From Winslowiella iniecta (GTDB lineage Bacteria > Pseudomonadota > Gammaproteobacteria > Enterobacterales > Enterobacteriaceae): 64,000 bases of DNA. The stretch is taken from contig NZ_JRXE01000014.1 in assembly GCF_001267535.1 (NCBI RefSeq), positions 45,602 to 109,601 on the forward strand. The letters are read 5' to 3'. The notes beneath the pieces are model-generated. The model had not been told where the DNA came from and searched no databases. It saw nothing but the letters and a program-made list of their open reading frames with translations. How positions within the stretch are numbered: the stretch's first letter is position 1; every line of letters begins with the position of its first letter. Position numbers and translations under genes: made by a program. Shown here in pieces: positions 1-64,000 of this stretch.

Positions 1-297
1 TATTCCGATAACGGTTCCACGCTGTCGGCGGTGAACTTTCCGGAAGTGTCATTGCCAATGCATGGCGTTGCCGTCAGCCGTCTGCTGCATATCCATGAAA
101 ACCGTCCAGGCGTGCTGACCGCGATTAACCAGATTTTCGCTGAGCAGGGTATCAACATTGCCGCGCAGTATCTGCAAACCACGCCGCAGATGGGTTATGT
201 GGTGATTGATATTGATGCCGAAGAAGATGTGGCGAATAAAGCGCTGCAACTGATGAAAGCAATTCCGGGAACCATTCGCGCACGTCTGCTGTACTGA
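1..297 (+). CDS. serA: D-3-phosphoglycerate dehydrogenase, C-terminal part (partial)
   Basis: This is the tail of the first enzyme of the phosphorylated serine pathway, which oxidises 3-phosphoglycerate with NAD. The window opens inside the gene: the frame is open from base 1 and ends at a TGA at 295-297. The visible 98 residues are the C-terminal ACT regulatory domain, with the HIHENRPGVL and GYVVIDI segments and the terminal IPGTIRARLLY typical of enterobacterial SerA. In the family this domain binds L-serine for feedback inhibition. The catalytic and NAD domains lie outside the window. It converges on fau with a hairpin between them. Identity is very secure; only the 5' part is missing. 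Confidence 0.97.
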   Translation, partial: YSDNGSTLSAVNFPEVSLPMHGVAVSRLLHIHENRPGVLTAINQIFAEQGINIAAQYLQTTPQMGYVVIDIDAEEDVANKALQLMKAIPGTIRARLLY

Positions 298-303
298 TCG
301 TTC

Positions 304-323
304 GGGCGGCGACAACGCCGCCC
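304..323. terminator. Hairpin between convergent serA and fau
   Basis: An 8-bp GC stem (gggcggcg / cgccgccc) with a 4-base loop lies 7 bases after the serA stop and 21 bases before the fau stop. It could end transcription from both sides, although the T-run is weak. The stem is the same as the first hairpin of the repeat family seen at 6104, 37580, 58088 and 58203, so it may be a solo half-copy of that element. Confidence 0.5.
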
Positions 324-344
324 CCTAAAAATCCCTGGCCGGTA

Positions 345-935
345 TTACCATTGCCACAATTTCGATGGTGTAATCATCGCTGATAACGGCACATCCCACT
401 CCGCTACCGGTAAATCATCCACCTGCTGACAATCATGCGCCAGACCTATCGGTACAAAGCGCCGCTGCCGCCAGTTCTGCAAGGTGCGGTCATAGAAGCC
501 GCCTCCCATGCCCAGACGATGTCCATGATGGTCGAAGGCCACTAATGGCATCAGCACCACATCCAGCTCGCTTAGCGGCAGCAGATTGCCCACCGTCAGC
601 GGCGGCTCGGGAATGCGCAGTCGGTTGAGTTGCAGCTGGGTGCTGGCATCGTAGCGCACAAACAGCAACTGCCCGCGGCAAAATGGATGCAGGACCGGCA
701 GATAAACCTGTTTTTTCTGCTGCCACAGTTTCGCGATCAAAGGACGGGTGTTCAGTTCACCATCCACCGAAAGGAACAGGGCAATATTTTGCGCTTGCTG
801 AATGGGGACGAAGTTAAGCGCGTGCTCCGCGACCTGTTCGGCAGCGCGTTGATGTTGATCAGCACTGAGCGACTGACGCATATGGCGGATGTGGTTACGA
901 ATATCCTGACGATCTGACAGAGAGATGGATGTCAT
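345..935 (-). CDS. fau: 5-formyltetrahydrofolate cyclo-ligase
   Basis: Converts 5-formyltetrahydrofolate to 5,10-methenyltetrahydrofolate with ATP in the cytoplasm (YgfA/Fau, MTHFS family). The product is 196 residues against 182 in E. coli. It carries the YLPVLHP segment, the PLVAFD strand and the conserved glycine-rich GMGGGFYDRTL motif (residues about 140-150). The frame is open further upstream to 1064, but that would run into 6S RNA. The ATG at 935 gives the MTSISLSDRQ start and leaves a 59-base gap to ssrS. Co-transcription with the upstream 6S RNA gene, as in E. coli, is expected: the ssrS-fau order and strand are conserved. The gene is ordinary; the exact start is slightly uncertain. 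Confidence 0.95.
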   Translation of the reverse strand: MTSISLSDRQDIRNHIRHMRQSLSADQHQRAAEQVAEHALNFVPIQQAQNIALFLSVDGELNTRPLIAKLWQQKKQVYLPVLHPFCRGQLLFVRYDASTQLQLNRLRIPEPPLTVGNLLPLSELDVVLMPLVAFDHHGHRLGMGGGFYDRTLQNWRQRRFVPIGLAHDCQQVDDLPVAEWDVPLSAMITPSKLWQW

Positions 936-994
936 AAGGACTCGTTGGAAAATAGCGCCCGAAGGCTGAAACGGTCTGGCCGTTAAAGGGAAGG

Positions 995-1180
995 GGAATC
1001 TCCGAGATGCCGCAGCAGGCTGTAACCCTTGAACCCTTGGTTCAAGGTGAATGTGCCGTCGCAACCATCAGGCTTCTCGGACGGACCGAGCATGCTCACA
1101 GGTTACAGAGCGCCACACTCTGTTTGGTATGAAATATCGGCTCAGGGGACTGGCCCGCTTGCAAACATCTCAGAGAAAAT
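995..1180 (-). ncRNA. ssrS: 6S RNA
   Basis: On the minus strand the 186-base segment begins ATTTTCTCTGAGATG and ends GCATCTCGGAGATTCC. The two ends pair to form the closing stem of 6S RNA. The internal blocks GGGCCAGTCCCCTGAG, GAGCATGCTCGGTCCGTCCG and CCTTGAACCAAGGGTTCAAG match the E. coli molecule closely. 6S RNA mimics an open promoter and holds sigma-70 RNA polymerase in stationary phase. It sits between zapA (41 bases upstream) and fau, the conserved enterobacterial position. Length is within two bases of E. coli (184). Confidence 0.97.
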
Positions 1181-1220
1181 TTTACTTCACCGTCACTGTA
1201 TCACAGCCAACCATGAAGTG

Positions 1221-1550
1221 TTATTCGAACTTTGCACCCTGGCGATCAGATATGCGACCTTGTTCAAGTAATGCCTGTTCAATGGTCGTTTGCAACATCC
1301 GAATGCGTTGTTCCATGTTGGCAGCATAGTCGCGTGTTTTGACTTTTTCCTGTGCCAGTTCATGACAAATGTTCAACGCAGCAATAAACACCAGTTGCTC
1401 GGTATTAGTGACTCTAGTGCGAACTTTTAAATCTTGCAACCGTTGATTGAGGTCTTCCGCAGCCATGTTCAGCGCATCTTGCTGTTCAGGCGGACAATTC
1501 ACTCGTAATGAACGGCCAAAAATTTGAATATCTACCGGTTGTGCAGACAT
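1221..1550 (-). CDS. zapA: Cell division protein ZapA
   Basis: Small cytoplasmic protein that binds FtsZ, bundles protofilaments and helps form the Z-ring. The chosen ATG at 1550 gives 109 residues, the E. coli length, and is preceded by a clear GGAAGG ribosome site. The frame could extend to 1691 but that part has no family similarity. The N-terminal FtsZ-binding head (starting [10 protein letters not shown]) is followed by a C-terminal coiled coil (about residues 60-100) that makes the tetramer. It is divergent from ygfB, sharing a 172-base promoter region, and lies upstream of ssrS. Confidence 0.96.
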
Positions 1551-1722
1551 GCCACCTTCCTGACTGATTACTGCGCCCGCAATATCGCCCTTGCCACTCA
1601 ATGGCTTGGGAGGGGCGCCACTATATATACCCCAAAGAGAAGAAACAAGCCCTTTCTGGAATCGTCGAGGCACCTGGTGGTAGCATAACACGAACTAATC
1701 CTGCCAACGATGATGAATACGT

Positions 1723-2301
1723 ATGTCTATACAGAACACAATGCCGGCTTACAACACGCTGGCCTCAGCGCTTACGCAGCAGGGAGTCGGTATGACTCCT
1801 GCTGAAATGCACGGTTTAATCAGCGGAATCATCTGCGGTGGTACCCAGGATCGCAGCTGGCAAACGCTGGTTCACGATCTGACCAACGAAGGGATGGCGT
1901 TCTCACAGGCGCTGGCGCAACCGCTGCAACAGTTGCATCAGAGCGTCTCGGACACACTGGAGGACGAAGGCTTTATGTTCCAGCTGTGGTTGCCGGAAGA
2001 TGACGACATCACGGTGTTCGACCGCGCTGACGCACTGGCGGGCTGGGTTAACCACTTCCTGCTGGGGCTGGGCGTCACGCAGCCTAAGCTCGACAAGGTA
2101 AAAGGCGAAACTGGTGAGGCTATCGACGATCTGCGCACCATTGCTCAGCTGGGCTATGACGAAGACGAAGATCAGGAAGAGCTGGAGCAGTCTCTGGAAG
2201 AGATTATTGAATATGTACGTGTCGCGGCGTTACTTTGCCATGATACCTTCACCCGCCCGGTGCCGACCGCGGTGGAAATGAAGAAACCGACTTTACACTA
2301 A
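1723..2301 (+). CDS. ygfB: UPF0149 family protein YgfB
   Basis: A 192-residue acidic cytoplasmic protein, the same length as E. coli YgfB and very similar to it. Conserved blocks include [30 protein letters not shown] and an acidic stretch [16 protein letters not shown] near residue 150. The family is all-alpha and its biochemical role is not settled; in Pseudomonas the homolog affects ampDh3 expression and beta-lactam resistance. It is the first gene of the ygfB-pepP-ubiH-ubiI run, with 60 bases to pepP, so co-transcription with the aminopeptidase and ubiquinone genes is likely. Confidence 0.95.
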
Positions 2302-2361
2302 ACTATTTTCAGGTGCGGCATTCAGGCCGCCCGTGCCAATGTATTAACAGGGAGCCGTAAC

Positions 2362-3684
2362 GTGGTTAATCTTTCAGCGTTTTTGCAGCGCCGCCAGACA
2401 CTGTTAGCCAAAATGGCTCCGGCCAGCGCGGCCGTCATTTTTGCTGCACCCGAAGCCACCCGCAGCGCAGACAGCGAGTATCCTTATCGCCAGAATAGCG
2501 ATTTCTGGTACTTCACCGGTTTTAACGAGCCGGAAGCGGTACTGGTGCTGATTAAAAGCGATGAGACGCACAATCACAGCGTGTTATTTAACCGCGTGCG
2601 CGATAAGAACGCGGAGATCTGGTTTGGTCGTCGTCTGGGTCAGGAGGCTGCGCCGGAAAAGCTGGGCGTAGATCGTGCATTACCGTATGACGATATTGGT
2701 GAACAGCTGCACCTGTTGCTGAACGGTCTGGACGTGGTGTACCACGCTCAGGGCGAATACGCACAAGCGGACAGCATGCTGTTCGGCGCGCTGGATAAGC
2801 TGCGTCACGGCTTCCGTCAGAACTTGCAGGCACCGGGTACGCTGGTTGACTGGCGTCCGTGGGTGCATGAAATGCGCCTGTTTAAAGCGCCGGAAGAGCT
2901 TGAGATCCTGCGCGAGGCGGGAAAAATCAGCGCGCTGGCGCATACCCGCGCGATGGAGAAATGCCGTCCGGGCATGTATGAATATCAGCTGGAAGGCGAA
3001 ATTCAACATGAATTTAGCCGCCACGGCGCGCGCTTCCCGGCCTACAACACCATTGTCGGCGGTGGCGAAAACGGCTGCATCCTGCACTACACCGAAAATG
3101 AATCTCCGCTGCGTGACGGCGAGCTGGTACTGATTGACGCCGGCTGCGAATTCCACGGCTATGCCGGTGATATCACTCGTACTTTCCCGGTTAACGGCAA
3201 ATTTAGCGCGCCGCAACGCGCTATTTACGACATCGTACTGGCGTCGCTTCATCGCGCACTGGAGCTGTTTGCCCCTGGCATCAGCATTCGTGAAGTGAAT
3301 AATGAAGTGGTGCGCATTATGGTCAGCGGACTGGTCAAGCTGGGCGTTATGCACGGCGATGTCGATCAGCTGATTGCCGATATGGCGCACCGTCAGTTCT
3401 TTATGCACGGCCTGAGCCACTGGCTGGGGCTGGATGTGCATGATGTCGGTCATTACGGCACGGTCGATCGTGGTCGCACGCTGGAACCGGGCATGGTACT
3501 GACCGTCGAACCGGGGCTGTATATTGCACCGGATGCTGATGTACCGGCCGAGTATCGCGGTATCGGCATCCGTATTGAAGATGACATTGTGATCACCGCT
3601 GACGGTAACGAAAATCTTACTGACAGCGTGGTGAAAGATGCCGATGAAATTGAAGCGTTAATGGCGGCAGCAAAAGCGTTATGA
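2362..3684 (+). CDS. pepP: Xaa-Pro aminopeptidase
   Basis: Aminopeptidase P II: releases an N-terminal residue that precedes proline, using a dinuclear manganese centre. The product is 440 residues (E. coli 441). The N-terminal creatinase-like domain is followed by the pita-bread catalytic domain. The metal-site elements are all present: LIDAGCEFHGYAGD (two Asp), HGLSHWLGLDVHD (His), VEPGLYIAP (Glu) and IRIEDDIV (Glu). The start is GTG at 2362 behind an AGGGAG ribosome site. The stop overlaps the ubiH start by 4 bases, implying translational coupling. Confidence 0.97.
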   Translation: MVNLSAFLQRRQTLLAKMAPASAAVIFAAPEATRSADSEYPYRQNSDFWYFTGFNEPEAVLVLIKSDETHNHSVLFNRVRDKNAEIWFGRRLGQEAAPEKLGVDRALPYDDIGEQLHLLLNGLDVVYHAQGEYAQADSMLFGALDKLRHGFRQNLQAPGTLVDWRPWVHEMRLFKAPEELEILREAGKISALAHTRAMEKCRPGMYEYQLEGEIQHEFSRHGARFPAYNTIVGGGENGCILHYTENESPLRDGELVLIDAGCEFHGYAGDITRTFPVNGKFSAPQRAIYDIVLASLHRALELFAPGISIREVNNEVVRIMVSGLVKLGVMHGDVDQLIADMAHRQFFMHGLSHWLGLDVHDVGHYGTVDRGRTLEPGMVLTVEPGLYIAPDADVPAEYRGIGIRIEDDIVITADGNENLTDSVVKDADEIEALMAAAKAL

Positions 3685-4859
3685 GCATTATCATTGCAGG
3701 CGGTGGAATGACCGGTGCCACACTGGCGCTGGCGATTTCACATCTTTCGCAAGGCAGTCTGCCGGTGACGCTGATAGAAGCCAGCGCACCGGGAGAACGC
3801 GATCACCCTGGTTATGACGGGCGGGCAATTGCGCTGGCGGCTGGCACCTGTCAGCAGCTGGCGGCGATTAATCTCTGGCCATCATTGCAGGAGTGCGCCA
3901 CGCCGATCACCCATGTGCATGTCAGCGATCGCGGTCATGCTGGTTTTGTCTCACTGGACGCGCAGGATTATCAGGTTTCAGCGCTCGGCCAGGTGGTCGA
4001 GCTGCATGATGTCGGCCAGCGGCTGTTTTCCCTGCTGAAGCAGGCACCTGGTGTGACGCTACGCTGTCCGGCGGCGGTCACTGCGGTAAGCCGCAGTCAG
4101 CAGCAGGTGACGGTCACGCTGGATCGCGGTGAACAGCTAGAAGGTCAGCTGCTGGTCGCCGCCGACGGCGCACGCTCGAAGCTGGCAGCGTCCTGTGGCA
4201 TTCAGTGGCAAACCGAGGACTATCAACAGGTCGCGGTCATCGCCAATGTTTCCACCCAGCTTGCGCATCATGGCCGCGCCTTTGAGCGTTTTACCCGCCA
4301 CGGGCCGCTGGCGCTGTTGCCGATGTCACAGGGACGCTGCTCATTAGTCTGGTGCCACCCGCTGGCGCAACAGGCGCAGGTGGATAGCTGGAGTGATGAG
4401 GAATTTTTACGGCAGTTGCAGCAGGCTTTTGGCTGGCGGCTGGGGAAATTTACCCATGTCGGTCAACGGCTCAGTTATCCGCTGGCGCTGCAAACCGCGT
4501 CGCAGACCAGCAGTCATCGTCTGGCGCTGGTGGGCAACGCGGCACAAACCCTGCATCCGATTGCCGGGCAGGGGTTTAACCTCGGCCTGCGTGATGTGAT
4601 GTCGCTGGCAGAAACGCTGGCGGGCGCGCACCGTCAGCAGCAGGATCCCGGCAGTTTTGCCGTGCTGCAACACTATCAACAGCGCCGTCAGCCGGATCGG
4701 CAGGCGACCGTAGGCATTACCGACGGCCTGGTGCGACTGTTCGCGAACCGCTATGCGCCGTTGGTTGTCGGACGCAATCTCGGCTTGATGGCCATGGACA
4801 ATTTACCGCTGATGCGCAATATGCTGGCCGAGCGCACGCTCGGCTGGGTAAAGCGTTGA
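3681..4859 (+). CDS. ubiH: 2-octaprenyl-6-methoxyphenol hydroxylase
   Basis: FAD-dependent monooxygenase that hydroxylates C1 of the ubiquinone ring at the inner membrane face. The 392-residue protein starts with the Rossmann fingerprint IIIAGGGMTGATLAL (residues 3-17), has the VAADGARSKL motif near 160, and has a second FAD motif around 280-300 (the LVGNAAQTLHPIAGQG segment). The ATG overlaps the pepP stop (ATGA). ubiI follows after 13 bases, so pepP-ubiH-ubiI behaves as one operon as in E. coli. UbiH and UbiI are paralogs. This copy is assigned by order and by its closer match to UbiH. Confidence 0.96.
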   Translation: MSIIIAGGGMTGATLALAISHLSQGSLPVTLIEASAPGERDHPGYDGRAIALAAGTCQQLAAINLWPSLQECATPITHVHVSDRGHAGFVSLDAQDYQVSALGQVVELHDVGQRLFSLLKQAPGVTLRCPAAVTAVSRSQQQVTVTLDRGEQLEGQLLVAADGARSKLAASCGIQWQTEDYQQVAVIANVSTQLAHHGRAFERFTRHGPLALLPMSQGRCSLVWCHPLAQQAQVDSWSDEEFLRQLQQAFGWRLGKFTHVGQRLSYPLALQTASQTSSHRLALVGNAAQTLHPIAGQGFNLGLRDVMSLAETLAGAHRQQQDPGSFAVLQHYQQRRQPDRQATVGITDGLVRLFANRYAPLVVGRNLGLMAMDNLPLMRNMLAERTLGWVKR

Positions 4860-4872
4860 TAAGAGGATTTTA

Positions 4873-6075
4873 ATGCAAACATTTGACGTAGTGATCGCCG
4901 GCGGCGGTATGGTTGGCCTGGCGGTGGCTTGCGGCTTGCAGGGCAGCGGATTGCGGGTTGCGGTACTGGAGAAGTCTCCGCCGCAGGAGATGGCTGCCGA
5001 TGCGGCACCGGGTCTGCGGGTCTCAGCAATCAATGCCGCCAGCGAGCGTCTGTTGCAGCATCTTGATGTCTGGTCTGCGATTCTTGCCCTGCGCGCCGCG
5101 CCGTATCACGGCATGCAGGTGTGGGATCGCGACAGCTTTGGGCATATTGCCTTTGATGATGAGCAGCAAGGGCTGTCGCATCTTGGTCATATTATTGAAA
5201 ATCAAGTGATTCACCAGGCGCTGTGGCAAAAAGCCAGCCAGCTGAGCGATATCACGCTGATTGCACCGGCACAGTTGCAGCAGGTGGCCTTTGGCGACAA
5301 CGAGGCTTTTGTCACCCTCCAGGATGGCAATATGATGAGTGCACGGCTGCTGGTGGCGGCCGATGGCGCGAATTCCTGGCTGCGGAATAAAGCTGATATC
5401 CCGTTAACCTTCTGGGATTATCAGCATCATGCGCTGGTGGCGAATATCCGCACCGAACAGCCGCATGATGCGATAGCGCGTCAGGTGTTTCACGGTGACG
5501 GTATTCTGGCATTTTTACCGCTCAGCGATCCGCACCTCTGCTCTATCGTCTGGTCAGTGTCGCCACAGGAGGCCAGCCGTTTACAGTCGATGCCGGTCGA
5601 GCTGTTTAACCAGCAACTTTCGGTGGCATTCGATATGCAGATGGGGCTGTGTCAGGTCGAGAGTGAGCGTGAGACTTTCCCGCTGATGGGTCGCTATGCG
5701 CGTAATTTCGCGGCGCACCGTCTGGCTCTGGTGGGGGATGCGGCGCATACCGTGCATCCGCTGGCCGGACAGGGAGTGAATCTCGGTTTTATGGATGCCG
5801 CGGAACTGATTGGCGAAATTAAGCGTCTGCATCAGCAGGGCAAAGATATCGGCCAGCATCTCTATCTGCGCCGCTACGAGCGCAGCAGAAAGCACAGCGC
5901 AGCCATGATGCTGGCAGGCATGCAGGGCTTTCGTGAGCTGTTTGCGGGCGAGAATCCGGCGAAAAAACTGCTGCGCGACGTCGGCCTTAAACTGGCGGAT
6001 ACCTTGCCAGGCGTGAAGCCACGACTGTTAAAACAGGCGATGGGGCTGAACGATCTGCCCGACTGGCTGAAATAA
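4873..6075 (+). CDS. ubiI: Ubiquinone C5-hydroxylase UbiI (VisC)
   Basis: FAD-dependent monooxygenase catalysing C5 hydroxylation in aerobic ubiquinone synthesis. The protein has 400 residues, E. coli length. It has the N-terminal FAD fingerprint VIAGGGMVGLAVA, the VAADGANSWLR motif about residue 160, and LVGDAAHTVHPLAGQGVNLG around 290. It is the last gene of the pepP-ubiH-ubiI run and is preceded by an AAGAGGA ribosome site. A double-hairpin repeat begins 28 bases after the stop and may end the transcript. Confidence 0.96.
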   Translation: MQTFDVVIAGGGMVGLAVACGLQGSGLRVAVLEKSPPQEMAADAAPGLRVSAINAASERLLQHLDVWSAILALRAAPYHGMQVWDRDSFGHIAFDDEQQGLSHLGHIIENQVIHQALWQKASQLSDITLIAPAQLQQVAFGDNEAFVTLQDGNMMSARLLVAADGANSWLRNKADIPLTFWDYQHHALVANIRTEQPHDAIARQVFHGDGILAFLPLSDPHLCSIVWSVSPQEASRLQSMPVELFNQQLSVAFDMQMGLCQVESERETFPLMGRYARNFAAHRLALVGDAAHTVHPLAGQGVNLGFMDAAELIGEIKRLHQQGKDIGQHLYLRRYERSRKHSAAMMLAGMQGFRELFAGENPAKKLLRDVGLKLADTLPGVKPRLLKQAMGLNDLPDWLK

Positions 6076-6103
6076 TACTTCTGATCGCGTGCGGTTAAGC
6101 CCA

Positions 6104-6177
6104 GGGTGGCGTTCTCGCCGCTCGTCCCGAGCGTTAGCACCCTTACTACCGTCATAACAGGAGCCGAAAACGGCTCC
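6104..6177 (+). repeat. Double-hairpin intergenic repeat, copy A
   Basis: The first hairpin is gggtggcg / cgccgctc, kept by G-T pairs. A conserved spacer contains GCGTTAGCACCC, and the second hairpin is perfect: ggagccg-aaaa-cggctcc (6160-6177). The element starts 28 bases behind the ubiI stop and has the same orientation relative to the upstream gene as the copies at 22058, 37580, 42757 and 58088. The right edge reads CTCTACG, matching a proposed terminal CTACG. Confidence 0.8.
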
Positions 6178-6181
6178 TCTA

Positions 6182-6575
6182 CGCCATTTCCATCACTCCC
6201 TCCGAAATTTTTTGCCCTTTTTTAGGGCGCATTTGAAAAATTCTAATTTTACCTGCCATTTCGCATTACTTTTTTTCATGCATAATGCTTTTCGCCGCAG
6301 TCATTTTTTATCTCCGATCCTTTAAATCTTTATCATTAGTCTGCTTTGTGATCGTTTTGTTGTTAATTATGTGCCTTGTGGCGCAGTTTTTTAGTGAAAA
6401 ACTCTGCAGAATCATCATCGCATTGTAATAGTGCAGAGCGGGTTCACCCTCGTTTAGCTTATGGTTAATCCACACGTTCAGTGGTAACTTCAGGGTAAAG
6501 GTAACGTTTGCGTCGCGCCGTTTTGCCGGTTTTCACTGCGATTTCTACCAACATCAGTTTATGCACAGGACAGAT
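6182..6575 (+). promoter_or_regulatory. gcvTHP upstream control region
   Basis: About 390 bases without a gene, distinctly AT-rich against its surroundings, with many A/T tracts. In E. coli the gcv operon has a long upstream region bound by Lrp, GcvA, PurR and CRP. The length and A/T tracts fit an Lrp/GcvA-type promoter. I could not place individual operators with confidence. Confidence 0.45.
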
Positions 6576-7673
6576 ATGACTCAGCAGACTCCCTTGTTCG
6601 AACAGCATCAGGCTTGCGGTGCCCGCATGGTGGATTTTCACGGCTGGATGATGCCGCTGCATTACGGTTCACAGCTGGATGAGCATCATGCGGTGCGCAA
6701 TGACGCCGGTATGTTTGATGTTTCACATATGACCATTGTCGATCTGCACGGCGCACGGACGCGCGAATTTCTGCGTTATCTGCTGGCGAACGATGTCGCC
6801 AAACTGACCACACCGGGCAAAGCCCTGTACAGCGGGATGCTGAATGCGTCGGGTGGCGTGATTGACGATCTGATTGTTTACTTTATGAGCGAGGATTATT
6901 TCCGCCTGGTGGTGAATTCGGCTACCCGTGAAAAAGACCTGGCATGGATTGGCGAACACGCCGCTGAGTTTGGCGTTCAGCTGACGGAGCGTGACGATCT
7001 GGCGCTGATCGCAGTGCAGGGGCCGAATGCGCAGCAAAAAGCGCAAACCCTGCTGGATGATACGCAGCGTCAGGCGATAGCCGGGATGAAGCCCTTTTTT
7101 GGCGTGCAGGCCGGTGAGCTGTTTATCGCCACCACTGGCTATACCGGTGAAGCCGGTTATGAAATTGCGCTGCCAGTTGAGCAAGCGGCGGACTTCTGGC
7201 AGCAACTGCTGGCTGCAGGGGTTAAGCCGGCGGGACTCGGTGCGCGCGATACGTTGCGCCTGGAAGCCGGGATGAACCTGTACGGTCAGGAGATGGATGA
7301 AGGTGTTTCGCCGCTGGCCGCTAATATGGGCTGGACGGTGAGCTGGGAGCCTGCCGATCGTGATTTTATTGGTCGCGAAGCGCTGGAGAGCCAGCGTGAG
7401 AAGGGCACGGATAAGCTGGTTGGCTTGATGATGACCGAGAAAGGCGTCCTGCGTAATGAGTTGCCGGTCCGTTTTAGCGATGACGCCGGTAACCTGCATG
7501 AAGGCGTGATCACCAGCGGATCGTTTTCTCCCACGTTAGGCTACAGCATTGCGCTGGCGCGCGTGCCGGCGGGTATTGGCGAGCAGGCAATTGTGCAGAT
7601 TCGTAACCGCGAAATGCCGGTGAAAGTGACTAAACCCGTTTTTGTTCGTTCCGGTAAGCCGGTCGTTCAGTAA
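6576..7673 (+). CDS. gcvT: Glycine cleavage system T protein (aminomethyltransferase)
   Basis: Transfers the methylene group from aminomethyl-lipoyl H protein to tetrahydrofolate, releasing ammonia, in the glycine cleavage complex. The ATG at 6576 ([11 protein letters not shown]) is preferred to an in-frame ATG at 6561: it matches the E. coli N-terminus and has AGGA 5 bases upstream. This gives 365 residues (E. coli 364). Conserved blocks include [15 protein letters not shown], the FDVSHM segment, [20 protein letters not shown] and [14 protein letters not shown]. It is the first gene of gcvT-gcvH-gcvP. Confidence 0.97.
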
Positions 7674-7703
7674 TCTGTTTCTTTTTTTCTGGAGAGTATG
7701 TCG

Positions 7704-8090
7704 ATGAGCAATGTGCCTGATGAACTGAAGTATCGTGATAGCCATGAGTGGGTGCGTAAGGAAGCGGACGGTAGCTACACCGTCGGTATTACCGAGCATG
7801 CGCAGGAACTGCTGGGTGATATGGTGTTTGTCGATCTGCCTGACGTGGGCGCGACTTTCGCTGCCGGCGAGGATTGTGCAGTGGCCGAGTCGGTAAAGGC
7901 TGCGTCTGATATTTATGCTCCGCTTAGCGGCGAAATTATCGCGGTAAACAGCGAGCTGGAAGGTGCGCCTGAGCTGGTGAACAGCGCGCCGTACACCGAA
8001 GGCTGGCTGTTTAAAATCAAAGCCAGTGATGAATCAGAGCTGGACGCGATGTTAGACGCGGACGCTTACAAGTCGTCTATCGACGAGTAA
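7704..8090 (+). CDS. gcvH: Glycine cleavage system H protein
   Basis: Lipoyl-carrying shuttle of the glycine cleavage complex. 128 residues with the lipoylation lysine in the conserved [12 protein letters not shown] segment (residues about 60-71). The second ATG at 7704 ([10 protein letters not shown]) matches the E. coli start and lies 9 bases after GGAG. An ATG two codons earlier (7698) is an alternative adding Met-Ser. It is 30 bases from gcvT and followed by two strong hairpins before gcvP. Confidence 0.96.
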
Positions 8091-8103
8091 CACACAGACT
8101 GCG

Positions 8104-8154
8104 CCTTCCTCCCGCAGATGGAGGAAGGCTGCCTCCTCCGCTTGCCGGAGGAGG
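8104..8154 (+). promoter_or_regulatory. Tandem hairpins between gcvH and gcvP
   Basis: Two perfect 9-bp stems lie side by side: ccttcctcc / ggaggaagg (8104-8128) and cctcctccg / cggaggagg (8132-8154). Their arms are partly cross-complementary, so an alternative pairing of 8120-8126 with the second hairpin's left arm is possible. No T-run follows, so they look more like RNA stabilising or attenuating elements than a full terminator. Position inside an operon suggests a role in setting gcvTH versus gcvP output (inference). Confidence 0.6.
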
Positions 8155-8194
8155 GAATGACACACTCACATGCACGATTCAGGATTCACCGCTA

Positions 8195-11065
8195 ATGACT
8201 CAGACTCTCAGCCAGCTTGAACACACCGGCGCGTTTATCGAACGCCATATTGGCCCCTCGCAGCAGCAGCAGGAAGCGATGCTGGCGACCGTCGGCGCCC
8301 GCTCGCTTTCCGATTTAATCGGCTCGATTGTGCCAGCCGATATCCAGTTACCCAGCCCTCCGGCGATTGGTGACGCGCTGACAGAACATCAGGCGCTGGC
8401 CGAGCTGAAAGCGATTGCCAGTCAGAATCAGCTGTATAAATCTTATATCGGCATGGGTTATGCCCCGGTATTAACGCCGCCGGTTATCCTGCGCAATATG
8501 CTGGAAAATCCGGGCTGGTACACCGCTTACACCCCTTATCAGCCAGAAGTTTCCCAGGGCCGACTGGAAGCGCTGCTTAACTTCCAGCAGGTGACGCTGG
8601 ATCTGACCGGGCTGGATATCGCCTCGGCATCGTTGCTGGATGAAGCGACTGCGGCGGCAGAAGCGATGGCGATGGCGAAACGCGTCAGTAAGCTGAAAAA
8701 TGCCAATAAATTCTTTGTGGCTGAGGATATTCATCCACAAACGCTGGATGTGGTGCGTACCCGCGCGGAAACCTTTGGTTTTGAAGTGCTGGTGGATCGG
8801 GCTGATAAAGCACTCGATCATCAGGATCTGTTTGGTGTGTTGTTGCAGCAGGTTGGCACCACCGGCGAGGCGCATGACTATCGCCAGCTGATGGCGGAAC
8901 TGAAAGATCGTAAAGTGATCGTCAGCGTTGCCGCAGAATTTATGTCGCTGGTGCTGCTGGAAGCGCCCGGCAAGCAGGGCGCGGATATTGTCTTTGGTTC
9001 GGCGCAACGTTTCGGCGTACCGATGGGCTACGGCGGGCCACATGCGGCATTCTTTGCTGCGCGTGATGAGCATAAGCGCTCAATGCCGGGGCGCATTATC
9101 GGCGTATCGCGTGATACGGCAGGTAACACCGCGCTGCGTATGGCGATGCAGACGCGCGAACAGCATATCCGTCGCGAGAAAGCGAACTCCAACATCTGTA
9201 CTTCGCAGGTACTGCTGGCCAATATCGCCAGCCTGTATGCGGTGTACCACGGACCGGTCGGACTACAGCGCATTGCCGGGCGTATTCACCGTCTGACCGA
9301 TATTCTGGCTGCGGGTCTGAAACAGGGCGGCCTGACACTGCGCCATAATAGCTGGTTCGATACCCTCACCGTCGACGTGGCTGACAAAGCTGCGGTGCTG
9401 GATCGCGCACTGAGCTTTGGCGCAAACCTGCGTACCGATATCCATCATGCCGTCGGTATTACGCTGGATGAAACCACCACTCGCGAAGATGTGGCGGCCT
9501 TGCTGGCGATTCTGCTGGGTGAAGATCATGGTGTGGATATCGAGGCGCTCGACGCACAGCTCGCCGCCAACAGCCAGTCAGTTCCGGCGGATCTGCTGCG
9601 TAAAGAGGCGATTCTGACGCATCCGGTGTTTAATCGTCATCACAGTGAAACTGAGATGATGCGCTATATGCACAGCCTGGAACGGAAAGATCTGGCGCTG
9701 AATCAGGCAATGATCCCGCTGGGATCCTGCACCATGAAACTGAACGCGGCCGCCGAAATGATTCCGATTACCTGGCCAGAGTTTGCCGGCCTGCATCCGT
9801 TCTGTCCGGCGGATCAGGCTGGCGGCTATCTGCAGATGATCGGCCAGCTGTCACAATGGCTGGTGCAACTGACCGGTTATGACGCGCTCTGTATGCAGCC
9901 AAACTCTGGCGCGCAGGGCGAATACGCCGGTCTGCTGGCGATTCGTCGCTATCACGAGAGCCGTAATGAAGCCGGTCGACATATCTGCCTGATCCCCAGC
10001 TCGGCTCACGGCACAAATCCGGCGTCGGCGCAGATGGCTGGCATGTCAGTGGTGGTGGTCGCCTGTGATAAGCAGGGTAATATCGACCTGCACGATCTGC
10101 GCCAGAAGGCGGAGCAGGCGGGTGAAGCGCTCTCCTGTATTATGGTGACCTATCCGTCGACCCATGGCGTTTACGAAGAGACTATCCGTGAAGTGTGCCA
10201 GATTGTGCATCAGTTTGGCGGCCAGGTGTATCTCGACGGTGCCAATATGAATGCGCAGGTGGGCATCACTACCCCAGGCTATATCGGCGCGGATGTGTCG
10301 CACCTGAATCTGCATAAAACCTTCTGTATCCCGCATGGCGGCGGCGGTCCGGGTATGGGACCGATTGGCGTCAAGGCGCATCTGGCTCCATTTGTACCCG
10401 GTCACAGCGTGGTGCAGATTGATGACATGCTGACCCAACAGGGCGCGGTCTCTGCCGCACCGTTTGGCAGCGCATCGATTCTGCCAATCAGCTGGATGTA
10501 TATCCGCATGATGGGTGCGGAGGGACTGAAGCAGGCCAGCTCGGTGGCAATCCTGAATGCTAACTATATCGCCAGCCGTTTACAGTCAGCGTATCCGATT
10601 CTCTATGCTGGCCGCGATGGTCGTGTGGCGCACGAATGTATTCTGGATATTCGTCCGCTGAAAGAGCAAACCGGCATCAGCGAACTGGATATTGCCAAAC
10701 GTCTGATCGACTACGGATTCCATGCGCCAACCATGTCATTCCCGGTGGCGGGTACGCTGATGGTCGAGCCGACGGAATCGGAAAGTAAAATCGAGCTGGA
10801 TCGCTTTATCGACGCGATGCTGTCAATCCGTATCGAGATCGACCGTGTGGCTGAGGGGGAATGGCCTGCGGAGGATAACCCGCTGGTTAACGCACCGCAT
10901 ACCCAAATGGAAATCGTTGGCGAGTGGTCGCACCCTTATAGCCGTGAACTGGCGGTATTCCCGGCGGGCAGCGACAACAAATACTGGCCGACAGTGAAGC
11001 GTCTGGATGATGTATTTGGTGACCGTAACCTGTTCTGCTCTTGTGTACCGATGAGCGAATATTGA
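8195..11065 (+). CDS. gcvP: Glycine dehydrogenase (decarboxylating), P protein
   Basis: PLP enzyme that decarboxylates glycine and loads the aminomethyl group on the H-protein lipoyl arm. 956 residues (E. coli 957) in the single-chain bacterial form, with two homologous halves. The PLP lysine lies in [16 protein letters not shown] (near residue 710). The N-terminal half starts [16 protein letters not shown] as in the family. The ATG at 8195 is 104 bases from gcvH. Third gene of the operon; a strong palindromic terminator follows. Confidence 0.97.
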
Positions 11066-11102
11066 GTAAAAGCTTTAATGGCGTGATTAAGCCTGGATAA
11101 TA

Positions 11103-11130
11103 TAAAGCCTCATCGTACGATGAGGCTTTA
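11103..11130. terminator. Bidirectional terminator after gcvP
   Basis: A perfect 28-base palindrome (taaagcctcatcgt and its complement) flanked by A/T. It lies 37 bases after the gcvP stop and 11 bases after the stop of the minus-strand small membrane gene, so it can serve both converging transcripts. Confidence 0.8.
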
Positions 11131-11141
11131 AACAGAAAGCG

Positions 11142-11360
11142 TTAATCTCTGCCATTAAACCAGTCATGAAACCGGAACAGGCCGGAATAAAACGCATAAA
11201 TGCCTATAATTGAAAATAACATGGTAGCCAGGTCATAAGAATTTTTTGTAACAGCAAACCGGCATGGATTGTCATTAAGAACGACAGGAAATACAGTCGC
11301 CACCCATAGAATATGTATGACTGTCCTTCGCAAACGACTACCGGGACCCAATTTAATCAT
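11142..11360 (-). CDS. Small two-helix membrane protein, possible immunity protein
   Basis: I do not recognise the family. The ATG at 11360 has AGGTGG 6 bases upstream and gives 72 residues; the longer frame to 11441 would overlap the upstream peptide gene in another frame. Two hydrophobic segments (about residues 13-28 and 43-62) are separated by a short polar loop. A basic N-terminus (RLRR) and a C-terminal FRFHDWFNGRD complete it. The size and topology are like immunity proteins of small bacteriocins. It follows the 44-residue peptide gene by 13 bases on the same strand in an AT-rich patch, so the two look like one unit. Function is inference only. Confidence 0.6.
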   Translation of the reverse strand: MIKLGPGSRLRRTVIHILWVATVFPVVLNDNPCRFAVTKNSYDLATMLFSIIGIYAFYSGLFRFHDWFNGRD

Positions 11361-11373
11361 TTCGAACCACCTG

Positions 11374-11508
11374 TTACCAATGACATTCCCCGCCAATATT
11401 TGAGCTGCCGGAGTTTGACTTTCCTTTATGATTACCACCACAGGGACTGTTATTACAACTGCTTAAAGCGGCGGAAACTGCACTATCCTTAACGTTCAGC
11501 GTTTTCAT
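11374..11508 (-). CDS. 44-residue Ser/Gly/Cys peptide, bacteriocin- or RiPP-like candidate
   Basis: Short gene not matched to any family I know. It begins MKTLNVKDSAVSAAL and continues with a core rich in Ser, Asn and Gly holding three cysteines (SSCNNSPCGG at 16-25 and a final GECHW). The ATG at 11508 is preceded by AAGGAA with 6-base spacing, a strong site. The first 14 residues have the layout of a double-glycine-type leader (L..N...AVSAA) but with Ala-Ala in place of Gly-Gly. The rest would be a small polar core. No transporter, peptidase or modification gene lies nearby. It is followed after 13 bases by the two-helix protein. Real translation is likely; the bacteriocin role is inference. 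Confidence 0.55.
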   Translation of the reverse strand: MKTLNVKDSAVSAALSSCNNSPCGGNHKGKSNSGSSNIGGECHW

Positions 11509-11959
11509 AAAATTTCCTTTTTATCTATACCACCTGTTCTGGAGGTGGCAATGAAATTATTAAATCAAACTGAATAAAAAATAAAGACAGGAAATAATCA
11601 TTCCTCTTTTATATATCTTGGGTTATGGTGCTATAAATTAAGGTGGAAATTAACGCTATTGAAAAAGATAAGTGATATCCACACGCATTCAATAAATAAA
11701 TCCCTTTTGTTCAGTCAATATTTAAGCTCATAAGTTGTTTTTGCGAAAAAACACCGACTTCACGTCAGTTGTAAAATTGCAATAAAGTTTTTTATTTGTG
11801 ATGCAGATCTCATTTTTCGGATTGCCTGCCAAACCTGTTCCGCTGCTGTTACACGGCTTCACCGTTTAATTTTAGCTTACAGGTGTACTCTGAAATTATT
11901 CTCAGTTAGGCTGGTTCGGTAACGTTATCTCTGTTTCTGACGCGGGAGAGCCCGGATAT
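11509..11959. other. AT-rich intergenic region between the peptide gene and trhA
   Basis: About 450 bases, clearly more AT-rich than the core genes around it. Near 11530-11548 a 6-bp stem (ccacct / aggtgg) lies in the leader of the minus-strand peptide gene. It presumably holds divergent promoters for the peptide unit and trhA, but I cannot place them reliably. No larger open frame with a plausible start was seen. Confidence 0.5.
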
Positions 11960-12613
11960 ATGACGAATAACACGCTTTTAGCCAAGGGATATTCACTGGC
12001 AGAAGAGGTAGCCAACAGCATCAGTCATGGTGTCGGCTGTCTGCTGGGGATTATTGGATTAGTGTTACTGCTTGACCAGGCCATTGATGCACGCGCCAGT
12101 GCGCTGGCGATTACCAGTTACAGCGTGTATGGCGGCAGTATGATTCTGCTGTTTCTGGCGTCAACGCTTTACCACGCGATTCCCCATCAGCGGGCGAAAT
12201 ACTGGCTGAAAAAACTCGATCATTGCGCCATCTATCTGTTGATCGCCGGAACCTATACGCCGTTTCTGCTGGTGGGTTTGAAATCGCCGCTGGCACACGG
12301 ACTGATGGGGGTGATCTGGAGCCTGGCCTTAATTGGCGTGGTGTTTAAACTGTTGTTTGCTCATCGTTTTGAGGCAATGTCGCTGATCACTTATATGCTG
12401 ATGGGCTGGTTGTCGCTGGTAGTGATTTATCAACTGGCAATGACCTTATCAGCGGGAGGCGTGTGGTTGCTGGCGGCCGGCGGGATTATCTATTCGCTGG
12501 GGGTGATTTTCTACGCCATTGAGCGAATTCCCTATAACCATGCCATCTGGCATGGCTTTGTGCTCGGTGGCAGTCTGTGCCACTTTTTGGCGATCTATTT
12601 TTACGTGATTTGA
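11960..12613 (+). CDS. trhA: PAQR family membrane protein TrhA (hemolysin III-like, YqfA)
   Basis: Integral inner-membrane protein of the hemolysin III / PAQR family with about seven hydrophobic helices in 217 residues (E. coli 219). Family marks are visible: [10 protein letters not shown] near residue 15, [13 protein letters not shown] near 62, [17 protein letters not shown] near 80, and [19 protein letters not shown] at the end. In E. coli the protein has been linked to membrane energetics and fatty-acid balance, but the reaction is unclear. It stands alone with its own hairpin terminator, and is separated from gcvP by the peptide island. Confidence 0.94.
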
Positions 12614-12617
12614 TCGT

Positions 12618-12642
12618 CGGGCGAGGCAGCCAGCCTCGCCCG
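12618..12642. terminator. Terminator between trhA and ygfZ
   Basis: A 10-bp perfect GC stem (cgggcgaggc / gcctcgcccg) with a 5-base loop, 4 bases after the trhA stop and 9 bases before the ygfZ stop on the other strand. It can act for both convergent genes. Confidence 0.8.
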
Positions 12643-12651
12643 AGAGGGTTC

Positions 12652-13632
12652 TTAATCGATGGTATAAGGCAGTGGCTGAATCGCCAGCTTACCGCCTTCA
12701 TCACCCTGAACGCGCAGCACGGTATCGGCTTCAAGGTCGTTATTCATGACTACCTGCACCCACACTTCGCCGTTATCCAGCTGGGTAGCGGCCAGAATAG
12801 TGCCGGTACGACGCCAGTTTTCACCCAGTTGCATTTCCAGTGAATCGCCCGCTTCCGGTACCCGGCTGGCATTGCCGGCCAGCCAGTAAAGCGCACGTTT
12901 ATTGGCACCGCGGAACTTGGCGCGCGCCACCATCTCCTGGCCGGTATAGCAGCCTTTCTTAAAGCTGATAGCATCCAGCGACTGCAGGTTGGTTGCCTGC
13001 GGAATAAACTGCGCGCTGTTCTTTTCGTCGAGAATCGGTAAACCCGCTTCTATGTCCAGCGCCAGCCATTGCGCACTGTCATTAAACTGCGCTTCACCGG
13101 CCAGTTTTTGCTGAATTTCCTGCGCTTTTTCCGTACTGGTGATCAGCAAGAAACGCTCGGCAGGGTGGGCAAACCACAGCAGCGTGCTGTCGCCCTGCTG
13201 TACGACCTGATTTTCAGCATCCGGCAGCTGTTCAAACAGGCCAGCCAGTGCCGCCCGCGCCTGAAAACCCGCCACGCCAGACAAGACCGACTCATCATCG
13301 GCGGCAATGGTGATTTTGGCGAACACCGCATACTTTTTCAGCTCGGTGATTTGATTTTCACGCACGCTGCGTCGCTCAATATAGGCAAAGCCTTCGCCAC
13401 GATGAAACAGGCGCAGATTGCTCCACATTTTTCCTTTTGCATCGCAGTGCGCGCAAAGAAGATGTTGAGTCGCGGCCAGTGCGGCGACGTCAAGTGTCAC
13501 CTGGCCCTGTAAATAACTGACGCGATCCTGACCTTGCACGGTCGTCAGCGCCCAATCTTCCAGCGAGATCAACGTCAGCGGCAAACGCGCTGAGGCAACC
13601 GGCTGACGCGGCGGTAAAGTAAAGGTTGGCAT
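12652..13632 (-). CDS. ygfZ: tRNA-modifying / Fe-S maintenance protein YgfZ
   Basis: Folate-binding protein of the GcvT-like fold that supports certain Fe-S enzymes such as MiaB. The ATG at 13632 yields 326 residues, the same as E. coli, starting [19 protein letters not shown]. The frame continues upstream to 13731 without similarity. The diagnostic motif [17 protein letters not shown] with the reactive Cys is present near residue 228. It is divergent from sdhE with 229 bases between. Confidence 0.96.
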
Positions 13633-13861
13633 AGTTATATCCTGAAAAGGGTGTCCAAAAGCCATCAATATGCTTCTCATGTTAAAAGAGCACCTGTGCT
13701 TTGCAACCTGTTTTCTGAAGATGACGCACAAAACGCGTGTTATGCCTGCATCTGGTAGCTGAGATATGCGCGTCAGGCCAGAACAGTGAAATTTGCGTAT
13801 CGCGCACTTTGCTTAAAAAGCGCTAAACTAGCGCCCATGTTTAGCTAACTGATGATTGAAA

Positions 13862-14128
13862 ATGGATATTAACAATAAAGCGCGAATTCACTGGGCATGC
13901 CGTCGCGGTATGCGTGAGCTGGACATCTCAATTATGCCGTTCTTTGAGTATGAATATGACTCGTTGAGCGACACCGACAAGCAAGTGTTTATTCACCTGC
14001 TGGAAAGTGACGATCCCGATCTGTTTAACTGGCTGATGAACCATGGCGAACCTGCCGATCCCGAGCTGAAACGCATGGTGCAACTGATTCAACAGAGAAA
14101 CCAACAACGTGGTCCAGTGGCAATCTGA
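13862..14128 (+). CDS. sdhE: FAD assembly factor SdhE
   Basis: Small protein that promotes covalent FAD attachment to succinate dehydrogenase and fumarate reductase. 88 residues from the ATG at 13862, the E. coli length. An in-frame TTG two codons earlier is less likely. The RGxxE FAD-transfer motif is present as RRGMRELD (residues 15-22). The [11 protein letters not shown] segment is conserved. cptA overlaps the last 20 bases. Confidence 0.96.
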
Positions 14129-14519
14129 TCTGCACGTTTCATGGCAAGCGCAGTGGGTTTCACTGATGCTGCACGGGGTGGTTATTCTGCTGCTGTTACT
14201 GGCACCGTGGCCACCCAATTATACCGTTGCCTGGATGGTGCTGTTAACGCTGGTGGTACTGGAAAGCGTGCGCAGCCAGCGGCGTATTCGTCGCCGCGAA
14301 GGGGCGATCGCCCTGTTAACCGAGCGCCGTTTACGCTGGCGTCAGAAGGAGTGGCGTATCACCCGACGCCCGTGGCAAATCGGGTCGGCGATGTTACTGA
14401 TGTTACGTGACAATAACGGGCAGCGAGAGCGCCTGTGGCTGCTGCGTGACAGTATGGATGAAGCATCGTGGCGTCAGCTGCGGCAATGCTTGTTAAGCAA
14501 GGAATCCGTCGATGAGTAA
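14109..14519 (+). CDS. cptA: Membrane protein CptA (YgfX), SdhE partner
   Basis: 136-residue inner-membrane protein with two adjacent hydrophobic helices (about 17-34 and 37-53) and a cytosolic C-terminal part. In E. coli YgfX was reported as the toxin of a YgfYX pair acting on MreB and FtsZ; in Serratia it is an SdhE-linked factor for flavinylation and prodigiosin. The start is GTG at 14109 inside sdhE (20-base overlap), and the end overlaps creB by 8 bases. sdhE-cptA-creB-creC therefore form a continuous overlapping chain. Confidence 0.92.
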
Positions 14520-15210
14520 GCCGGTATTGTGGCTGGTTGAGGATGAAATCGCCATTGCCGAGACGCTGCAATATACCCTGCAGCAGGACGGATTCGAGCC
14601 GCGCTGGTTTGGTCGTGGCCTGCTGATGCTGGAAGCGCTTGCCGCTGAGCAACCGGACCTGTTTATTCTCGATGTGGGATTGCCGGATATCAGCGGCTTT
14701 GAACTCTGTCGCCAGCTTCAGCAGCGCTGTCCGGATGTGCCGGTGCTGTTTCTTACCGCCCGCAGCGAAGAGATTGACCGCCTGATTGGTCTGGAAATCG
14801 GTGCGGATGACTATATCGCGAAGCCCTTTTCGCTGCGCGAAGTCAGCGCCAGGGTGCGTACTATTTTGCGCCGGCTGGAAAAACAGCAGCGCATTCGTCA
14901 CAGTTCGTTGCAGCGCATTGCGGAGTTTGAGCTGGATGATCAGGCGGCGGCGATCCGCTGGTATCAGCAGCCGCTGCACCTGACGCGCTACGAATATTTG
15001 CTGCTGAAAACCTTGCTGCTGGCACCCACGCGGATTTACTCTCGCCAGCAACTGATGGAACTCATCTGGAACGATGCTGAAGAGAGCAGCGATCGCACTG
15101 TCGATACCCATATCAAAACCCTGCGCGCCAAACTTAAAGAGATTAATGACCAGCATGCGCCGATCGTTACGCATCGTGGCATGGGCTATAGCCTGAGCAT
15201 CAGCAAATGA
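14512..15210 (+). CDS. creB: Two-component response regulator CreB
   Basis: OmpR/PhoB-type regulator of 232 residues. The receiver domain (1-120) has acidic residues E10/D11, phosphoacceptor D54 (FILDVGLPD) and a lysine at the AKPF motif. The winged-helix DNA-binding domain (130-228) ends SDRTVDTHIKTLRAKL and RGMGYSL. CreB activates genes carrying a Cre-tag. The gene overlaps both cptA and creC, so it is co-translated with them. In E. coli K-12 creABCD lies elsewhere on the chromosome and no creA is seen here. Confidence 0.92.
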   Translation: MSKPVLWLVEDEIAIAETLQYTLQQDGFEPRWFGRGLLMLEALAAEQPDLFILDVGLPDISGFELCRQLQQRCPDVPVLFLTARSEEIDRLIGLEIGADDYIAKPFSLREVSARVRTILRRLEKQQRIRHSSLQRIAEFELDDQAAAIRWYQQPLHLTRYEYLLLKTLLLAPTRIYSRQQLMELIWNDAEESSDRTVDTHIKTLRAKLKEINDQHAPIVTHRGMGYSLSISK

Positions 15211-16625
15211 GAATCGGTATGCGCCTGCTGCTGGGCTATTTTCTGATCGTCGCCGTCGCGGCGTGGTTTGTGCTGAATATCTTTCTGCAAGAAATTAAAC
15301 CTGGCGTGCGACGGGCGACCGAAAGCACGCTGGTGGATACGGCCAGTTTGCTGGCGGAGTTTGCTCGTCAGGACTTACTCAGCGGCAATGCGCAACAGGG
15401 GCTGCTGGCGCAGGCTTTTTCGCGACTGAATCAGCAGCCGATAAGTGCCAATATCAGCGGCATGGTAAAACAGCATAATGACTACCGGTTGTATCTTACT
15501 GATGCGCAGGGCAAAGTCCTGTTCGATTCGGCTGGCGAAGCGCTGGGCGCGGATTACTCGCGCTGGAACGACGTCTGGTTAACGCTACGCGGCCAGTATG
15601 GCGCGCGCAGTACCCGCAGCGATCCTGATGATGATGCCTCATCAACCATGTATGTGGCCGCGCCGGTGCGCGATGGCGACAGGATTATCGGCGTAGTGAG
15701 TCTCGGTAAGCCGAATAGCAGTATGGCGGCGGTGATTCACGGTGGCGAGCAGCGGGTTCTCTGGGCTGGCGCGGTGTTACTGGGCATTGCGCTGCTGATT
15801 GGCATTGGTTTTGTGTGGTGGATCAATCGTTCGGTCGGGCGGCTGGTCAGCTACGCCGACGCGGTGACAGCCGGTGAGCCAACCGCCTTACCGCGTATGG
15901 ACAGCAGCGAGCTGCGTAAACTGGCTCAGGCGCTGGAAACCATGCGGCTGGAACTGGAAGGGAAAAGTTATATTGAACAGTATGTTTATGCGCTGACCCA
16001 CGAACTGAAAAGCCCGCTGGCAGCGATAGCGGGCGCGGCGGAAATTTTGCAGCAAGCACCGCCATCGCCGGTTGTCAGCCGCTTTTCCGCCAATATATTG
16101 CAGCAAAATCAGCGTATGCAGCTGTTAATTGACACTATGCTGCGTCAGGCGAAGCTGGAAAGTCGCGCCACCGTTGAACCGCAGCAGATTGATGTGGCGG
16201 CCATGCTAAGCGGGCTGATCGTCAGCCGTGAAGTCCCGGCGCAACGGAAACAGATTGCGCTAAAACTGGATGTTCGCAGCGGGTTAAACTGTTATGCCGA
16301 GCGGCTGCTGCTCGAACAGGCGCTCGGCAACCTGCTGGATAATGCGCTGGATTTTACCGCCGTGGGTGGTGAGGTGGTGCTGCGCGCTGAGCTATGTGAG
16401 CAAGGAATTGCATTTATCGTTGAGGATAACGGCAGTGGTATTCCTGACTTTGCGCTGGCGCGGATTTTCGAGCGATTCTATTCGCTGGCGCGTGCCGACG
16501 GACAAAAAAGTAGCGGGCTGGGGCTGGCGTTTGTGCGCGAAGTGGCGCGCCTGCATCAGGGAGCCATCAGCCTGGATAACCGACAGCCGCAGGGCGTGGC
16601 CGCCCGCTTAACTCTGCCAAAATAA
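15207..16625 (+). CDS. creC: Sensor histidine kinase CreC
   Basis: Membrane sensor of 472 residues (E. coli 474). A signal-anchor helix (about 7-27) and a second helix (184-207) flank a periplasmic sensor region. A HAMP segment follows, then HisKA with the phosphorylated H265 in LTHELKSPLAA. The HATPase domain has the N box (LGNLLDNALDF), G1 (VEDNGSGIP) and G2 (SSGLGLAFVREVA) motifs. The start overlaps the creB stop by 4 bases. With creB it should control creD through the Cre-tag behind it. Confidence 0.93.
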   Translation: MRIGMRLLLGYFLIVAVAAWFVLNIFLQEIKPGVRRATESTLVDTASLLAEFARQDLLSGNAQQGLLAQAFSRLNQQPISANISGMVKQHNDYRLYLTDAQGKVLFDSAGEALGADYSRWNDVWLTLRGQYGARSTRSDPDDDASSTMYVAAPVRDGDRIIGVVSLGKPNSSMAAVIHGGEQRVLWAGAVLLGIALLIGIGFVWWINRSVGRLVSYADAVTAGEPTALPRMDSSELRKLAQALETMRLELEGKSYIEQYVYALTHELKSPLAAIAGAAEILQQAPPSPVVSRFSANILQQNQRMQLLIDTMLRQAKLESRATVEPQQIDVAAMLSGLIVSREVPAQRKQIALKLDVRSGLNCYAERLLLEQALGNLLDNALDFTAVGGEVVLRAELCEQGIAFIVEDNGSGIPDFALARIFERFYSLARADGQKSSGLGLAFVREVARLHQGAISLDNRQPQGVAARLTLPK

Positions 16626-16634
16626 TCCGCTGAC

Positions 16635-16650
16635 TTCACACTGGCTTCAC
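16635..16650 (+). promoter_or_regulatory. Cre-tag operator upstream of creD
   Basis: TTCAC-ACTGGC-TTCAC matches the published CreB site (TTCAC, six bases, TTCAC) exactly. It lies 65 bases before the creD start, with a further partial TTCAT 4 bases on. This predicts CreB-activated creD expression. Confidence 0.8.
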
Positions 16651-16714
16651 ATAACTTCATTTTGTCCCCATATAAGGCAGTTAGGCTCTCGCTCACTTAT
16701 CTGAGGAGAGCATC

Positions 16715-18034
16715 ATGTTGAAATCCCCCCTGTTCTGGAAAGTCATTACACTATCAGGATGTATGGTTCTGTTACTGGTTCCGCTGTCGATGCTGAGTTC
16801 ACTGGTTTCGGAACGTAGCCTCTATCGCGATAGCGTTGAACAACAGCTTAGCCAGAGTACCAGCAACGGGCAGCGGCTGGTGGGGCCGTTTATCGCCATT
16901 CCTTATGGCGAAACCGTTAAGGTCTGGCAGGATGGTAAGCCGGTCGATCAGGTGGAGCATAAAGTGCGCTGGTTGTTACCTGAACAACTGAAAGTCAGCG
17001 CTGACCAGCAGGTCTCGACGCGTTCCATTGGAATTTATGACGGGCAAATCTGGCGGGCGAAAACACAATTGCAAGCCCGTTTTGCGACTGAAAGCTTAAA
17101 AGATTTGCAGCAACCCAATATTGCTATTGGCACACCAAAGGTGGTGATGGCGGTGGGAGATTCGCGGGGTATCAGTGAGTTATCCAGTCTTGCGGTGAAT
17201 GAGGAACGCTACAACTTTCAGCCTGGTAGCGGCATTACTGACTTACCCCAGGGCGTGCATCTTGAAATACCCGCAGAGATTCTCAGCCAGAAAAACCTCA
17301 ACCTGTCGTTTTCACTGACTCTGCTTGGCACGCAATATCTTGACGTGGTGCCGCTGGGTCGCAGCAGCAGTTTCGCGCTGAACAGCAACTGGCCGCATCC
17401 GAGCTTTATTGGCAATTTCCTGCCGGAGAGCCGGGAGGTGAGCGCCCGCGGCTTTAATGCCAGCTGGCAAAGCAGCTGGTTTGCCAACAATATTGACTCA
17501 CGTTTTCGTAGCGATGATTCATCGCCGAAATTTGCCAATTTACCGGTATTCAGCAGCACGGTAATCAATCCGGTCGATCATTACCAGTTAACAGAACGTG
17601 CAGTAAAATATGCGGTATTGCTGATTTGCCTGACGTTTATGGCGTTCTTCCTGTTTGAAACCCTGACCTCACTGCGGGTGCACCCGATGCAATATCTGCT
17701 GATTGGTCTGTCACTGGTGATGTTTTTCCTCGTGCTATTAGCACTGTCAGAACATATTGGCTTCAATTATGCCTGGCTGACGGCGAGTCTGAGCTGCGCC
17801 ACGCTAAATGGTGTCTATTTGCGGGCGGTGTTGCAGGGGCGGCGGGCGGCACTGGCCTTTGCGCTCGGCTTATTGCTGCTGGATGCCGTGCTCTGGCTGC
17901 TGTTGCAGTCGGAAGACAGCGCCTTGCTGCTGGGAACCGGCGTACTGATGGTTGCGCTGGCGGCAGTCATGTTACTGACGCGCAAAATTGACTGGTATGG
18001 TATTTCACTCAGTCGCGCGTCAGACAAACCCTAA
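16715..18034 (+). CDS. creD: Cell envelope integrity protein CreD
   Basis: Inner-membrane protein of 439 residues (E. coli 450). One N-terminal helix (about 9-30), a large periplasmic domain to about 300, then a cluster of helices (roughly 300-425). Conserved family parts include the early LLVPLSMLSSLV and the C-terminal helices starting RAVKYAVLLI and MAFFLFETLTSLRVHP. CreD expression is the best-known output of CreBC and is linked to beta-lactam response and envelope integrity in several bacteria. It is separated from creC by 89 bases that hold the Cre-tag. ATG has GAGGAG upstream. Confidence 0.92.
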   Translation: MLKSPLFWKVITLSGCMVLLLVPLSMLSSLVSERSLYRDSVEQQLSQSTSNGQRLVGPFIAIPYGETVKVWQDGKPVDQVEHKVRWLLPEQLKVSADQQVSTRSIGIYDGQIWRAKTQLQARFATESLKDLQQPNIAIGTPKVVMAVGDSRGISELSSLAVNEERYNFQPGSGITDLPQGVHLEIPAEILSQKNLNLSFSLTLLGTQYLDVVPLGRSSSFALNSNWPHPSFIGNFLPESREVSARGFNASWQSSWFANNIDSRFRSDDSSPKFANLPVFSSTVINPVDHYQLTERAVKYAVLLICLTFMAFFLFETLTSLRVHPMQYLLIGLSLVMFFLVLLALSEHIGFNYAWLTASLSCATLNGVYLRAVLQGRRAALAFALGLLLLDAVLWLLLQSEDSALLLGTGVLMVALAAVMLLTRKIDWYGISLSRASDKP

Positions 18035-18056
18035 TAACCGGTGGCGGTGCTGACGG

Positions 18057-18575
18057 TTACAGCAGCTCCGCCATTTCTGTCAGCACCTGCTCGCACCACT
18101 GTTCGATGCGCTCGTCACTGACGTCATACTGATTAACATCATCCAGCGCCAGGCCGACAAACTGCTTACCATCGGCGGTCAGCGGTTTCGGGCTGGTGAA
18201 TTCGTAACCTTCCAGCGGCCAGTAACCAATAAATTTCACGCCCATCGGCATCAGTAATTCGTGCAGCATACCGAGCGCGTCAAGGAACCACTCGCCGTAG
18301 CCAAACTGATCGCCCATACCATACAACGCAACGATTTTGCCGCGCAGATTCAGGCTGGCAATATCGGTCCAGACCGCTTCCCAGTCTTCCTGTAATTCGC
18401 CAAAATCCCAGGTCGGGATACCGAGAATTAGCAGATCATACTGCTCCATCAGGGCGGGAGAATCATCTTTCAGATTATGCAGAGTAACCAGTTCTTCACC
18501 GATAAAGTCACGAATTTTTTCCGCTGCCATTTCGGTATAGCAGGTGCTGGAGCCATAGAAAAGACCAATTTTCAT
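18057..18575 (-). CDS. fldB: Flavodoxin 2
   Basis: Electron-transfer flavodoxin, FMN-binding, cytoplasmic, of 172 residues (E. coli 173). The phosphate loop [11 protein letters not shown] (about 7-17) and the [10 protein letters not shown] and [16 protein letters not shown]-contact regions are clear. The ATG at 18575 ([10 protein letters not shown]) is chosen by homology. An ATG five codons upstream (18590) is possible and neither has a strong ribosome site. It is convergent with creD and divergent from xerD, as in E. coli apart from the creBCD insertion. Confidence 0.94.
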
Positions 18576-18672
18576 GCCGGGAAAGCTCATTCTTAGTACA
18601 ATTACGCCGATTGTATCAGAAGAGGTGCCGGATCAGGCATAATGAGCACGAATGCACACTGATGAGGTAACC

Positions 18673-19566
18673 GTGCAAGATACCGATTTAATCGAGCAAT
18701 TTCTGGATGCGCTGTGGATTGAGCGCAACCTTGCGCAAAATACGCTGGCTTCTTACCGTCTGGATCTACAGGCATTAGCGCTGTGGCTGAAGCTCCACGA
18801 TCGCAGTCTGATCAATGCCCAGGCGATGGATTTACAATCCTTTCTCGCGGAACGTCTTGAGGGGGGCTATAAAGCCAGCAGCTCGGCGCGTTTGCTGAGC
18901 GCGATGCGTCGCCTGTTCCAGTTTCTCTACCGGGAAAAGCAGCGCGACGACGATCCCAGCGCCTTGCTCTCCTCGCCGAAACTGCCACAGCGCTTGCCAA
19001 AGGATTTGTCGGAAGCCCAGATTGAGCGGCTGTTGCAAGCGCCCGGCACCGAGCAGCCGATTGAACTGCGTGACAAGGCGATGCTGGAATTGCTTTACGC
19101 GACCGGACTTCGCGTTTCAGAACTGGTAGGCTTAAACTTGAGCGATGTCAGTCTGCGCCAGGGCGTAGTGCGGGTGATAGGTAAAGGCAATAAAGAGCGA
19201 CTGGTGCCACTGGGCGAAGAGGCGGTGCACTGGATCGAGCAGTTTGTCGAGTATGGGCGGCCGTGGCTGATGAATGGTCAGACGGGCGATGTGCTGTTTC
19301 CCAGCAATCGTGCCCAGCATATGACGCGACAAACTTTTTGGCACCGCATTAAGTACTATGCCACGCTGGCCGCTATAGACAGCGAAAAACTGTCGCCGCA
19401 CGTTCTGCGTCACGCTTTTGCTACCCATTTACTGAACCACGGTGCGGATTTGCGTGTCGTACAGATGCTTTTAGGTCACAGCGATTTATCGACAACGCAA
19501 ATTTACACCCATGTCGCCACCGAGCGGCTGCGTCAATTACATCAAAAGCACCATCCGCGCGCCTGA
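18673..19566 (+). CDS. xerD: Site-specific recombinase XerD
   Basis: Tyrosine recombinase that with XerC resolves chromosome dimers at dif under FtsK control. GTG at 18673, 5 bases after GAGG, gives 297 residues (E. coli 298); an ATG at 18652 would add seven residues. N-terminal SAM-like core-binding domain, then the catalytic domain with Arg in TGLRVSELVGL, Lys in VIGKGNKERLVPL, HVLRHAFATHLL, LLGHSDLSTTQIYTHV (His and nucleophile Tyr). It leads the xerD-dsbC-recJ run. Confidence 0.96.
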   Translation: MQDTDLIEQFLDALWIERNLAQNTLASYRLDLQALALWLKLHDRSLINAQAMDLQSFLAERLEGGYKASSSARLLSAMRRLFQFLYREKQRDDDPSALLSSPKLPQRLPKDLSEAQIERLLQAPGTEQPIELRDKAMLELLYATGLRVSELVGLNLSDVSLRQGVVRVIGKGNKERLVPLGEEAVHWIEQFVEYGRPWLMNGQTGDVLFPSNRAQHMTRQTFWHRIKYYATLAAIDSEKLSPHVLRHAFATHLLNHGADLRVVQMLLGHSDLSTTQIYTHVATERLRQLHQKHHPRA

Positions 19567-19600
19567 GGTGCGGGATAGAGAGTGATAATAAAGGATTACT

Positions 19601-20305
19601 ATGAAAAAGCGTTTTATGCTGCTGTCACTTCTGATTGCGTCAGTGTCGGGTGCTGTGCACGCCGACGATGCGGCGATTCAGCAGTCACTGAAAAAACTGG
19701 GCTTAGAACAGGTTGAGATCCAGCCTTCTCCGCTGCCAGGCACCAAAACGGTGCTGACCGAAAGCGGCGTGCTGTATGTCAGCGACGACGGTAAGCATTT
19801 TATCCAGGGGCCACTGTATGACGTCAGCGGCGCACAGCCGGTGAATGTGACCAACCAGTTGCTGGGCAAAAAAGTCGACGCGCTGGCTAAAGAGATGATC
19901 GTGTATAAGGCGGCGAAAGAGCAGCATGTGATTACCGTGTTTACGGATATCACCTGTGGTTACTGCCGCAAGCTGCACGAGCAAATGGCCGATTATAATG
20001 CGCTGGGCATTACCGTGCGCTATCTGGCCTTCCCACGTCAGGGGCTGAACAGCCCGACGGAAAAACAGATGAAGTCAATCTGGTGCACCGCCGATCGTAA
20101 GAAAGCCTTAGATGCTGCAATGAAAGGTGATGAGGTGCAACCGGTCGACTGTAAAATCAACCTTGATGAGCACTACAAACTTGGCGTGCTGTACGGCATT
20201 CAGGGTACACCGGCAATTCTGCTGGAAAACGGCATGATGGTACCGGGTTATCAGGGGCCGCAAGAGATGAAGCAGTTGCTTGATAGCCAGAAGCGTGGTG
20301 GCTAA
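19601..20305 (+). CDS. dsbC: Thiol:disulfide interchange protein DsbC
   Basis: Periplasmic disulfide isomerase, 234 residues. Signal peptide 1-21 ends AVHA before DDAAIQ. The N-terminal dimerisation domain is followed by a thioredoxin fold with the active site CGYC at residues 119-122. A second disulfide pair (WCTAD and VDCKIN) and the cis-Pro in QGTPAILL are also present. In the family it is kept reduced by DsbD. The gene sits 34 bases after xerD and 6 bases before recJ, the conserved operon. Confidence 0.96.
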   Translation: MKKRFMLLSLLIASVSGAVHADDAAIQQSLKKLGLEQVEIQPSPLPGTKTVLTESGVLYVSDDGKHFIQGPLYDVSGAQPVNVTNQLLGKKVDALAKEMIVYKAAKEQHVITVFTDITCGYCRKLHEQMADYNALGITVRYLAFPRQGLNSPTEKQMKSIWCTADRKKALDAAMKGDEVQPVDCKINLDEHYKLGVLYGIQGTPAILLENGMMVPGYQGPQEMKQLLDSQKRGG

Positions 20306-20311
20306 GTTTCA

Positions 20312-22042
20312 GTGAATAAACCAACTCAACTCCGTCGCCGTGAGGCGACGGGCGAGGCGCAGTTACCGGCGGATCTTCATCCGCTGCTACAACGTCTTTA
20401 TGCCCATCGCGGCGTGCAGCAGGCCAGTGAACTGGAACGCGGCGCTAAAAATTTGCTGCCTTATCAGTCACTCAGCGGAATTCAGCGCGCGGTTGAAATT
20501 CTGCATCAGGCGCTGGTCGACAATAAACGCATTATGATCGTCGGCGATTTTGATGCCGATGGCGCGACCAGTACCGCGCTTTCCGTGCTGGCGTTACGCA
20601 GCATGGGCGGGCGTAATATCCAGTATCTGGTGCCCAACCGTTTCGAGGATGGCTACGGTTTAAGCCCCGAAGTGGTGGAGCAGGCGGCAGCACGCGGTGC
20701 GGAACTGATTGTCACGGTTGATAACGGCATTTCATCCCTGAGTGGCGTCAGCTTAGCCAATCAGAAAGGCATTCCGGTGGTGATTACCGATCACCATTTG
20801 CCGGGTGAAGTCTTGCCGGATGCTGAAGCGATCGTTAACCCGAATCTCACTGACTGTCACTTCCCGTCACGCTCGCTGGCCGGTGTCGGCGTGGCGTTCT
20901 ATCTGATGCTGGCGCTGCGTGCGCACCTGCGTGAACTGGGCTGGTTTGAGCAAGGGATAGCCATGCCTAACCTTGCCGAACTGCTGGATTTAGTCGCGCT
21001 GGGAACCGTCGCCGATGTGGTGCCTCTTGATGCCAATAACCGTATTCTGGTGTGGCAAGGCTTAAGCCGTATTCGTGCCGGTAAATGCCGCCCGGGCATT
21101 CGGGCGCTGCTGGAAATTTCGAATCGCGATGCGCGCCAGCTGGCCGCCAGCGATCTTGGCTTTGCGCTTGGCCCACGTCTGAATGCGGCAGGGCGTCTTG
21201 ATGATATGTCAGTGGGCGTTGCGCTGCTATTAAGTGAAGATCCGGCGCAGGCGCGCATGCTGGCGCATGAACTGGATGCGCTGAATCAGACGCGTAAAGA
21301 GATCGAGCAGGGCATGCAGTCGGAAGCGCTGGCGCTGTGTGACAAACTGGAGCGCAGCAGTGATGCGTTGCCGCTGGGCATCGCCATGTATCACCCCGAG
21401 TGGCATCAGGGCGTGGTGGGCATTCTTGCTTCACGGCTGAAAGAGCGTTTTCACCGTCCGGTCATTGCTTTTGCGCCAGCGGGTGATGGCACACTGAAAG
21501 GCTCTGGTCGTTCGGTGTCCGGGTTGCATATGCGCGATGCATTAGAGCGTATTGATACGCTGTATCCGGGTCTGGTGCTGAAGTTTGGCGGTCATGCAAT
21601 GGCGGCCGGTTTGTCGCTGGAAGAGGCGCGGTTCGGGGAGTTCAGTCAGCGTTTCGCCGAACTGGTCGGTGAGTGGCTGGATGCTGAGATGCTACAGGGT
21701 GTGATTTGGTCCGATGGTGAATTAGCCGCGCAGGAACTGACGTTGACAACGGCTGAACTGCTGCGTGAAGCTGGCCCGTGGGGGCAGGCTTTCCCGGAGC
21801 CGATTTTTGACGGCAAGTTTACGCTGTTGCAGCAGCGTCTGGTGGGTGAACGCCATTTAAAAGTGATGATCGAGCCGCTGGGCGGCGGTCCGTTGCTGGA
21901 TGGTATCGCCTTTAATATCGATACGGCACTGTGGCCTGACCCGAGTGTAAAGCAGGTTGAACTGGCCTATAAGCTCGATGTGAATGAGTTTCGTGGCAAC
22001 CGCACTGTACAGCTGATTATCGAACATCTCTGGCCGTTATAA
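20312..22042 (+). CDS. recJ: Single-strand-specific 5'-3' exonuclease RecJ
   Basis: DHH-family exonuclease of recombination and mismatch repair, 576 residues (E. coli 577). Motifs: IVGDFDADGATSTAL (motif I), VTVDNGIS (II), VITDHHLPG (III, DHH) near residue 150, and in DHHA1 the GGHAMAAGLSL segment near 430. GTG start at 20312, 6 bases after dsbC. A double-hairpin repeat begins 15 bases after the stop. Confidence 0.96.
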   Translation: MNKPTQLRRREATGEAQLPADLHPLLQRLYAHRGVQQASELERGAKNLLPYQSLSGIQRAVEILHQALVDNKRIMIVGDFDADGATSTALSVLALRSMGGRNIQYLVPNRFEDGYGLSPEVVEQAAARGAELIVTVDNGISSLSGVSLANQKGIPVVITDHHLPGEVLPDAEAIVNPNLTDCHFPSRSLAGVGVAFYLMLALRAHLRELGWFEQGIAMPNLAELLDLVALGTVADVVPLDANNRILVWQGLSRIRAGKCRPGIRALLEISNRDARQLAASDLGFALGPRLNAAGRLDDMSVGVALLLSEDPAQARMLAHELDALNQTRKEIEQGMQSEALALCDKLERSSDALPLGIAMYHPEWHQGVVGILASRLKERFHRPVIAFAPAGDGTLKGSGRSVSGLHMRDALERIDTLYPGLVLKFGGHAMAAGLSLEEARFGEFSQRFAELVGEWLDAEMLQGVIWSDGELAAQELTLTTAELLREAGPWGQAFPEPIFDGKFTLLQQRLVGERHLKVMIEPLGGGPLLDGIAFNIDTALWPDPSVKQVELAYKLDVNEFRGNRTVQLIIEHLWPL

Positions 22043-22057
22043 CGCGGATATTTTCGT

Positions 22058-22133
22058 CGTGGCGATGTCTTCGTCGCCCGTTTCGAAGGTTAACACCCGG
22101 CATATCATCAGGACAGGAGCCGAAAACGGCTCC
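22058..22133 (+). repeat. Double-hairpin intergenic repeat, copy B
   Basis: First hairpin diverged (ggcga...tcgtcgcc), spacer with GGTTAACACCCGGCATATCATCA, and a perfect second hairpin ggagccg-aaaa-cggctcc (22116-22133). It lies directly behind recJ in the same orientation as the other copies and upstream of the prfB promoter region. Confidence 0.75.
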
Positions 22134-22248
22134 CCGACAGAGGCGAATGCCCGGAGGTAAACCGCGTATCTGTGCTACAAACTGCGCAGCAATTCAGTTA
22201 AACTGCCCCGTTACAATACAGACATTCCTAAATAAAGATTCTTAAACT

Positions 22249-23347
22249 ATGTTTGAAATTAATCCGGTAAAAAACCGTATTCAGGATCTCACCGAGCGCA
22301 GTGGCGTTCTTCGGGGGTATCTTTGACTATGATGCGAAGAAAGAACGTCTTGAAGAAGTCAACGCAGAACTAGAGCAGCCTGACGTCTGGAACGAACCCG
22401 ATCGTGCACAAGCGCTGGGTAAAGAGCGTTCCTCGTTAGAAGCCATTGTAGCCACTCTGGACCAGATGTCGCAGGGGCTGGAAGATGTTGCCGGCTTGCT
22501 GGAACTGGCGGTCGAAGCCGACGATGAAGACACCTTTAATGAAGCCGTCAGCGAACTGGACGAGCTGGAGAAAAAGCTGGGCGAACTGGAATTCCGCCGC
22601 ATGTTCTCTGGCGAATACGACAGCGCTGACTGCTATATCGATATACAGGCCGGTTCCGGCGGCACCGAAGCTCAGGACTGGGCCAGCATGCTGGTGCGTA
22701 TGTACCTGCGCTGGGCCGAAGCCAAAGGCTTTAAAACCGAAGTGATCGAAGAGTCCGATGGCGATGTGGCCGGTATCAAATCCGCCACGCTGCGTATCAG
22801 CGGTGACTACGCCTTTGGCTGGTTGCGTACCGAAACTGGCGTCCATCGCCTGGTGCGTAAAAGCCCGTTTGACTCCGGCGGCCGTCGTCATACCTCGTTC
22901 AGCTCTGCGTTTATCTATCCGGAAGTGGATGACGATATTGATATCGAAATCAACCCGGCCGATCTGCGTATCGACGTTTATCGCGCATCTGGCGCGGGTG
23001 GTCAGCACGTTAACCGTACCGAATCTGCGGTACGTATTACCCACTTGCCAACCAACACCGTGACCCAGTGTCAGAACGACCGTTCTCAGCATAAGAACAA
23101 AGATCAAGCCATGAAGCAGATGAAAGCGAAGCTGTATGAGCTTGAGATGCAAAAGAAAAATGCTGATAAACAGGCGCTTGAAGACAACAAGTCCGATATC
23201 GGTTGGGGCAGCCAGATTCGTTCTTACGTTCTTGATGATTCACGCATCAAAGATCTGCGTACCGGGGTAGAAACACGTAATACCCAGGCGGTACTCGACG
23301 GCGATCTGGATCGATTTATTGAAGCAAGTTTGAAAGCAGGGTTATAA
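22249..23347 (+). CDS. prfB: Peptide chain release factor 2, programmed +1 frameshift
   Basis: Class I release factor recognising UAA and UGA. Translation begins at ATG 22249 ([10 protein letters not shown]), reads 25 codons to CTT at 22321-22323, meets TGA at 22324 and shifts +1 to continue from 22325 to 23347. The product would be 365 residues, the E. coli length. The tripeptide-type region is SPF (KSPFDSGG) and the hydrolysis loop is [18 protein letters not shown] (GGQ near 250). It is followed after 9 bases by lysS, the conserved pair. The break is autoregulation, not a broken gene. Confidence 0.96.
22314..22327 (+). promoter_or_regulatory. RF2 programmed frameshift site
   Basis: A Shine-Dalgarno-like gggggt lies just before the slippery CTT TGA C (22321-22327), the classic prfB arrangement. 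In E. coli the leader is AGGGGGTATCTTTGAC; here the preceding base is C rather than A, leaving the G-run intact. Confidence 0.95.
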
Positions 23348-23356
23348 GGAACCGAC

Positions 23357-24880
23357 ATGTCTGAACAACAACCGCAGGGCGCTGCTGATGCCGCAGTTGA
23401 GCTTAACAACGAACTGAAAGCGCGTCGCGAAAAGCTGGGTGCGCTGCGTGAAAACGGCGTGGCGTTTCCCAACGATTTCCGCCGCGACCGCACTTCTGAT
23501 CAGCTGCACGCCGAATTTGGCGGCAAAGAGAACGAAGAGCTGGAAGCGCTGAATATCGAAGTCAGCGTTGCTGGTCGTATGATGACGCGCCGCATTATGG
23601 GTAAAGCATCATTCGTGACCTTGCAGGACGTGGGTGGCCGCATTCAGCTGTATGTGGCGCGTGACGATCTGCCGGAAGGTCACTACAACGAGCAGTTCAA
23701 AAAGTGGGACTTAGGCGATATCCTTGGCGCACGCGGTAAGCTGTTCAAAACCAAAACCGGTGAGCTGTCGATTCACTGCACCGAGCTGCGTTTACTGACC
23801 AAAGCGTTGCGTCCGCTGCCGGACAAATTCCACGGCCTGGCCGATCAGGAAACCCGCTATCGTCAGCGTTACCTTGATCTGATTGCTAACGACGAATCAC
23901 GTAACACTTTCAAAGTGCGTTCCCAGATCATGGCCGGTATTCGCCAGTTTATGGTTGGCCGTGACTTTATGGAAGTCGAAACGCCAATGATGCAGGTGAT
24001 TCCAGGCGGTGCGTCTGCGCGTCCGTTTATCACCCATCACAATGCGCTGGACATTGATATGTACCTGCGTATTGCGCCGGAGCTGTATCTGAAGCGTCTG
24101 GTGGTCGGCGGATTTGATCGCGTATTTGAGATCAACCGCAACTTCCGTAACGAAGGTATTTCTCCACGTCATAACCCAGAGTTCACCATGATGGAACTCT
24201 ATATGGCGTACGCTGATTATAAAGATCTGATCGAGCTGACTGAAAGCCTGTTCCGCACTCTGGCGCAGGATGTACTGGGCAGCACCGTGGTGCCTTATGG
24301 CGATCAGCAGTTTGATTTCGGTAAGCCGTTTGAAAAACTGACGATGAAAGAAGCGATTCTGAAATACCGTCCGGAAACCAATCTGGCCGATCTTGATGAT
24401 TTGGAGAAAGCGTCTGCTATTGCTGCTTCTTTGGGAATCAAAATCGAGAAGAGCTGGGGTCTGGGTCGCATCGTTACTGAGATCTTTGAAGAGACCGCAG
24501 AAAGCCATCTGATTCAGCCGACCTTTATCACTGAGTATCCGGCTGAAGTCTCCCCGCTGGCGCGTCGTAATGACGATAACCCGGAAATCACCGACCGCTT
24601 TGAGTTCTTTATTGGCGGCCGTGAAATCGGTAACGGCTTCTCCGAGCTGAATGATGCAGAAGATCAGGCTGAGCGTTTTTCCCAGCAGGTTAATGCGAAA
24701 GATGCCGGTGATGACGAAGCGATGTTCTATGACGAAGACTATGTCACCGCGCTGGAACATGGTTTGCCACCGACTGCCGGACTGGGCATTGGTATCGACC
24801 GTATGGTGATGCTGTTTACTAACAGCCACACTATTCGTGATGTGATCCTGTTCCCGGCGCTGCGTCCAACCAATAAGTAA
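23357..24880 (+). CDS. lysS: Lysyl-tRNA synthetase (class II)
   Basis: Charges tRNA-Lys. 507 residues (E. coli LysS 505). N-terminal OB-fold anticodon domain (about 65-150) followed by the class II core. Motif 2 is the [20 protein letters not shown] region near 265-284, and motif 3 is [18 protein letters not shown] near 470-487. It follows prfB by 9 bases. A strong rho-independent terminator follows. Confidence 0.97.
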
Positions 24881-24903
24881 TCGGGTAGTACGACGCAAAA
24901 CTG

Positions 24904-24932
24904 ACGGTCAGCTGATGCTGGCCGTTTTTTTT
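24904..24932 (+). terminator. Rho-independent terminator of prfB-lysS
   Basis: Stem acggtcagc / gctggccgt (one G-T pair) with tgat loop, then eight T residues. It lies 23 bases after the lysS stop. Confidence 0.9.
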
Positions 24933-25047
24933 GCTGCCAGCTTTTATTCGTCGCAATCTGTTAACCCCTTAGCAATTTCCTGCCGTTAGTTTGCCTGTCA
25001 GTCATTTCCCACGCATCATGCAAAAAACAGGACAGTGGTGTGACTAA

Positions 25048-25680
25048 ATGATGATTAATGTGGCGTTGGTCGATGACCATGTGGTGGTGCGTTCCGGCTT
25101 TGCCCAGTTGCTGTCGCTGGAAAATGATATCCAGGTGGTGGGGCAGTTTTCGGGAGCGCAGCAGGCCTGGCCGCATTTATTGCGTGATGCTATCGACGTG
25201 GTGGTGCTTGATATTGCGATGCCGGAAGAGAGTGGTCTCAGCCTGTTGCAGCGGCTGCGTCAGCAGCGTCCTGGCTTTCGCGCCATTATCCTCAGCATTT
25301 ATGACTCCAGCGCCTTTGTGCAAAGCGCGGTGGATGCCGGTGCCAGTGGCTATCTGACCAAGCGCTGTGGCCCGGAAGAGCTGGTGCAGGCGGTACGCAC
25401 CGTCAGCGTCGGTGGTCTGTATCTCTGTGCCGATGCGCTGCGTGCGTTGCGGCAAACGTCGCAAATACCGCAGGAACTGGCGGAGCTGACGCCGCGTGAA
25501 AAAGAAATATTCGACCTGCTGGTCAATGGGCTAAGCGTGAAAGCGATTGCCGCTCAGCTCGACTTAAGCCATAAAACGGTGCATGTGCATCGCGCTAATG
25601 TGCTGGGGAAATTGCAGTGTGCCACCACCGTTGAGCTGGTTCATTTTGCGTTGCAGCATCAGTTACTGAGTAGCCGCTAA
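25048..25680 (+). CDS. uhpA: UhpA-like response regulator
   Basis: NarL/FixJ-class regulator, 210 residues (E. coli UhpA 196). Receiver with D9/D10, phosphoacceptor D55 (VVLDIAMPEESG) and TKRCGPEELVQAV near the conserved lysine. The C-terminal LuxR helix-turn-helix (about 145-195) has LTPREKEIFDLL and SHKTVHVHRAN, the latter very close to E. coli UhpA. It starts at the first of two adjacent ATG codons; either may be used. The stop overlaps uhpB by one base. Its likely target is the adjacent uhpC-afuABC block, since no uhpT is in the window. Confidence 0.88.
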   Translation: MMINVALVDDHVVVRSGFAQLLSLENDIQVVGQFSGAQQAWPHLLRDAIDVVVLDIAMPEESGLSLLQRLRQQRPGFRAIILSIYDSSAFVQSAVDAGASGYLTKRCGPEELVQAVRTVSVGGLYLCADALRALRQTSQIPQELAELTPREKEIFDLLVNGLSVKAIAAQLDLSHKTVHVHRANVLGKLQCATTVELVHFALQHQLLSSR

Positions 25681-27218
25681 TGCCGCCATCTCGTCAGCTG
25701 ATTCTCTCGCTGTTTCTGGCGCTGTTTTTTGCCCTAAGCTGGCTGGCGCTGTGGATTATCAGTTTCTATCTTAGCCAGAACGGACAACAGGCGGTAATGC
25801 TGTTGCCGCAGGGGCTGCATCTGGCATTGATGATTCTGCTGCCGCGCCGCTACTGGTTGCCGTTGCTGCTGGTTGAAGGGGTGATGCTGAGTGCTTTGCT
25901 GTGGGAGCAACTACTGACGCACTCGCGGGTGTTGTTGTCGCCCCTGCTTAGCCTGCTGCCCGCCTGGCTCAGTCAGCGCGTCTGGCATCGCCATACCCTC
26001 TACTGGCAGCGGCTGACGGTGCTGCTGGCGGCGGTGACCGCCAATGCGCTATTGCAGGGAGTGATTATTGGCCCGTGGCTGCTGGAAGGCATCACGCAAA
26101 CGCTGCTGGCCTCGTTTACCGGCGGTATCCTGCTGACGCCGTTTAGCTACCTGATTTATGAATATCTGCGACAACAGCACCTTAGCGATATGCTGTCCCA
26201 GCGCATGCCCGATCCACCGCTGCGTACCTCGCTGCTGATTTGGTGCTCAGTGTTTTTTGCCATCGGCATCAGTATTCAGGTGGCCATTGCGCCGGAGATG
26301 GAAGGGCTGCTGCTGATTCTGGTGTTTCTGCCTAACGTCTTTATGGCCTATAAGTTTGGCTGGCAGGGTGGGGTGCTGTCGGCGATTCTCGGCAGCGTAC
26401 TGATTACGCTGACGCGGCAGGCCAGTGGGGCGTTTCACGATCTGCGCGAGCTGGAGCTGTTTCTCTCGACTCAGGCGCTGCTCGGCACCGGGCTGGGGAT
26501 TGCGGTCAGCCGTCAGCAGCAACTGGCGCAACACCTACAGCGTTATCGCCAGCAGCTGGAAAAAGAGTTGCAGGCGCGTCGTCAGCTGATGACACAGCTG
26601 GTGGATACCGAAGAAGCGGTGCGCAAGGCGCTGGCGCGCGAGCTGCACGATGAAATTGGTCAGAATATTACCGCTATCCAGATTCAGGCGATGCTGGTCA
26701 ACCGCACTGCCGACACGCTGGCGGCGAAGCAGGCGGCCGGACAGATTGGCGATTTGTCGCAACGAATTCATCACACCACGCGCCAGCTGCTGCGACAGTT
26801 ACGTCCGCCGGTGCTGGAGGAGATGGCGCTGGATAAAGCATTGCAGCAGCTGGCGGGGGAATTCTCGTTTGCTGAACAGGGCGTGGATTTCCGGTTCGAC
26901 TATCACTTACGCGATGCGCCGCAGGATGAAACCCTGACTTTTACCCTTTACCGGGTGGTGCAGGAGCTACTGAACAATATCAGCAAGCATGCGCAGGCGC
27001 AGCGGGTCAGCGTCAGCCTGACGCAGGATAATCAGCTGATTACTCTGGTGGTCAGTGACGACGGTATTGGCATCACGGCGAATACCGGTAGTGGTTTCGG
27101 TTTGCGCGGTATTGAGGAACGAGTGCGTGCATTGGGCGGCGACTGGCAGATGTCGCAGCAGCAGGGAACGCGCATAATTGTTAACTTGCCCACAAAACTG
27201 AGTCAAATAACGCCTTAA
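25680..27218 (+). CDS. uhpB: UhpB-like membrane sensor histidine kinase
   Basis: 512-residue kinase (E. coli 500). An N-terminal MASE1-type membrane region has about eight helices to residue 275. A coiled linker follows, then HisKA_3 with phosphorylated H323 (ALARELHDEIGQN). The HATPase part has QELLNNISKHA, VVSDDGIGI and GFGLRGIEERVRALGG. In the Uhp system UhpB is controlled by the receptor UhpC and phosphorylates UhpA. It overlaps uhpA by one base (TAATG) and is 87 bases from uhpC. Confidence 0.9.
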   Translation: MPPSRQLILSLFLALFFALSWLALWIISFYLSQNGQQAVMLLPQGLHLALMILLPRRYWLPLLLVEGVMLSALLWEQLLTHSRVLLSPLLSLLPAWLSQRVWHRHTLYWQRLTVLLAAVTANALLQGVIIGPWLLEGITQTLLASFTGGILLTPFSYLIYEYLRQQHLSDMLSQRMPDPPLRTSLLIWCSVFFAIGISIQVAIAPEMEGLLLILVFLPNVFMAYKFGWQGGVLSAILGSVLITLTRQASGAFHDLRELELFLSTQALLGTGLGIAVSRQQQLAQHLQRYRQQLEKELQARRQLMTQLVDTEEAVRKALARELHDEIGQNITAIQIQAMLVNRTADTLAAKQAAGQIGDLSQRIHHTTRQLLRQLRPPVLEEMALDKALQQLAGEFSFAEQGVDFRFDYHLRDAPQDETLTFTLYRVVQELLNNISKHAQAQRVSVSLTQDNQLITLVVSDDGIGITANTGSGFGLRGIEERVRALGGDWQMSQQQGTRIIVNLPTKLSQITP

Positions 27219-27277
27219 CCAGGAAAAATTCTTAGTGCCCTCCAACTTTGTCTCATCCCCAACCTCACCCGGTTCCC

Positions 27278-27283
27278 TATACT
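27278..27283 (+). promoter_or_regulatory. Possible activated promoter of uhpC-afuABC
   Basis: A TATACT hexamer lies 22 bases before the uhpC ATG in the only sizeable gap between uhpB and uhpC. No good -35 element is seen 17 bases upstream, as for activator-dependent promoters. UhpA control is inferred from context only. Confidence 0.35.
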
Positions 27284-27305
27284 CGCCACAACCCTGGAGG
27301 CGCGC

Positions 27306-28613
27306 ATGTCGACAACGGTTCTGACCGAGCAACAGATCGGCGCAGTTTATCGCTACTGGCGTCCGCGACTGTTGTTCTCGATGGTAGTCGGCTATGCCGC
27401 CTTTTATCTGACGCGCAAAAGCGTCAGTTACGCGATGCCGGTGATGCAACTGGAGCTGGGGCTGGATAAAGCCGATATCGGCCTGCTCGGCACGCTGTTT
27501 TACCTGGTGTACGGCGCATCAAAATTTTTCTCCGGCATCATCAGTGACAAAACCTCGGCGCGCTGGTTTATGGGTACCGGGCTGTTTATCACCGGGTTAC
27601 TGAATGTGGTGTTTACGCTGTGCCACTCGTGGAGCGCACTGCTGGTGGTCTGGACGCTGAACGGCTTTTTTCAGGGATGGGGCTGGCCGCCGTGCGCCAA
27701 ATTGCTCACCAGCTGGTATTCGCGCAACGAGCGCGGCTTCTGGTGGGGCTGCTGGAATACCTCGATCACCATGGGTGGTGCGCTGGTACCGCTGCTGTCG
27801 GGCTTTCTCGCCTCTGAATATGGCTGGCAGACGGCGCTGCTGGTGCCCGGCGTGATGGGGATGTTGCTGGGAATCTGGCTGTGCTGGCAACTGTGTGACA
27901 AACCCGCCGCACAGGGATTGCCCACCGTCGGCAGCTGGCGGCGCGATCCGCTGGAGTTATGGCAGGAGCAACACAGCCCGCCGATGAGTATGCGGACGAT
28001 TCTGCGCCAGGCGATTCTGGCGAACCGTACCCTCTGGCTGCTGGCGGCATCCTACGTGCTGGTGTACCTGATTCGTATCGCGCTGAATGACTGGGGCAAT
28101 ATCTGGCTGGCGGAAAGCCACGGCGTTTCACTGTTAGGCGCGAATGCCACGCTGTCACTGTTCGAGCTTGGCGGACTGACAGGCGCACTGTTCGCCGGAT
28201 GGGGATCGGATCTGCTGTTTCGCGGTCAGCGTGCGCCAATGATTTTGCTGTTTGCCTTTGGCCTGTTTCTCAGCATGACCGCGCTGTGGCTGGCGCCGGT
28301 GCACCACTATGGTTTGCTGTCGATGTGCTTTTTTAGTCTGGGATTTTTTATCTTCGGCCCGCAAATGCTGATTGGTCTGGCGGCGGCTGAATATTGTCAC
28401 AAAGACGCAGCGGGAACCGTCACCGGTTTTCTGGGGTTATTTGCCTATCTGGGGGCGGCCCTGGCGGGATGGCCACTGGCGCAAGTGTTGGAGCATTACG
28501 GTTGGTCGGGTTTCTTTGCACTGCTGACGCTGGCGGCCAGTTGTATTGGTTTGCTGCTGATGCCGTTGCTGATAGCCGGGCTGAACCGACTGAGATTTAA
28601 ACAGGCGTCGTAA
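27306..28613 (+). CDS. uhpC: UhpC-like hexose-phosphate sensor (MFS/OPA family)
   Basis: 435-residue membrane protein with about 12 helices, OPA family. UhpC is a UhpT-like protein that senses external glucose-6-phosphate and signals to UhpB. UhpC-specific blocks rather than UhpT ones are visible: GYAAFYLTRKSVSYA near 35, FQGWGWPPCAKLLTSWYSR near 125, INDWGN-type LNDWGNIWLAES near 260, and FGPQMLIGLAAAE near 345. ATG at 27306 is preceded by TGGAGG. afuA follows 46 bases later on the same strand, so sensing and transport genes appear linked. Confidence 0.88.
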   Translation: MSTTVLTEQQIGAVYRYWRPRLLFSMVVGYAAFYLTRKSVSYAMPVMQLELGLDKADIGLLGTLFYLVYGASKFFSGIISDKTSARWFMGTGLFITGLLNVVFTLCHSWSALLVVWTLNGFFQGWGWPPCAKLLTSWYSRNERGFWWGCWNTSITMGGALVPLLSGFLASEYGWQTALLVPGVMGMLLGIWLCWQLCDKPAAQGLPTVGSWRRDPLELWQEQHSPPMSMRTILRQAILANRTLWLLAASYVLVYLIRIALNDWGNIWLAESHGVSLLGANATLSLFELGGLTGALFAGWGSDLLFRGQRAPMILLFAFGLFLSMTALWLAPVHHYGLLSMCFFSLGFFIFGPQMLIGLAAAEYCHKDAAGTVTGFLGLFAYLGAALAGWPLAQVLEHYGWSGFFALLTLAASCIGLLLMPLLIAGLNRLRFKQAS

Positions 28614-28659
28614 TCGTACTCTTACTCACTGGCTGTACCCAAAAAGATAAGGATAAAAA

Positions 28660-29691
28660 ATGAAACTCGTCCCTCTCGCTACCCTGATTGCCGCCGGACT
28701 GACACTGGCCGCCTTCGCTGGCAGTACGCAAGCCAAAGGTCGGCTGGTGATCTATTGCAGCGCCACCAACACCATGTGTGAAACCGAAGCCAAAGCCTTC
28801 GGCGAAAAGTATGATGTGAAAACCAGTTTTATTCGCAACGGTTCCGGCAGCACGCTGGCGAAAGTCGATGCGGAAAAAAATAACCCGCAGGCGGATGTCT
28901 GGTATGGCGGCACGCTCGATCCGCAGTCGCAGGCAGGCGAGATGGGCTTGCTGGCGGCCTATAAATCGCCAAACCTTGAGCAGATCATGCCGCAGTTCCG
29001 CGATCCGGCAAAGGTGAAAGGCAACTACTCATCAGCGATTTATATCGGCATTCTCGGCATGGGGGTGAATACCAACCGCCTGAAAGAGAAAAATCTGCCG
29101 GTGCCTAAATGCTGGAAGGATCTGACCAATCCGGTTTACAAAGGCGAAATCCAGATTGCCGATCCGCAAAGTTCCGGTACCGCGTATACCGCGCTGGCGA
29201 CCTTTACTCAGCTGTGGGGCGAAGAGCAAGCCTTTGATTATCTGAAAAAGCTTAACGGTAATGTTTCGCAGTACACCAAGTCGGGGATTGCACCGGCGCG
29301 TAACGCGGCACGCGGTGAAACGGCAATCGGTATTGGCTTCCTGCACGACTATTCGCTGGAGAAAGAGAAGGGTGCACCGCTGGAGCTGATTTCGCCGTGT
29401 GAAGGTTCGGGCTACGAAATAGGCGGCGTCAGCATCCTGAAAAATGCGCGCAATATGGAGAACGCCAAACTGTTCGTTGACTGGTCACTGTCAAAAGAGG
29501 CACAGGAGCTGTCATGGAAACAGGGTCAGTCCTACCAGATCCTGACCAACACCACCGCCGAAACCTCGCCGAACTCGCTGAAGCTTGATGACCTGAAACT
29601 GATCGATTATGACATGGATAAATACGGCGCTTCCGATACCCGTAAGCACCTGATCACCAAGTGGGTCAATGAAGTCAAGATGGGTCAATAA
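28660..29691 (+). CDS. afuA: AfuA-like periplasmic hexose-phosphate binding protein
   Basis: Periplasmic solute-binding protein, 343 residues. Signal peptide 1-25 ends STQA. It belongs to the family once annotated as ferric-ion binding (FbpA-like), but no adjacent Tyr-Tyr iron pair is visible. A His-Asp pair (residues 229-230, FLHDYS) and Glu248 (PCEGSGYE) lie where AfuA sugar-phosphate contacts are reported, as I recall. AfuABC of Actinobacillus and enteric pathogens imports glucose-6-P, fructose-6-P and sedoheptulose-7-P. Location right after uhpABC supports that substrate class. Confidence 0.82.
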   Translation: MKLVPLATLIAAGLTLAAFAGSTQAKGRLVIYCSATNTMCETEAKAFGEKYDVKTSFIRNGSGSTLAKVDAEKNNPQADVWYGGTLDPQSQAGEMGLLAAYKSPNLEQIMPQFRDPAKVKGNYSSAIYIGILGMGVNTNRLKEKNLPVPKCWKDLTNPVYKGEIQIADPQSSGTAYTALATFTQLWGEEQAFDYLKKLNGNVSQYTKSGIAPARNAARGETAIGIGFLHDYSLEKEKGAPLELISPCEGSGYEIGGVSILKNARNMENAKLFVDWSLSKEAQELSWKQGQSYQILTNTTAETSPNSLKLDDLKLIDYDMDKYGASDTRKHLITKWVNEVKMGQ

Positions 29692-29758
29692 CCCACGCTC
29701 ACTGGCACGTCGTTAGCGGCGTGCTGCTGCTCTCTTTTACCCATTACCGGGGAACACC

Positions 29759-31834
29759 ATGAGTGATGCTATAGCTTTGCGCCCGGCGCAGAGACGGGAT
29801 GCTATTTTCTATTGGCTGGGAATTCTGGTGCTGGCGTTTGCGCTGTTGCCGGTATTCAGCCTCGACTACGGACTGCTGGAATCGACCGCCGATGAGATTG
29901 TTGCGGCCTACGGCTGGTCCGGCATCCATATCGGTCTGGCATGGTTGCTGTTGCCGCTGCTGTTGCTGGTGCGTCCGGCGCACAGCGTCAGTCGCGAGCA
30001 GCGTGGCCGTCATCTGTTTGATGCCGGCTATGCGCTGTTTTGCGCGCTGTTTATGGTGGTCAGCGCCACGCTGATCGGGCGCGGACTGGGTTATGGCTCG
30101 ATTCTGATTCTGATCAGCCTCGGTGCCATTATGACGCTGGCACTGTCGCGGCTGGAGTGGCTGGGCGGCGATCGTTTTGTGCTCGGCTCGCTGATCGCCA
30201 TTGTGGCGCTGATTAGCCTGTTTATCCTCTATCCAAGCCTGGCGATTTTTAAACCGATGTTCAGCGACGACAGCGGAGCCTTTGCGCCGTTGCAGTTTAT
30301 GAATATTCTCGGTCAGGCGCATATTATTCAGGTTATCTGGAACTCATTTTTGCTGAGCGCAGCGGTGGGAGTCGGCTGTACCTTCTTCGGACTGGTGCTG
30401 GCGATTTATACCACGCGTATTGCCAAACGTTCGGCGCTGATTGGCCGTATCTTCTCGATTCTGCCGATTGTCACTCCGCCGTTTGTTGTCGGCTTAGGCG
30501 TGACCCTGATGATGGGGCGTTCCGGCTATGTTACTGAATTTATGGTGCAGTATCTTGGGCTGACCAACAGCAACTGGCTGTACGGTTTTACCGGCATCTG
30601 GCTGGCGCAGGTGCTGGCATTTACCCCGATGTCATTTATGATCCTCGACGGTGCGATTAAAACCATTCACCCGTCGCTGGAAGAAGCCTCGTATACCCTG
30701 CGTGCCAACCGTTATCAGACCTTTCAGCGGGTATTCTTACCGCTGCTGAAACCGGCGCTGGCGAACTCATTTTTAATTGTGATAGTCCAGTCGCTGGCTG
30801 ACTTCAGTAACCCGCTGGTACTCGGCGGTAACTTTGACGTGCTGGCCACGCAAATCTACTTCTATATTACCGGCGCTCAGCTGGATTATTCTGCCGCCAG
30901 TACGCTCGGCGTCATTCTGCTGCTGTTCTCACTGCTGGTGTTCTGTATCCAGTATATGTGGATTGGTAAGCGCTCATACGTCACCATTTCCGGTAAATCC
31001 TCGCGTGGCGATGTGCAACCGTTGCCTGGCTCGCTGGTCACGGCGGTCACGCTGCTGCTGTGGGTATGGATCGGTTTTAATGTGTTGCTGTATGGCAGCA
31101 TTTTCTACGGCAGCTTTACCGTTAACTGGGGCGTTGATTACACCCTGACGCTGGATAACTTCAGCAAGCTGTTCGGACAGGGATTCAGTGATGGTGCCTG
31201 GCCTTCGCTGCTCGACACGCTGCTGTATGCCGGCATTGCCGCGCCGATTACCGCTATTTTCGGTTTGTTGATTGCTTATATTGTGGTGCGCCAGCATTTC
31301 ACCGGTAAAAAAGTGATCGAGTTCACCACCATGCTGTGCTTTGCGGTGCCGGGAACCGTGGCGGGCGTCTCCTATATTCTGGCGTTTAACAGCGCACCGG
31401 TTTATCTCACTGGCACCGCAGCGATTGTGATTATCTCGATGGTGATGCGTAACGTGCCGGTCGGGATTCGCGCCGGGATTGCCGGGCTGGGACAGCTGGA
31501 TAAATCACTGGATGAAGCCTCACTCAGCCTGCGTGCCGGTTCGTTAAGAACCGTGCTGTTTATCGTGCTGCCACTGCTACGACCGGCGATCCTTTCGGCG
31601 CTGATCTACAGCTTTGTGCGTGCCATTACCACCGTCAGCGCCATTGTTTTCCTCGTTACGCCAGATACCCGTGTGGCGACCTCGTACATCCTTAACCGCG
31701 TTGAGGATGGCGAATACGGCATGGCGATTGCCTATGGTTCGATACTGATCGTGGTGATGTTGGCAATCATTTTTATCTTTGATGCGCTGGTCGGTGAAGC
31801 GCGCGTGGCCCGTTCACGGGCAAAAAACAGTTAA
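29759..31834 (+). CDS. afuB: AfuB-like ABC transporter permease (fused double domain)
   Basis: 691-residue inner-membrane permease with two BinPDT-type halves fused in one chain, about 12-14 helices. Each half has an EAA cytoplasmic loop that docks on the ATPase: [16 protein letters not shown] near 310 and [16 protein letters not shown] near 580. An extra helical N-terminal section (to about 150) precedes the first half. It lies 67 bases after afuA and 10 bases before afuC. The same architecture is used by ferric-ion permeases, so the substrate is assigned from afuA and context. Confidence 0.83.
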
Positions 31835-31844
31835 CAGGGTGCTT

Positions 31845-32921
31845 ATGAACGCTAACGTTGCACAACCAAATGAAAATAAAAAACATTTCGTCGAACTGAG
31901 AAATATTGGTAAGCGCTTTGGTAATAATGCGGTGATTGACGATCTTAGCCTGGCGATCCCGCAAGGGCAGATGGTCACGCTGCTGGGGCCGTCGGGCTGC
32001 GGCAAAACCACGGTGCTGCGGCTGGTGGCCGGGCTGGAAAAACCCACCGAAGGGCAGATCCTGATTGATGGTGAAGATGTCACCCACCGCTCCATTCAGC
32101 AGCGTGATATCTGTATGGTGTTTCAGTCTTACGCGCTGTTCCCGCATATGTCACTGGGAGAAAACATTGGCTACGGTTTGCGGATGCTCGGTCGTCCGAA
32201 AGCAGAAATCCGCGATCGGGTGCATGAAGCGCTGAAGCTGGTGGATCTGGAAGGGTTTGAAGATCGCTTTGTTGACCAGATTTCCGGCGGGCAGCAGCAG
32301 CGTGTGGCGTTGGCGCGTGCGTTGATCCTGAAACCCAAGGTGCTGCTGTTTGATGAGCCACTGAGTAACCTTGATGCCAACCTGCGCCGTAGCATGCGTG
32401 AAAAAATCCGTGAACTGCAGCAGCAATTTAATATCACCTCACTGTATGTCACGCACGATCAAAGCGAGGCGTTTGCGGTATCGGATTCCGTGCTGGTGAT
32501 GAATAAAGGCAAAATCATGCAGCTTGGTGAGCCGCAAAAGCTGTACCGCTACCCGGCGTCGCGCTTTATGGCCGGTTTTATGGGCGATGCCAATATCTTT
32601 GACGCACGCATCAATGGCAGCAGCGTTGAGATTTTTGGTTACCCGATTGCCCGGCCTGAAGGTTTCGCCGCCGGGTTGCAGCAATGTGCGGTTGGCGTGC
32701 GCCCGGAGGCGATTACCCTCAGCCCGCACGGCGATGCCAGCCAGCGTTGCACGATTAAAAAGGTGGCCTATATGGGGCCGCAGTATGAGGTACTGGTTGA
32801 CTGGCACGGACAGCAGCTATTGCTGCAGGTCAATGCTATCCAGCTACAACCGGCTCCGGGCGATCACTACTATCTGCAGATTCACCCGTTTGGCATGTTT
32901 GAACTGCGCGATAGCGCCTGA
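31845..32921 (+). CDS. afuC: AfuC-like ABC transporter ATP-binding protein
   Basis: 358-residue ATPase of the importer. Walker [12 protein letters not shown] (near 48), Q-loop [11 protein letters not shown], signature [15 protein letters not shown] near 150, Walker [13 protein letters not shown] near 170, switch His in YVTHDQSEA. The C-terminal TOBE-like regulatory domain covers about 245-355. ATG at 31845 with AGGG upstream is chosen; the upstream frame overlaps afuB. The AfuABC unit ends here with a hairpin. Confidence 0.85.
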
Positions 32922-32927
32922 TCAATA

Positions 32928-32965
32928 GTTAACCCTGGGCGGCACTGATGCCGTTCAGGGTTAAC
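32928..32965. terminator. Bidirectional terminator after afuC
   Basis: Arms gttaaccctg (32928-32937) and cagggttaac (32956-32965) are perfect complements, with an inner ggc/gcc extension. It sits between the convergent stops of afuC and the protease gene, 3 bases from the latter. Confidence 0.75.
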
Positions 32966-32968
32966 TGG

Positions 32969-33595
32969 CTAAGATTTAATCGTCTGCTCCAGCCAGTCCT
33001 TAAAGCTGGCGTAAGGGACGTACAGCGCCACGTTTTTATACAAATTCTTACCGGTTTTGCTTTCGTTGATTTCATCGGTAAAACCAACAATCACACCCGC
33101 GATACTGTCATCGGTGGCGTTATACACGGCCCCACCTGACATACCTTTCACCACGCCGGCATTGGCCGCCACCACCACACATTTCAGCTTGTTCCAGCTA
33201 TTTTTCAGTCCGGTATTGGCCAGATTGGTGCCGCTGGAAGCGACCGGCATCGCCGAAATAAAGCTATAACCATACAGATTTACGCGGTCGCCCATCTTGC
33301 CATTACGGAAGTGCGGTGGCAGGTTGGGTTCATTGTTTTTGCGATACACTATCGCCAGATCGCAATCAGGATGATATGCCTTGACTTTATAGGTCGAAAA
33401 TTTAGCCACATGTGCGGCGGTGAGACTGTATTCCTCGGTTAAAGGGATGGTGGTGCCCAGGGTGCCGATCCCCATCACCGTTGGGATTCCCGTAACCGTC
33501 ATATCGACCCTTTTCAGAGCTTCTCCACTGTACTCATATTTGCCTACTGAGCATCCACTCAGGCACAAACACATTAAGGATATAACCAGTCGCAT
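32969..33595 (-). CDS. Lipoprotein trypsin-like serine protease
   Basis: I recognise the fold class, not the gene. The second of two ATG codons (33595) has GGGGAG at good spacing, giving 208 residues. The first 15 residues are a lipoprotein signal ending LSGC (Cys15). A chymotrypsin-fold triad is visible: His62 in LTAAHVA, Asp79 in DCDLAIVY, Ser153 in GMSGGAVYN. The protein would be anchored in the outer or inner membrane facing the periplasm; SVGK after the Cys is not an Asp+2 retention signal, favouring the outer membrane. It faces afuC convergently and has no obvious operon partner. Substrate unknown. Confidence 0.75.
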   Translation of the reverse strand: MRLVISLMCLCLSGCSVGKYEYSGEALKRVDMTVTGIPTVMGIGTLGTTIPLTEEYSLTAAHVAKFSTYKVKAYHPDCDLAIVYRKNNEPNLPPHFRNGKMGDRVNLYGYSFISAMPVASSGTNLANTGLKNSWNKLKCVVVAANAGVVKGMSGGAVYNATDDSIAGVIVGFTDEINESKTGKNLYKNVALYVPYASFKDWLEQTIKS

Positions 33596-34081
33596 CATGT
33601 CTCCCCGACCTTGATTATCAAGCAACGTAACTTTCACCAGGTCACTCCATTAACCTGGTATCGGCCGCAAAGCATTATTCTTTAAGGTGAAATGGTGAAA
33701 AATCCTAACAACCTTTGTTGATATAGCAATGCTTGATTGTTAAATACGGCAAAAACGGGATCAATCTTAACGCGGAATGTTAAGTATGATTGAAGTTTAT
33801 AATCTATCTTAGAACAAATATTCGGATAGAAAAATAAATGGTTCTTCCACTGGTTATTTACATTTTTACATACTTTTCTTGATTGATTTCAGCATGATTA
33901 TTGCTCACCGGGCAATATACCCTTGCCGCACGCGGGGTGTATGATGATTGCCGGCTATGTTTTAATAGCGCTTTGTGACGTGGATCAAATTCAAGTATTC
34001 ATAAATTACGTCACTTAGAAGGGTTTTTTTCGGAAAACCTCCTGCCTGCAGTATGTAAATTTTTTTTTGGGAGAGTGTGAT
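33596..34081. promoter_or_regulatory. AT-rich divergent promoter region with a possible CRP site
   Basis: About 490 bases without a convincing gene between the protease and the MFS gene, AT-rich. TGTGA-CGTGGA-TCAAA at 33974-33989 resembles a CRP or related half-good palindrome, 93 bases before the MFS start. A gggtttttttcggaaaacc hairpin-like segment lies at 34021-34039. No RNA gene was recognised. Confidence 0.35.
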
Positions 34082-35245
34082 ATGCCTGTTTCATTACTGG
34101 CGTTGGCGCTGAGTGCATTCGCAATCGGCACGACTGAGTTCGTCATTATGGGGCTGTTGCCTGAAGTGGCGAACGATCTGCAAGTCTCTATACCCTCAGC
34201 CGGGTGGCTGATTAGCGGCTATGCCCTGGGCGTTGCCATCGGCGCACCCATTATGGCGCTGCTGACCGCCAGACTGCCGCGTAAGCGCACGCTGATATTG
34301 CTGATGTCGATCTTTATCGTCGGCAATATTCTCTGTGCACTGGCGTACAGCTATAACTTGCTGATGCTGGCTCGCGTGGTGACTGCATTATGTCACGGTG
34401 CCTTCTTCGGTATTGGCGCGGTAGTGGCTGCCAGTCTGGTACCGGCGGGTAAGCAGGCATCGGCGGTCGCGCTGATGTTTACCGGACTGACGCTGGCCAA
34501 CGTGCTGGGTGTGCCATTAGGCACCTGGTTCGGTCAGTTGTTTGGCTGGCGCGCCACTTTCTGGGCGGTATCGGTCATCGGTGTGCTGGCGTTTATCGCT
34601 TTGATCGTCAGCCTGCCGGTCAATAAAGAAGAGAAGCCGGTGCATCTGGCGAGTGAAATCAGCGCGCTGGCGAACGGTAAATTGTGGCTGTCGCTGCTGA
34701 TGACGATGTTCTTCGCTGCGGCAATGTTTGCGCTGTTCAGCTATATCGCGCCGCTGTTGCTGGAAGTGACCGGTATCAGCGACCGTGGCGTTAGCTGGAC
34801 GCTGTTCCTGATTGGTGGTGGTCTGACGGTCGGTAATATCCTCGGCGGGAAGCTGGCGGACTGGCGCGTTTCTTTCAGTCTGATCCTGAGCTTCTCACTG
34901 ATTGCGGTATTGTCGCTGCTGTTCAGCTGGACCAGCCATGCGCTGTGGCTGGCGGAAATCACGCTGTTCCTGTGGGCGATGGCGACCTTTGCTACCGTTC
35001 CGGGTCTGCAAATTAACGTGGTTCGCCACGGCAAGGATGCGCCAAACCTGGTCTCAACCCTGAATATTTCGGCGTTTAACGTCGGCAATGCGCTGGGTGC
35101 CTGGGTAGGCGGTGCGGTAATTGGCGGTGGCTATGGCCTGACGGCAGTGCCGGTTGCCGCTGCCGTGCTGGCAGCGATCGGGCTGGTTGTTTGCCTGATC
35201 ACCTTCCGCAATTCACGCAGCCAGCCGGAAACGGTCAGCGCTTAA
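34082..35245 (+). CDS. MFS transporter, YdhP/AraJ-like
   Basis: 387-residue inner-membrane protein with 12 predicted helices, DHA1-type major facilitator. It has the family opening ALSAFAIGTTEFVIMGLLPEV, the loop 2-3 motif TARLPRKRTL and LTLANVLGVPLGTWFGQLFGWR in helix 5 (motif C-like). Closest in my memory to E. coli YdhP (389 residues) and AraJ, whose natural substrates are uncertain. The ATG at 34082 has GGGAGAG 6 bases away. Its stop overlaps the lysR stop by 4 bases tail to tail. Confidence 0.82.
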   Translation: MPVSLLALALSAFAIGTTEFVIMGLLPEVANDLQVSIPSAGWLISGYALGVAIGAPIMALLTARLPRKRTLILLMSIFIVGNILCALAYSYNLLMLARVVTALCHGAFFGIGAVVAASLVPAGKQASAVALMFTGLTLANVLGVPLGTWFGQLFGWRATFWAVSVIGVLAFIALIVSLPVNKEEKPVHLASEISALANGKLWLSLLMTMFFAAAMFALFSYIAPLLLEVTGISDRGVSWTLFLIGGGLTVGNILGGKLADWRVSFSLILSFSLIAVLSLLFSWTSHALWLAEITLFLWAMATFATVPGLQINVVRHGKDAPNLVSTLNISAFNVGNALGAWVGGAVIGGGYGLTAVPVAAAVLAAIGLVVCLITFRNSRSQPETVSA

Positions 35246-36162
35246 GCCAGTAACGCGTCGAGGCGCTGGCTGAACAGGCCAATCTGCTGTTGCAGATGCT
35301 GACTGAAAGCCTCCACCAGCGCCGAGGCCGGACGATGACGAGGCCGGATTAAACTGACGGTAAACGGCACATCGACACTGAAGCGGCGAATCACCACTCC
35401 GCTGTCGGCGTAATCCAGCGCCGTCAGCGGATTCACCACTGACACTCCCACGCCTGCTTTAACCATCGAACAGACCGACGCCGCGCTATGCGTCTCCATC
35501 ACCATTCGACGCTGCACGCCACGTTCCGCAAACAGTTGGTCCAGCAGCTGACGATAGCTGTCGCTGCGTGACAGACTGATATAGTTCTCACCATTGAAAT
35601 CCTGTGGTTCCAGCTGCGCACGCGCCGCCAGTCGGTGGCCTTTTGGCAGCACGCAGACTTCGTTCCGCGTCAGCAATTCGATGCGATCGGTGCCCGCTGG
35701 CGTCAGTGTGGTTTCAGTCAGGCCTAAATCGTGACGTTGGGCGGAGAGCCACTCTTCCAGCAGCGGCGACTCTTGCGGAATGATATTCAGGCTGAGATCG
35801 GGATAGCGTTGCAGAAACGGCTGGCAGACCAGCGGCAGCAGTGACTGAGAAAATACCGGCAGACAGGCGATGGAAAGCTCCCCCTGGCGGAACTGGCGCA
35901 AGCCTTCTGCCGCATTAATAATCCGATCCAGCCCGTACCACGAGCGCTGCACTTCTTCGAACAGCCGTAAGCCCTGTACGGTCGGCTGCAAGCGGCCGCG
36001 CACCCGTTCAAACAATCGCAAGCCGATCAGTTTCTCAAAGCGTGCCAGTTCACGGCTGACGGTCGGTTGTGAGGTATGCAGCATTGCCGCCGCTTCGGTA
36101 AGGTTACCGCTGGTCATTACCGCATGGAAAATCTCGATATGACGCAGGTTGATATGAGCCAT
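35242..36162 (-). CDS. lysR: LysR, transcriptional activator of lysA
   Basis: LysR-type regulator of 306 residues (E. coli 311). N-terminal winged helix (residues 3-62: NLRHIEIFHAVM, SQPTVSRELARFEKLIG) and a periplasmic-binding-like effector domain. Similarity to E. coli LysR is close along the whole length (PQESPLLEEWLSAQRHDLG, THSAASVCSMV). In E. coli it senses diaminopimelate and lysine and activates lysA. The ATG at 36162 follows the E. coli start; one at 36171 would add three residues. It is divergent from lysA across 115 bases, the conserved arrangement. Confidence 0.94.
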   Translation of the reverse strand: MAHINLRHIEIFHAVMTSGNLTEAAAMLHTSQPTVSRELARFEKLIGLRLFERVRGRLQPTVQGLRLFEEVQRSWYGLDRIINAAEGLRQFRQGELSIACLPVFSQSLLPLVCQPFLQRYPDLSLNIIPQESPLLEEWLSAQRHDLGLTETTLTPAGTDRIELLTRNEVCVLPKGHRLAARAQLEPQDFNGENYISLSRSDSYRQLLDQLFAERGVQRRMVMETHSAASVCSMVKAGVGVSVVNPLTALDYADSGVVIRRFSVDVPFTVSLIRPRHRPASALVEAFSQHLQQQIGLFSQRLDALLA

Positions 36163-36277
36163 CTTCGGCATCCGTCAGGTAAAGCCATATCATATTTGCA
36201 TAGACATGAATTAAACAGATATTTTTCAGCAAGAACTGTCTGTGGCGTAATAGCACCATGACATCAGGAGAATTGCT

Positions 36278-37531
36278 ATGCCACGTCCGCTGAATAACAC
36301 CGAAACCGCCCTGAACGGCGAAAATCTGCTGCAACTGGCCCGTCGCTACGACTGCCCGGTCTGGGCTTACGATGCCAGCATCATTGCCGAGCGCATCCAG
36401 CAGTTACAGCAATTTGACGTGATTCGTTTCGCGCAAAAAGCCTGTTCCAATATTCATATTTTACGTCTGATGCAGCAGGCGGGAGTCAAAGTCGATTCAG
36501 TTTCACTGGGTGAGATTGAGCGCGCACTGGTGGCCGGTTTTCAGCCGGGCGGTGATGAGATTGTGTTTACTGCCGATGTGTTTGATGCGCCGACGCTGGC
36601 ACGCGTAGCGGAGCTGCAAATTCCGGTCAATGTCGGTTCGGTGGATATGCTGCATCAGTTGGGTGAGGTGTCGCCTGGACATCGCGTCTGGTTACGAGTT
36701 AACCCTGGTTTCGGCCATGGACACAGCCAGAAAACCAACACTGGCGGTGAAAACAGCAAGCACGGTATCTGGCACACCGATTTATCGCTGGCGCTGAATG
36801 CAATCAGGCAGCACGGCCTGAAACTGGTTGGCATTCATATGCATATCGGTTCGGGCGTTGATTACGGTCATCTTGAGCAGGTGTGTGATGCGATGGTCGA
36901 CCAGGTGGTGAGTTTTGGCCAGGATCTGGAAGCGATCTCTGCGGGTGGTGGTCTGTCGATTCCTTATCACGTTGGTGAAGAAGCGATAGATACCGGGCAC
37001 TACTTCGGCCTGTGGAATGGTGCGCGCCAGCGTATTGCTGCCCATCTGGGGCATGCGGTGAAACTGGAAATTGAACCGGGCCGTTTCCTGGTGGCGGAAT
37101 CAGGCGTACTGGTTTCCCAGGTCAGAGCGGTGAAAGCGATGGGCAGCCGTCACTTTGTGCTGGTCGATGCAGGCTTTAACGACCTGATGCGTCCGGCGAT
37201 GTACGGCAGTTATCATCATATTTCGGCGCTGACCGGTGATGAGCGTCAAATCGATTTACAGCAGACGGTTGAAAGCGTGATCGCCGGGCCGCTGTGCGAA
37301 TCCGGTGATGTGTTTACCCAACAAGAGGGCGGTAAAGTGGAAACCCGCGCACTGCCTGCGGTGCAGGTGGGGGATTATCTGGTGTTCCATGATACCGGTG
37401 CCTATGGTGCATCGATGTCATCAAACTACAACACGCGTCCGTTACTGCCGGAAGTGCTGTTTGAAAACGGGCAGCCACGTGAAATCCGTCGCCGTCAGAC
37501 GATTACTGAATTACTGGCGTTAGAAATTTAA
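36278..37531 (+). CDS. lysA: Diaminopimelate decarboxylase
   Basis: PLP enzyme making L-lysine from meso-diaminopimelate, last step of the pathway. 417 residues (E. coli 420), alanine-racemase-like barrel. PLP lysine K54 in FAQKACSN, glycine loop EISAGGGLSIPY-like segment near 230, EPGRFLVAESG near 270, and the Cys-containing GPLCESGDVF near 343. ATG at 36278 has AGGAG upstream. A double-hairpin repeat begins 48 bases behind the stop. Confidence 0.96.
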   Translation: MPRPLNNTETALNGENLLQLARRYDCPVWAYDASIIAERIQQLQQFDVIRFAQKACSNIHILRLMQQAGVKVDSVSLGEIERALVAGFQPGGDEIVFTADVFDAPTLARVAELQIPVNVGSVDMLHQLGEVSPGHRVWLRVNPGFGHGHSQKTNTGGENSKHGIWHTDLSLALNAIRQHGLKLVGIHMHIGSGVDYGHLEQVCDAMVDQVVSFGQDLEAISAGGGLSIPYHVGEEAIDTGHYFGLWNGARQRIAAHLGHAVKLEIEPGRFLVAESGVLVSQVRAVKAMGSRHFVLVDAGFNDLMRPAMYGSYHHISALTGDERQIDLQQTVESVIAGPLCESGDVFTQQEGGKVETRALPAVQVGDYLVFHDTGAYGASMSSNYNTRPLLPEVLFENGQPREIRRRQTITELLALEI

Positions 37532-37579
37532 TATTGATTTAACTTACTGAAAAGTAAAAATCAAACCCTGTTTTCTGTC

Positions 37580-37653
37580 GGGCGGCGTTCCTGCCGCCCG
37601 TGCTAAACTTTTGCACCCTGCATGCGATCAGGTCAGGAGCCGAACACGGCTCC
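37580..37653 (+). repeat. Double-hairpin intergenic repeat, copy C
   Basis: First hairpin gggcggc-gttcct-gccgccc (37580-37599), spacer with TTTTGCACCCTGCATGCGATCA, second hairpin ggagccg-aaca-cggctcc (37636-37653). The right flank CCCTACGAA is the inverse of TTCGTAGGG at the left of copy F, so full copies may have terminal inverted repeats. It lies between lysA and the convergent PTS IIA gene. Confidence 0.8.
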
Positions 37654-37687
37654 CTACGAAACACCGATATTTAATCAGGGCGGTGTT

Positions 37688-37999
37688 TTACCCGGCAAAA
37701 ATCTCCTTCCTCAGCAGCACGATTTCCTCAGCCAAATCGCGGCACAACATAGCATTCATCAGATGATCCTGGGCATGTACCAGGATCAGCGTCACCGGCA
37801 CTTTCCCGACCCCCTCGTCAGCACCAATTAACCGGGTCTGAATATGGTGAGCCGCTTTTGCCGCTTCCACCGAGGCCGCCAGCGCCTCATCAGCACGCTG
37901 CCATTCGCGTTTACGGGCAAACTGGATAGCGCTCATCGCATGGGATCGTGCTTCGCCGGCATTGATCAGCAACTCCATCATGGTTTGTTCAAAATCCAT
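37688..37999 (-). CDS. PTS lactose/cellobiose-family IIA component
   Basis: 103-residue cytoplasmic phosphocarrier of the Lac/Chb family (three-helix bundle, trimer in the family). The phosphorylated His is likely H75 in LILVHAQDHLM. The ATG at 37999 has GAGG upstream; a GTG two codons earlier is an alternative. It is divergent from IIC across 185 bases that contain three phased operators. It should pass phosphate from HPr to the IIB encoded at 40958. Confidence 0.9.
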   Translation of the reverse strand: MDFEQTMMELLINAGEARSHAMSAIQFARKREWQRADEALAASVEAAKAAHHIQTRLIGADEGVGKVPVTLILVHAQDHLMNAMLCRDLAEEIVLLRKEIFAG

Positions 38000-38012
38000 A
38001 CTCACCTCAATT

Positions 38013-38121
38013 ATTGGTATGCCAAATTTGTGAAATTTATCTTAATGGAATGCCAAAACAGCGTTCCGAGACGTTAATCACAGAAAAATAAATCGATATG
38101 GTTAATTTTGGTATGCCAGGT
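38013..38121. promoter_or_regulatory. Three phased operators in the PTS divergent promoter
   Basis: Three near-copies of TTGGTATGCCAA: attggtatgccaaat (38013-38027), aatggaatgccaaaa (38044-38058) and tttggtatgccaggt (38107-38121). The offsets are 31 and 63 bases, close to 3 and 6 helical turns, so all would face one side of the DNA. The palindrome resembles operators of UxuR/ExuR-type GntR regulators, matching the FadR-class regulator in this operon (41391). Confidence 0.7.
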
Positions 38122-38184
38122 GAACGGAATTTCGCCAGTTACGCAATAACCGGATGCTGACACTTTTACTTTGAGGGTTCACTC

Positions 38185-39522
38185 ATGTCTCTACAGGATC
38201 GTCTAATCGACTCTCTGGGGAGTTTCGCCACTAAATTTAATAGTTACCGCTATATCATGGCGATCAAGGCGTCATTTATTACCCTGATGCCGGTGATTAT
38301 TGTCGGGGCGTTTTCCGTCTTGATCTCCAATATGGTGCTGGATCCGAAAAATGGTCTGGCAAGCTTCGCCTCACTGGCCTTTCTTGCCGAGCTAAAACCG
38401 ATCACCACCAGTATTAACTACGCCACGCTAAGTTTCCTGAATATCGGCGCGGTATTTCTGATTGGTATTGAGCTGGGCAAAATCAACGGCATTAAAACGC
38501 TATTTCCCGGTTTGCTGGCGATTATCTGCTTTATCGCGGTGACGCCGACCACGCTGCAAATGATGGTCGGCGGTGAGATGCAGCTGGTAACCGATGTGCT
38601 GGCGAAACAGTTTTCCGATACCAAAAGCCTGTTCCTCGGCATGTTTATCGCCATCCTGTCGGTGGAGGTCTACTGTCGACTGGAAAATGTTAACCGACTG
38701 AAAATCAAAATGCCGGATACCGTGCCGCCGAATGTTGCCGCCTCGTTTTCCGCGCTGATCCCGGCAATTATCACAGTTTCCGCCATCGCCACCTTTGGCT
38801 TTATCTTCCACCGTGTCACCGGAATGTATTTGTATGATGCGGTGTACAAAGTGGTGCAGCAACCGCTGGAATCGGTAGTGCAGAGCCTGTGGGGCATTCT
38901 GTTGCTGATGTTTGTCGCCCAGCTATTCTGGGTGATTGGTATTCACGGCAACCAGATGATTAAACCGATCCGCGAACCGCTACTGCTCGGCGCGATTCTG
39001 GTCAATATGAATGCCTTCGAGCAGGGCAAAGAAGTGCCGAATATCATCACCATGCCGTTCTGGGATGTCTATATGAGTATTGGCGGCTCCGGCCTGACGA
39101 TTGGCCTGCTGACCGCAGTGATGCTGGCAACGAAGCGCAAAGAGATGCGCGAAATTGCCAAGCTCTCTTTCGGTCCCGGACTGTTTAATATCAATGAGCC
39201 GGTGATCTTCGGTATGCCGATTATGCTCAACCCGATCCTGGCGATCCCGTTCATTATTACCCCGTTAATTACCGGCTCGATTGGCTACTTCGCGACCGTA
39301 ACCGGTTTTGCCGGTAAAGCGGTGGTGATGGTGCCATGGACCACGCCACCGATTATTAACGCCTGGCTCTCAACCGCCGGTTCAATGGGCGCGGTAGTGA
39401 CGCAAATTGTCTGTATTTTGGTGTCGGTGGTGATCTACTTCCCGTTTGTCAAAATCGCTGCCCGCCGCGCACAGGCTGCGGAAGAGAAATTGCTGCAACC
39501 CGAAAAACAGGAGCTGGCATGA
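38185..39522 (+). CDS. PTS lactose/cellobiose-family IIC permease
   Basis: 445-residue sugar translocation subunit, about 8-10 membrane helices, EIIC domain of the Lac/Chb family. Typical marks are WVIGIHGNQ near 253 and GPGLFNINEPVIFGMP near 330-345. ATG at 38185 follows GAGGG. The stop overlaps the glycosidase start by 4 bases (ATGA). With the IIA and IIB it makes a complete three-protein transporter; the substrate is probably an aryl- or disaccharide beta-glucoside, judged from the GH1 partner. Confidence 0.9.
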   Translation: MSLQDRLIDSLGSFATKFNSYRYIMAIKASFITLMPVIIVGAFSVLISNMVLDPKNGLASFASLAFLAELKPITTSINYATLSFLNIGAVFLIGIELGKINGIKTLFPGLLAIICFIAVTPTTLQMMVGGEMQLVTDVLAKQFSDTKSLFLGMFIAILSVEVYCRLENVNRLKIKMPDTVPPNVAASFSALIPAIITVSAIATFGFIFHRVTGMYLYDAVYKVVQQPLESVVQSLWGILLLMFVAQLFWVIGIHGNQMIKPIREPLLLGAILVNMNAFEQGKEVPNIITMPFWDVYMSIGGSGLTIGLLTAVMLATKRKEMREIAKLSFGPGLFNINEPVIFGMPIMLNPILAIPFIITPLITGSIGYFATVTGFAGKAVVMVPWTTPPIINAWLSTAGSMGAVVTQIVCILVSVVIYFPFVKIAARRAQAAEEKLLQPEKQELA

Positions 39523-40946
39523 GCAAGGTGAGTGTCTCCATTCCGGAAGATTTTATTCTCGGCGCAGCCGCATCAGCCTGGCAAACCGAAGGCTGGAGCG
39601 GCAAAAAATCAGGGCAGGACTCTTATCTTGATGCCTGGTATCAGCACGACCGCCACGTCTGGCATAACGGTTACGGTCCGGCGGGAGCCACCGACTTTAT
39701 TAATCGCTACAAAGAGGATGTGGCGTTGATGAAAGCGGCCGGACTGACGCACTATCGCACTTCCATTAACTGGTCACGTTTTCTCACCGATTATGAAAAC
39801 GTGACTGTGGATGAAGAGTACGCCCGCTATTACGACAATCTGATTGATGAGATGCAGCGCCAGGGAATTGAGCTGATGCTCTGCCTGGAACACTATGAGC
39901 TGCCGGCGATTCTGCTGGAGCAGTATGGCGGCTGGGCGTCGAAAAAAGTGGTGGAACTGTATCTCCGCTATGCCGAACAGGTATTTGCACGTTATGCGCA
40001 TAAGGTCACCCGCTGGTTCACCTTTAATGAGCCGATTGTGGTACAGACCCGCGTCTATCTTGACGCGTTGCGCTGGCCTTACGAGCAAAATACCGATAAA
40101 TGGATGCAGTGGAATCATCATAAAAATCTGGCCACCGCCAAAGTGGTAAAGCTGTTTCGTGAGAAAGGTTATCCCGGCACGGTCGGCACGATTCTCAATC
40201 CGGAAGTGACTTATCCACGATCCCGCGCCGCGCATGATGTGCAAGCCGCGCAACGCTACGATCTGTTTTATAACCGGGTGTTTCTCGACCCGGCGATTAA
40301 GGGTGAATACCCGGCAGAGCTGATTACGCTGCTGCATAAGCATGGGGTGCAGTGGCAGTACGATGAGGCGGAACTGCAACTGATCGCCGACTACCGCGTC
40401 GATGAAGTCGGTATCAATCTCTACTATCCGCATCGCGTGAAGGCCCCTTCGCGCGCCTGGCACCCGGAAACACCGTTTCATCCGGCTTATTACTACGAGC
40501 ATTTTGAGCTGCCTGGCCGTCGGATGAACAAGTCACGCGGCTGGGAAATCATGCCACAGATTATTTTTGATATGGCGATGCGGATAAAAGATGAGTATGA
40601 CAACTTCCCGTGGTTTGTGGCAGAGAACGGCATGGGCATTGAAAACGAAGCGCAATTTAAAAATGCCGACGGCGAAATTCAGGATGACTATCGCATTGCG
40701 TTTATCGCCGAGCATCTGTACCAGACGTTGAAAGCGCGCGAGGCGGGAGCCAACTGTCAGGGCTATATGCTGTGGGCATTTACCGACAACGTTTCGCCGA
40801 TGAACGCCTTTAAAAACCGTTACGGATTAATTGAGATCGATCTGGAAAACCAGCGCCAGCGTCGGATGAAAAAATCGGCTCACTGGTATCGTGGCCTGCG
40901 TGACAGCCAGCGGCTGACGCTAACGCTTGATGATGAATGGAAATAA
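39519..40946 (+). CDS. 6-phospho-beta-glucosidase (GH1)
   Basis: 475-residue cytoplasmic glycoside hydrolase family 1 enzyme that splits phosphorylated beta-glucosides arriving through the PTS. The acid/base Glu is E171 in WFTFNEPIVV and the nucleophile is E369 in WFVAENGMG. The N-terminal FILGAAASAWQTEG and GVN/GIN-type strands also fit. It overlaps IIC by 4 bases and is followed by IIB after 11 bases. Closest named type is the BglA/AscB class; I do not assign a symbol. Confidence 0.9.
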   Translation: MSKVSVSIPEDFILGAAASAWQTEGWSGKKSGQDSYLDAWYQHDRHVWHNGYGPAGATDFINRYKEDVALMKAAGLTHYRTSINWSRFLTDYENVTVDEEYARYYDNLIDEMQRQGIELMLCLEHYELPAILLEQYGGWASKKVVELYLRYAEQVFARYAHKVTRWFTFNEPIVVQTRVYLDALRWPYEQNTDKWMQWNHHKNLATAKVVKLFREKGYPGTVGTILNPEVTYPRSRAAHDVQAAQRYDLFYNRVFLDPAIKGEYPAELITLLHKHGVQWQYDEAELQLIADYRVDEVGINLYYPHRVKAPSRAWHPETPFHPAYYYEHFELPGRRMNKSRGWEIMPQIIFDMAMRIKDEYDNFPWFVAENGMGIENEAQFKNADGEIQDDYRIAFIAEHLYQTLKAREAGANCQGYMLWAFTDNVSPMNAFKNRYGLIEIDLENQRQRRMKKSAHWYRGLRDSQRLTLTLDDEWK

Positions 40947-40957
40947 GGAAGCTGATA

Positions 40958-41275
40958 ATGAAACGTATCGTACTGGCCTGCGCGGCAGGCATGTCCACCT
41001 CAATGGTGGTGACACGGATGGAAAAAGAGGCGGCGGCGCGGGGTCTTGAGGTTCAGATTTACGCCATTCCGGAGCAGAACCTGCGTGATGAGCTGCAAAA
41101 CTATGGTACAGAAGTGATCGCCGTGCTGTTGGGGCCGCAGGTGCGATTTAAACTTGATGAAAATCGAAAACTTACCGACAGTTATCACATCCCGATTGCG
41201 GTGATCGATACGGTGGCTTACGGCACACTTAACGGTGCAAAAGTACTCGATCAGGCGCTGGCTTTGGTAGACTAA
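40958..41275 (+). CDS. PTS lactose/cellobiose-family IIB component
   Basis: 105-residue phosphocarrier. The phosphorylated Cys is C8 in VLACAAGMSTSMVV, the family signature. Start ATG 40958 with AAGGA. It lies after the GH1 gene and before a hairpin, then the GntR regulator. It receives phosphate from IIA and gives it to sugar bound at IIC. Confidence 0.92.
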   Translation: MKRIVLACAAGMSTSMVVTRMEKEAAARGLEVQIYAIPEQNLRDELQNYGTEVIAVLLGPQVRFKLDENRKLTDSYHIPIAVIDTVAYGTLNGAKVLDQALALVD

Positions 41276-41291
41276 GCGAATATCGTCGTAA

Positions 41292-41319
41292 ACGGGCCAG
41301 CAGAGACGCTCTGGCCCGT
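41292..41319 (+). terminator. Hairpin between PTS IIB and gntR
   Basis: A perfect 9-bp stem acgggccag / ctggcccgt with 10-base loop, 17 bases after the IIB stop. No long T-run follows. It may reduce rather than end transcription into the regulator gene. Confidence 0.6.
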
Positions 41320-41390
41320 AAGCGTTACAGCTCGAAGCGGAAGCGAGTCGGCGATATCATTAACATCGTCAATGGATTAAGGGTGATTAA

Positions 41391-42164
41391 GTGGATAAGG
41401 TCGCACCTCCGCAAGAGAAGAAGCAGTATCAGGAAATTGGTCAGCATTTGCGTCAGCAAATTATTGATGGCCACTATCCGGTGGGTTCCCGCCTGCCACC
41501 AGAACGCCATATCGCCGAGACCTGGGGCGTCAGCCGCACGATTGTGCGTGAAGCATTGCTGATGCTGGAGCTGGAAGGCACGGTGGATATCCGCCAAAGC
41601 TCCGGGGTTTACGTGATGCGGATCCCCTCTGAAAGCAGTGATGAAGAAGAGGCGTTTTTCCGCAGTGATGTTGGCCCGTTTGAGATGCTGCAAGCGCGTC
41701 AGCTGCTGGAGAGTAATATCGCCGCTTTTGCCGCAAAAATGGCCACCAAAGCGGATATCGAGAATTTAAAACGCACGCTTGAGCAAGAGCAGAAGGCGAT
41801 TGCGATGAATGACTATAGCCAGGATAACGACAAAATGTTCCATCTGCTGCTGGCGGGTGCCACGCAGAATCAAATGCTGCTGGATACGGTCAACAGCGTC
41901 TGGCGACACCACGACAGTAGCCCGCTGTGGCAGCAGCTACGCAGCCATATCGAAACCCGCAGCTATCGGCTGAAATGGTTGGGCGATCACCAGACCATCC
42001 TTGCCGCACTGCGTCGTCGCGATGTCATGGGGTCGTGGCAGGCAATGTGGCAACACCTGGAAAACGTCAAAAATACCCTGCTGGAGTTATCTGATGCCGA
42101 TGCACCAGATTTTGACGGTTATCTGTTTGAATCGGTTCCCGTCTTTCAGGGGAAACTGATGTGA
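41391..42164 (+). CDS. GntR-family regulator, FadR/UxuR class
   Basis: 257-residue repressor candidate of the PTS operon. Winged helix-turn-helix at about 12-78 (LPPERHIAETWGVSRTIVREALLML) and an all-alpha FCD effector domain (about 100-235) with conserved Asp/His metal-site positions typical of the class. Start GTG 41391. The GntR operator class agrees with the TTGGTATGCCAA sites upstream of IIA and IIC. yitT overlaps its end by 4 bases. Confidence 0.85.
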   Translation: MDKVAPPQEKKQYQEIGQHLRQQIIDGHYPVGSRLPPERHIAETWGVSRTIVREALLMLELEGTVDIRQSSGVYVMRIPSESSDEEEAFFRSDVGPFEMLQARQLLESNIAAFAAKMATKADIENLKRTLEQEQKAIAMNDYSQDNDKMFHLLLAGATQNQMLLDTVNSVWRHHDSSPLWQQLRSHIETRSYRLKWLGDHQTILAALRRRDVMGSWQAMWQHLENVKNTLLELSDADAPDFDGYLFESVPVFQGKLM

Positions 42165-42766
42165 AGATCGCTTCAGTTTCACACACCAGGGCGGACGATA
42201 TCTACGGGCTGACGCTCGGCGTGATGTTTATCGCCATTGGTCTGAATATGCTGCATTTATCCGGCATGGTAACCGGCGGCGTGGCCGGGATCGCGCTGCT
42301 GCTTTCTTACTTTGTTGCGATGCCGATTGGCACGCTGTTTATTGTAATCAATATCCCGTTTATGTTTTTCTCCTGGTGGAAGATGGGCGCGGCTTTTACC
42401 CTGAAAACCCTGATGGTCAATATTATCTTGATGGTGGCTTCGCTCACGCTGCCGGGGCTGCTGGCGATAAGCTATATCCATCCGGTATTTTCTTCCCTGG
42501 TTGGCGGAACCCTGATCGGTATGGGAATTTTATGTTTAGCCCGTCATAATGCCTCGGTCGGTGGCACCGGCGTGATTACGCTGTGGGGGCAGAAAGTGTA
42601 TGGCGTGAATGCCGGTAAAACACAAATGGTGCTGGATGTGATCGTGTTCATGGTTGCATTAATCAAAGTTCCCGGTGATTTATTACTCTGGTCAATCGCC
42701 AGCGCAGTCGCCATGAATGCCATGTTATTGCGCTGGCATAAACCTGGACGTTATTCCGGGGCGTAA
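42161..42766 (+). CDS. YitT/YczE-like membrane protein
   Basis: 201 residues with five or six hydrophobic helices and a glycine-rich GMVTGGVAGIALLLSYF segment near 28-45, typical of the YitT (DUF161) family. The family's function is not known. GTG start overlaps the gntR stop (GTGA), so it is translated with the regulator. Its own stop codon lies inside the left arm of the repeat at 42757. An efflux or transport role linked to beta-glucosides would be speculation. Confidence 0.75.
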   Translation: MKIASVSHTRADDIYGLTLGVMFIAIGLNMLHLSGMVTGGVAGIALLLSYFVAMPIGTLFIVINIPFMFFSWWKMGAAFTLKTLMVNIILMVASLTLPGLLAISYIHPVFSSLVGGTLIGMGILCLARHNASVGGTGVITLWGQKVYGVNAGKTQMVLDVIVFMVALIKVPGDLLLWSIASAVAMNAMLLRWHKPGRYSGA

Positions 42767-42838
42767 TCCGTTATCGCCGCCGGTGCCAAGGGTTTGTACT
42801 CTGCCTGCCATCAAGACGGGAGCCCAAAAATGGCTCCC
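42757..42838 (+). repeat. Double-hairpin intergenic repeat, copy D
   Basis: Most diverged copy. The first stem (ggggcg...cgccgcc) includes the yitT stop codon. The spacer keeps AAGGGTTTGTACTCTGCCTGCCATCA, and the second hairpin is gggagcc-caaaaat-ggctccc (42818-42838). Same orientation and position, behind a plus-strand gene, as copies A, B, C and E. Confidence 0.65.
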
Positions 42839-42962
42839 CTGCAAAACTGCCAGCATCATTATTTGATGCACGAATAACAATGATTCTATTGATGTTTTTG
42901 TCCCTGGCTAAAAATGGATTCATGCCGTATTACTGGGTTATTTAAACAACAGGAGCTTGTTT

Positions 42963-44054
42963 ATGAATAACTCAGTACTGGCATTTAACGGTGAACGTTC
43001 CGATGCGGTTAGCCACGCTTTTCATTCCGGTAATGGCTATCGGGCTTACCCCCCCGCGCTGATGCGCTTTCACTGCCCGGACAGCTGGAGCCCTTTTGCT
43101 GCCGGGGGGATTAACCCCTATGCCTGGTGTGCAGGCGATCCGATTAACCGTAGCGATCCTTCCGGCCATATGAGCTGGCTGAACTGGGTCGGCTTTGGCG
43201 TGGGAGTGGGCGTTGGCATTTTTGGCGCGCTATTTAGCGGCGGAACCTCGCTGGCGATCGGTGCCGCGCTGGCGACCACCGCCATCAGCTCGGCGCTGGG
43301 TTTAATCGGTCAACTGGAGCAACCACACCATCCAAAGCTGGCACAGGCGTTAGGCTGGGCATCACTGGCGGTAGGGATTGTCGGTGCTGTCGGCATGCTG
43401 GCAGCCGCACGTATCGGGGCGAACGCGGCCTCCTCTTTAGCAGGCCGGGGAGCGGGACTGGCTGAGGATACGATCGATATGGATCTGGACAGCGAGTTTC
43501 GTTATCGGGCAACACTGGGACGAAGCTCGCCGCGTGGTGCAGCTGGCGGTGCCAACTCGCTTATGTCAGTGATTTTTGAGGACACTTATCAGGACGCCAG
43601 CCATCAGGCGCAACAAAGGCTGAATATATGGGCTTTCACTAATGGAAACCGCATCTCGCTCGGGGATCGGATGATTGCCCCTCGCCAACTGGCTACCTTA
43701 TTAAATGAGCATGGTATTGTGCTGGATGAGTATCATGAACTCAGGTTTATTAGTTGTAACTCGACGCACTTTGCCCGGGAATTTACCTATCAGACACTGT
43801 GGCCAACCAGCGGTTTTCGTGGCGTAGTAACTTTGCAAGGTGAGGCGGTTCGTGCTTTCCGGGAATATTCGAGCCGGGAATTGTCTATACCCGCGTTTAA
43901 TCAGCTGGGCGATATCTTTCCGGAAAGAACCATGGCCGCAGGCGTAAATATTTTCGACCACAATGCGCCATTTTTCCGCATTGTGGCGGGTAATCCGGTT
44001 TCATTTCGGGTTCGTCCGGGTGAGCCATTGATCATTGACAGGTTTGACGGCTAG
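42963..44054 (+). CDS. Orphan Rhs-tip toxin-like protein
   Basis: 363 residues. Residues 1-69 are only the final RHS core segment (NGYRAYPPALMRF, GGINPYAWCAGDPINRSDPSGH), which normally ends a giant Rhs protein. A glycine-rich hydrophobic region follows (about 72-155, two or three helices). The C-terminal domain (about 200-363) resembles clan CD protease-like effector domains in its LRFISCNSTHFA element (Cys265), but a matching catalytic His is not evident. ATG at 42963 with AGGAGC. No immunity gene lies between it and the convergent galR. A short, complete variant of this type exists in other bacteria. Effector role is inference. Confidence 0.7.
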   Translation: MNNSVLAFNGERSDAVSHAFHSGNGYRAYPPALMRFHCPDSWSPFAAGGINPYAWCAGDPINRSDPSGHMSWLNWVGFGVGVGVGIFGALFSGGTSLAIGAALATTAISSALGLIGQLEQPHHPKLAQALGWASLAVGIVGAVGMLAAARIGANAASSLAGRGAGLAEDTIDMDLDSEFRYRATLGRSSPRGAAGGANSLMSVIFEDTYQDASHQAQQRLNIWAFTNGNRISLGDRMIAPRQLATLLNEHGIVLDEYHELRFISCNSTHFAREFTYQTLWPTSGFRGVVTLQGEAVRAFREYSSRELSIPAFNQLGDIFPERTMAAGVNIFDHNAPFFRIVAGNPVSFRVRPGEPLIIDRFDG

Positions 44055-44060
44055 TCACCG

Positions 44061-44086
44061 CTGCGGGACGCAATCGCTGCCCGCAG
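44061..44086. terminator. Hairpin between the Rhs gene and galR
   Basis: Stem ctgcggg / cccgcag (44061-44067 and 44080-44086) with a 12-base loop, in the 34 bases between the convergent stops. It could serve both transcripts. Confidence 0.55.
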
Positions 44087-44088
44087 AA

Positions 44089-45090
44089 TTATCCCGGCGA
44101 GCCGACTGAATGTCGGCGTACCAGCGTCGGGCTAAACATATTGGTCACTTCCGGCAGCGGTGCGTTACTGGCCAGCGCCAGCGCCAGTTCAGCAGCCTGC
44201 TGCGCCATGGTAACAATCGGGTAGCGTACCGTGGTGAGGCGCGGGCGTACATAACGCGACACCAGCACGTCATCGAAACCAATCAGTGAAATCTCTTCCG
44301 GGATGCGAATACTGTTATCGCTTAACACCGCCAGCGCGCCTGCTGCCATAGAATCGTTATAGCAGGCGACGGCGGTAAAGTTTTTCCCACGGCCGAGCAG
44401 TTCGGTCATGGCCTGCTCGCCACCCAGCTCGTCCGGCTCACCGAACGCCACCAGGCGATCATTTTCCGCCAGGTTATGCTCGCGCAGCGCATCGTAATAG
44501 CCTTGCAGGCGATCTTCCGCATCGGAAATGGCGTGGGTTGAGCAGATAAAGGCGATATTTTTATGGCCCTGCTGAATTAAATGGCGGGTCGCCAGCCAGG
44601 CACCATAGCGATCGTCGAGGGCAATACAGCGATTTTCGAAGCCCGGCAGTAGCCGATTGACCAGCACCATGCCGGGAATTTGCTTCATCAGGCCAATCAG
44701 TTCTTCATCAGGCACTTTCTTGGCATGCACCACCAGAGCCGCGCAGCGGTGACGCATCAGTTGCTCAATCGCCTGACGCTCTTTTTGCTCATTGTGGTAA
44801 CCGTTACCAATCAGCAAAAAGTTGCCGGTTTGCCAGGCCACTTCATCAACCGCTTTCACCATCGCCCCAAAAAAAGGATCGGAAACGTCGCCAACCACCA
44901 AACCAATGGTTTCGGTCGATTGCTGCGCCAGCGCGCGTGCATTGGCGTTTGGATGATATTGCAGCTGCTCCATGGCGCTGGTTACCGCCAGCCGGGAGCT
45001 TTCACTGGCCTTCGGTGATTTGTTAATCACACGTGATACGGTGGCGACGGAAACGCCAGCCATTTTTGCAACATCCTTTATGGTAGCCAT
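44089..45090 (-). CDS. galR: Galactose repressor GalR
   Basis: LacI-family regulator, 333 residues (E. coli 343). N-terminal helix-turn-helix MATIKDVAKMAGVSVATVSRVINKSP is near identical to E. coli GalR, followed by the periplasmic-binding-like ligand domain (GLVVGDVSDPFFGAM, GYYDALRE, LIGFDDVLVSRYVRPRLTTVRYP). It represses galactose genes and is released by galactose. Synteny (lysA side, omr, aas) supports GalR rather than GalS. A GalR-type operator lies 17 bases upstream of its start. Confidence 0.94.
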   Translation of the reverse strand: MATIKDVAKMAGVSVATVSRVINKSPKASESSRLAVTSAMEQLQYHPNANARALAQQSTETIGLVVGDVSDPFFGAMVKAVDEVAWQTGNFLLIGNGYHNEQKERQAIEQLMRHRCAALVVHAKKVPDEELIGLMKQIPGMVLVNRLLPGFENRCIALDDRYGAWLATRHLIQQGHKNIAFICSTHAISDAEDRLQGYYDALREHNLAENDRLVAFGEPDELGGEQAMTELLGRGKNFTAVACYNDSMAAGALAVLSDNSIRIPEEISLIGFDDVLVSRYVRPRLTTVRYPIVTMAQQAAELALALASNAPLPEVTNMFSPTLVRRHSVGSPG

Positions 45091-45106
45091 CTGTTTACCT
45101 GATCCT

Positions 45107-45122
45107 GGGAAAGCGTTTACAC
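45107..45122. promoter_or_regulatory. GalR-type operator
   Basis: On the minus strand GTGTAAACGCTTTCCC fits the Gal box GTGNAANCGNTTNCAC except at one of the final bases. It lies between galR (17 bases) and the divergent molybdoenzyme gene (188 bases), suggesting autoregulation. Confidence 0.6.
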
Positions 45123-45310
45123 ATCATTCAGTGTTGCGGAAAATGCGCCCTTGTTCAAGCTGAGAGAATGCCAGCGGTGTCGCAAAGCAGGAGGAAATAT
45201 CCGGCAGCGATGCGGCTATTGGGCTTTCCCGCGTCGGCAGATTGCTGCGGACGACAGCGTAAAAAATGCTATGCTGGCGAACGATTTTTTAACTGCCTGC
45301 CGGACACCCT

Positions 45311-47590
45311 ATGACGATTAAAAAAGTGCCACATCTCGCCCATTGGGGCGCGTTTACCGCCGTAACCCAAAACGGCAAGCTGACGGGCTGTGAGCCTTTT
45401 TTTGCCGATCAGGATCCGTCACCAATGCTGAACACCATCCCGGAGCTGGTCTACTCCGATAAACGTATCCGAAAACCGATGGTGCGCCGCTCGTGGTTAA
45501 CATCGCGTGAGAACAGCGATCGCACGTTGCGTGGCCGCGAAGATTTCGTTGAAGTGGGCTGGGAAACTGCGCTGGATCTGGTGGCGGACGAAAATCGCCG
45601 GGTACGTGAGCGCTACGGTGCCTCTGGCATTTTCAACGGTTCTTACGGTTGGTCATCGGCCGGTCGGGTAAACCATGCGCGTACCTTAGTGCGCCGTTTC
45701 TACTTTAACGGTGGCGGGGGGGTTGATCAGCAAGGTAATTATAGCTGGGGCGCGGCGCAGTTTTTCCTGCCGTATGTCATCGGCACCTACATGCCGCTGA
45801 CCGGGCGCGTCACCGACTGGCCGAGTGTGGTGGAACACTGCCAGCTGTTTATCGCCTTTGGCGGGCTGGCGCTGAAAAATGCGCAGGTTGCCTCGGGCGG
45901 TGCCGGGCAACACAGTCTTAAGCCAGCACTTCAGCAACTGGCCGCGAAGGGCACAAGGGTGATTAATATCAGTCCGATGCGCGACGACTGCCCGGAGTTC
46001 GTTAATGCCGAATGGATTCCGATTCGACCGAATACCGATGTGGCACTGATGCTGGCGCTGGGTTATGAGATTGAACGTCTGGGCGCAGTGGATAACGCTT
46101 TCTTGCAGAGTCACTGTGTGGGTTACGCCGAGCTGCGCGCTTATCTGACCGGTGAAAGCGATGGCATGGCCAAAACGCCGGCGTGGGCCAGCGCGATTAC
46201 CGGCGTTCCGGCGGCACGTATTGCCCAACTTGCGCAACAGCTTATTGGCGTGCGCAGTTTTATCACCTGTTCCTATTCGGTTCAGCGTGCGCATCGCGGC
46301 GAACAACCTTACTGGATGATGATTGCCTTATCCTCGATGCTCGGTCAGCCGGGCTTGCCGGGCGGCGGTTTCTCCTTTGGTCACGGCTCGATGAACAGCG
46401 TCGGCAATCCACGTATTGAAGCGCCAGCGCCGTTAATGTCGACCGGGCCTAATCCGTCAGGACTCTCAATTCCGGTGGCGCGTATCAGCGATATGCTGCT
46501 TAACCCTGGTCAGCCGTACCGCTTCCAGGGGGAAACCCATCACTATCCTGATATCCATCTGGTGCACTGGGCGGGCGGTAATCCGTTCCATCATCATCAG
46601 CAGCTCAACCGGCTGGTAGAGGGCTGGCAGCGCCCGGATACGGTGATCGTGCAGGATATTGTCTGGACGCCCGCCGCGCAGATGGCTGATATCGTGCTGC
46701 CGGTCACCACCACGCTGGAGCGCAATGATATCGGCGGTTCATCGCGTGACCGCTATGTGTTAGCCATGCATCAGGCGATTAAACCGCAGCACCAGGCACG
46801 TAACGATTTTGATATTTTTGCCGACATCGCCGATCGTCTGGGCTATCGCGAACAGTTCACGGAAAATCGCAACGAAATGCAGTGGATTGAGCATCTTTAT
46901 CAGCAGTGCGCGCTGGCACATGCCAATAAAGGCGTGCACTGGCCGGAGTTTGACGAGTTCTGGCAGCGGGGTTTTGTCGAGATCCCACAGGGCGACAAGC
47001 CGTTTATCTTTATGGAAGATTTCCGCAACGATCCGCAAGCCAGCCCGATTAAAACCCGCAGCGGAAAGATTGAACTGTTCTGCCAAACCATTGCGGATTA
47101 CCAGCTGGATGATTTCGCCGGACACCCGCAATGGCAGCCGCCGAAAGAGTGGCTGGGGTCGGCACTTAGCCGGGATTATCCGTTGCATATGATCTCAATT
47201 CAGCCGGGCGACCGTCTGCACAGCCAGCTTGATGCTACCGCCAGCGTGCAGGCGAATAAAACCGCCGGTCATGAAACCTTGTGGATGCATCCACAGGATG
47301 CGGCCGCGCGTGGTATTCATGACGGCGAAGCGATTAAAGTCAGCAATAGCCGCGGCGTGATGCTGGCTGGTGTCAGGCTGACGGACGGCGTTACGCAGGG
47401 CGTGGTACTGATTTCAACCGGTGCATGGTTTGACCCTGGTTTTGGCAAAGCGAACTGGCAGCCGTATGACCGCGCCGGTAATCCGAATGTGTTAACCCTC
47501 GATATTGGCACGTCGTCATTAACCCAGGGGCCGAACGCCATGAGCTGTCTGGTTGAAGTAGAAAAAGCCGTTAGTAGCATAACTGCCTAA
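45311..47590 (+). CDS. BisC/TorZ-family molybdopterin oxidoreductase
   Basis: 759-residue molybdenum enzyme of the DMSO-reductase superfamily, biotin sulfoxide / TMAO reductase branch. No twin-arginine signal is present (it begins MTIKKVPHLAHWGAF), so it is cytoplasmic like BisC. The Mo-ligand serine lies in GSYGWSSAGR near 110. MGD-binding segments include IPIRPNTDVALMLA, LGQPGLPGGG and the C-terminal RLHSQLDATASV region. Typical BisC is similar in length and repairs methionine and biotin sulfoxides. Substrate is not provable here. It stands alone, divergent from galR, followed by the omr sRNA. Confidence 0.82.
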   Translation: MTIKKVPHLAHWGAFTAVTQNGKLTGCEPFFADQDPSPMLNTIPELVYSDKRIRKPMVRRSWLTSRENSDRTLRGREDFVEVGWETALDLVADENRRVRERYGASGIFNGSYGWSSAGRVNHARTLVRRFYFNGGGGVDQQGNYSWGAAQFFLPYVIGTYMPLTGRVTDWPSVVEHCQLFIAFGGLALKNAQVASGGAGQHSLKPALQQLAAKGTRVINISPMRDDCPEFVNAEWIPIRPNTDVALMLALGYEIERLGAVDNAFLQSHCVGYAELRAYLTGESDGMAKTPAWASAITGVPAARIAQLAQQLIGVRSFITCSYSVQRAHRGEQPYWMMIALSSMLGQPGLPGGGFSFGHGSMNSVGNPRIEAPAPLMSTGPNPSGLSIPVARISDMLLNPGQPYRFQGETHHYPDIHLVHWAGGNPFHHHQQLNRLVEGWQRPDTVIVQDIVWTPAAQMADIVLPVTTTLERNDIGGSSRDRYVLAMHQAIKPQHQARNDFDIFADIADRLGYREQFTENRNEMQWIEHLYQQCALAHANKGVHWPEFDEFWQRGFVEIPQGDKPFIFMEDFRNDPQASPIKTRSGKIELFCQTIADYQLDDFAGHPQWQPPKEWLGSALSRDYPLHMISIQPGDRLHSQLDATASVQANKTAGHETLWMHPQDAAARGIHDGEAIKVSNSRGVMLAGVRLTDGVTQGVVLISTGAWFDPGFGKANWQPYDRAGNPNVLTLDIGTSSLTQGPNAMSCLVEVEKAVSSITA

Positions 47591-47675
47591 CAATCTAATG
47601 GCTGGTTACACTTTGCGGTTAACTGTTGCGAATCAGTGATGGCGACCCATCGACCGGACTTGCTAGATTTTAAGT

Positions 47676-47759
47676 CCCAGAGGTATTGATGGGTGAACAT
47701 CAAAAATTTGTTGTTTTTAGTTGATTACACCAACCTGCGCAGATGCGCAGGTTTTTTTT
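47676..47759 (+). ncRNA. omrA: OmrA/OmrB-type small RNA (single copy)
   Basis: Begins CCCAGAGGTATTGATGGGTGA, the conserved 5' seed of OmrA/B (E. coli has TTGATTGGTGA), and ends with ACCAACCTGCGCAGATGCGCAGGT plus eight T residues, the shared terminator. The middle differs, as it does between E. coli OmrA and OmrB. These Hfq-binding RNAs are induced by EnvZ-OmpR and repress outer-membrane proteins and curli. A TGCTAGATT extended -10 lies just upstream (47661-47669). Only one copy is seen here; whether it is omrA or omrB is not resolvable. Confidence 0.9.
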
Positions 47760-47866
47760 GCCCTGAAAACCGCAATCATGAAATGAAACACAGTTTTTCT
47801 GTTATCTGCCCATACTATTCTTTATAACTTCCAGTTAGTTATCATCTGAAAATCTGCCGAATCCCT

Positions 47867-49582
47867 ATGCCGCGACTTAAAAAAATATTGGGTAAAGATC
47901 AGGTCAAAGCACCGTTCAACCCGTTCCGGTTTCGCCTGATCTGCCTTGCCGTGCTGGGCTGTATGGCGGTGCTGCTGGCAAGAGTGGCCGATCTGCAACT
48001 GATTAACCATCCGATGCTGGAACATCAGGCCGATCAGCGCTCATTGCGCACTGTAACGCTGCCGACTAACCGTGGCACACTGCTGGATCGTAACGGTGAG
48101 GCGCTGGCATTAAGCGTGCCGTCGCGCGATATCATTGCCGATCCTAAACGAGTACTGGAAGCCCATCCCGATTTCACCAGTGAAAAATGGCAATATCTCG
48201 CCAATGCGCTGAATCAACCGGTCGATCAAATTGCGCAGCAAATTAATGCTAATCCCGGTCGCCGCTTTCTCTATCTTGGGCGAAAAATTGAGCTGGGCAT
48301 TGCCAAAGATATCTCTCAGCTGCATCTGAAAGGCATCAGCACGGTCTATGACGACAGCCGCTTTTATCCGATGAGTGAAGCCACCGCGCCGTTACTGGGG
48401 ATTGTCGGCACCGATAATAAAGGGCTTAACGGACTGGAGCACGGTTACGATAAAGTGTTGCAGGGCGAGCCGGGTCACGAACAGTATCGCCAGGATGGCG
48501 AGGGCAATATTATCGCGATGCTCGATTATCAGCCGCCGCGGCAGCCGCCGACGGTGCAGTTGAGTATCGATAAGTTTGATCAGTACACCATGTATACCAA
48601 ATTGCGTGACGGTGTGTTGCTGAATAAAGCCGATTCCGGCGCGGCGGTATTGATTAAAATCGATACCGGTGAAGTGTTGGGCATGGCGTCGTATCCCTCT
48701 TTTAACCCGAATAATTTTGCTGATGTATCCCCTGCGCAGATGCGTAATGCGGCGATTAATGACAGCTTTGAACCCGGTTCCACCGTCAAGCCGCTGGTGG
48801 TGATGGAAGGGCTGGAACGTAAGCTGGTGCGCCCGGATTCGGTGATCGACACCACGCCGTATCGCGTCAATGGTCACTTAATCCGTGATGTCGGTCACTG
48901 GCCGCGTCTGACAATGACCGGTATTTTGCAGAAATCGAGTGATATTGGCGTGTCGCATATCGCGCTGGCGATGCCTGCACAGGTGCTGGTCAATACCTTC
49001 AGTAACTTTGGCCTGGGTAAACCGACCGGGCTGGGATTATCCGGCGAGAGTGTCGGCTATTTCCCGCTGCATCGTCAGCGCTGGGCAGATATCGAGCGCG
49101 CGACTTTCTCGTTTGGCTACGGTCTGCGAGTGACGCCATTACAGATTGCCCGCGAATATGCCACGCTCGGTTCCCTGGGCATCTATCGTCCGCTGTCGAT
49201 TACCAAAGTGACGCCGCCGGTTATCGGTACCCGGGTGGCGAATGCCGACACGGTTAAAGCGGTAATCCATATGATGGAAAGTGATGCACTGCCGGGCGGC
49301 AGCGGCGTGCGTGCGGCGGTGCCGGGCTACCGGCTGGCGATTAAAACCGGTACCGCCGAGAAGATGGGGCCGGAAGGGAAATATGATGGCGGTTATATCA
49401 ACTATACCGCCGGCGTTGCGCCGGCCAGCAATCCGCAGGTGGCGCTGGTGATTATGATTAACCATCCTACCGCTGGCGATCACTTCGGTGGTTCGGTCGC
49501 CGCGCCGGTATTTGGCAATATTATCGGCCCGGTGCTGAAGCATATGAATGTTGCGCCGGATGCGCTGTATGGTCAGGGATAA
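47867..49582 (+). CDS. FtsI-like penicillin-binding protein 3 paralog
   Basis: 571-residue class B PBP (E. coli FtsI 588). Short cytosolic tail, one anchor helix (about 22-41), pedestal domain and transpeptidase domain. SxxK is S305-TVK (FEPGSTVKPL), KTG is at 493-495 (AIKTGTAEK). The second motif reads SSD at 357-359 (LQKSSDIGVS) where FtsI has SSN. Division-type septal transpeptidation is likely. Salmonella has an FtsI paralog (PBP3SAL) used at acid pH; whether this is the same branch needs a tree. It is not in the dcw cluster context, so it is a second copy or an extra. Confidence 0.88.
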   Translation: MPRLKKILGKDQVKAPFNPFRFRLICLAVLGCMAVLLARVADLQLINHPMLEHQADQRSLRTVTLPTNRGTLLDRNGEALALSVPSRDIIADPKRVLEAHPDFTSEKWQYLANALNQPVDQIAQQINANPGRRFLYLGRKIELGIAKDISQLHLKGISTVYDDSRFYPMSEATAPLLGIVGTDNKGLNGLEHGYDKVLQGEPGHEQYRQDGEGNIIAMLDYQPPRQPPTVQLSIDKFDQYTMYTKLRDGVLLNKADSGAAVLIKIDTGEVLGMASYPSFNPNNFADVSPAQMRNAAINDSFEPGSTVKPLVVMEGLERKLVRPDSVIDTTPYRVNGHLIRDVGHWPRLTMTGILQKSSDIGVSHIALAMPAQVLVNTFSNFGLGKPTGLGLSGESVGYFPLHRQRWADIERATFSFGYGLRVTPLQIAREYATLGSLGIYRPLSITKVTPPVIGTRVANADTVKAVIHMMESDALPGGSGVRAAVPGYRLAIKTGTAEKMGPEGKYDGGYINYTAGVAPASNPQVALVIMINHPTAGDHFGGSVAAPVFGNIIGPVLKHMNVAPDALYGQG

Positions 49583-49597
49583 CTGAGCTGTTTGAGT

Positions 49598-49622
49598 GAG
49601 GGCGGCTTTTATTGCCGCCCTC
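49598..49622. terminator. Terminator after the FtsI-like gene
   Basis: Stem gagggcggc / gccgccctc with a T-rich 7-base loop, 15 bases after the stop, between convergent genes. Confidence 0.8.
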
Positions 49623-49655
49623 TGTTCTGTTAAACGCACAGCCCTTTGGCACCCA

Positions 49656-51692
49656 TTAGTGGTTCTCGAGGATATCGGCCTGGCCGCCTTCCCGCAGAAA
49701 GACCGGAATTGCACTAAGCGGTGCCGCGACGGTAAGCCGCTGCCCGCCAGGATAGCGCTCGCCATTACGTGCAATCCAGTTTTCACCCGCCGGCAACCAG
49801 ACTTCACGTTCACGCTGACCCGCGTGCAGCACTGGCGCAACCAGCACATCGCCACCCAGTAAATATTGATCCTCCACCTGCCAGCTTTCAGGCTGCTGCG
49901 GGTAATGATAAAACAGCGGACGCATGACCGGATCGCCGATTTCATGGGCTTCCCGCATCAGTTGGTCAATATAAGGACGCAGCCGTTCGCGCTGAAGCAG
50001 GCAGGTTTGCATCAGCTGATAATTCTGCTCACCGTAGCTCCAGACTTCATTCGGCGATCCGCTGTTGCATTGGGCAATGCCGTCGCGCCAGTTCTCTTCT
50101 GGCTCAATCTGCGGCTCACGATAGCCATGCAAACGCATCACCGGGCAGAAGACCGCCCACTGGAACCAGCGAATCAACAGCTCGTGAAAAGCCGGATCAT
50201 TCACATTGCCGCCCTGGAAACCGCCGATATCGGTGGTCCACCACGGTATACCGGCCATCGCCATATTCAGCCCGGCAGCAAACTGGTTACGCAGCGCGTG
50301 AAACGACGAGTGCACATCCCCCGACCAGGCCAGGACGCCATAACGCTGGCTGCCAGCCCAGGCGCAACGCACCAGATTGACGATTTCGCTTTCGCCCTGC
50401 TGTTGCAGCCCTTCATAAAATCCACGGGCAAACAGTTGCGGATAGATATTGCCAACTTCCTGCACCGGGCCGAGGTGGTAGCGATAGTTATCAAAATCAT
50501 AGGCGCGATATTCTGGCTCGGCTTCATCCAGCCAGAAAGTGCGGATGCCGAGGTCATAATAGTTACGTTTTACCTCCTGCCAGACAAAATCGCGGGCGGC
50601 AGGATGAGTCGCATCAAAAAAGGTGGTATTTCCAAGGAAGTCGAGATTGACCGAAACGCCGCGATCGCTGTTCACCAGTAAGCCTTTTGACTTCATCCGG
50701 CGATAATTCTCGCTGCGGCTGTCTACCGTCGGCCAGACTGAGACCATGGTTTCAATGCCCATCTCCTTCAGTTCCTGCACCATGGCCTCAGGATCGGGCC
50801 AGTCACGAGTGTCGAAACACCAGTCGCCCTGATTCGGCCAGTGGAAAAAGTCGATCACAATCACCGACAGCGGCAGTTGCCGGCGGCGGTATTCGCGTGC
50901 CACCTCCAGCACTTCCTGCTGTGTGCGATAGCGCAGTTTGCACTGCCAGAAACCGGTCGCGAAAGCAGGCATCATCGGCGCGGTGCCGGTAGCACGGCCA
51001 TACTGGCGTACAATCTCTGCGGGTGTCCCGGCGGCTGTGATCCAGTAGTCCATTTGGTCGGTCACCTCGGTCTGCCAGCGGGTGCCGTTTTTGCCGAAAG
51101 TGACTTCGCCAACCGCCGGGTTATGCCACAGCAAGCCATAGCCGAGGCTGGAAACCATAAACGGTACGCTGGCCTGCGAGTTGCGTTGCGCCAGTTCCAG
51201 CGTGCAGCCTTTCAGGTCGAGACACTCCTGCTGGTATTGCCCCATGCCGTAAATTTTCTCTTCCGCACGCGCTTCAAAACGCACGCTGAGCTGATATTTA
51301 CCGCCTGGGATCGGGCGAAATGCGCGGGCATCCAGCTTCAGGGCGCTGATATATTTATCCTGACTTTTCTCGGTAGCGCCAATGCCCACCGTACTGCGCT
51401 GACGCCAGTACTCTTCCAGCAGCAGTTCTCCATGCTGGTTGTAAAACGCCAGTTGACCACGAATATTGACCGTGGCAGTGATATTGCCGTTGCGCAGGCT
51501 GAGCAACTCTGGCTGCTGGCTGATTTCTACCTCGGCAGACGGTGGCGGTAACAGTGCCCAGTCGCTGTTCTTCAGCTCTGGCTGACAAGTGGCGCGCACG
51601 CGCAGGCTGTTGGCACCCCAGGGCTCAATAACCAGGGTCTGACGATCAAATTTCCAGATAATGCGCCGGGACTCGGCGCGTAATTCACTCAT
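49656..51692 (-). CDS. GH31 glycosidase, alpha-xylosidase/YicI-like
   Basis: 678-residue cytoplasmic glycoside hydrolase family 31 enzyme. The catalytic nucleophile is D389 in TFWLDEAEPE and the acid/base is D459 in LAWSGDVHSSF. The WQCKLRYRTQQEV and VIDFFHWPNQGDW segments of the barrel are typical. No signal peptide. Closest named homolog is E. coli YicI (alpha-xylosidase), but the branch is not certain. It overlaps the upstream symporter gene by 4 bases, like the yicJ-yicI pair of E. coli. Confidence 0.88.
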   Translation of the reverse strand: MSELRAESRRIIWKFDRQTLVIEPWGANSLRVRATCQPELKNSDWALLPPPSAEVEISQQPELLSLRNGNITATVNIRGQLAFYNQHGELLLEEYWRQRSTVGIGATEKSQDKYISALKLDARAFRPIPGGKYQLSVRFEARAEEKIYGMGQYQQECLDLKGCTLELAQRNSQASVPFMVSSLGYGLLWHNPAVGEVTFGKNGTRWQTEVTDQMDYWITAAGTPAEIVRQYGRATGTAPMMPAFATGFWQCKLRYRTQQEVLEVAREYRRRQLPLSVIVIDFFHWPNQGDWCFDTRDWPDPEAMVQELKEMGIETMVSVWPTVDSRSENYRRMKSKGLLVNSDRGVSVNLDFLGNTTFFDATHPAARDFVWQEVKRNYYDLGIRTFWLDEAEPEYRAYDFDNYRYHLGPVQEVGNIYPQLFARGFYEGLQQQGESEIVNLVRCAWAGSQRYGVLAWSGDVHSSFHALRNQFAAGLNMAMAGIPWWTTDIGGFQGGNVNDPAFHELLIRWFQWAVFCPVMRLHGYREPQIEPEENWRDGIAQCNSGSPNEVWSYGEQNYQLMQTCLLQRERLRPYIDQLMREAHEIGDPVMRPLFYHYPQQPESWQVEDQYLLGGDVLVAPVLHAGQREREVWLPAGENWIARNGERYPGGQRLTVAAPLSAIPVFLREGGQADILENH

Positions 51693-53068
51693 AACGACTC
51701 CTGTGGCTGTAAAGCGTTAGGGCCTGCCGCGGGCTGTGCCGCCGACAGTTTTTGCAGATTAATGGTGTGCATGGTGGCGTCGTTCAACTTGTAGCCGCGC
51801 ATTGCCACTGCACTGAGCAGCGCAAGTATGCCGGGCACCACAGAGAACAGAGCAATGATCGCCAGCATGGCCGAGGATTGCTGAACAGGAGCCTGTGCGA
51901 CATAGCCGCTCAGACCCAGGGTCCAGCCGACAATGGCACCGCTGACCGCCATCCCCATTTTCAGCACGGCGAGTAAGGTAGAGAACACGGTACCATCCAT
52001 CCGCTTGCCTTGTTTATATTCGCCATAGTCCACCACATCAGACATCATCACCCACATCAGCGTGGTGGTGACCTGATAAAAACTGGAGACCACAAAGGTC
52101 ATCGCAACCAGCAGCGGCAGGGTGGCGGGCATAAACATAATGCTGATGCTAAGCAGGCCTGTAATCACCGTACAGAGGGTGAAAACCGTGAGTTTACTTA
52201 ACTTACGGGTCAACCATTTCGCCATCACGCTGCCGACACTTTTGCCAACAATATGGGCAGCCAGCAGCCACATAAACAGGCTGGCATCACCGAGGAAATA
52301 GGTGACGTAGTACATCATGGCGCCGAGGCGTACCACGCCGAAAGAGATATTGAAAAACACCAGCAGCGCGACGACACGCCACTGATCATTGCGCAGCAGA
52401 TCGCGCAGATCGGAGATAAAATTGCCATGGCTGGGCGGTGCGTTGACGCGTTCGCGGGTATTGAAGAAGCAGATTAAAAACATCAGCGCTGCCAGACTGG
52501 CCATCACCGACATCGCACCAAAATAGCCATCCAGCTTATTGCCACCGCCAAGCCATTCCGCCAGCGGCATCATCAGGAAAGTGGACATCGCGCCGCCCAG
52601 CGTGGCGAGGAAGAAGCGCCAGGACTGCAATGAAATTCGCTGGGTATTATCCGGCGTGATAATCGCACCCATTGAGCAGTAGGGGATATTGATCGCGGTG
52701 TACATCAGCATCATCAGGCTGTAAGTGACGCTGGCATAGATCATCTTGCCAGAAAGCGACAGGCTCTCGGGTACTGCATAGATCAATAAACAACTGACGC
52801 CAAAAGGCACCGACAACCACAGCAGCCACGGGCGAAATCTGCCCCAGCGCGTGCGGGTGCGGTCGGCAACCATTCCCATTGCCGGATCGATAATGGCATC
52901 GGCCACGCGTGCCAGCAGAAACAGCGTGCCGACAAATACTGCCGGTAAACCGACCACATCGGTGTAGTAGAAAGTCAGAAAAATGATGACGTTATCCAGC
53001 CCGATATGGCTTGCCATATCACCGAGGCCGTAACTGATTTTTTCTTTAGCCGATAATCTGTGTTGCAT
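51689..53068 (-). CDS. GPH-family sugar:cation symporter, YicJ-like
   Basis: 459-residue inner-membrane protein with about 12 helices of the glycoside-pentoside-hexuronide family. The family loop DRTRTRWGRFRPW is near residue 70, and the N-terminal KISYGLGDMASHIG is typical. It should import the glycoside that the GH31 enzyme splits. ATG at 53068 with AGGTGG; four extra residues are possible from an upstream GTG. A possible CRP site lies 134 bases upstream. Confidence 0.88.
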   Translation of the reverse strand: MQHRLSAKEKISYGLGDMASHIGLDNVIIFLTFYYTDVVGLPAVFVGTLFLLARVADAIIDPAMGMVADRTRTRWGRFRPWLLWLSVPFGVSCLLIYAVPESLSLSGKMIYASVTYSLMMLMYTAINIPYCSMGAIITPDNTQRISLQSWRFFLATLGGAMSTFLMMPLAEWLGGGNKLDGYFGAMSVMASLAALMFLICFFNTRERVNAPPSHGNFISDLRDLLRNDQWRVVALLVFFNISFGVVRLGAMMYYVTYFLGDASLFMWLLAAHIVGKSVGSVMAKWLTRKLSKLTVFTLCTVITGLLSISIMFMPATLPLLVAMTFVVSSFYQVTTTLMWVMMSDVVDYGEYKQGKRMDGTVFSTLLAVLKMGMAVSGAIVGWTLGLSGYVAQAPVQQSSAMLAIIALFSVVPGILALLSAVAMRGYKLNDATMHTINLQKLSAAQPAAGPNALQPQESL

Positions 53069-53201
53069 GATTATTCCCACCTGTCTTTGCTGTCGCTCAT
53101 GGACATGAATGCCTGCGTTTTGCTTCGGAGGTTAGTTATAGAAAGCGGCGGGGAGTGCGACAATTGCGGGATTTACTTACGGTTTTATGTTTTTTATTTT
53201 C

Positions 53202-53217
53202 TGTGATACGGGTAACA
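53202..53217. promoter_or_regulatory. Possible CRP site upstream of the GPH-GH31 operon
   Basis: TGTGA-TACGGG-TAACA fits the CRP consensus TGTGA-N6-TCACA with two mismatches in the right half. The position, 134 bases before the symporter start in the promoter region, suits a catabolite-controlled sugar operon. Confidence 0.4.
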
Positions 53218-53317
53218 AGAACGACAATCTCTTTTATGCTCAGCAAAATGGTGTAGTTCATCATTGCTTAATCAACGGGTTACGCCGGACAGGATTTTAC
53301 AGCAGGCAGGCCGGGAT

Positions 53318-53343
53318 AGATAACGGCCTGCCAGCCGTTATCT
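53318..53343 (-). terminator. Terminator after the UPF0303 gene
   Basis: Stem agataacggc / gccgttatct with a 6-base loop, 15 bases after the minus-strand stop. It separates this gene from the GPH-GH31 operon. Confidence 0.65.
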
Positions 53344-53357
53344 GCGGTCTGTAAGCG

Positions 53358-53828
53358 TTACAGTTTATTCAGATACTGGCTGATGCCCCAGCAGGCCAGC
53401 GCGTGATCCTCTGCGGAAGGCAGACCACTGACGCTGACCGCGCCCAAAATGGCTCCGCTTTGGTTCAGTATTGGAAAGCTGCCACCGTGATCGCAGTAAT
53501 CTGCCTGATGAATAAAGGCATGATGTTCCATACGCTGCCCGGTTTTTTCATAGTTTATTCCGGCATACAGCGATGAGTGAGCGAGGCGCAATACGGTATT
53601 GCGTTTGCGCTTCAGCCATTCAATATTATCGGCACAGGAGCCGGGCAGGGCAGCGAAAAACAGCTGCTGTCCGAAGGCGTAAACTTCGATAGCAATCGGC
53701 GCATGGTCTGCCAGTGCACGCGTGCGGATTGCCTCACCAATTTCCCACGCAGCATTAAAATCAAAATCCTTACAGCGGTTCTCTTGTTCCTGGGCGAGTA
53801 ATACGTCGAGGGTTAAAGCATGGCTCAT
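53358..53828 (-). CDS. UPF0303 (HbpS/GlcG-like) protein
   Basis: 156-residue soluble protein of the UPF0303 / heme-degrading domain family, related to HbpS and GlcG. Conserved family blocks: FNAAWEIGEAI near 23-33, GQQLFFAALPGSCADN near 52-67, RKRNTVLRLAHSSLYAG near 73-89, HGGSFPI near 113-119, AVSVSGLPSAEDHAL near 129-143. Family function is not well defined. It lies upstream of the sugar operon on the same strand but has its own hairpin behind it, so it is probably separate. Confidence 0.82.
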   Translation of the reverse strand: MSHALTLDVLLAQEQENRCKDFDFNAAWEIGEAIRTRALADHAPIAIEVYAFGQQLFFAALPGSCADNIEWLKRKRNTVLRLAHSSLYAGINYEKTGQRMEHHAFIHQADYCDHGGSFPILNQSGAILGAVSVSGLPSAEDHALACWGISQYLNKL

Positions 53829-54192
53829 AACGGTAACTCCGGTGATAAAGCGTGAGAATAAGCTGCGGAAAAGAGTAAGTGATTAAAATAAATATTTCAA
53901 TAATTGTTATTATGAAATAATGGTGCTTAACTTGTGTTAACTGGTTGATTAAATATTGTTTTTTTATTTCGGTAATTAAGGTCTGCATATTATTCAGCTT
54001 ATTTGTGAGACATATCACAAATAACTGCCGCAGAAATGGGGATGTGCAGGAGGCGCCATCAGCCAGGCGTAACAGATAAAAGGCTGCGGTTTTTTTGGGG
54101 AAATTATCCAGTTTTGCTGTTTCGTGCATTGAGTTAAGTCGACATATCCTGCATCGTGATACGTAATGTTTCTGAATGCTAAAGGAGTCGGC
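53829..54192. other. AT-rich intergenic region upstream of aas
   Basis: About 360 bases between the divergent UPF0303 and aas genes, very AT-rich around 53870-54010. It should hold both promoters. I found no RNA gene here; the omr RNA that precedes aas in E. coli is instead at 47676. Confidence 0.5.
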
Positions 54193-56349
54193 ATGTTGTT
54201 TACGTTTTTCCGCTTTTTGTTCCGTCTTATGTACCGCGCTGAGTTGCGCGGGGATATTGCTGCGCTGTACAAAGAGCGGGTGCTGATTACGCCCAACCAC
54301 ATGTCATTTCTCGACGGTGTCCTGCTGGCGGTGTTTTTGCCGATTAAGCCGGTGTTTGCCGTCTACTCTTCCATCAGTGAAAAATGGTATATGCGCTGGC
54401 TGAAGTCAGTGATTGATTTTGTGCCGCTCGATCCCTCCAAACCGCTGGCGGTTAAGCATCTGGTACGGATGATTGGTCAGGGGCGTCCGGTGGTGATCTT
54501 CCCGGAAGGGCGCATCACGGTGACCAGTTCACTGATGAAAATTTATAGCGGTGCCGGTTTCGTTGCCGCCAAATCACAGGCGACGGTGGTGCCACTGCGA
54601 ATTGAAGGCGCTGAGTACACGCCATTTGGTCGTCTGGGCGGCGTATTTAAACGCCGTCTGTTTCCGCGCATCACCCTGACGGTGCTGCCTGCCACCACCA
54701 TTCCAATGCCGGATGCGCCACGTGCGCGCGATCGCCGCATGCTGGCAGGTGAGCATCTGCATCATGTGATGATGGAAGCGCGGATGGCGGTGCGTCCGCG
54801 AGAAACGCTGTATGAAGCCTTTCTCAGTGCGCGTACCCGTTATGGCTACTTTAAAAACTGCATCGAAGATATCAACTTTAAACCCGACAGTTACACCGGC
54901 CTGTTAAAGAAAGCGCTGGGCGTCGGACGTATCCTCGAACGCTACACCCGTCAGGGCGAGGTCATCGGTCTGATGCTGCCCAATGCTACCGTGACCGCCG
55001 CGGCAATTTTTGGTGCGTCGATGCGCGGTCGAGTTCCGGCGATGCTGAATTACACCGCCGGGGTGCAGGGATTAACCAGTGCGCTGAAGGCTGCCGAAGT
55101 GAAAACGGTCTTTACCTCACGCCAGTTCCTTGAAAAGGGCAAGTTGACGCACCTGCCGGAGGAAGTCACCGGCGCGAAATGGATTTTCCTTGAAGATCTG
55201 AAAGATACCGTCACCTTGCAGGACAAATTATGGATCCTCAGCCGCCTGTTGATGCCGCGCAGTGCAATGGTGCCGCAGCAGCCAGAAGATGCCGCGATGG
55301 TACTGTTTACTTCCGGTTCAGAGGGCAATCCGAAAGGCGTGGTGCATTCACATAAAAGCCTGCTGGCTAACGTCGAGCAGATTCGCACCGTGGCGGATTT
55401 CACCCCGCGCGACCGCTTTATGGCAGCGCTGCCGCTGTTCCACGCTTTCGGTCTGACGGTCGGCATGTTTACCCCGCTGATGACCGGCGCAGAAGTGTTC
55501 CTCTATCCAAGCCCACTGCATTACCGCATCGTGCCGGAACTGGTCTATGACCGTAACTGCACCGTGCTGTTTGGCACCTCGACCTTCCTCGGTAACTACG
55601 CGCGTTTCGCGAATCCTTACGACTTTGCCCGGCTGCGCTATGTGGTCGCCGGTGCGGAGAAGCTACAGGAGAATACCCGCCAGGTATGGCAGGAGCGCTT
55701 TGGCGTGCGTATTCTCGAAGGTTATGGCGTGACGGAGTGTGCGCCGGTGGTGGCGATTAATGTGCCGATGGCGGCACGCCCACACAGCGTCGGGCGCATT
55801 TTACCGGGCATGGATTCGCGGCTGATCTCGGTGCCAGGCATTGAAAATGGTGGCCTGCTGCAACTGCGTGGTCCGAATATTATGAAAGGCTATCTGCGGG
55901 TGGAACGTCCTGGCTTCCTTGAAGCACCCCAGGCGGACAACGGTGAAGGGCAGATGGAAGCGGGCTGGTACGACACCGGTGATATTGTCAGTTTTGACGA
56001 GCACGGTTTCTGCCAGATTCAGGGGCGAGTAAAACGCTTCGCGAAAATTGCCGGTGAAATGGTCTCGCTGGAAATGGTGGAACAGATAGCGTTGAAAGCC
56101 TCTTCAGAGCAGCAACATGCGGCATCGATTAAACCAGATGGTAATCGTGGTGAAGCGCTGGTGCTGTTTACCACCGACAAAGCGCTGACGCGTGACCAGT
56201 TGCAGAGTGCGGCACGGGCCCTTGGCAACCCGGAACTGGCAGTACCGCGTGATATTCGCTATATGAAGCAACTGCCGCAGTTGGGTAGCGGTAAACCGGA
56301 CTTTGTTACCCTGCGTAAAATGGCAGAAGAAGAGGCAAAACCCGCATGA
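54193..56349 (+). CDS. aas: Bifunctional acyl-[ACP] synthetase / 2-acyl-GPE acyltransferase
   Basis: Regenerates phosphatidylethanolamine from its lyso form at the inner membrane. ATG at 54193 behind AAAGGAG gives 718 residues (E. coli 719); the frame runs 9 codons further upstream without homology. N-terminal acyltransferase with the HX4D motif in NHMSFLDG (near residue 35), EGR motif in [10 protein letters not shown]. The C-terminal acyl-ACP synthetase has the P-loop [17 protein letters not shown] near 380 and [10 protein letters not shown] near 515. lplT overlaps by 4 bases. Confidence 0.96.
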
Positions 56350-57554
56350 ATTCGGCTCTGACGGACGATAAGCCGCTGCTGTCACGCGGTATGATGGCGG
56401 TTATCACCGCCCAGTTTTTCTCGGCATTTGGCGATAACGCCCTGTTGTTTGCCACTCTGGCAGTGATTAAAAATCAGCTCTATCCCGACTGGAGCCAGCC
56501 GGTATTGCAGATGGTGTTTGTCGCCACCTATATCATTCTGGCACCGTTTGTCGGGCAGGTTGCCGACAGCTTTGCCAAAGGCCGGGTAATGATGTTTGCC
56601 AACGCCCTGAAATTGCTCGGTGCGCTGGTGATCTGCTTTGGCTTCAATCCGTTTATCGGTTACAGCCTGGTGGGCGTCGGGGCGGCGGCATACTCTCCGG
56701 CAAAATATGGCATTCTCGGCGAAATCACCAGTGGTGAAAAACTGGTGAAGGCGAACGGTTTAATGGAAGCCTCTACGATTGCCGCCATCCTGCTGGGGTC
56801 GGTCGCGGGCGGCGTGTTAGCCGACTGGAGTCTGCTGGCGGCGCTGATTGCCTGTGTGCTGGCCTATGGCCTGGCGGTGGCTGCTAACCTGTTGATTCCG
56901 AAACTGTCTGTAGCGCGAGCCGGGCAGAGCTGGCATCCTTTCAGTATGTCGCGCAGCTTCTTTAGCGCCTGCAAAGTGCTGTGGCGCAATGGCGAAACCC
57001 GCTTTTCACTGTTGGGCACCAGTCTGTTCTGGGGCGCTGGCGTCACGCTGCGTTTCCTGCTGGTGCTGTGGGTGCCGGTGGCGCTGGGCATCACCGATAA
57101 CAAAACCCCGACGCTGCTGAATGCGATGGTGGCGATTGGTATTGTGATTGGTGCGGCGGCAGCGGCAAAACTGGTGACGTTAAAAACCGTCGGGCGCTGT
57201 ATGCCTGCGGGGGTACTAATTGGCGTGGCGGTGATCTTTTTCGCCATTCAGCACAGCCTGATGAATGCTTATGCGCTGCTGGTGATTATTGGTGTGCTGG
57301 GCGGCTTCTTTGTGGTGCCGCTGAATGCCCTGTTGCAGGAGCGCGGCAAAGCGACGGTCGGCGCCGGTAACGCCATTGCGGTGCAGAATCTCGGTGAGAA
57401 CAGCGCGATGCTGATGATGTTGGGACTCTATTCGCTGGCGATCAAGCTGGGCGCACCGGCAGTCGCTACTGGCGTCGGCTTTGGCGCACTGTTTGCGCTG
57501 GCCATTGCCGTGCTGTGGGGCTGGCAGTTAGCGCAACAAAGGCGTGCCGGCTGA
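56346..57554 (+). CDS. lplT: Lysophospholipid transporter LplT
   Basis: MFS flippase of 402 residues (E. coli 397) with 12 helices that brings lysophosphatidylethanolamine inward for Aas. The N-terminal [27 protein letters not shown] and the loop [20 protein letters not shown] are characteristic. The start overlaps the aas stop (ATGA), so substrate import and reacylation are coupled. Confidence 0.95.
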
Positions 57555-57570
57555 CAGTAAAGAAGAGCGG

Positions 57571-57592
57571 TATGCACCACCACCGGTGCATA
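57571..57592 (+). terminator. Hairpin after lplT
   Basis: Perfect 8-bp stem tatgcacc / ggtgcata with a 6-base loop, 16 bases after the lplT stop and 33 bases before the next gene. No T-run follows, so termination may be partial. Confidence 0.45.
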
Positions 57593-57625
57593 TCTTAATG
57601 GAGCTGTTAAAAAAAGGATGAAGGT

Positions 57626-58069
57626 ATGCTGAAAAAAATCTTAATTTCTGCGCTGTTAACCGTGGTTTCCGTCACCAGTGTGGCTGCTGAAGAGGTTCGT
57701 CATGAGGTCGGTGAGTCGATAAAGGTCTGGACCGGGAACGAGGGGGTTAAAGTTATCACTCTGCGTTACGGTAAACTGGCGGAGGACAAAGCATTAGTGC
57801 AGATTGTTAATGCCGATCACGCCTGGGACAATAAGATCCAACTGATGGACGTAGAGAAAAAAGGTGAGCGTCGTGACTATAGCGTTAAGGTCGATGGCAA
57901 AAAATACGTGGCGCTGGTGATGACCAACTATAACTACGGCGAGCTGTATCTGCCAGGCGAGAATGCCAGCCGTCCGATTGGTTATAATCAGTCACTTTCC
58001 GAAGAGGGCAAGCCGCAACACTTTTTGACCGCTTACGAGCAGCAACAGGAAGGTCAGACCGGGCAGTAA
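57626..58069 (+). CDS. Unknown periplasmic protein
   Basis: 147 residues, family not recognised. A Sec signal peptide ends SVAA at about residue 21, giving a mature polar protein of about 126 residues rich in Lys, Glu and Tyr. There are no cysteines and no lipobox. Repeated short beta-like stretches (VKVITLRYG, DYSVKVDGKKYVALVMT) suggest a small beta fold. ATG has AAGGATGAAGG upstream. It follows lplT by 71 bases, may be read through from it, and ends before a double-hairpin repeat. Role unknown. Confidence 0.7.
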   Translation: MLKKILISALLTVVSVTSVAAEEVRHEVGESIKVWTGNEGVKVITLRYGKLAEDKALVQIVNADHAWDNKIQLMDVEKKGERRDYSVKVDGKKYVALVMTNYNYGELYLPGENASRPIGYNQSLSEEGKPQHFLTAYEQQQEGQTGQ

Positions 58070-58087
58070 GCCACGTTATTTTGTAGA

Positions 58088-58159
58088 GGGCGGCGTTCTC
58101 GCCGCCCGTGCCGAGGGTTAGCACCTCGCATGCCATCAGTACGGGAGCCGAAAACGGCT
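58088..58159 (+). repeat. Double-hairpin intergenic repeat, copy E
   Basis: First hairpin perfect: gggcggcg-ttct-cgccgccc (58088-58107). Spacer GTGCCGAGGGTTAGCACC then TCGCATGCCATCA. The second hairpin ggagccg-aaaa-cggct is cut short after cggct, two bases before its expected end. This is the best match to the consensus in the left half. Confidence 0.8.
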
Positions 58160-58202
58160 AATGCTGGTCACTTAAGCATTTCCGGCATACGTTTTTTCGT
58201 AG

Positions 58203-58222
58203 GGGCGGCGTTCTCGCCGCCC
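58203..58222. repeat. Solo left-half hairpin, copy F
   Basis: gggcggcg-ttct-cgccgccc, identical to the left hairpin of copy E, preceded by TTTTTTCGTAG. It lies 6 bases after the stop of minus-strand tas and may work as the tas terminator. The left flank TTCGTAGGG mirrors CCCTACGAA at the right end of copy C. Confidence 0.75.
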
Positions 58223-58228
58223 ACAACA

Positions 58229-59269
58229 TCAAGGTGCCGGATAAGTATAGCGACGGTGAATCGCTTCCAGCTCCTGTACCACTTCTTCCGTCAGCGTCAG
58301 GTTAAAACTGTCGATATTAATCTGCAACTGCTCAAGCGTGGTCGCGCCCAGCAGGGTGCTGGCGACAAAAGGTTGCTGACGAACAAAGGCCAGCGCCATC
58401 TGCGACGGGTCCAGATTATGCTTGCTGGCTAACGCCACATACTCCGCAATCGCCTGCTGTGACTGCTCGCCACTGTAACGGGTAAAGCGGCTGAACAGCG
58501 TATTACGCGCACCCACCGGTTTCGCCCCATTCAGATATTTGCCGCTCAGGGTACCAAACGCCAGGCTGGAATAGGCCAGCAGTTCGACACCTTCATGCTG
58601 GCTGATTTCTGCCAGACCGACTTCAAAGCTGCGGTTAAGCAGACTGTAGGGATTTTGAATGGTGACGATACGCGGCAGCTCGTGCTTTTCCGCCAGCTGC
58701 AAATAGCGCATCACGCCCCATGCGGTCTCATTGGATACGCCGATATAGCGAATCTTGCCGGCACGCACCTGCTCATTAAGCGCTTCCAGCGTTTCCAGCA
58801 GCGTCACCGGTACGCTGGCGTCATTGTATTCATAGTTCAGCTTGCCAAAGTAGTTGGCCGGGCGCTGTGGCCAGTGCAGCTGATACAGATCGAGGTAGTC
58901 GGTATTCAAGCGCTTCAGCGAAGCATCCAGCGCTTCGCGAATATTTTTACGATCCAGCGCCTGATTAGGACGGATTGATGCATCGTTCCCGCGTGATGGC
59001 CCGGCCACTTTCGACGCCAGCACAATCTTGTCGCGGTTGCCGCGTGATTTTATCCAGCTACCAATATAGCTTTCCGTCAGTCCCTGGGTTTCCGGGCGCG
59101 GTGGCACCGGATACATCTCGGCGGTATCGATCAGGTTGATACCGGAACGTAATGCCAAATCCAGTTGAGCGTGGGCGTCGGCTTCGCTATTTTGCTCACC
59201 AAACGTCATGGTTCCTAACCCCAGCGTGCTGACTTCCAGTGTGCTATGGGGGATACGGTGATATTGCAT
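58229..59269 (-). CDS. tas: Aldo-keto reductase Tas
   Basis: 346-residue NADPH-dependent aldo-keto reductase, the E. coli length. ATG at 59269 (MQYHRIPHSTLEVSTLGLGTM) follows AAGGAA; the frame extends upstream to 59398 without similarity. Active-site residues of the fold are visible: Asp/Tyr in LIDTAEMYP near 51-59, Lys in VLASKVAGP near 85, His in YQLHWPQRP. E. coli Tas was found as a suppressor of tyrosine auxotrophy; its natural substrate is unknown. It is in the conserved ygdR-tas order. Confidence 0.94.
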   Translation of the reverse strand: MQYHRIPHSTLEVSTLGLGTMTFGEQNSEADAHAQLDLALRSGINLIDTAEMYPVPPRPETQGLTESYIGSWIKSRGNRDKIVLASKVAGPSRGNDASIRPNQALDRKNIREALDASLKRLNTDYLDLYQLHWPQRPANYFGKLNYEYNDASVPVTLLETLEALNEQVRAGKIRYIGVSNETAWGVMRYLQLAEKHELPRIVTIQNPYSLLNRSFEVGLAEISQHEGVELLAYSSLAFGTLSGKYLNGAKPVGARNTLFSRFTRYSGEQSQQAIAEYVALASKHNLDPSQMALAFVRQQPFVASTLLGATTLEQLQINIDSFNLTLTEEVVQELEAIHRRYTYPAP

Positions 59270-59431
59270 TTGCCGGCTTCCTTTTTTCATTTTGGAAAGG
59301 GTATAACGGGTTACAGCTTTTTCGACTATAACCGCGGTAGCGGAGAGGGGGAAGTGCGGATTTCGCCGGTAAGGCAGCTGGAGAACCTGCTGCATCACCG
59401 ATGATGTCGCAGCAGGTAAAATTCTGGAGGA

Positions 59432-59647
59432 TTAACGCTCGATGATAGTGGAAACTTCGTCGCCGTTGATCTGCACTTCATGACCTGACTGATCAACATA
59501 TTTTACCAGCCCGGTTTCTTTATCAATAACCGGCTTGCCTTCAGTCATAATCATATTGCCGTCTTTAGTCGCCATAACATAATCACTGCTACAACCGCTA
59601 AGCAGCAATGCGGCCGCGACTGCGGCTGTACTTAACATCCACTTCAT
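59432..59647 (-). CDS. ygdR: YgdR-like lipoprotein
   Basis: 71-residue lipoprotein with signal and lipobox LLSGC (Cys19). The mature part [13 protein letters not shown] has the SH3-like YgdI/YgdR fold (DUF903), near identical to E. coli YgdR (72). Function unknown. E. coli has ygdQ between ygdR and mutH; here the gap is only 109 bases and ygdQ is absent. Confidence 0.93.
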
Positions 59648-59756
59648 CCCTGTTCTCCCGCTGTTTTTTCTTCAGTTTGTCAGTGTAGTAATAAACTTAT
59701 TTTCCTGAGACGTTAATCGTAACTTTCTGAATTGTGATATTCCGCACAGCTCGCAA

Positions 59757-60443
59757 CTACAATAAAAAATGGCGAGCCAGCAGCGGCCCGGTAAAGGTTT
59801 TTTTCAGGTAAAAGCCGCGCGGCAGGGTCATAATTGGCTGACCATTCTCGCCAATCCCTTCAGTCAATGCTTTGCTGTTGGCGGCTTTCGGCCTGATTTG
59901 TAGCACTTCACCGTGACGTGCCGTGATGCGCTCCACCTGACCCAGCACGATCAGATCCATTAACTCTTCCCAGTCACGCTGCAACTGCTCCTCTTCCTCG
60001 GCGCTGGGGCTCCACAGCAGCGGCGCGCCCACCCGGCGTTCGGCCAGCGGGATCGCGCGGTCGCCTTCAACCGGAATCCATAACACCCGCGACAGCTTAT
60101 GACGCACGTGGCTGCTCTGCCAGGTGACGCCGGTGTTGCCGGTCAGTGGCGCGACGCAGACAAAGGTGGTTTCCAGCGGGCGACCATGGCCGTCAATCGG
60201 AATGGTTTTCAGTTCAACGCCGATCTCCGCGAAGTCCTGCTCGGGTTTGCTGCCGGCACTGGCACCCAGATGAATCTCCAGCAGAGTGCCGACCCAGCCT
60301 TTATCGCGTTTCAGATTTGCCGGAATCGGTAACTGCGCCTGGATCGCCAGTTCACCCAGTGTATAGCCCGCTAATGATTGCGCGCGCGCCAGTAGCGTGG
60401 CTTCATCATCAGGGGGAAAAATACGGGGGAAATCAACGGCCAT
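59757..60443 (-). CDS. mutH: DNA mismatch repair endonuclease MutH
   Basis: Cuts the unmethylated strand at hemimethylated GATC during mismatch repair. 228 residues from ATG 60443 (E. coli 229), with AGGA upstream; the frame reaches 60545 with no family match. Active-site residues of the D-(E/x)-K type are visible in [17 protein letters not shown] (Asp, Glu, Lys near 70-79). It lies next to the DARS2-like region and rppH, as in E. coli. Confidence 0.95.
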
Positions 60444-60636
60444 CTCAGTTCCTGTGATAAGGTTAAAAAACATACAGATGTTGCGCAAGTGTATTTTTGC
60501 GCCGGGCTTATTGTGCAAAACAATAATAATAGCATGATAACTCATGGTTTTTTACGCGATTGTCGACGGCGGAACGGCGGGGTCGAACGCGGTTTTCCCA
60601 TGTTGTCATCAACAATGAACAGGATCTTACCCCCGG

Positions 60637-60961
60637 TTATCCACAGAAAACTGGGATAAGTCGCTTTTTCAGAGAATACTGTTTTGATTTACAGCCTTGA
60701 CGACCCGCTTTTTTGCGCGAAAAGTGCATTTTGTGCGTAACTTATTGGCATAATCTGTGGATAAAATCTTCACTGTTCGATCTTTCACCAGCTGGCGTTC
60801 AATGGCGAATTGGGCTCACTTAATGCCGCTATTTTGCCTGTGGTAAACCTTATCATCAGATTGATTAATATAGGTTAATTCCTAAGATAAAATTTCCTCA
60901 TTTTCCCCTCGTTAAAAGTTTTACCCGGTTGTGTACCGAGTTCTTCACAAAGCTATCCACA
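60637..60961. promoter_or_regulatory. DARS2-like DnaA-box cluster
   Basis: The 686-base gap between mutH and rppH is where E. coli carries DARS2, which helps convert DnaA-ADP to DnaA-ATP. It has a perfect TTATCCACA at 60637-60645, a perfect inverted box TGTGGATAA at 60757-60765, and CTATCCACA (one change) at 60953-60961. A possible IHF site (minus strand AATCAATCTGATG) lies near 60854-60866. Box arrangement relative to E. coli core I-II-III was not verified. Confidence 0.65.
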
Positions 60962-61129
60962 GAAAACGTGAATAAGATCGCCTTTTTCTGCTGGCTTCTG
61001 TTTATAACTTTGATGATATCTGTGAGTTATCCCATTGTTATCCGTTGTTCTGCGCCGCAACCAGTGGTTTACCGTCTGTAAGGAGTATGAAACAATCAGA
61101 ACATCCGAGTTTTAGTTTGAGGTAGTCCG

Positions 61130-61657
61130 GTGATCGATGATGATGGCTACCGCCCGAATGTTGGTATCGTAATCTGTAACAAGCAGGGACAAGTGTTGTG
61201 GGCCAGACGTTATGGACAACACTCCTGGCAGTTTCCTCAGGGAGGGATCAATCCTGGCGAAACTGCGGAACAGGCGATGTACCGCGAACTTTTCGAAGAA
61301 GTTGGTTTACACCGGAAAGACGTCCGTATTCTTGCTTCTACCCGTAACTGGTTACGTTATAAGTTGCCAAAACGTTTGGTGCGTTGGGACACAAAGCCGG
61401 TTTGTATCGGCCAGAAACAAAAGTGGTTTCTTCTGCAGTTGATGTGTAATGACGCGGATATCAATATGCAAACCAGTAGCACGCCTGAGTTCGATGGCTG
61501 GCGCTGGGTGAGTTTTTGGTATCCGGTGCGCCAGGTGGTCTCTTTTAAACGCGACGTTTATCGCCGTGTGATGAAAGAGTTTTCTGGTGTGGTAATGCCG
61601 TTGCAGGAGAGTTCTGTGCAGCGCAATGCGCCTGCTTATCGACGGAAAAGAGGTTAA
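61130..61657 (+). CDS. rppH: RNA pyrophosphohydrolase RppH
   Basis: Nudix enzyme removing pyrophosphate from mRNA 5' ends, which starts decay. 175 residues (E. coli 176). The Nudix box lies at about residues 38-60 ([13 protein letters not shown], then REL and EEVGL). GTG start at 61130 gives [14 protein letters not shown], identical to E. coli at the N-terminus. ptsP follows 12 bases later and is likely co-transcribed. Confidence 0.96.
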
Positions 61658-61669
61658 GCCACGCAGATT

Positions 61670-63916
61670 ATGCTCACTCAGTTGCGCGATATTGTTGAGA
61701 AAGTGGCGGGTGCACCGCGATTAAGTGAATCTCTTGAGATTCTGGTTAACGAGATTTGCTTTGCGATGGACACTGAGGTCTGCTCGGTTTATCTCGCTGA
61801 CCATGATCGACGCTGCTATTACCTGATGGCGACGCGCGGGCTAAAAAAGCCGCGCGGGCGCACCGTCGCCCTGGCATTTGATGAAGGTATCGTCGGCTTA
61901 GTCGGGCGTCTGGCTGAGCCGATTAACCTCGCCGATGCACAAAAGCATCCCAGCTTTAAATATGTGCCTGCGGTCAAGGAGGAACGTTTTCGCTCCTTCC
62001 TCGGCGTGCCGATTATCACGCGGCGTCAGCTGCTCGGCGTGCTGGTGGTTCAGCAGCGTGAGCATCGTCAGTTCGACGAAAGTGAAGAATCCTTCCTCGT
62101 TACCCTCGCCACTCAGATGGCCGCCATCCTGTCACAATCGCAGCTTCATCAACTCTTTGGTCAGTTCCGCCAGACGCGTATCAAGGCGTTAGCCGCTGCA
62201 CCGGGCGTGGCGGTTGCACCGGGATGGGTGGATGTCACGCAGCCGTCACTCGACCAGGTTTCTGCCGCCTCGACGCTGGATACCCATCGCGAACGCGAAC
62301 GTCTGCTGCTGGCGATGAGCGAAGCGGCGAGCGAATTTCGGCGCTTCAGTAAGCGCTTTACCGCCAGCGCACAGAAAGAGAGCGCGGCGATCTTCGATCT
62401 CTACTCGCATCTGTTGACTGACGCGCGGCTGAAAAACGATCTGTTTGCTGAAATTGATCACGGCTCGGTGGCTGAGTGGGCGGTGAAAACCGTGATTGAG
62501 AAGTTTGCCGCGCAGTTTGCCAGCTTGCAGGATAACTATCTGCGCGAGCGAGCAGGCGACTTGCGGGTACTGGGGCAACGGCTGCTGTTCCACCTTGACG
62601 ACAGTCTGCAAGGCACCAATGCCTGGCCGGAGCGCTTTGTGCTGGTGGCTGATGAACTCACCGCCACCACGCTGGCGGAGCTGCCGCCGGATCGCTTAGC
62701 GGGCGTGGTGGTGCGCGATGGCGCAGCCAACTCGCACGCCGCGATTCTGGTGCGGGCGATGGGCATCCCGACGGTGATGGGCGCAGATATTCAGCCAGAA
62801 CAGCTGAATAAGCGCTTATTAATCGTTGACGGTTATCGCGGTGAGTTGTTGATCGACCCTGAACCGGTACTGGTGCAGGAGTACCAGCGCCTGATCAGCG
62901 AAGAGAATGAACTTAGCAAGACTGCGGAAGATCTGGTTGAACAGCAGGGCGAATTAAAAAGCGGCGAGCGGGTGCAGGTGATGCTGAATGCCGGTCTCAG
63001 CGCCGAACATGAGCAGGCGCTGGGGAGCTGGGTGGATGGCGTCGGTCTCTATCGCACCGAAATCCCGTTTATGCTGCACAGTGGTTTCCCGTCGGAAGAG
63101 GAGCAGGTGGCGCAGTATCAGGGCATGCTGCAACTGTTTCTGAATAAGCCGGTGACGCTGCGCACGCTGGATATCGGTGCCGACAAACAGCTGCCGTATA
63201 TGCCTATCAGCGAAGAGAATCCCTGTCTCGGCTGGCGCGGTATTCGCCTGACGCTCGATCAGCCGGAAATCTTTTTAATCCAGGTGCGCGCGATGCTGCG
63301 TGCCAATGTGGCAACCGGTAATCTGAGCATTCTGCTGCCGATGATCACCAGCATTGACGAGATCGATGATGCCAGGCGGCTGATCGAGCGTGCCGGTCGT
63401 GAAGTCGAAGAGATGCTGGGATATGAAATCCCGCAACCGCGCATTGGCATTATGATCGAAGTGCCATCAATGCTGTATATGATCCCGCATCTGGCGTCAC
63501 GGGTTGATTTTGTCTCGGTAGGGACTAACGATCTGACCCAGTATCTGCTGGCGGTTGATCGCAACAACACCCGCGTCGCCAGTCTGTACGACAGTCTGCA
63601 TCCGGCGATGCTGCATGCGTTGCAGAACATTGCGCGGCAGGCTGAAGTTGCCGGAGTGGAACTCTGTTTGTGCGGTGAAATGGCCGGTGACCCGATGTGC
63701 GTGGTACTGCTAATCGGGCTGGGTTATCACCATCTCAGCATGAACGGTCGCAATGTGGCGCGCGTCAAATATTTGCTGCGGCATATCGATCGTGAAGAGG
63801 CGGAAAAGCTGGCCGCAGAGAGTCTGCTGGCGCAGACCGCCGCAGAGGTACGCCAGCGGGTATCCGCATTTATGGAACAGCGTGGATTAGGTGGCTTAAT
63901 TCGCGGTGGCCGCTAA
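61670..63916 (+). CDS. ptsP: PEP-protein phosphotransferase PtsP (enzyme I-Ntr)
   Basis: 748-residue first enzyme of the nitrogen PTS (E. coli 748). N-terminal GAF domain (about 1-160), then the HPr-binding and phosphohistidine domain with H356 in GAANSHAAIL, and the C-terminal PEP-binding barrel with TLDIGADKQLPYM, LLPMITSIDE and the Cys motif LCLCGEMAGDP near 665. It passes phosphate to NPr and IIA-Ntr in regulation. It ends 84 bases before the window edge, where no further gene is visible. Confidence 0.96.
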   Translation: MLTQLRDIVEKVAGAPRLSESLEILVNEICFAMDTEVCSVYLADHDRRCYYLMATRGLKKPRGRTVALAFDEGIVGLVGRLAEPINLADAQKHPSFKYVPAVKEERFRSFLGVPIITRRQLLGVLVVQQREHRQFDESEESFLVTLATQMAAILSQSQLHQLFGQFRQTRIKALAAAPGVAVAPGWVDVTQPSLDQVSAASTLDTHRERERLLLAMSEAASEFRRFSKRFTASAQKESAAIFDLYSHLLTDARLKNDLFAEIDHGSVAEWAVKTVIEKFAAQFASLQDNYLRERAGDLRVLGQRLLFHLDDSLQGTNAWPERFVLVADELTATTLAELPPDRLAGVVVRDGAANSHAAILVRAMGIPTVMGADIQPEQLNKRLLIVDGYRGELLIDPEPVLVQEYQRLISEENELSKTAEDLVEQQGELKSGERVQVMLNAGLSAEHEQALGSWVDGVGLYRTEIPFMLHSGFPSEEEQVAQYQGMLQLFLNKPVTLRTLDIGADKQLPYMPISEENPCLGWRGIRLTLDQPEIFLIQVRAMLRANVATGNLSILLPMITSIDEIDDARRLIERAGREVEEMLGYEIPQPRIGIMIEVPSMLYMIPHLASRVDFVSVGTNDLTQYLLAVDRNNTRVASLYDSLHPAMLHALQNIARQAEVAGVELCLCGEMAGDPMCVVLLIGLGYHHLSMNGRNVARVKYLLRHIDREEAEKLAAESLLAQTAAEVRQRVSAFMEQRGLGGLIRGGR

Positions 63917-64000
63917 CGGCGGTTGTATTAAATTACAGTTATCGGGCCCGCTTCAATTTGGGGCTGTGCTATGATTCGCAGCCTCAAATCAGCGTCAACC

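Follow-up and report, generated by a model that had tools for sequence, protein, structure and literature searches.

The question raised by this locus is whether two small adjacent genes, lying between gcvP and a trhA-like gene, form a working bacteriocin with its immunity partner, as the original prediction held, or are what remains of such a pair. The window, which is the whole stretch of 64,000 nucleotides of Winslowiella iniecta that was analysed, carries both genes on the minus strand: a 44-codon ORF (11374-11508), whose product has three cysteines and ends in GECHW, and, after a gap of 13 bases, a 72-codon ORF (11142-11360) with an open frame, which would encode a two-helix membrane protein of the immunity type. 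RBS-like motifs can be read directly ahead of the 44-aa peptide (AAGGAA, 11514-11519, minus strand) and inside the gap ahead of the 72-codon ORF (AGGTGG, 11367-11372, minus strand). The flanks, both on the plus strand, are the glycine cleavage P-protein gene gcvP (8195-11065) and a HlyIII-family gene (11960-12613), which we take to be trhA; in E. coli these two genes are presumably separated by others. Determined in 400-base windows, the GC content is 0.42-0.44 over the pair, reaches a minimum of 0.33 just upstream and rises to 0.52-0.55 in the flanks, and the GC profile, together with a comparison with a related genome (G034, see below), delimits an AT-rich region from the upstream side of the pair up to trhA (11509-11959, no strand). 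The gene layout, sequence motifs, AT-rich patch and flanking families given in the original prediction were thus all confirmed.

Between gcvP and the immunity-type gene there is a perfect 26-bp palindrome (11104-11129, no strand), read directly, which may act as a terminator for both strands and is absent from the sites listed by the terminator scan; a longer imperfect inverted repeat around it (11074-11159) gives rise to a self-match of the window. Upstream of the pair, the same type of signal, a terminator-like stem followed by a T run, is seen at 11769-11753 on the minus strand (1 found, 0.8 expected), and a short inverted repeat, CCACCT...AGGTGG, was noticed by eye at 11530-11548 (minus strand), upstream of the RBS-like site of the peptide. 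The scan for sigma-70-type promoters gave no site on the strand of the pair, and a single one, compared with 2.9 expected, on the opposite strand. A curated RNA element in 10900-12100 was considered and rejected, since Rfam has no match there at the gathering score.

Elsewhere in the genus, the 44-aa peptide has its relatives in microcin precursors about 105 amino acids long, which share a common plan: the leader ends in GG/GA or similar and is followed by a GGAPxSCAN block, then by a Gly/Ala-rich hydrophobic stretch and finally by a Cys-containing tail, for example GSCNNSPYN...NYGAQCTW. Matches to the peptide are present in 4 of the 37 genomes of the genus, its own included. As the alignments used (A1 and A2) include rows from the window, its own score there is circular, and both proteins were rescored with profiles built without these rows. 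Residues 9-44 of the peptide then score 25.5 bits against the microcin profile (best of 5000 shuffles, 13.1), which identifies them as a class IIa microcin C-terminal tail, and residues 10-44 are 49% identical to the tail of a microcin in G028 (E = 1.5e-4 within that genome). Residues 1-8, MKTLNVKD, correspond to the start of a leader, the best fit among 22 intact precursors being MRTLDVKE of G006. What lies between these two parts in the relatives, a block of about 60 residues that includes the cleavage site and the putative killing domain, is represented by residues in all six other rows of A2 (one of which, L010 from G029, begins after an in-frame stop) and by about 60 gap columns in the window peptide. 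The highest mean hydropathy over 19 residues is accordingly 0.19 in the window peptide, against 1.4-1.8 in the six relatives.

Compared with the features of a class II microcin, the peptide retains the tail, with its three cysteines and GxCxW end, and lacks both the Gly/Ala-rich hydrophobic killing domain and a leader of about 15-19 residues ending in GG or GA, where SAA takes the place of SGA/GG. The position of the join is uncertain within residues 9-16, as SAVSAAL may close either the hydrophobic domain or a leader of Ala-Ala type, and in both readings the GG/GA site is gone. These comparisons make it most likely that the 44-aa gene is what remains of an antibacterial peptide gene whose central killing part has been lost. 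As an intact version of this microcin gene was not found among the relatives searched, whose tails are about half identical to it, we can only infer the deletion. No NCBIfam or Pfam model matches the peptide at E values up to 1, and the same was found for three full-length relatives.

These results divide the original prediction of a leader and core bacteriocin with an immunity partner. A bacteriocin-type gene and an immunity-type partner are indeed there, but the peptide does not consist of a complete leader and core with an Ala-Ala processing site, and an active antimicrobial is unlikely, since the block with the cleavage site and the hydrophobic killing domain is absent. The RiPP-like character that had been suggested does not hold either, as nothing points to modification, and a RiPP with an adjacent modification enzyme was rejected because the immediate neighbours are gcvP and the HlyIII-family gene.

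The 72-aa protein scores 66.2 bits against the immunity-type profile built without its own row (best of 5000 shuffles, 11.3), and is thus a member of a two-helix protein family whose genes sit at, or just past, the ends of class IIa microcin genes; in G028, G029, G025, G036, G010 and G017 the two-helix ORF overlaps the end of the longer microcin ORF or starts just past it. The two-helix partner of the original prediction is supported by this homology to ORFs behind full microcins and by an AlphaFold2 model from the single sequence, in which helices are predicted at residues 6-28 and 35-68 (mean pLDDT 71); the protein has two hydrophobic stretches. An alignment of 11 sequences, including that of the window, has F, G, F and W invariant besides the start M. 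Homology and layout suggest that it is the small inner-membrane immunity protein that lies next to such microcins, and the gene, with its frame open, probably still protects the cell against peptides of this kind. NCBIfam and Pfam gave matches below cut-off only. With the profiles built without the window rows, none of 1250 ORF segments of the window scores above the best shuffles, except those of the two ORFs themselves. The closest relative, with 46% identity, is an unannotated orphan on plasmid pPAT9B04 of Pantoea sp. At-9b (L031, 6001-6216), which has no microcin match upstream. A single match in genome contigs, recorded as Microvirga, was taken as chance because neither profile matches there. 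The possibility of a plasmid-borne parent was rejected, since the peptide, a full-length relative and a tail query have no match in the plasmid collection; the immunity-type protein has two, of which that in Serratia (E = 0.08) was set aside.

To place the pair among its relatives, we counted immunity-type loci and recorded what precedes them. Homologues of the 72-aa protein occur in 10 of the 37 genomes of the genus, its own included, and 13 loci were counted, 12 in the genus and one on pPAT9B04; six rows outside the genus (G045, two in G205, G280, G410 and G320) and the Serratia match were left out. Six loci follow a full microcin (that of G033 matches profile positions 2-98), two follow a damaged one (in G029 a stop interrupts the leader, and in the window only the leader start and the tail are left), and five (G014, G011, G005, a second copy in G025 and pPAT9B04) have no microcin match within 1200 bases upstream, so that seven of the 13 lack an intact microcin. 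The second G025 copy is a short match of 34 profile positions. Independent occurrence of the two genes, which the original prediction had set against itself, is therefore half borne out, the partner standing without a microcin match within that distance at 5/13 loci. The immunity-type ORFs already known in G028 and G029 fell below the hydropathy threshold of the ORF screen and were not picked up by it.

The microcin profile itself matches 13 of 392 genomes from the family and 15 of 147 relatives, giving 34 distinct places after removal of four duplicates. Six of these were judged by eye to be damaged: the window genome (G000), G029, G034 (two stops), G402 (one stop), G264 and G035 (a frame break each). 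A stop in G208 was not counted, as its position precedes the start codon, and the frame of G205 is open. By inspection, an open immunity-type ORF is kept at five of the six damaged places, and at G035 its frame is broken too. Microcin loss with retention of the immunity-type gene thus seems to be recurrent, in a small sample judged by eye. The microcin that carries two in-frame stops in G034 (locus L044), the nearest species by trhA, is not the one seen in the window, and an immunity-type ORF 45 bases past it is open. None of the other 33 places shows a shortened gene with its frame kept, as in the window, the sole other tail-only match, in G264, being a frame-broken gene.

The reading that we consider quite likely is that of a class IIa microcin locus disarmed by an in-frame internal deletion, whose immunity gene persists. 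Of its rivals, the one that survives best is that the whole pair is neutral debris, both genes being in decay and the immunity frame open only because the loss is recent. It draws on the deletion in the microcin, on the shortage of sigma-70-type sites described above, on G035, where both parts look broken, and on the weak immunity-type matches outside the genus in G045 and G280, which contain several stops each. Within the genus, however, none of the 12 immunity-type matches contains a stop, including the six that have no intact precursor within 1200 bases (the four without a microcin match, G029 and the window), and the window copy carries the columns that are invariant across the 11-row alignment. 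We therefore regard decay of both genes as unlikely.

It is less likely still that the 44-aa product is a functional short bacteriocin, with a 14-residue leader ending in SAA, a 30-residue Cys-rich core, export by an unlinked C39-ABC transporter and immunity from the adjacent gene. The frame is intact, the RBS is strong and an immunity-type gene follows, and by eye MKTLNVKD-SAVSAA can be aligned with MRTLDVKEMAVVSGA, the leader in G006. An exporter is also available, as the genome has two C39 matches, one of which, on contig C17 (L020, 9298-12736), is a C39-ABC exporter with a membrane fusion protein, unlinked to the pair. The order there is an 80-aa peptide, a 446-aa membrane fusion protein and a 701-aa C39-ABC exporter, which make up a complete-looking type I secretion unit (9018-12736). 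The 80-aa peptide has a double-glycine leader (MRELDTKEMEDVAGG...) and a Gly/Ser/Asn-rich core, with no family match above cut-off. The other match, on contig C5 (L021, 9609-10941), is a 195-aa C39 peptidase without an ABC part, beside a 107-aa ORF; a 151-aa protein at this locus matches the lactobin/cerein 7B model weakly (E = 0.0016, below cut-off).

The original prediction had remarked that no export gene is adjacent and that an outside exporter would be needed. The first part stands, but it is no objection to a microcin, since such distances are usual in the relatives. A C39 match is present in 10 of 12 genomes checked, the exceptions being G005 and G017, which has a full microcin. Microcins of this type lie about 0.5 Mb from the nearest C39 match in G028, 0.3 Mb in G025 and 1.7 Mb in G033, and on a different contig in other genomes; another G028 microcin is found about 1.5 kb from a C39 match. 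What speaks against a functional short bacteriocin is rather the peptide itself. The supposed leader end also aligns with the end of the hydrophobic domain (SAVSAALSSCNN compared with GGITAGLGSCNN), and no hydrophobic stretch is left. In the part of PMC5311971 that deals with leader processing, the double change G17A/G18A, which puts Ala-Ala in place of the two glycines of the cleavage site, abolished cleavage and inhibition in MccPDI, while a single glycine to alanine change did not prevent cleavage. The absence of a second short in-frame form from the survey points the same way.

A tail-only peptide kept for a purpose of its own, either, once secreted or released, by blocking the outer-membrane receptor of related microcins or by regulating other microcin genes, appears very unlikely to us. 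The putative receptor-binding tail is retained, with its cysteines and its characteristic end, and microcin C-terminal parts are described as the uptake part in passages of PMC13174018, but there is no cleavage site, and the form occurs in one genome only, with no second example. Receptor blocking can hold alongside the explanation of the immunity gene that we prefer. That deletion of the killing domain created a new protective unit, in which the immunity protein would act inside the cell and the receptor-blocking tail outside, is the least credible of the proposals.

The disarmed-locus reading is in agreement with the genomic site. The trhA gene is present in all 37 genomes of the genus, and gcvP lies within 1.5 kb of it in 10 of the 30 trhA loci examined, that of the window included, the other 20 having no gcvP there. 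Six of the ten readable sites hold a dehydrogenase-like ORF, which we take to be a short-chain dehydrogenase (SDR), one holds another ORF, two are short (261 and 292 bases), and that of the window holds the microcin pair (window 11066-11959, compared with L059-L062, L071, L074, L075, L078 and L080). The genome nearest by trhA, G034 (96% identical), has the dehydrogenase-like ORF and matches the window only over about 120 bases adjoining trhA. As the content of the site varies among species, the pair looks like an acquisition of the window lineage.

We propose that the gcvP-trhA site took up a class IIa microcin-immunity cassette, whose microcin gene, full-length at that time, then lost about 60 codons internally with the frame kept. 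In the 44-aa product the first residues of an export leader would run straight into the C-terminal tail, which is the putative receptor or uptake part. With neither a GG/GA site for cleavage nor a Gly/Ala-rich hydrophobic domain, this product should be neither processed nor lethal. Ribosomes that translate the short frame would end up within 13 bases of where the immunity gene starts, making coupled translation possible; as this frame ends just before the RBS of the immunity gene, the immunity protein could still be made, and it would sit in the inner membrane, guarding the cell against related microcins of its neighbours. Some of the evidence runs counter to this history. The best matches of leader and tail, in G006 and G028, are different microcins, and the nearest relative of the immunity gene is the pPAT9B04 orphan; recombination, instead of one deletion, could thus have produced the locus. 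The kept frame and the intact RBS would also be expected if the short peptide were under selection.

With this pair there is a clear candidate, outside the plasmids of E. coli, for the disarming of a microcin by internal deletion while its immunity gene was kept, and the five of six damaged places with an open immunity-type frame suggest that such cases recur. It also carries a warning, as small Cys-rich ORFs beside two-helix ORFs may be remnants of microcins and not new bacteriocins.

Among known systems, the plan of the relatives of the pair is shared, as far as their description goes, with the Group 2 class IIa microcins MccP04, MccE14 and MccP12. In the passages of PMC13174018 on these Erwinia/Pantoea microcins, the N-terminal part is MccH47-like and taken to kill, the C-terminal part is MccPDI-like, with a Cys near the end, and taken to serve uptake, and the immunity ORF is adjacent or overlapping. 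Read in this way, the window gene would retain the uptake part but no longer the killing part, and it differs from Group 2 in having neither a killing part nor a cleavage site. The same passages place Group 2 candidates mostly near T1SS genes, whereas the exporter of the window genome is on another contig. When Group 2 microcins were expressed in E. coli W3110, the inhibition was weak (PMC13174018). With MccPDI of E. coli the pair has in common the tail type, according to PMC13174018, and the arrangement of microcin and immunity gene together, as described in the relevant part of PMC5311971; in MccPDI, however, the GG leader works and there are a second cleavage site, four cysteines and an exporter of its own, while the window remnant has neither cleavage site and three cysteines.

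The closest parallel is with the orphan immunity genes of E. coli plasmids. The portion of PMC12546727 that reports them gives 243 plasmids with orphan immunity genes, 53 of them with microcin ones, some of these genes adjoining bacteriocin genes in heavily truncated form, which recur in several distinct plasmids. It argues that many such orphans reflect maintenance or gain of immunity and not only recent loss of the toxin, which supports the view that immunity genes are kept, and by which the orphans counted here need not be relics; the window pair bears on the same question, whether orphans arise because the toxin is lost or because immunity is gained. In both systems immunity is kept without a working toxin, in some cases beside a truncated bacteriocin gene, but the E. 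coli orphans are plasmid-borne, whereas the window gene lies beside gcvP and trhA, and its remnant is a short open frame of leader start and tail. Truncated colicin and microcin genes are also reported in PMC6723558. In titles, abstract openings and passages of the literature on class II microcins of Erwinia/Pantoea, MccPDI, orphan immunity and truncated microcins, we found no report of a tail-only microcin remnant. A truncated bacteriocin gene beside a kept immunity gene is thus an already known arrangement, of which the window pair is a further case.
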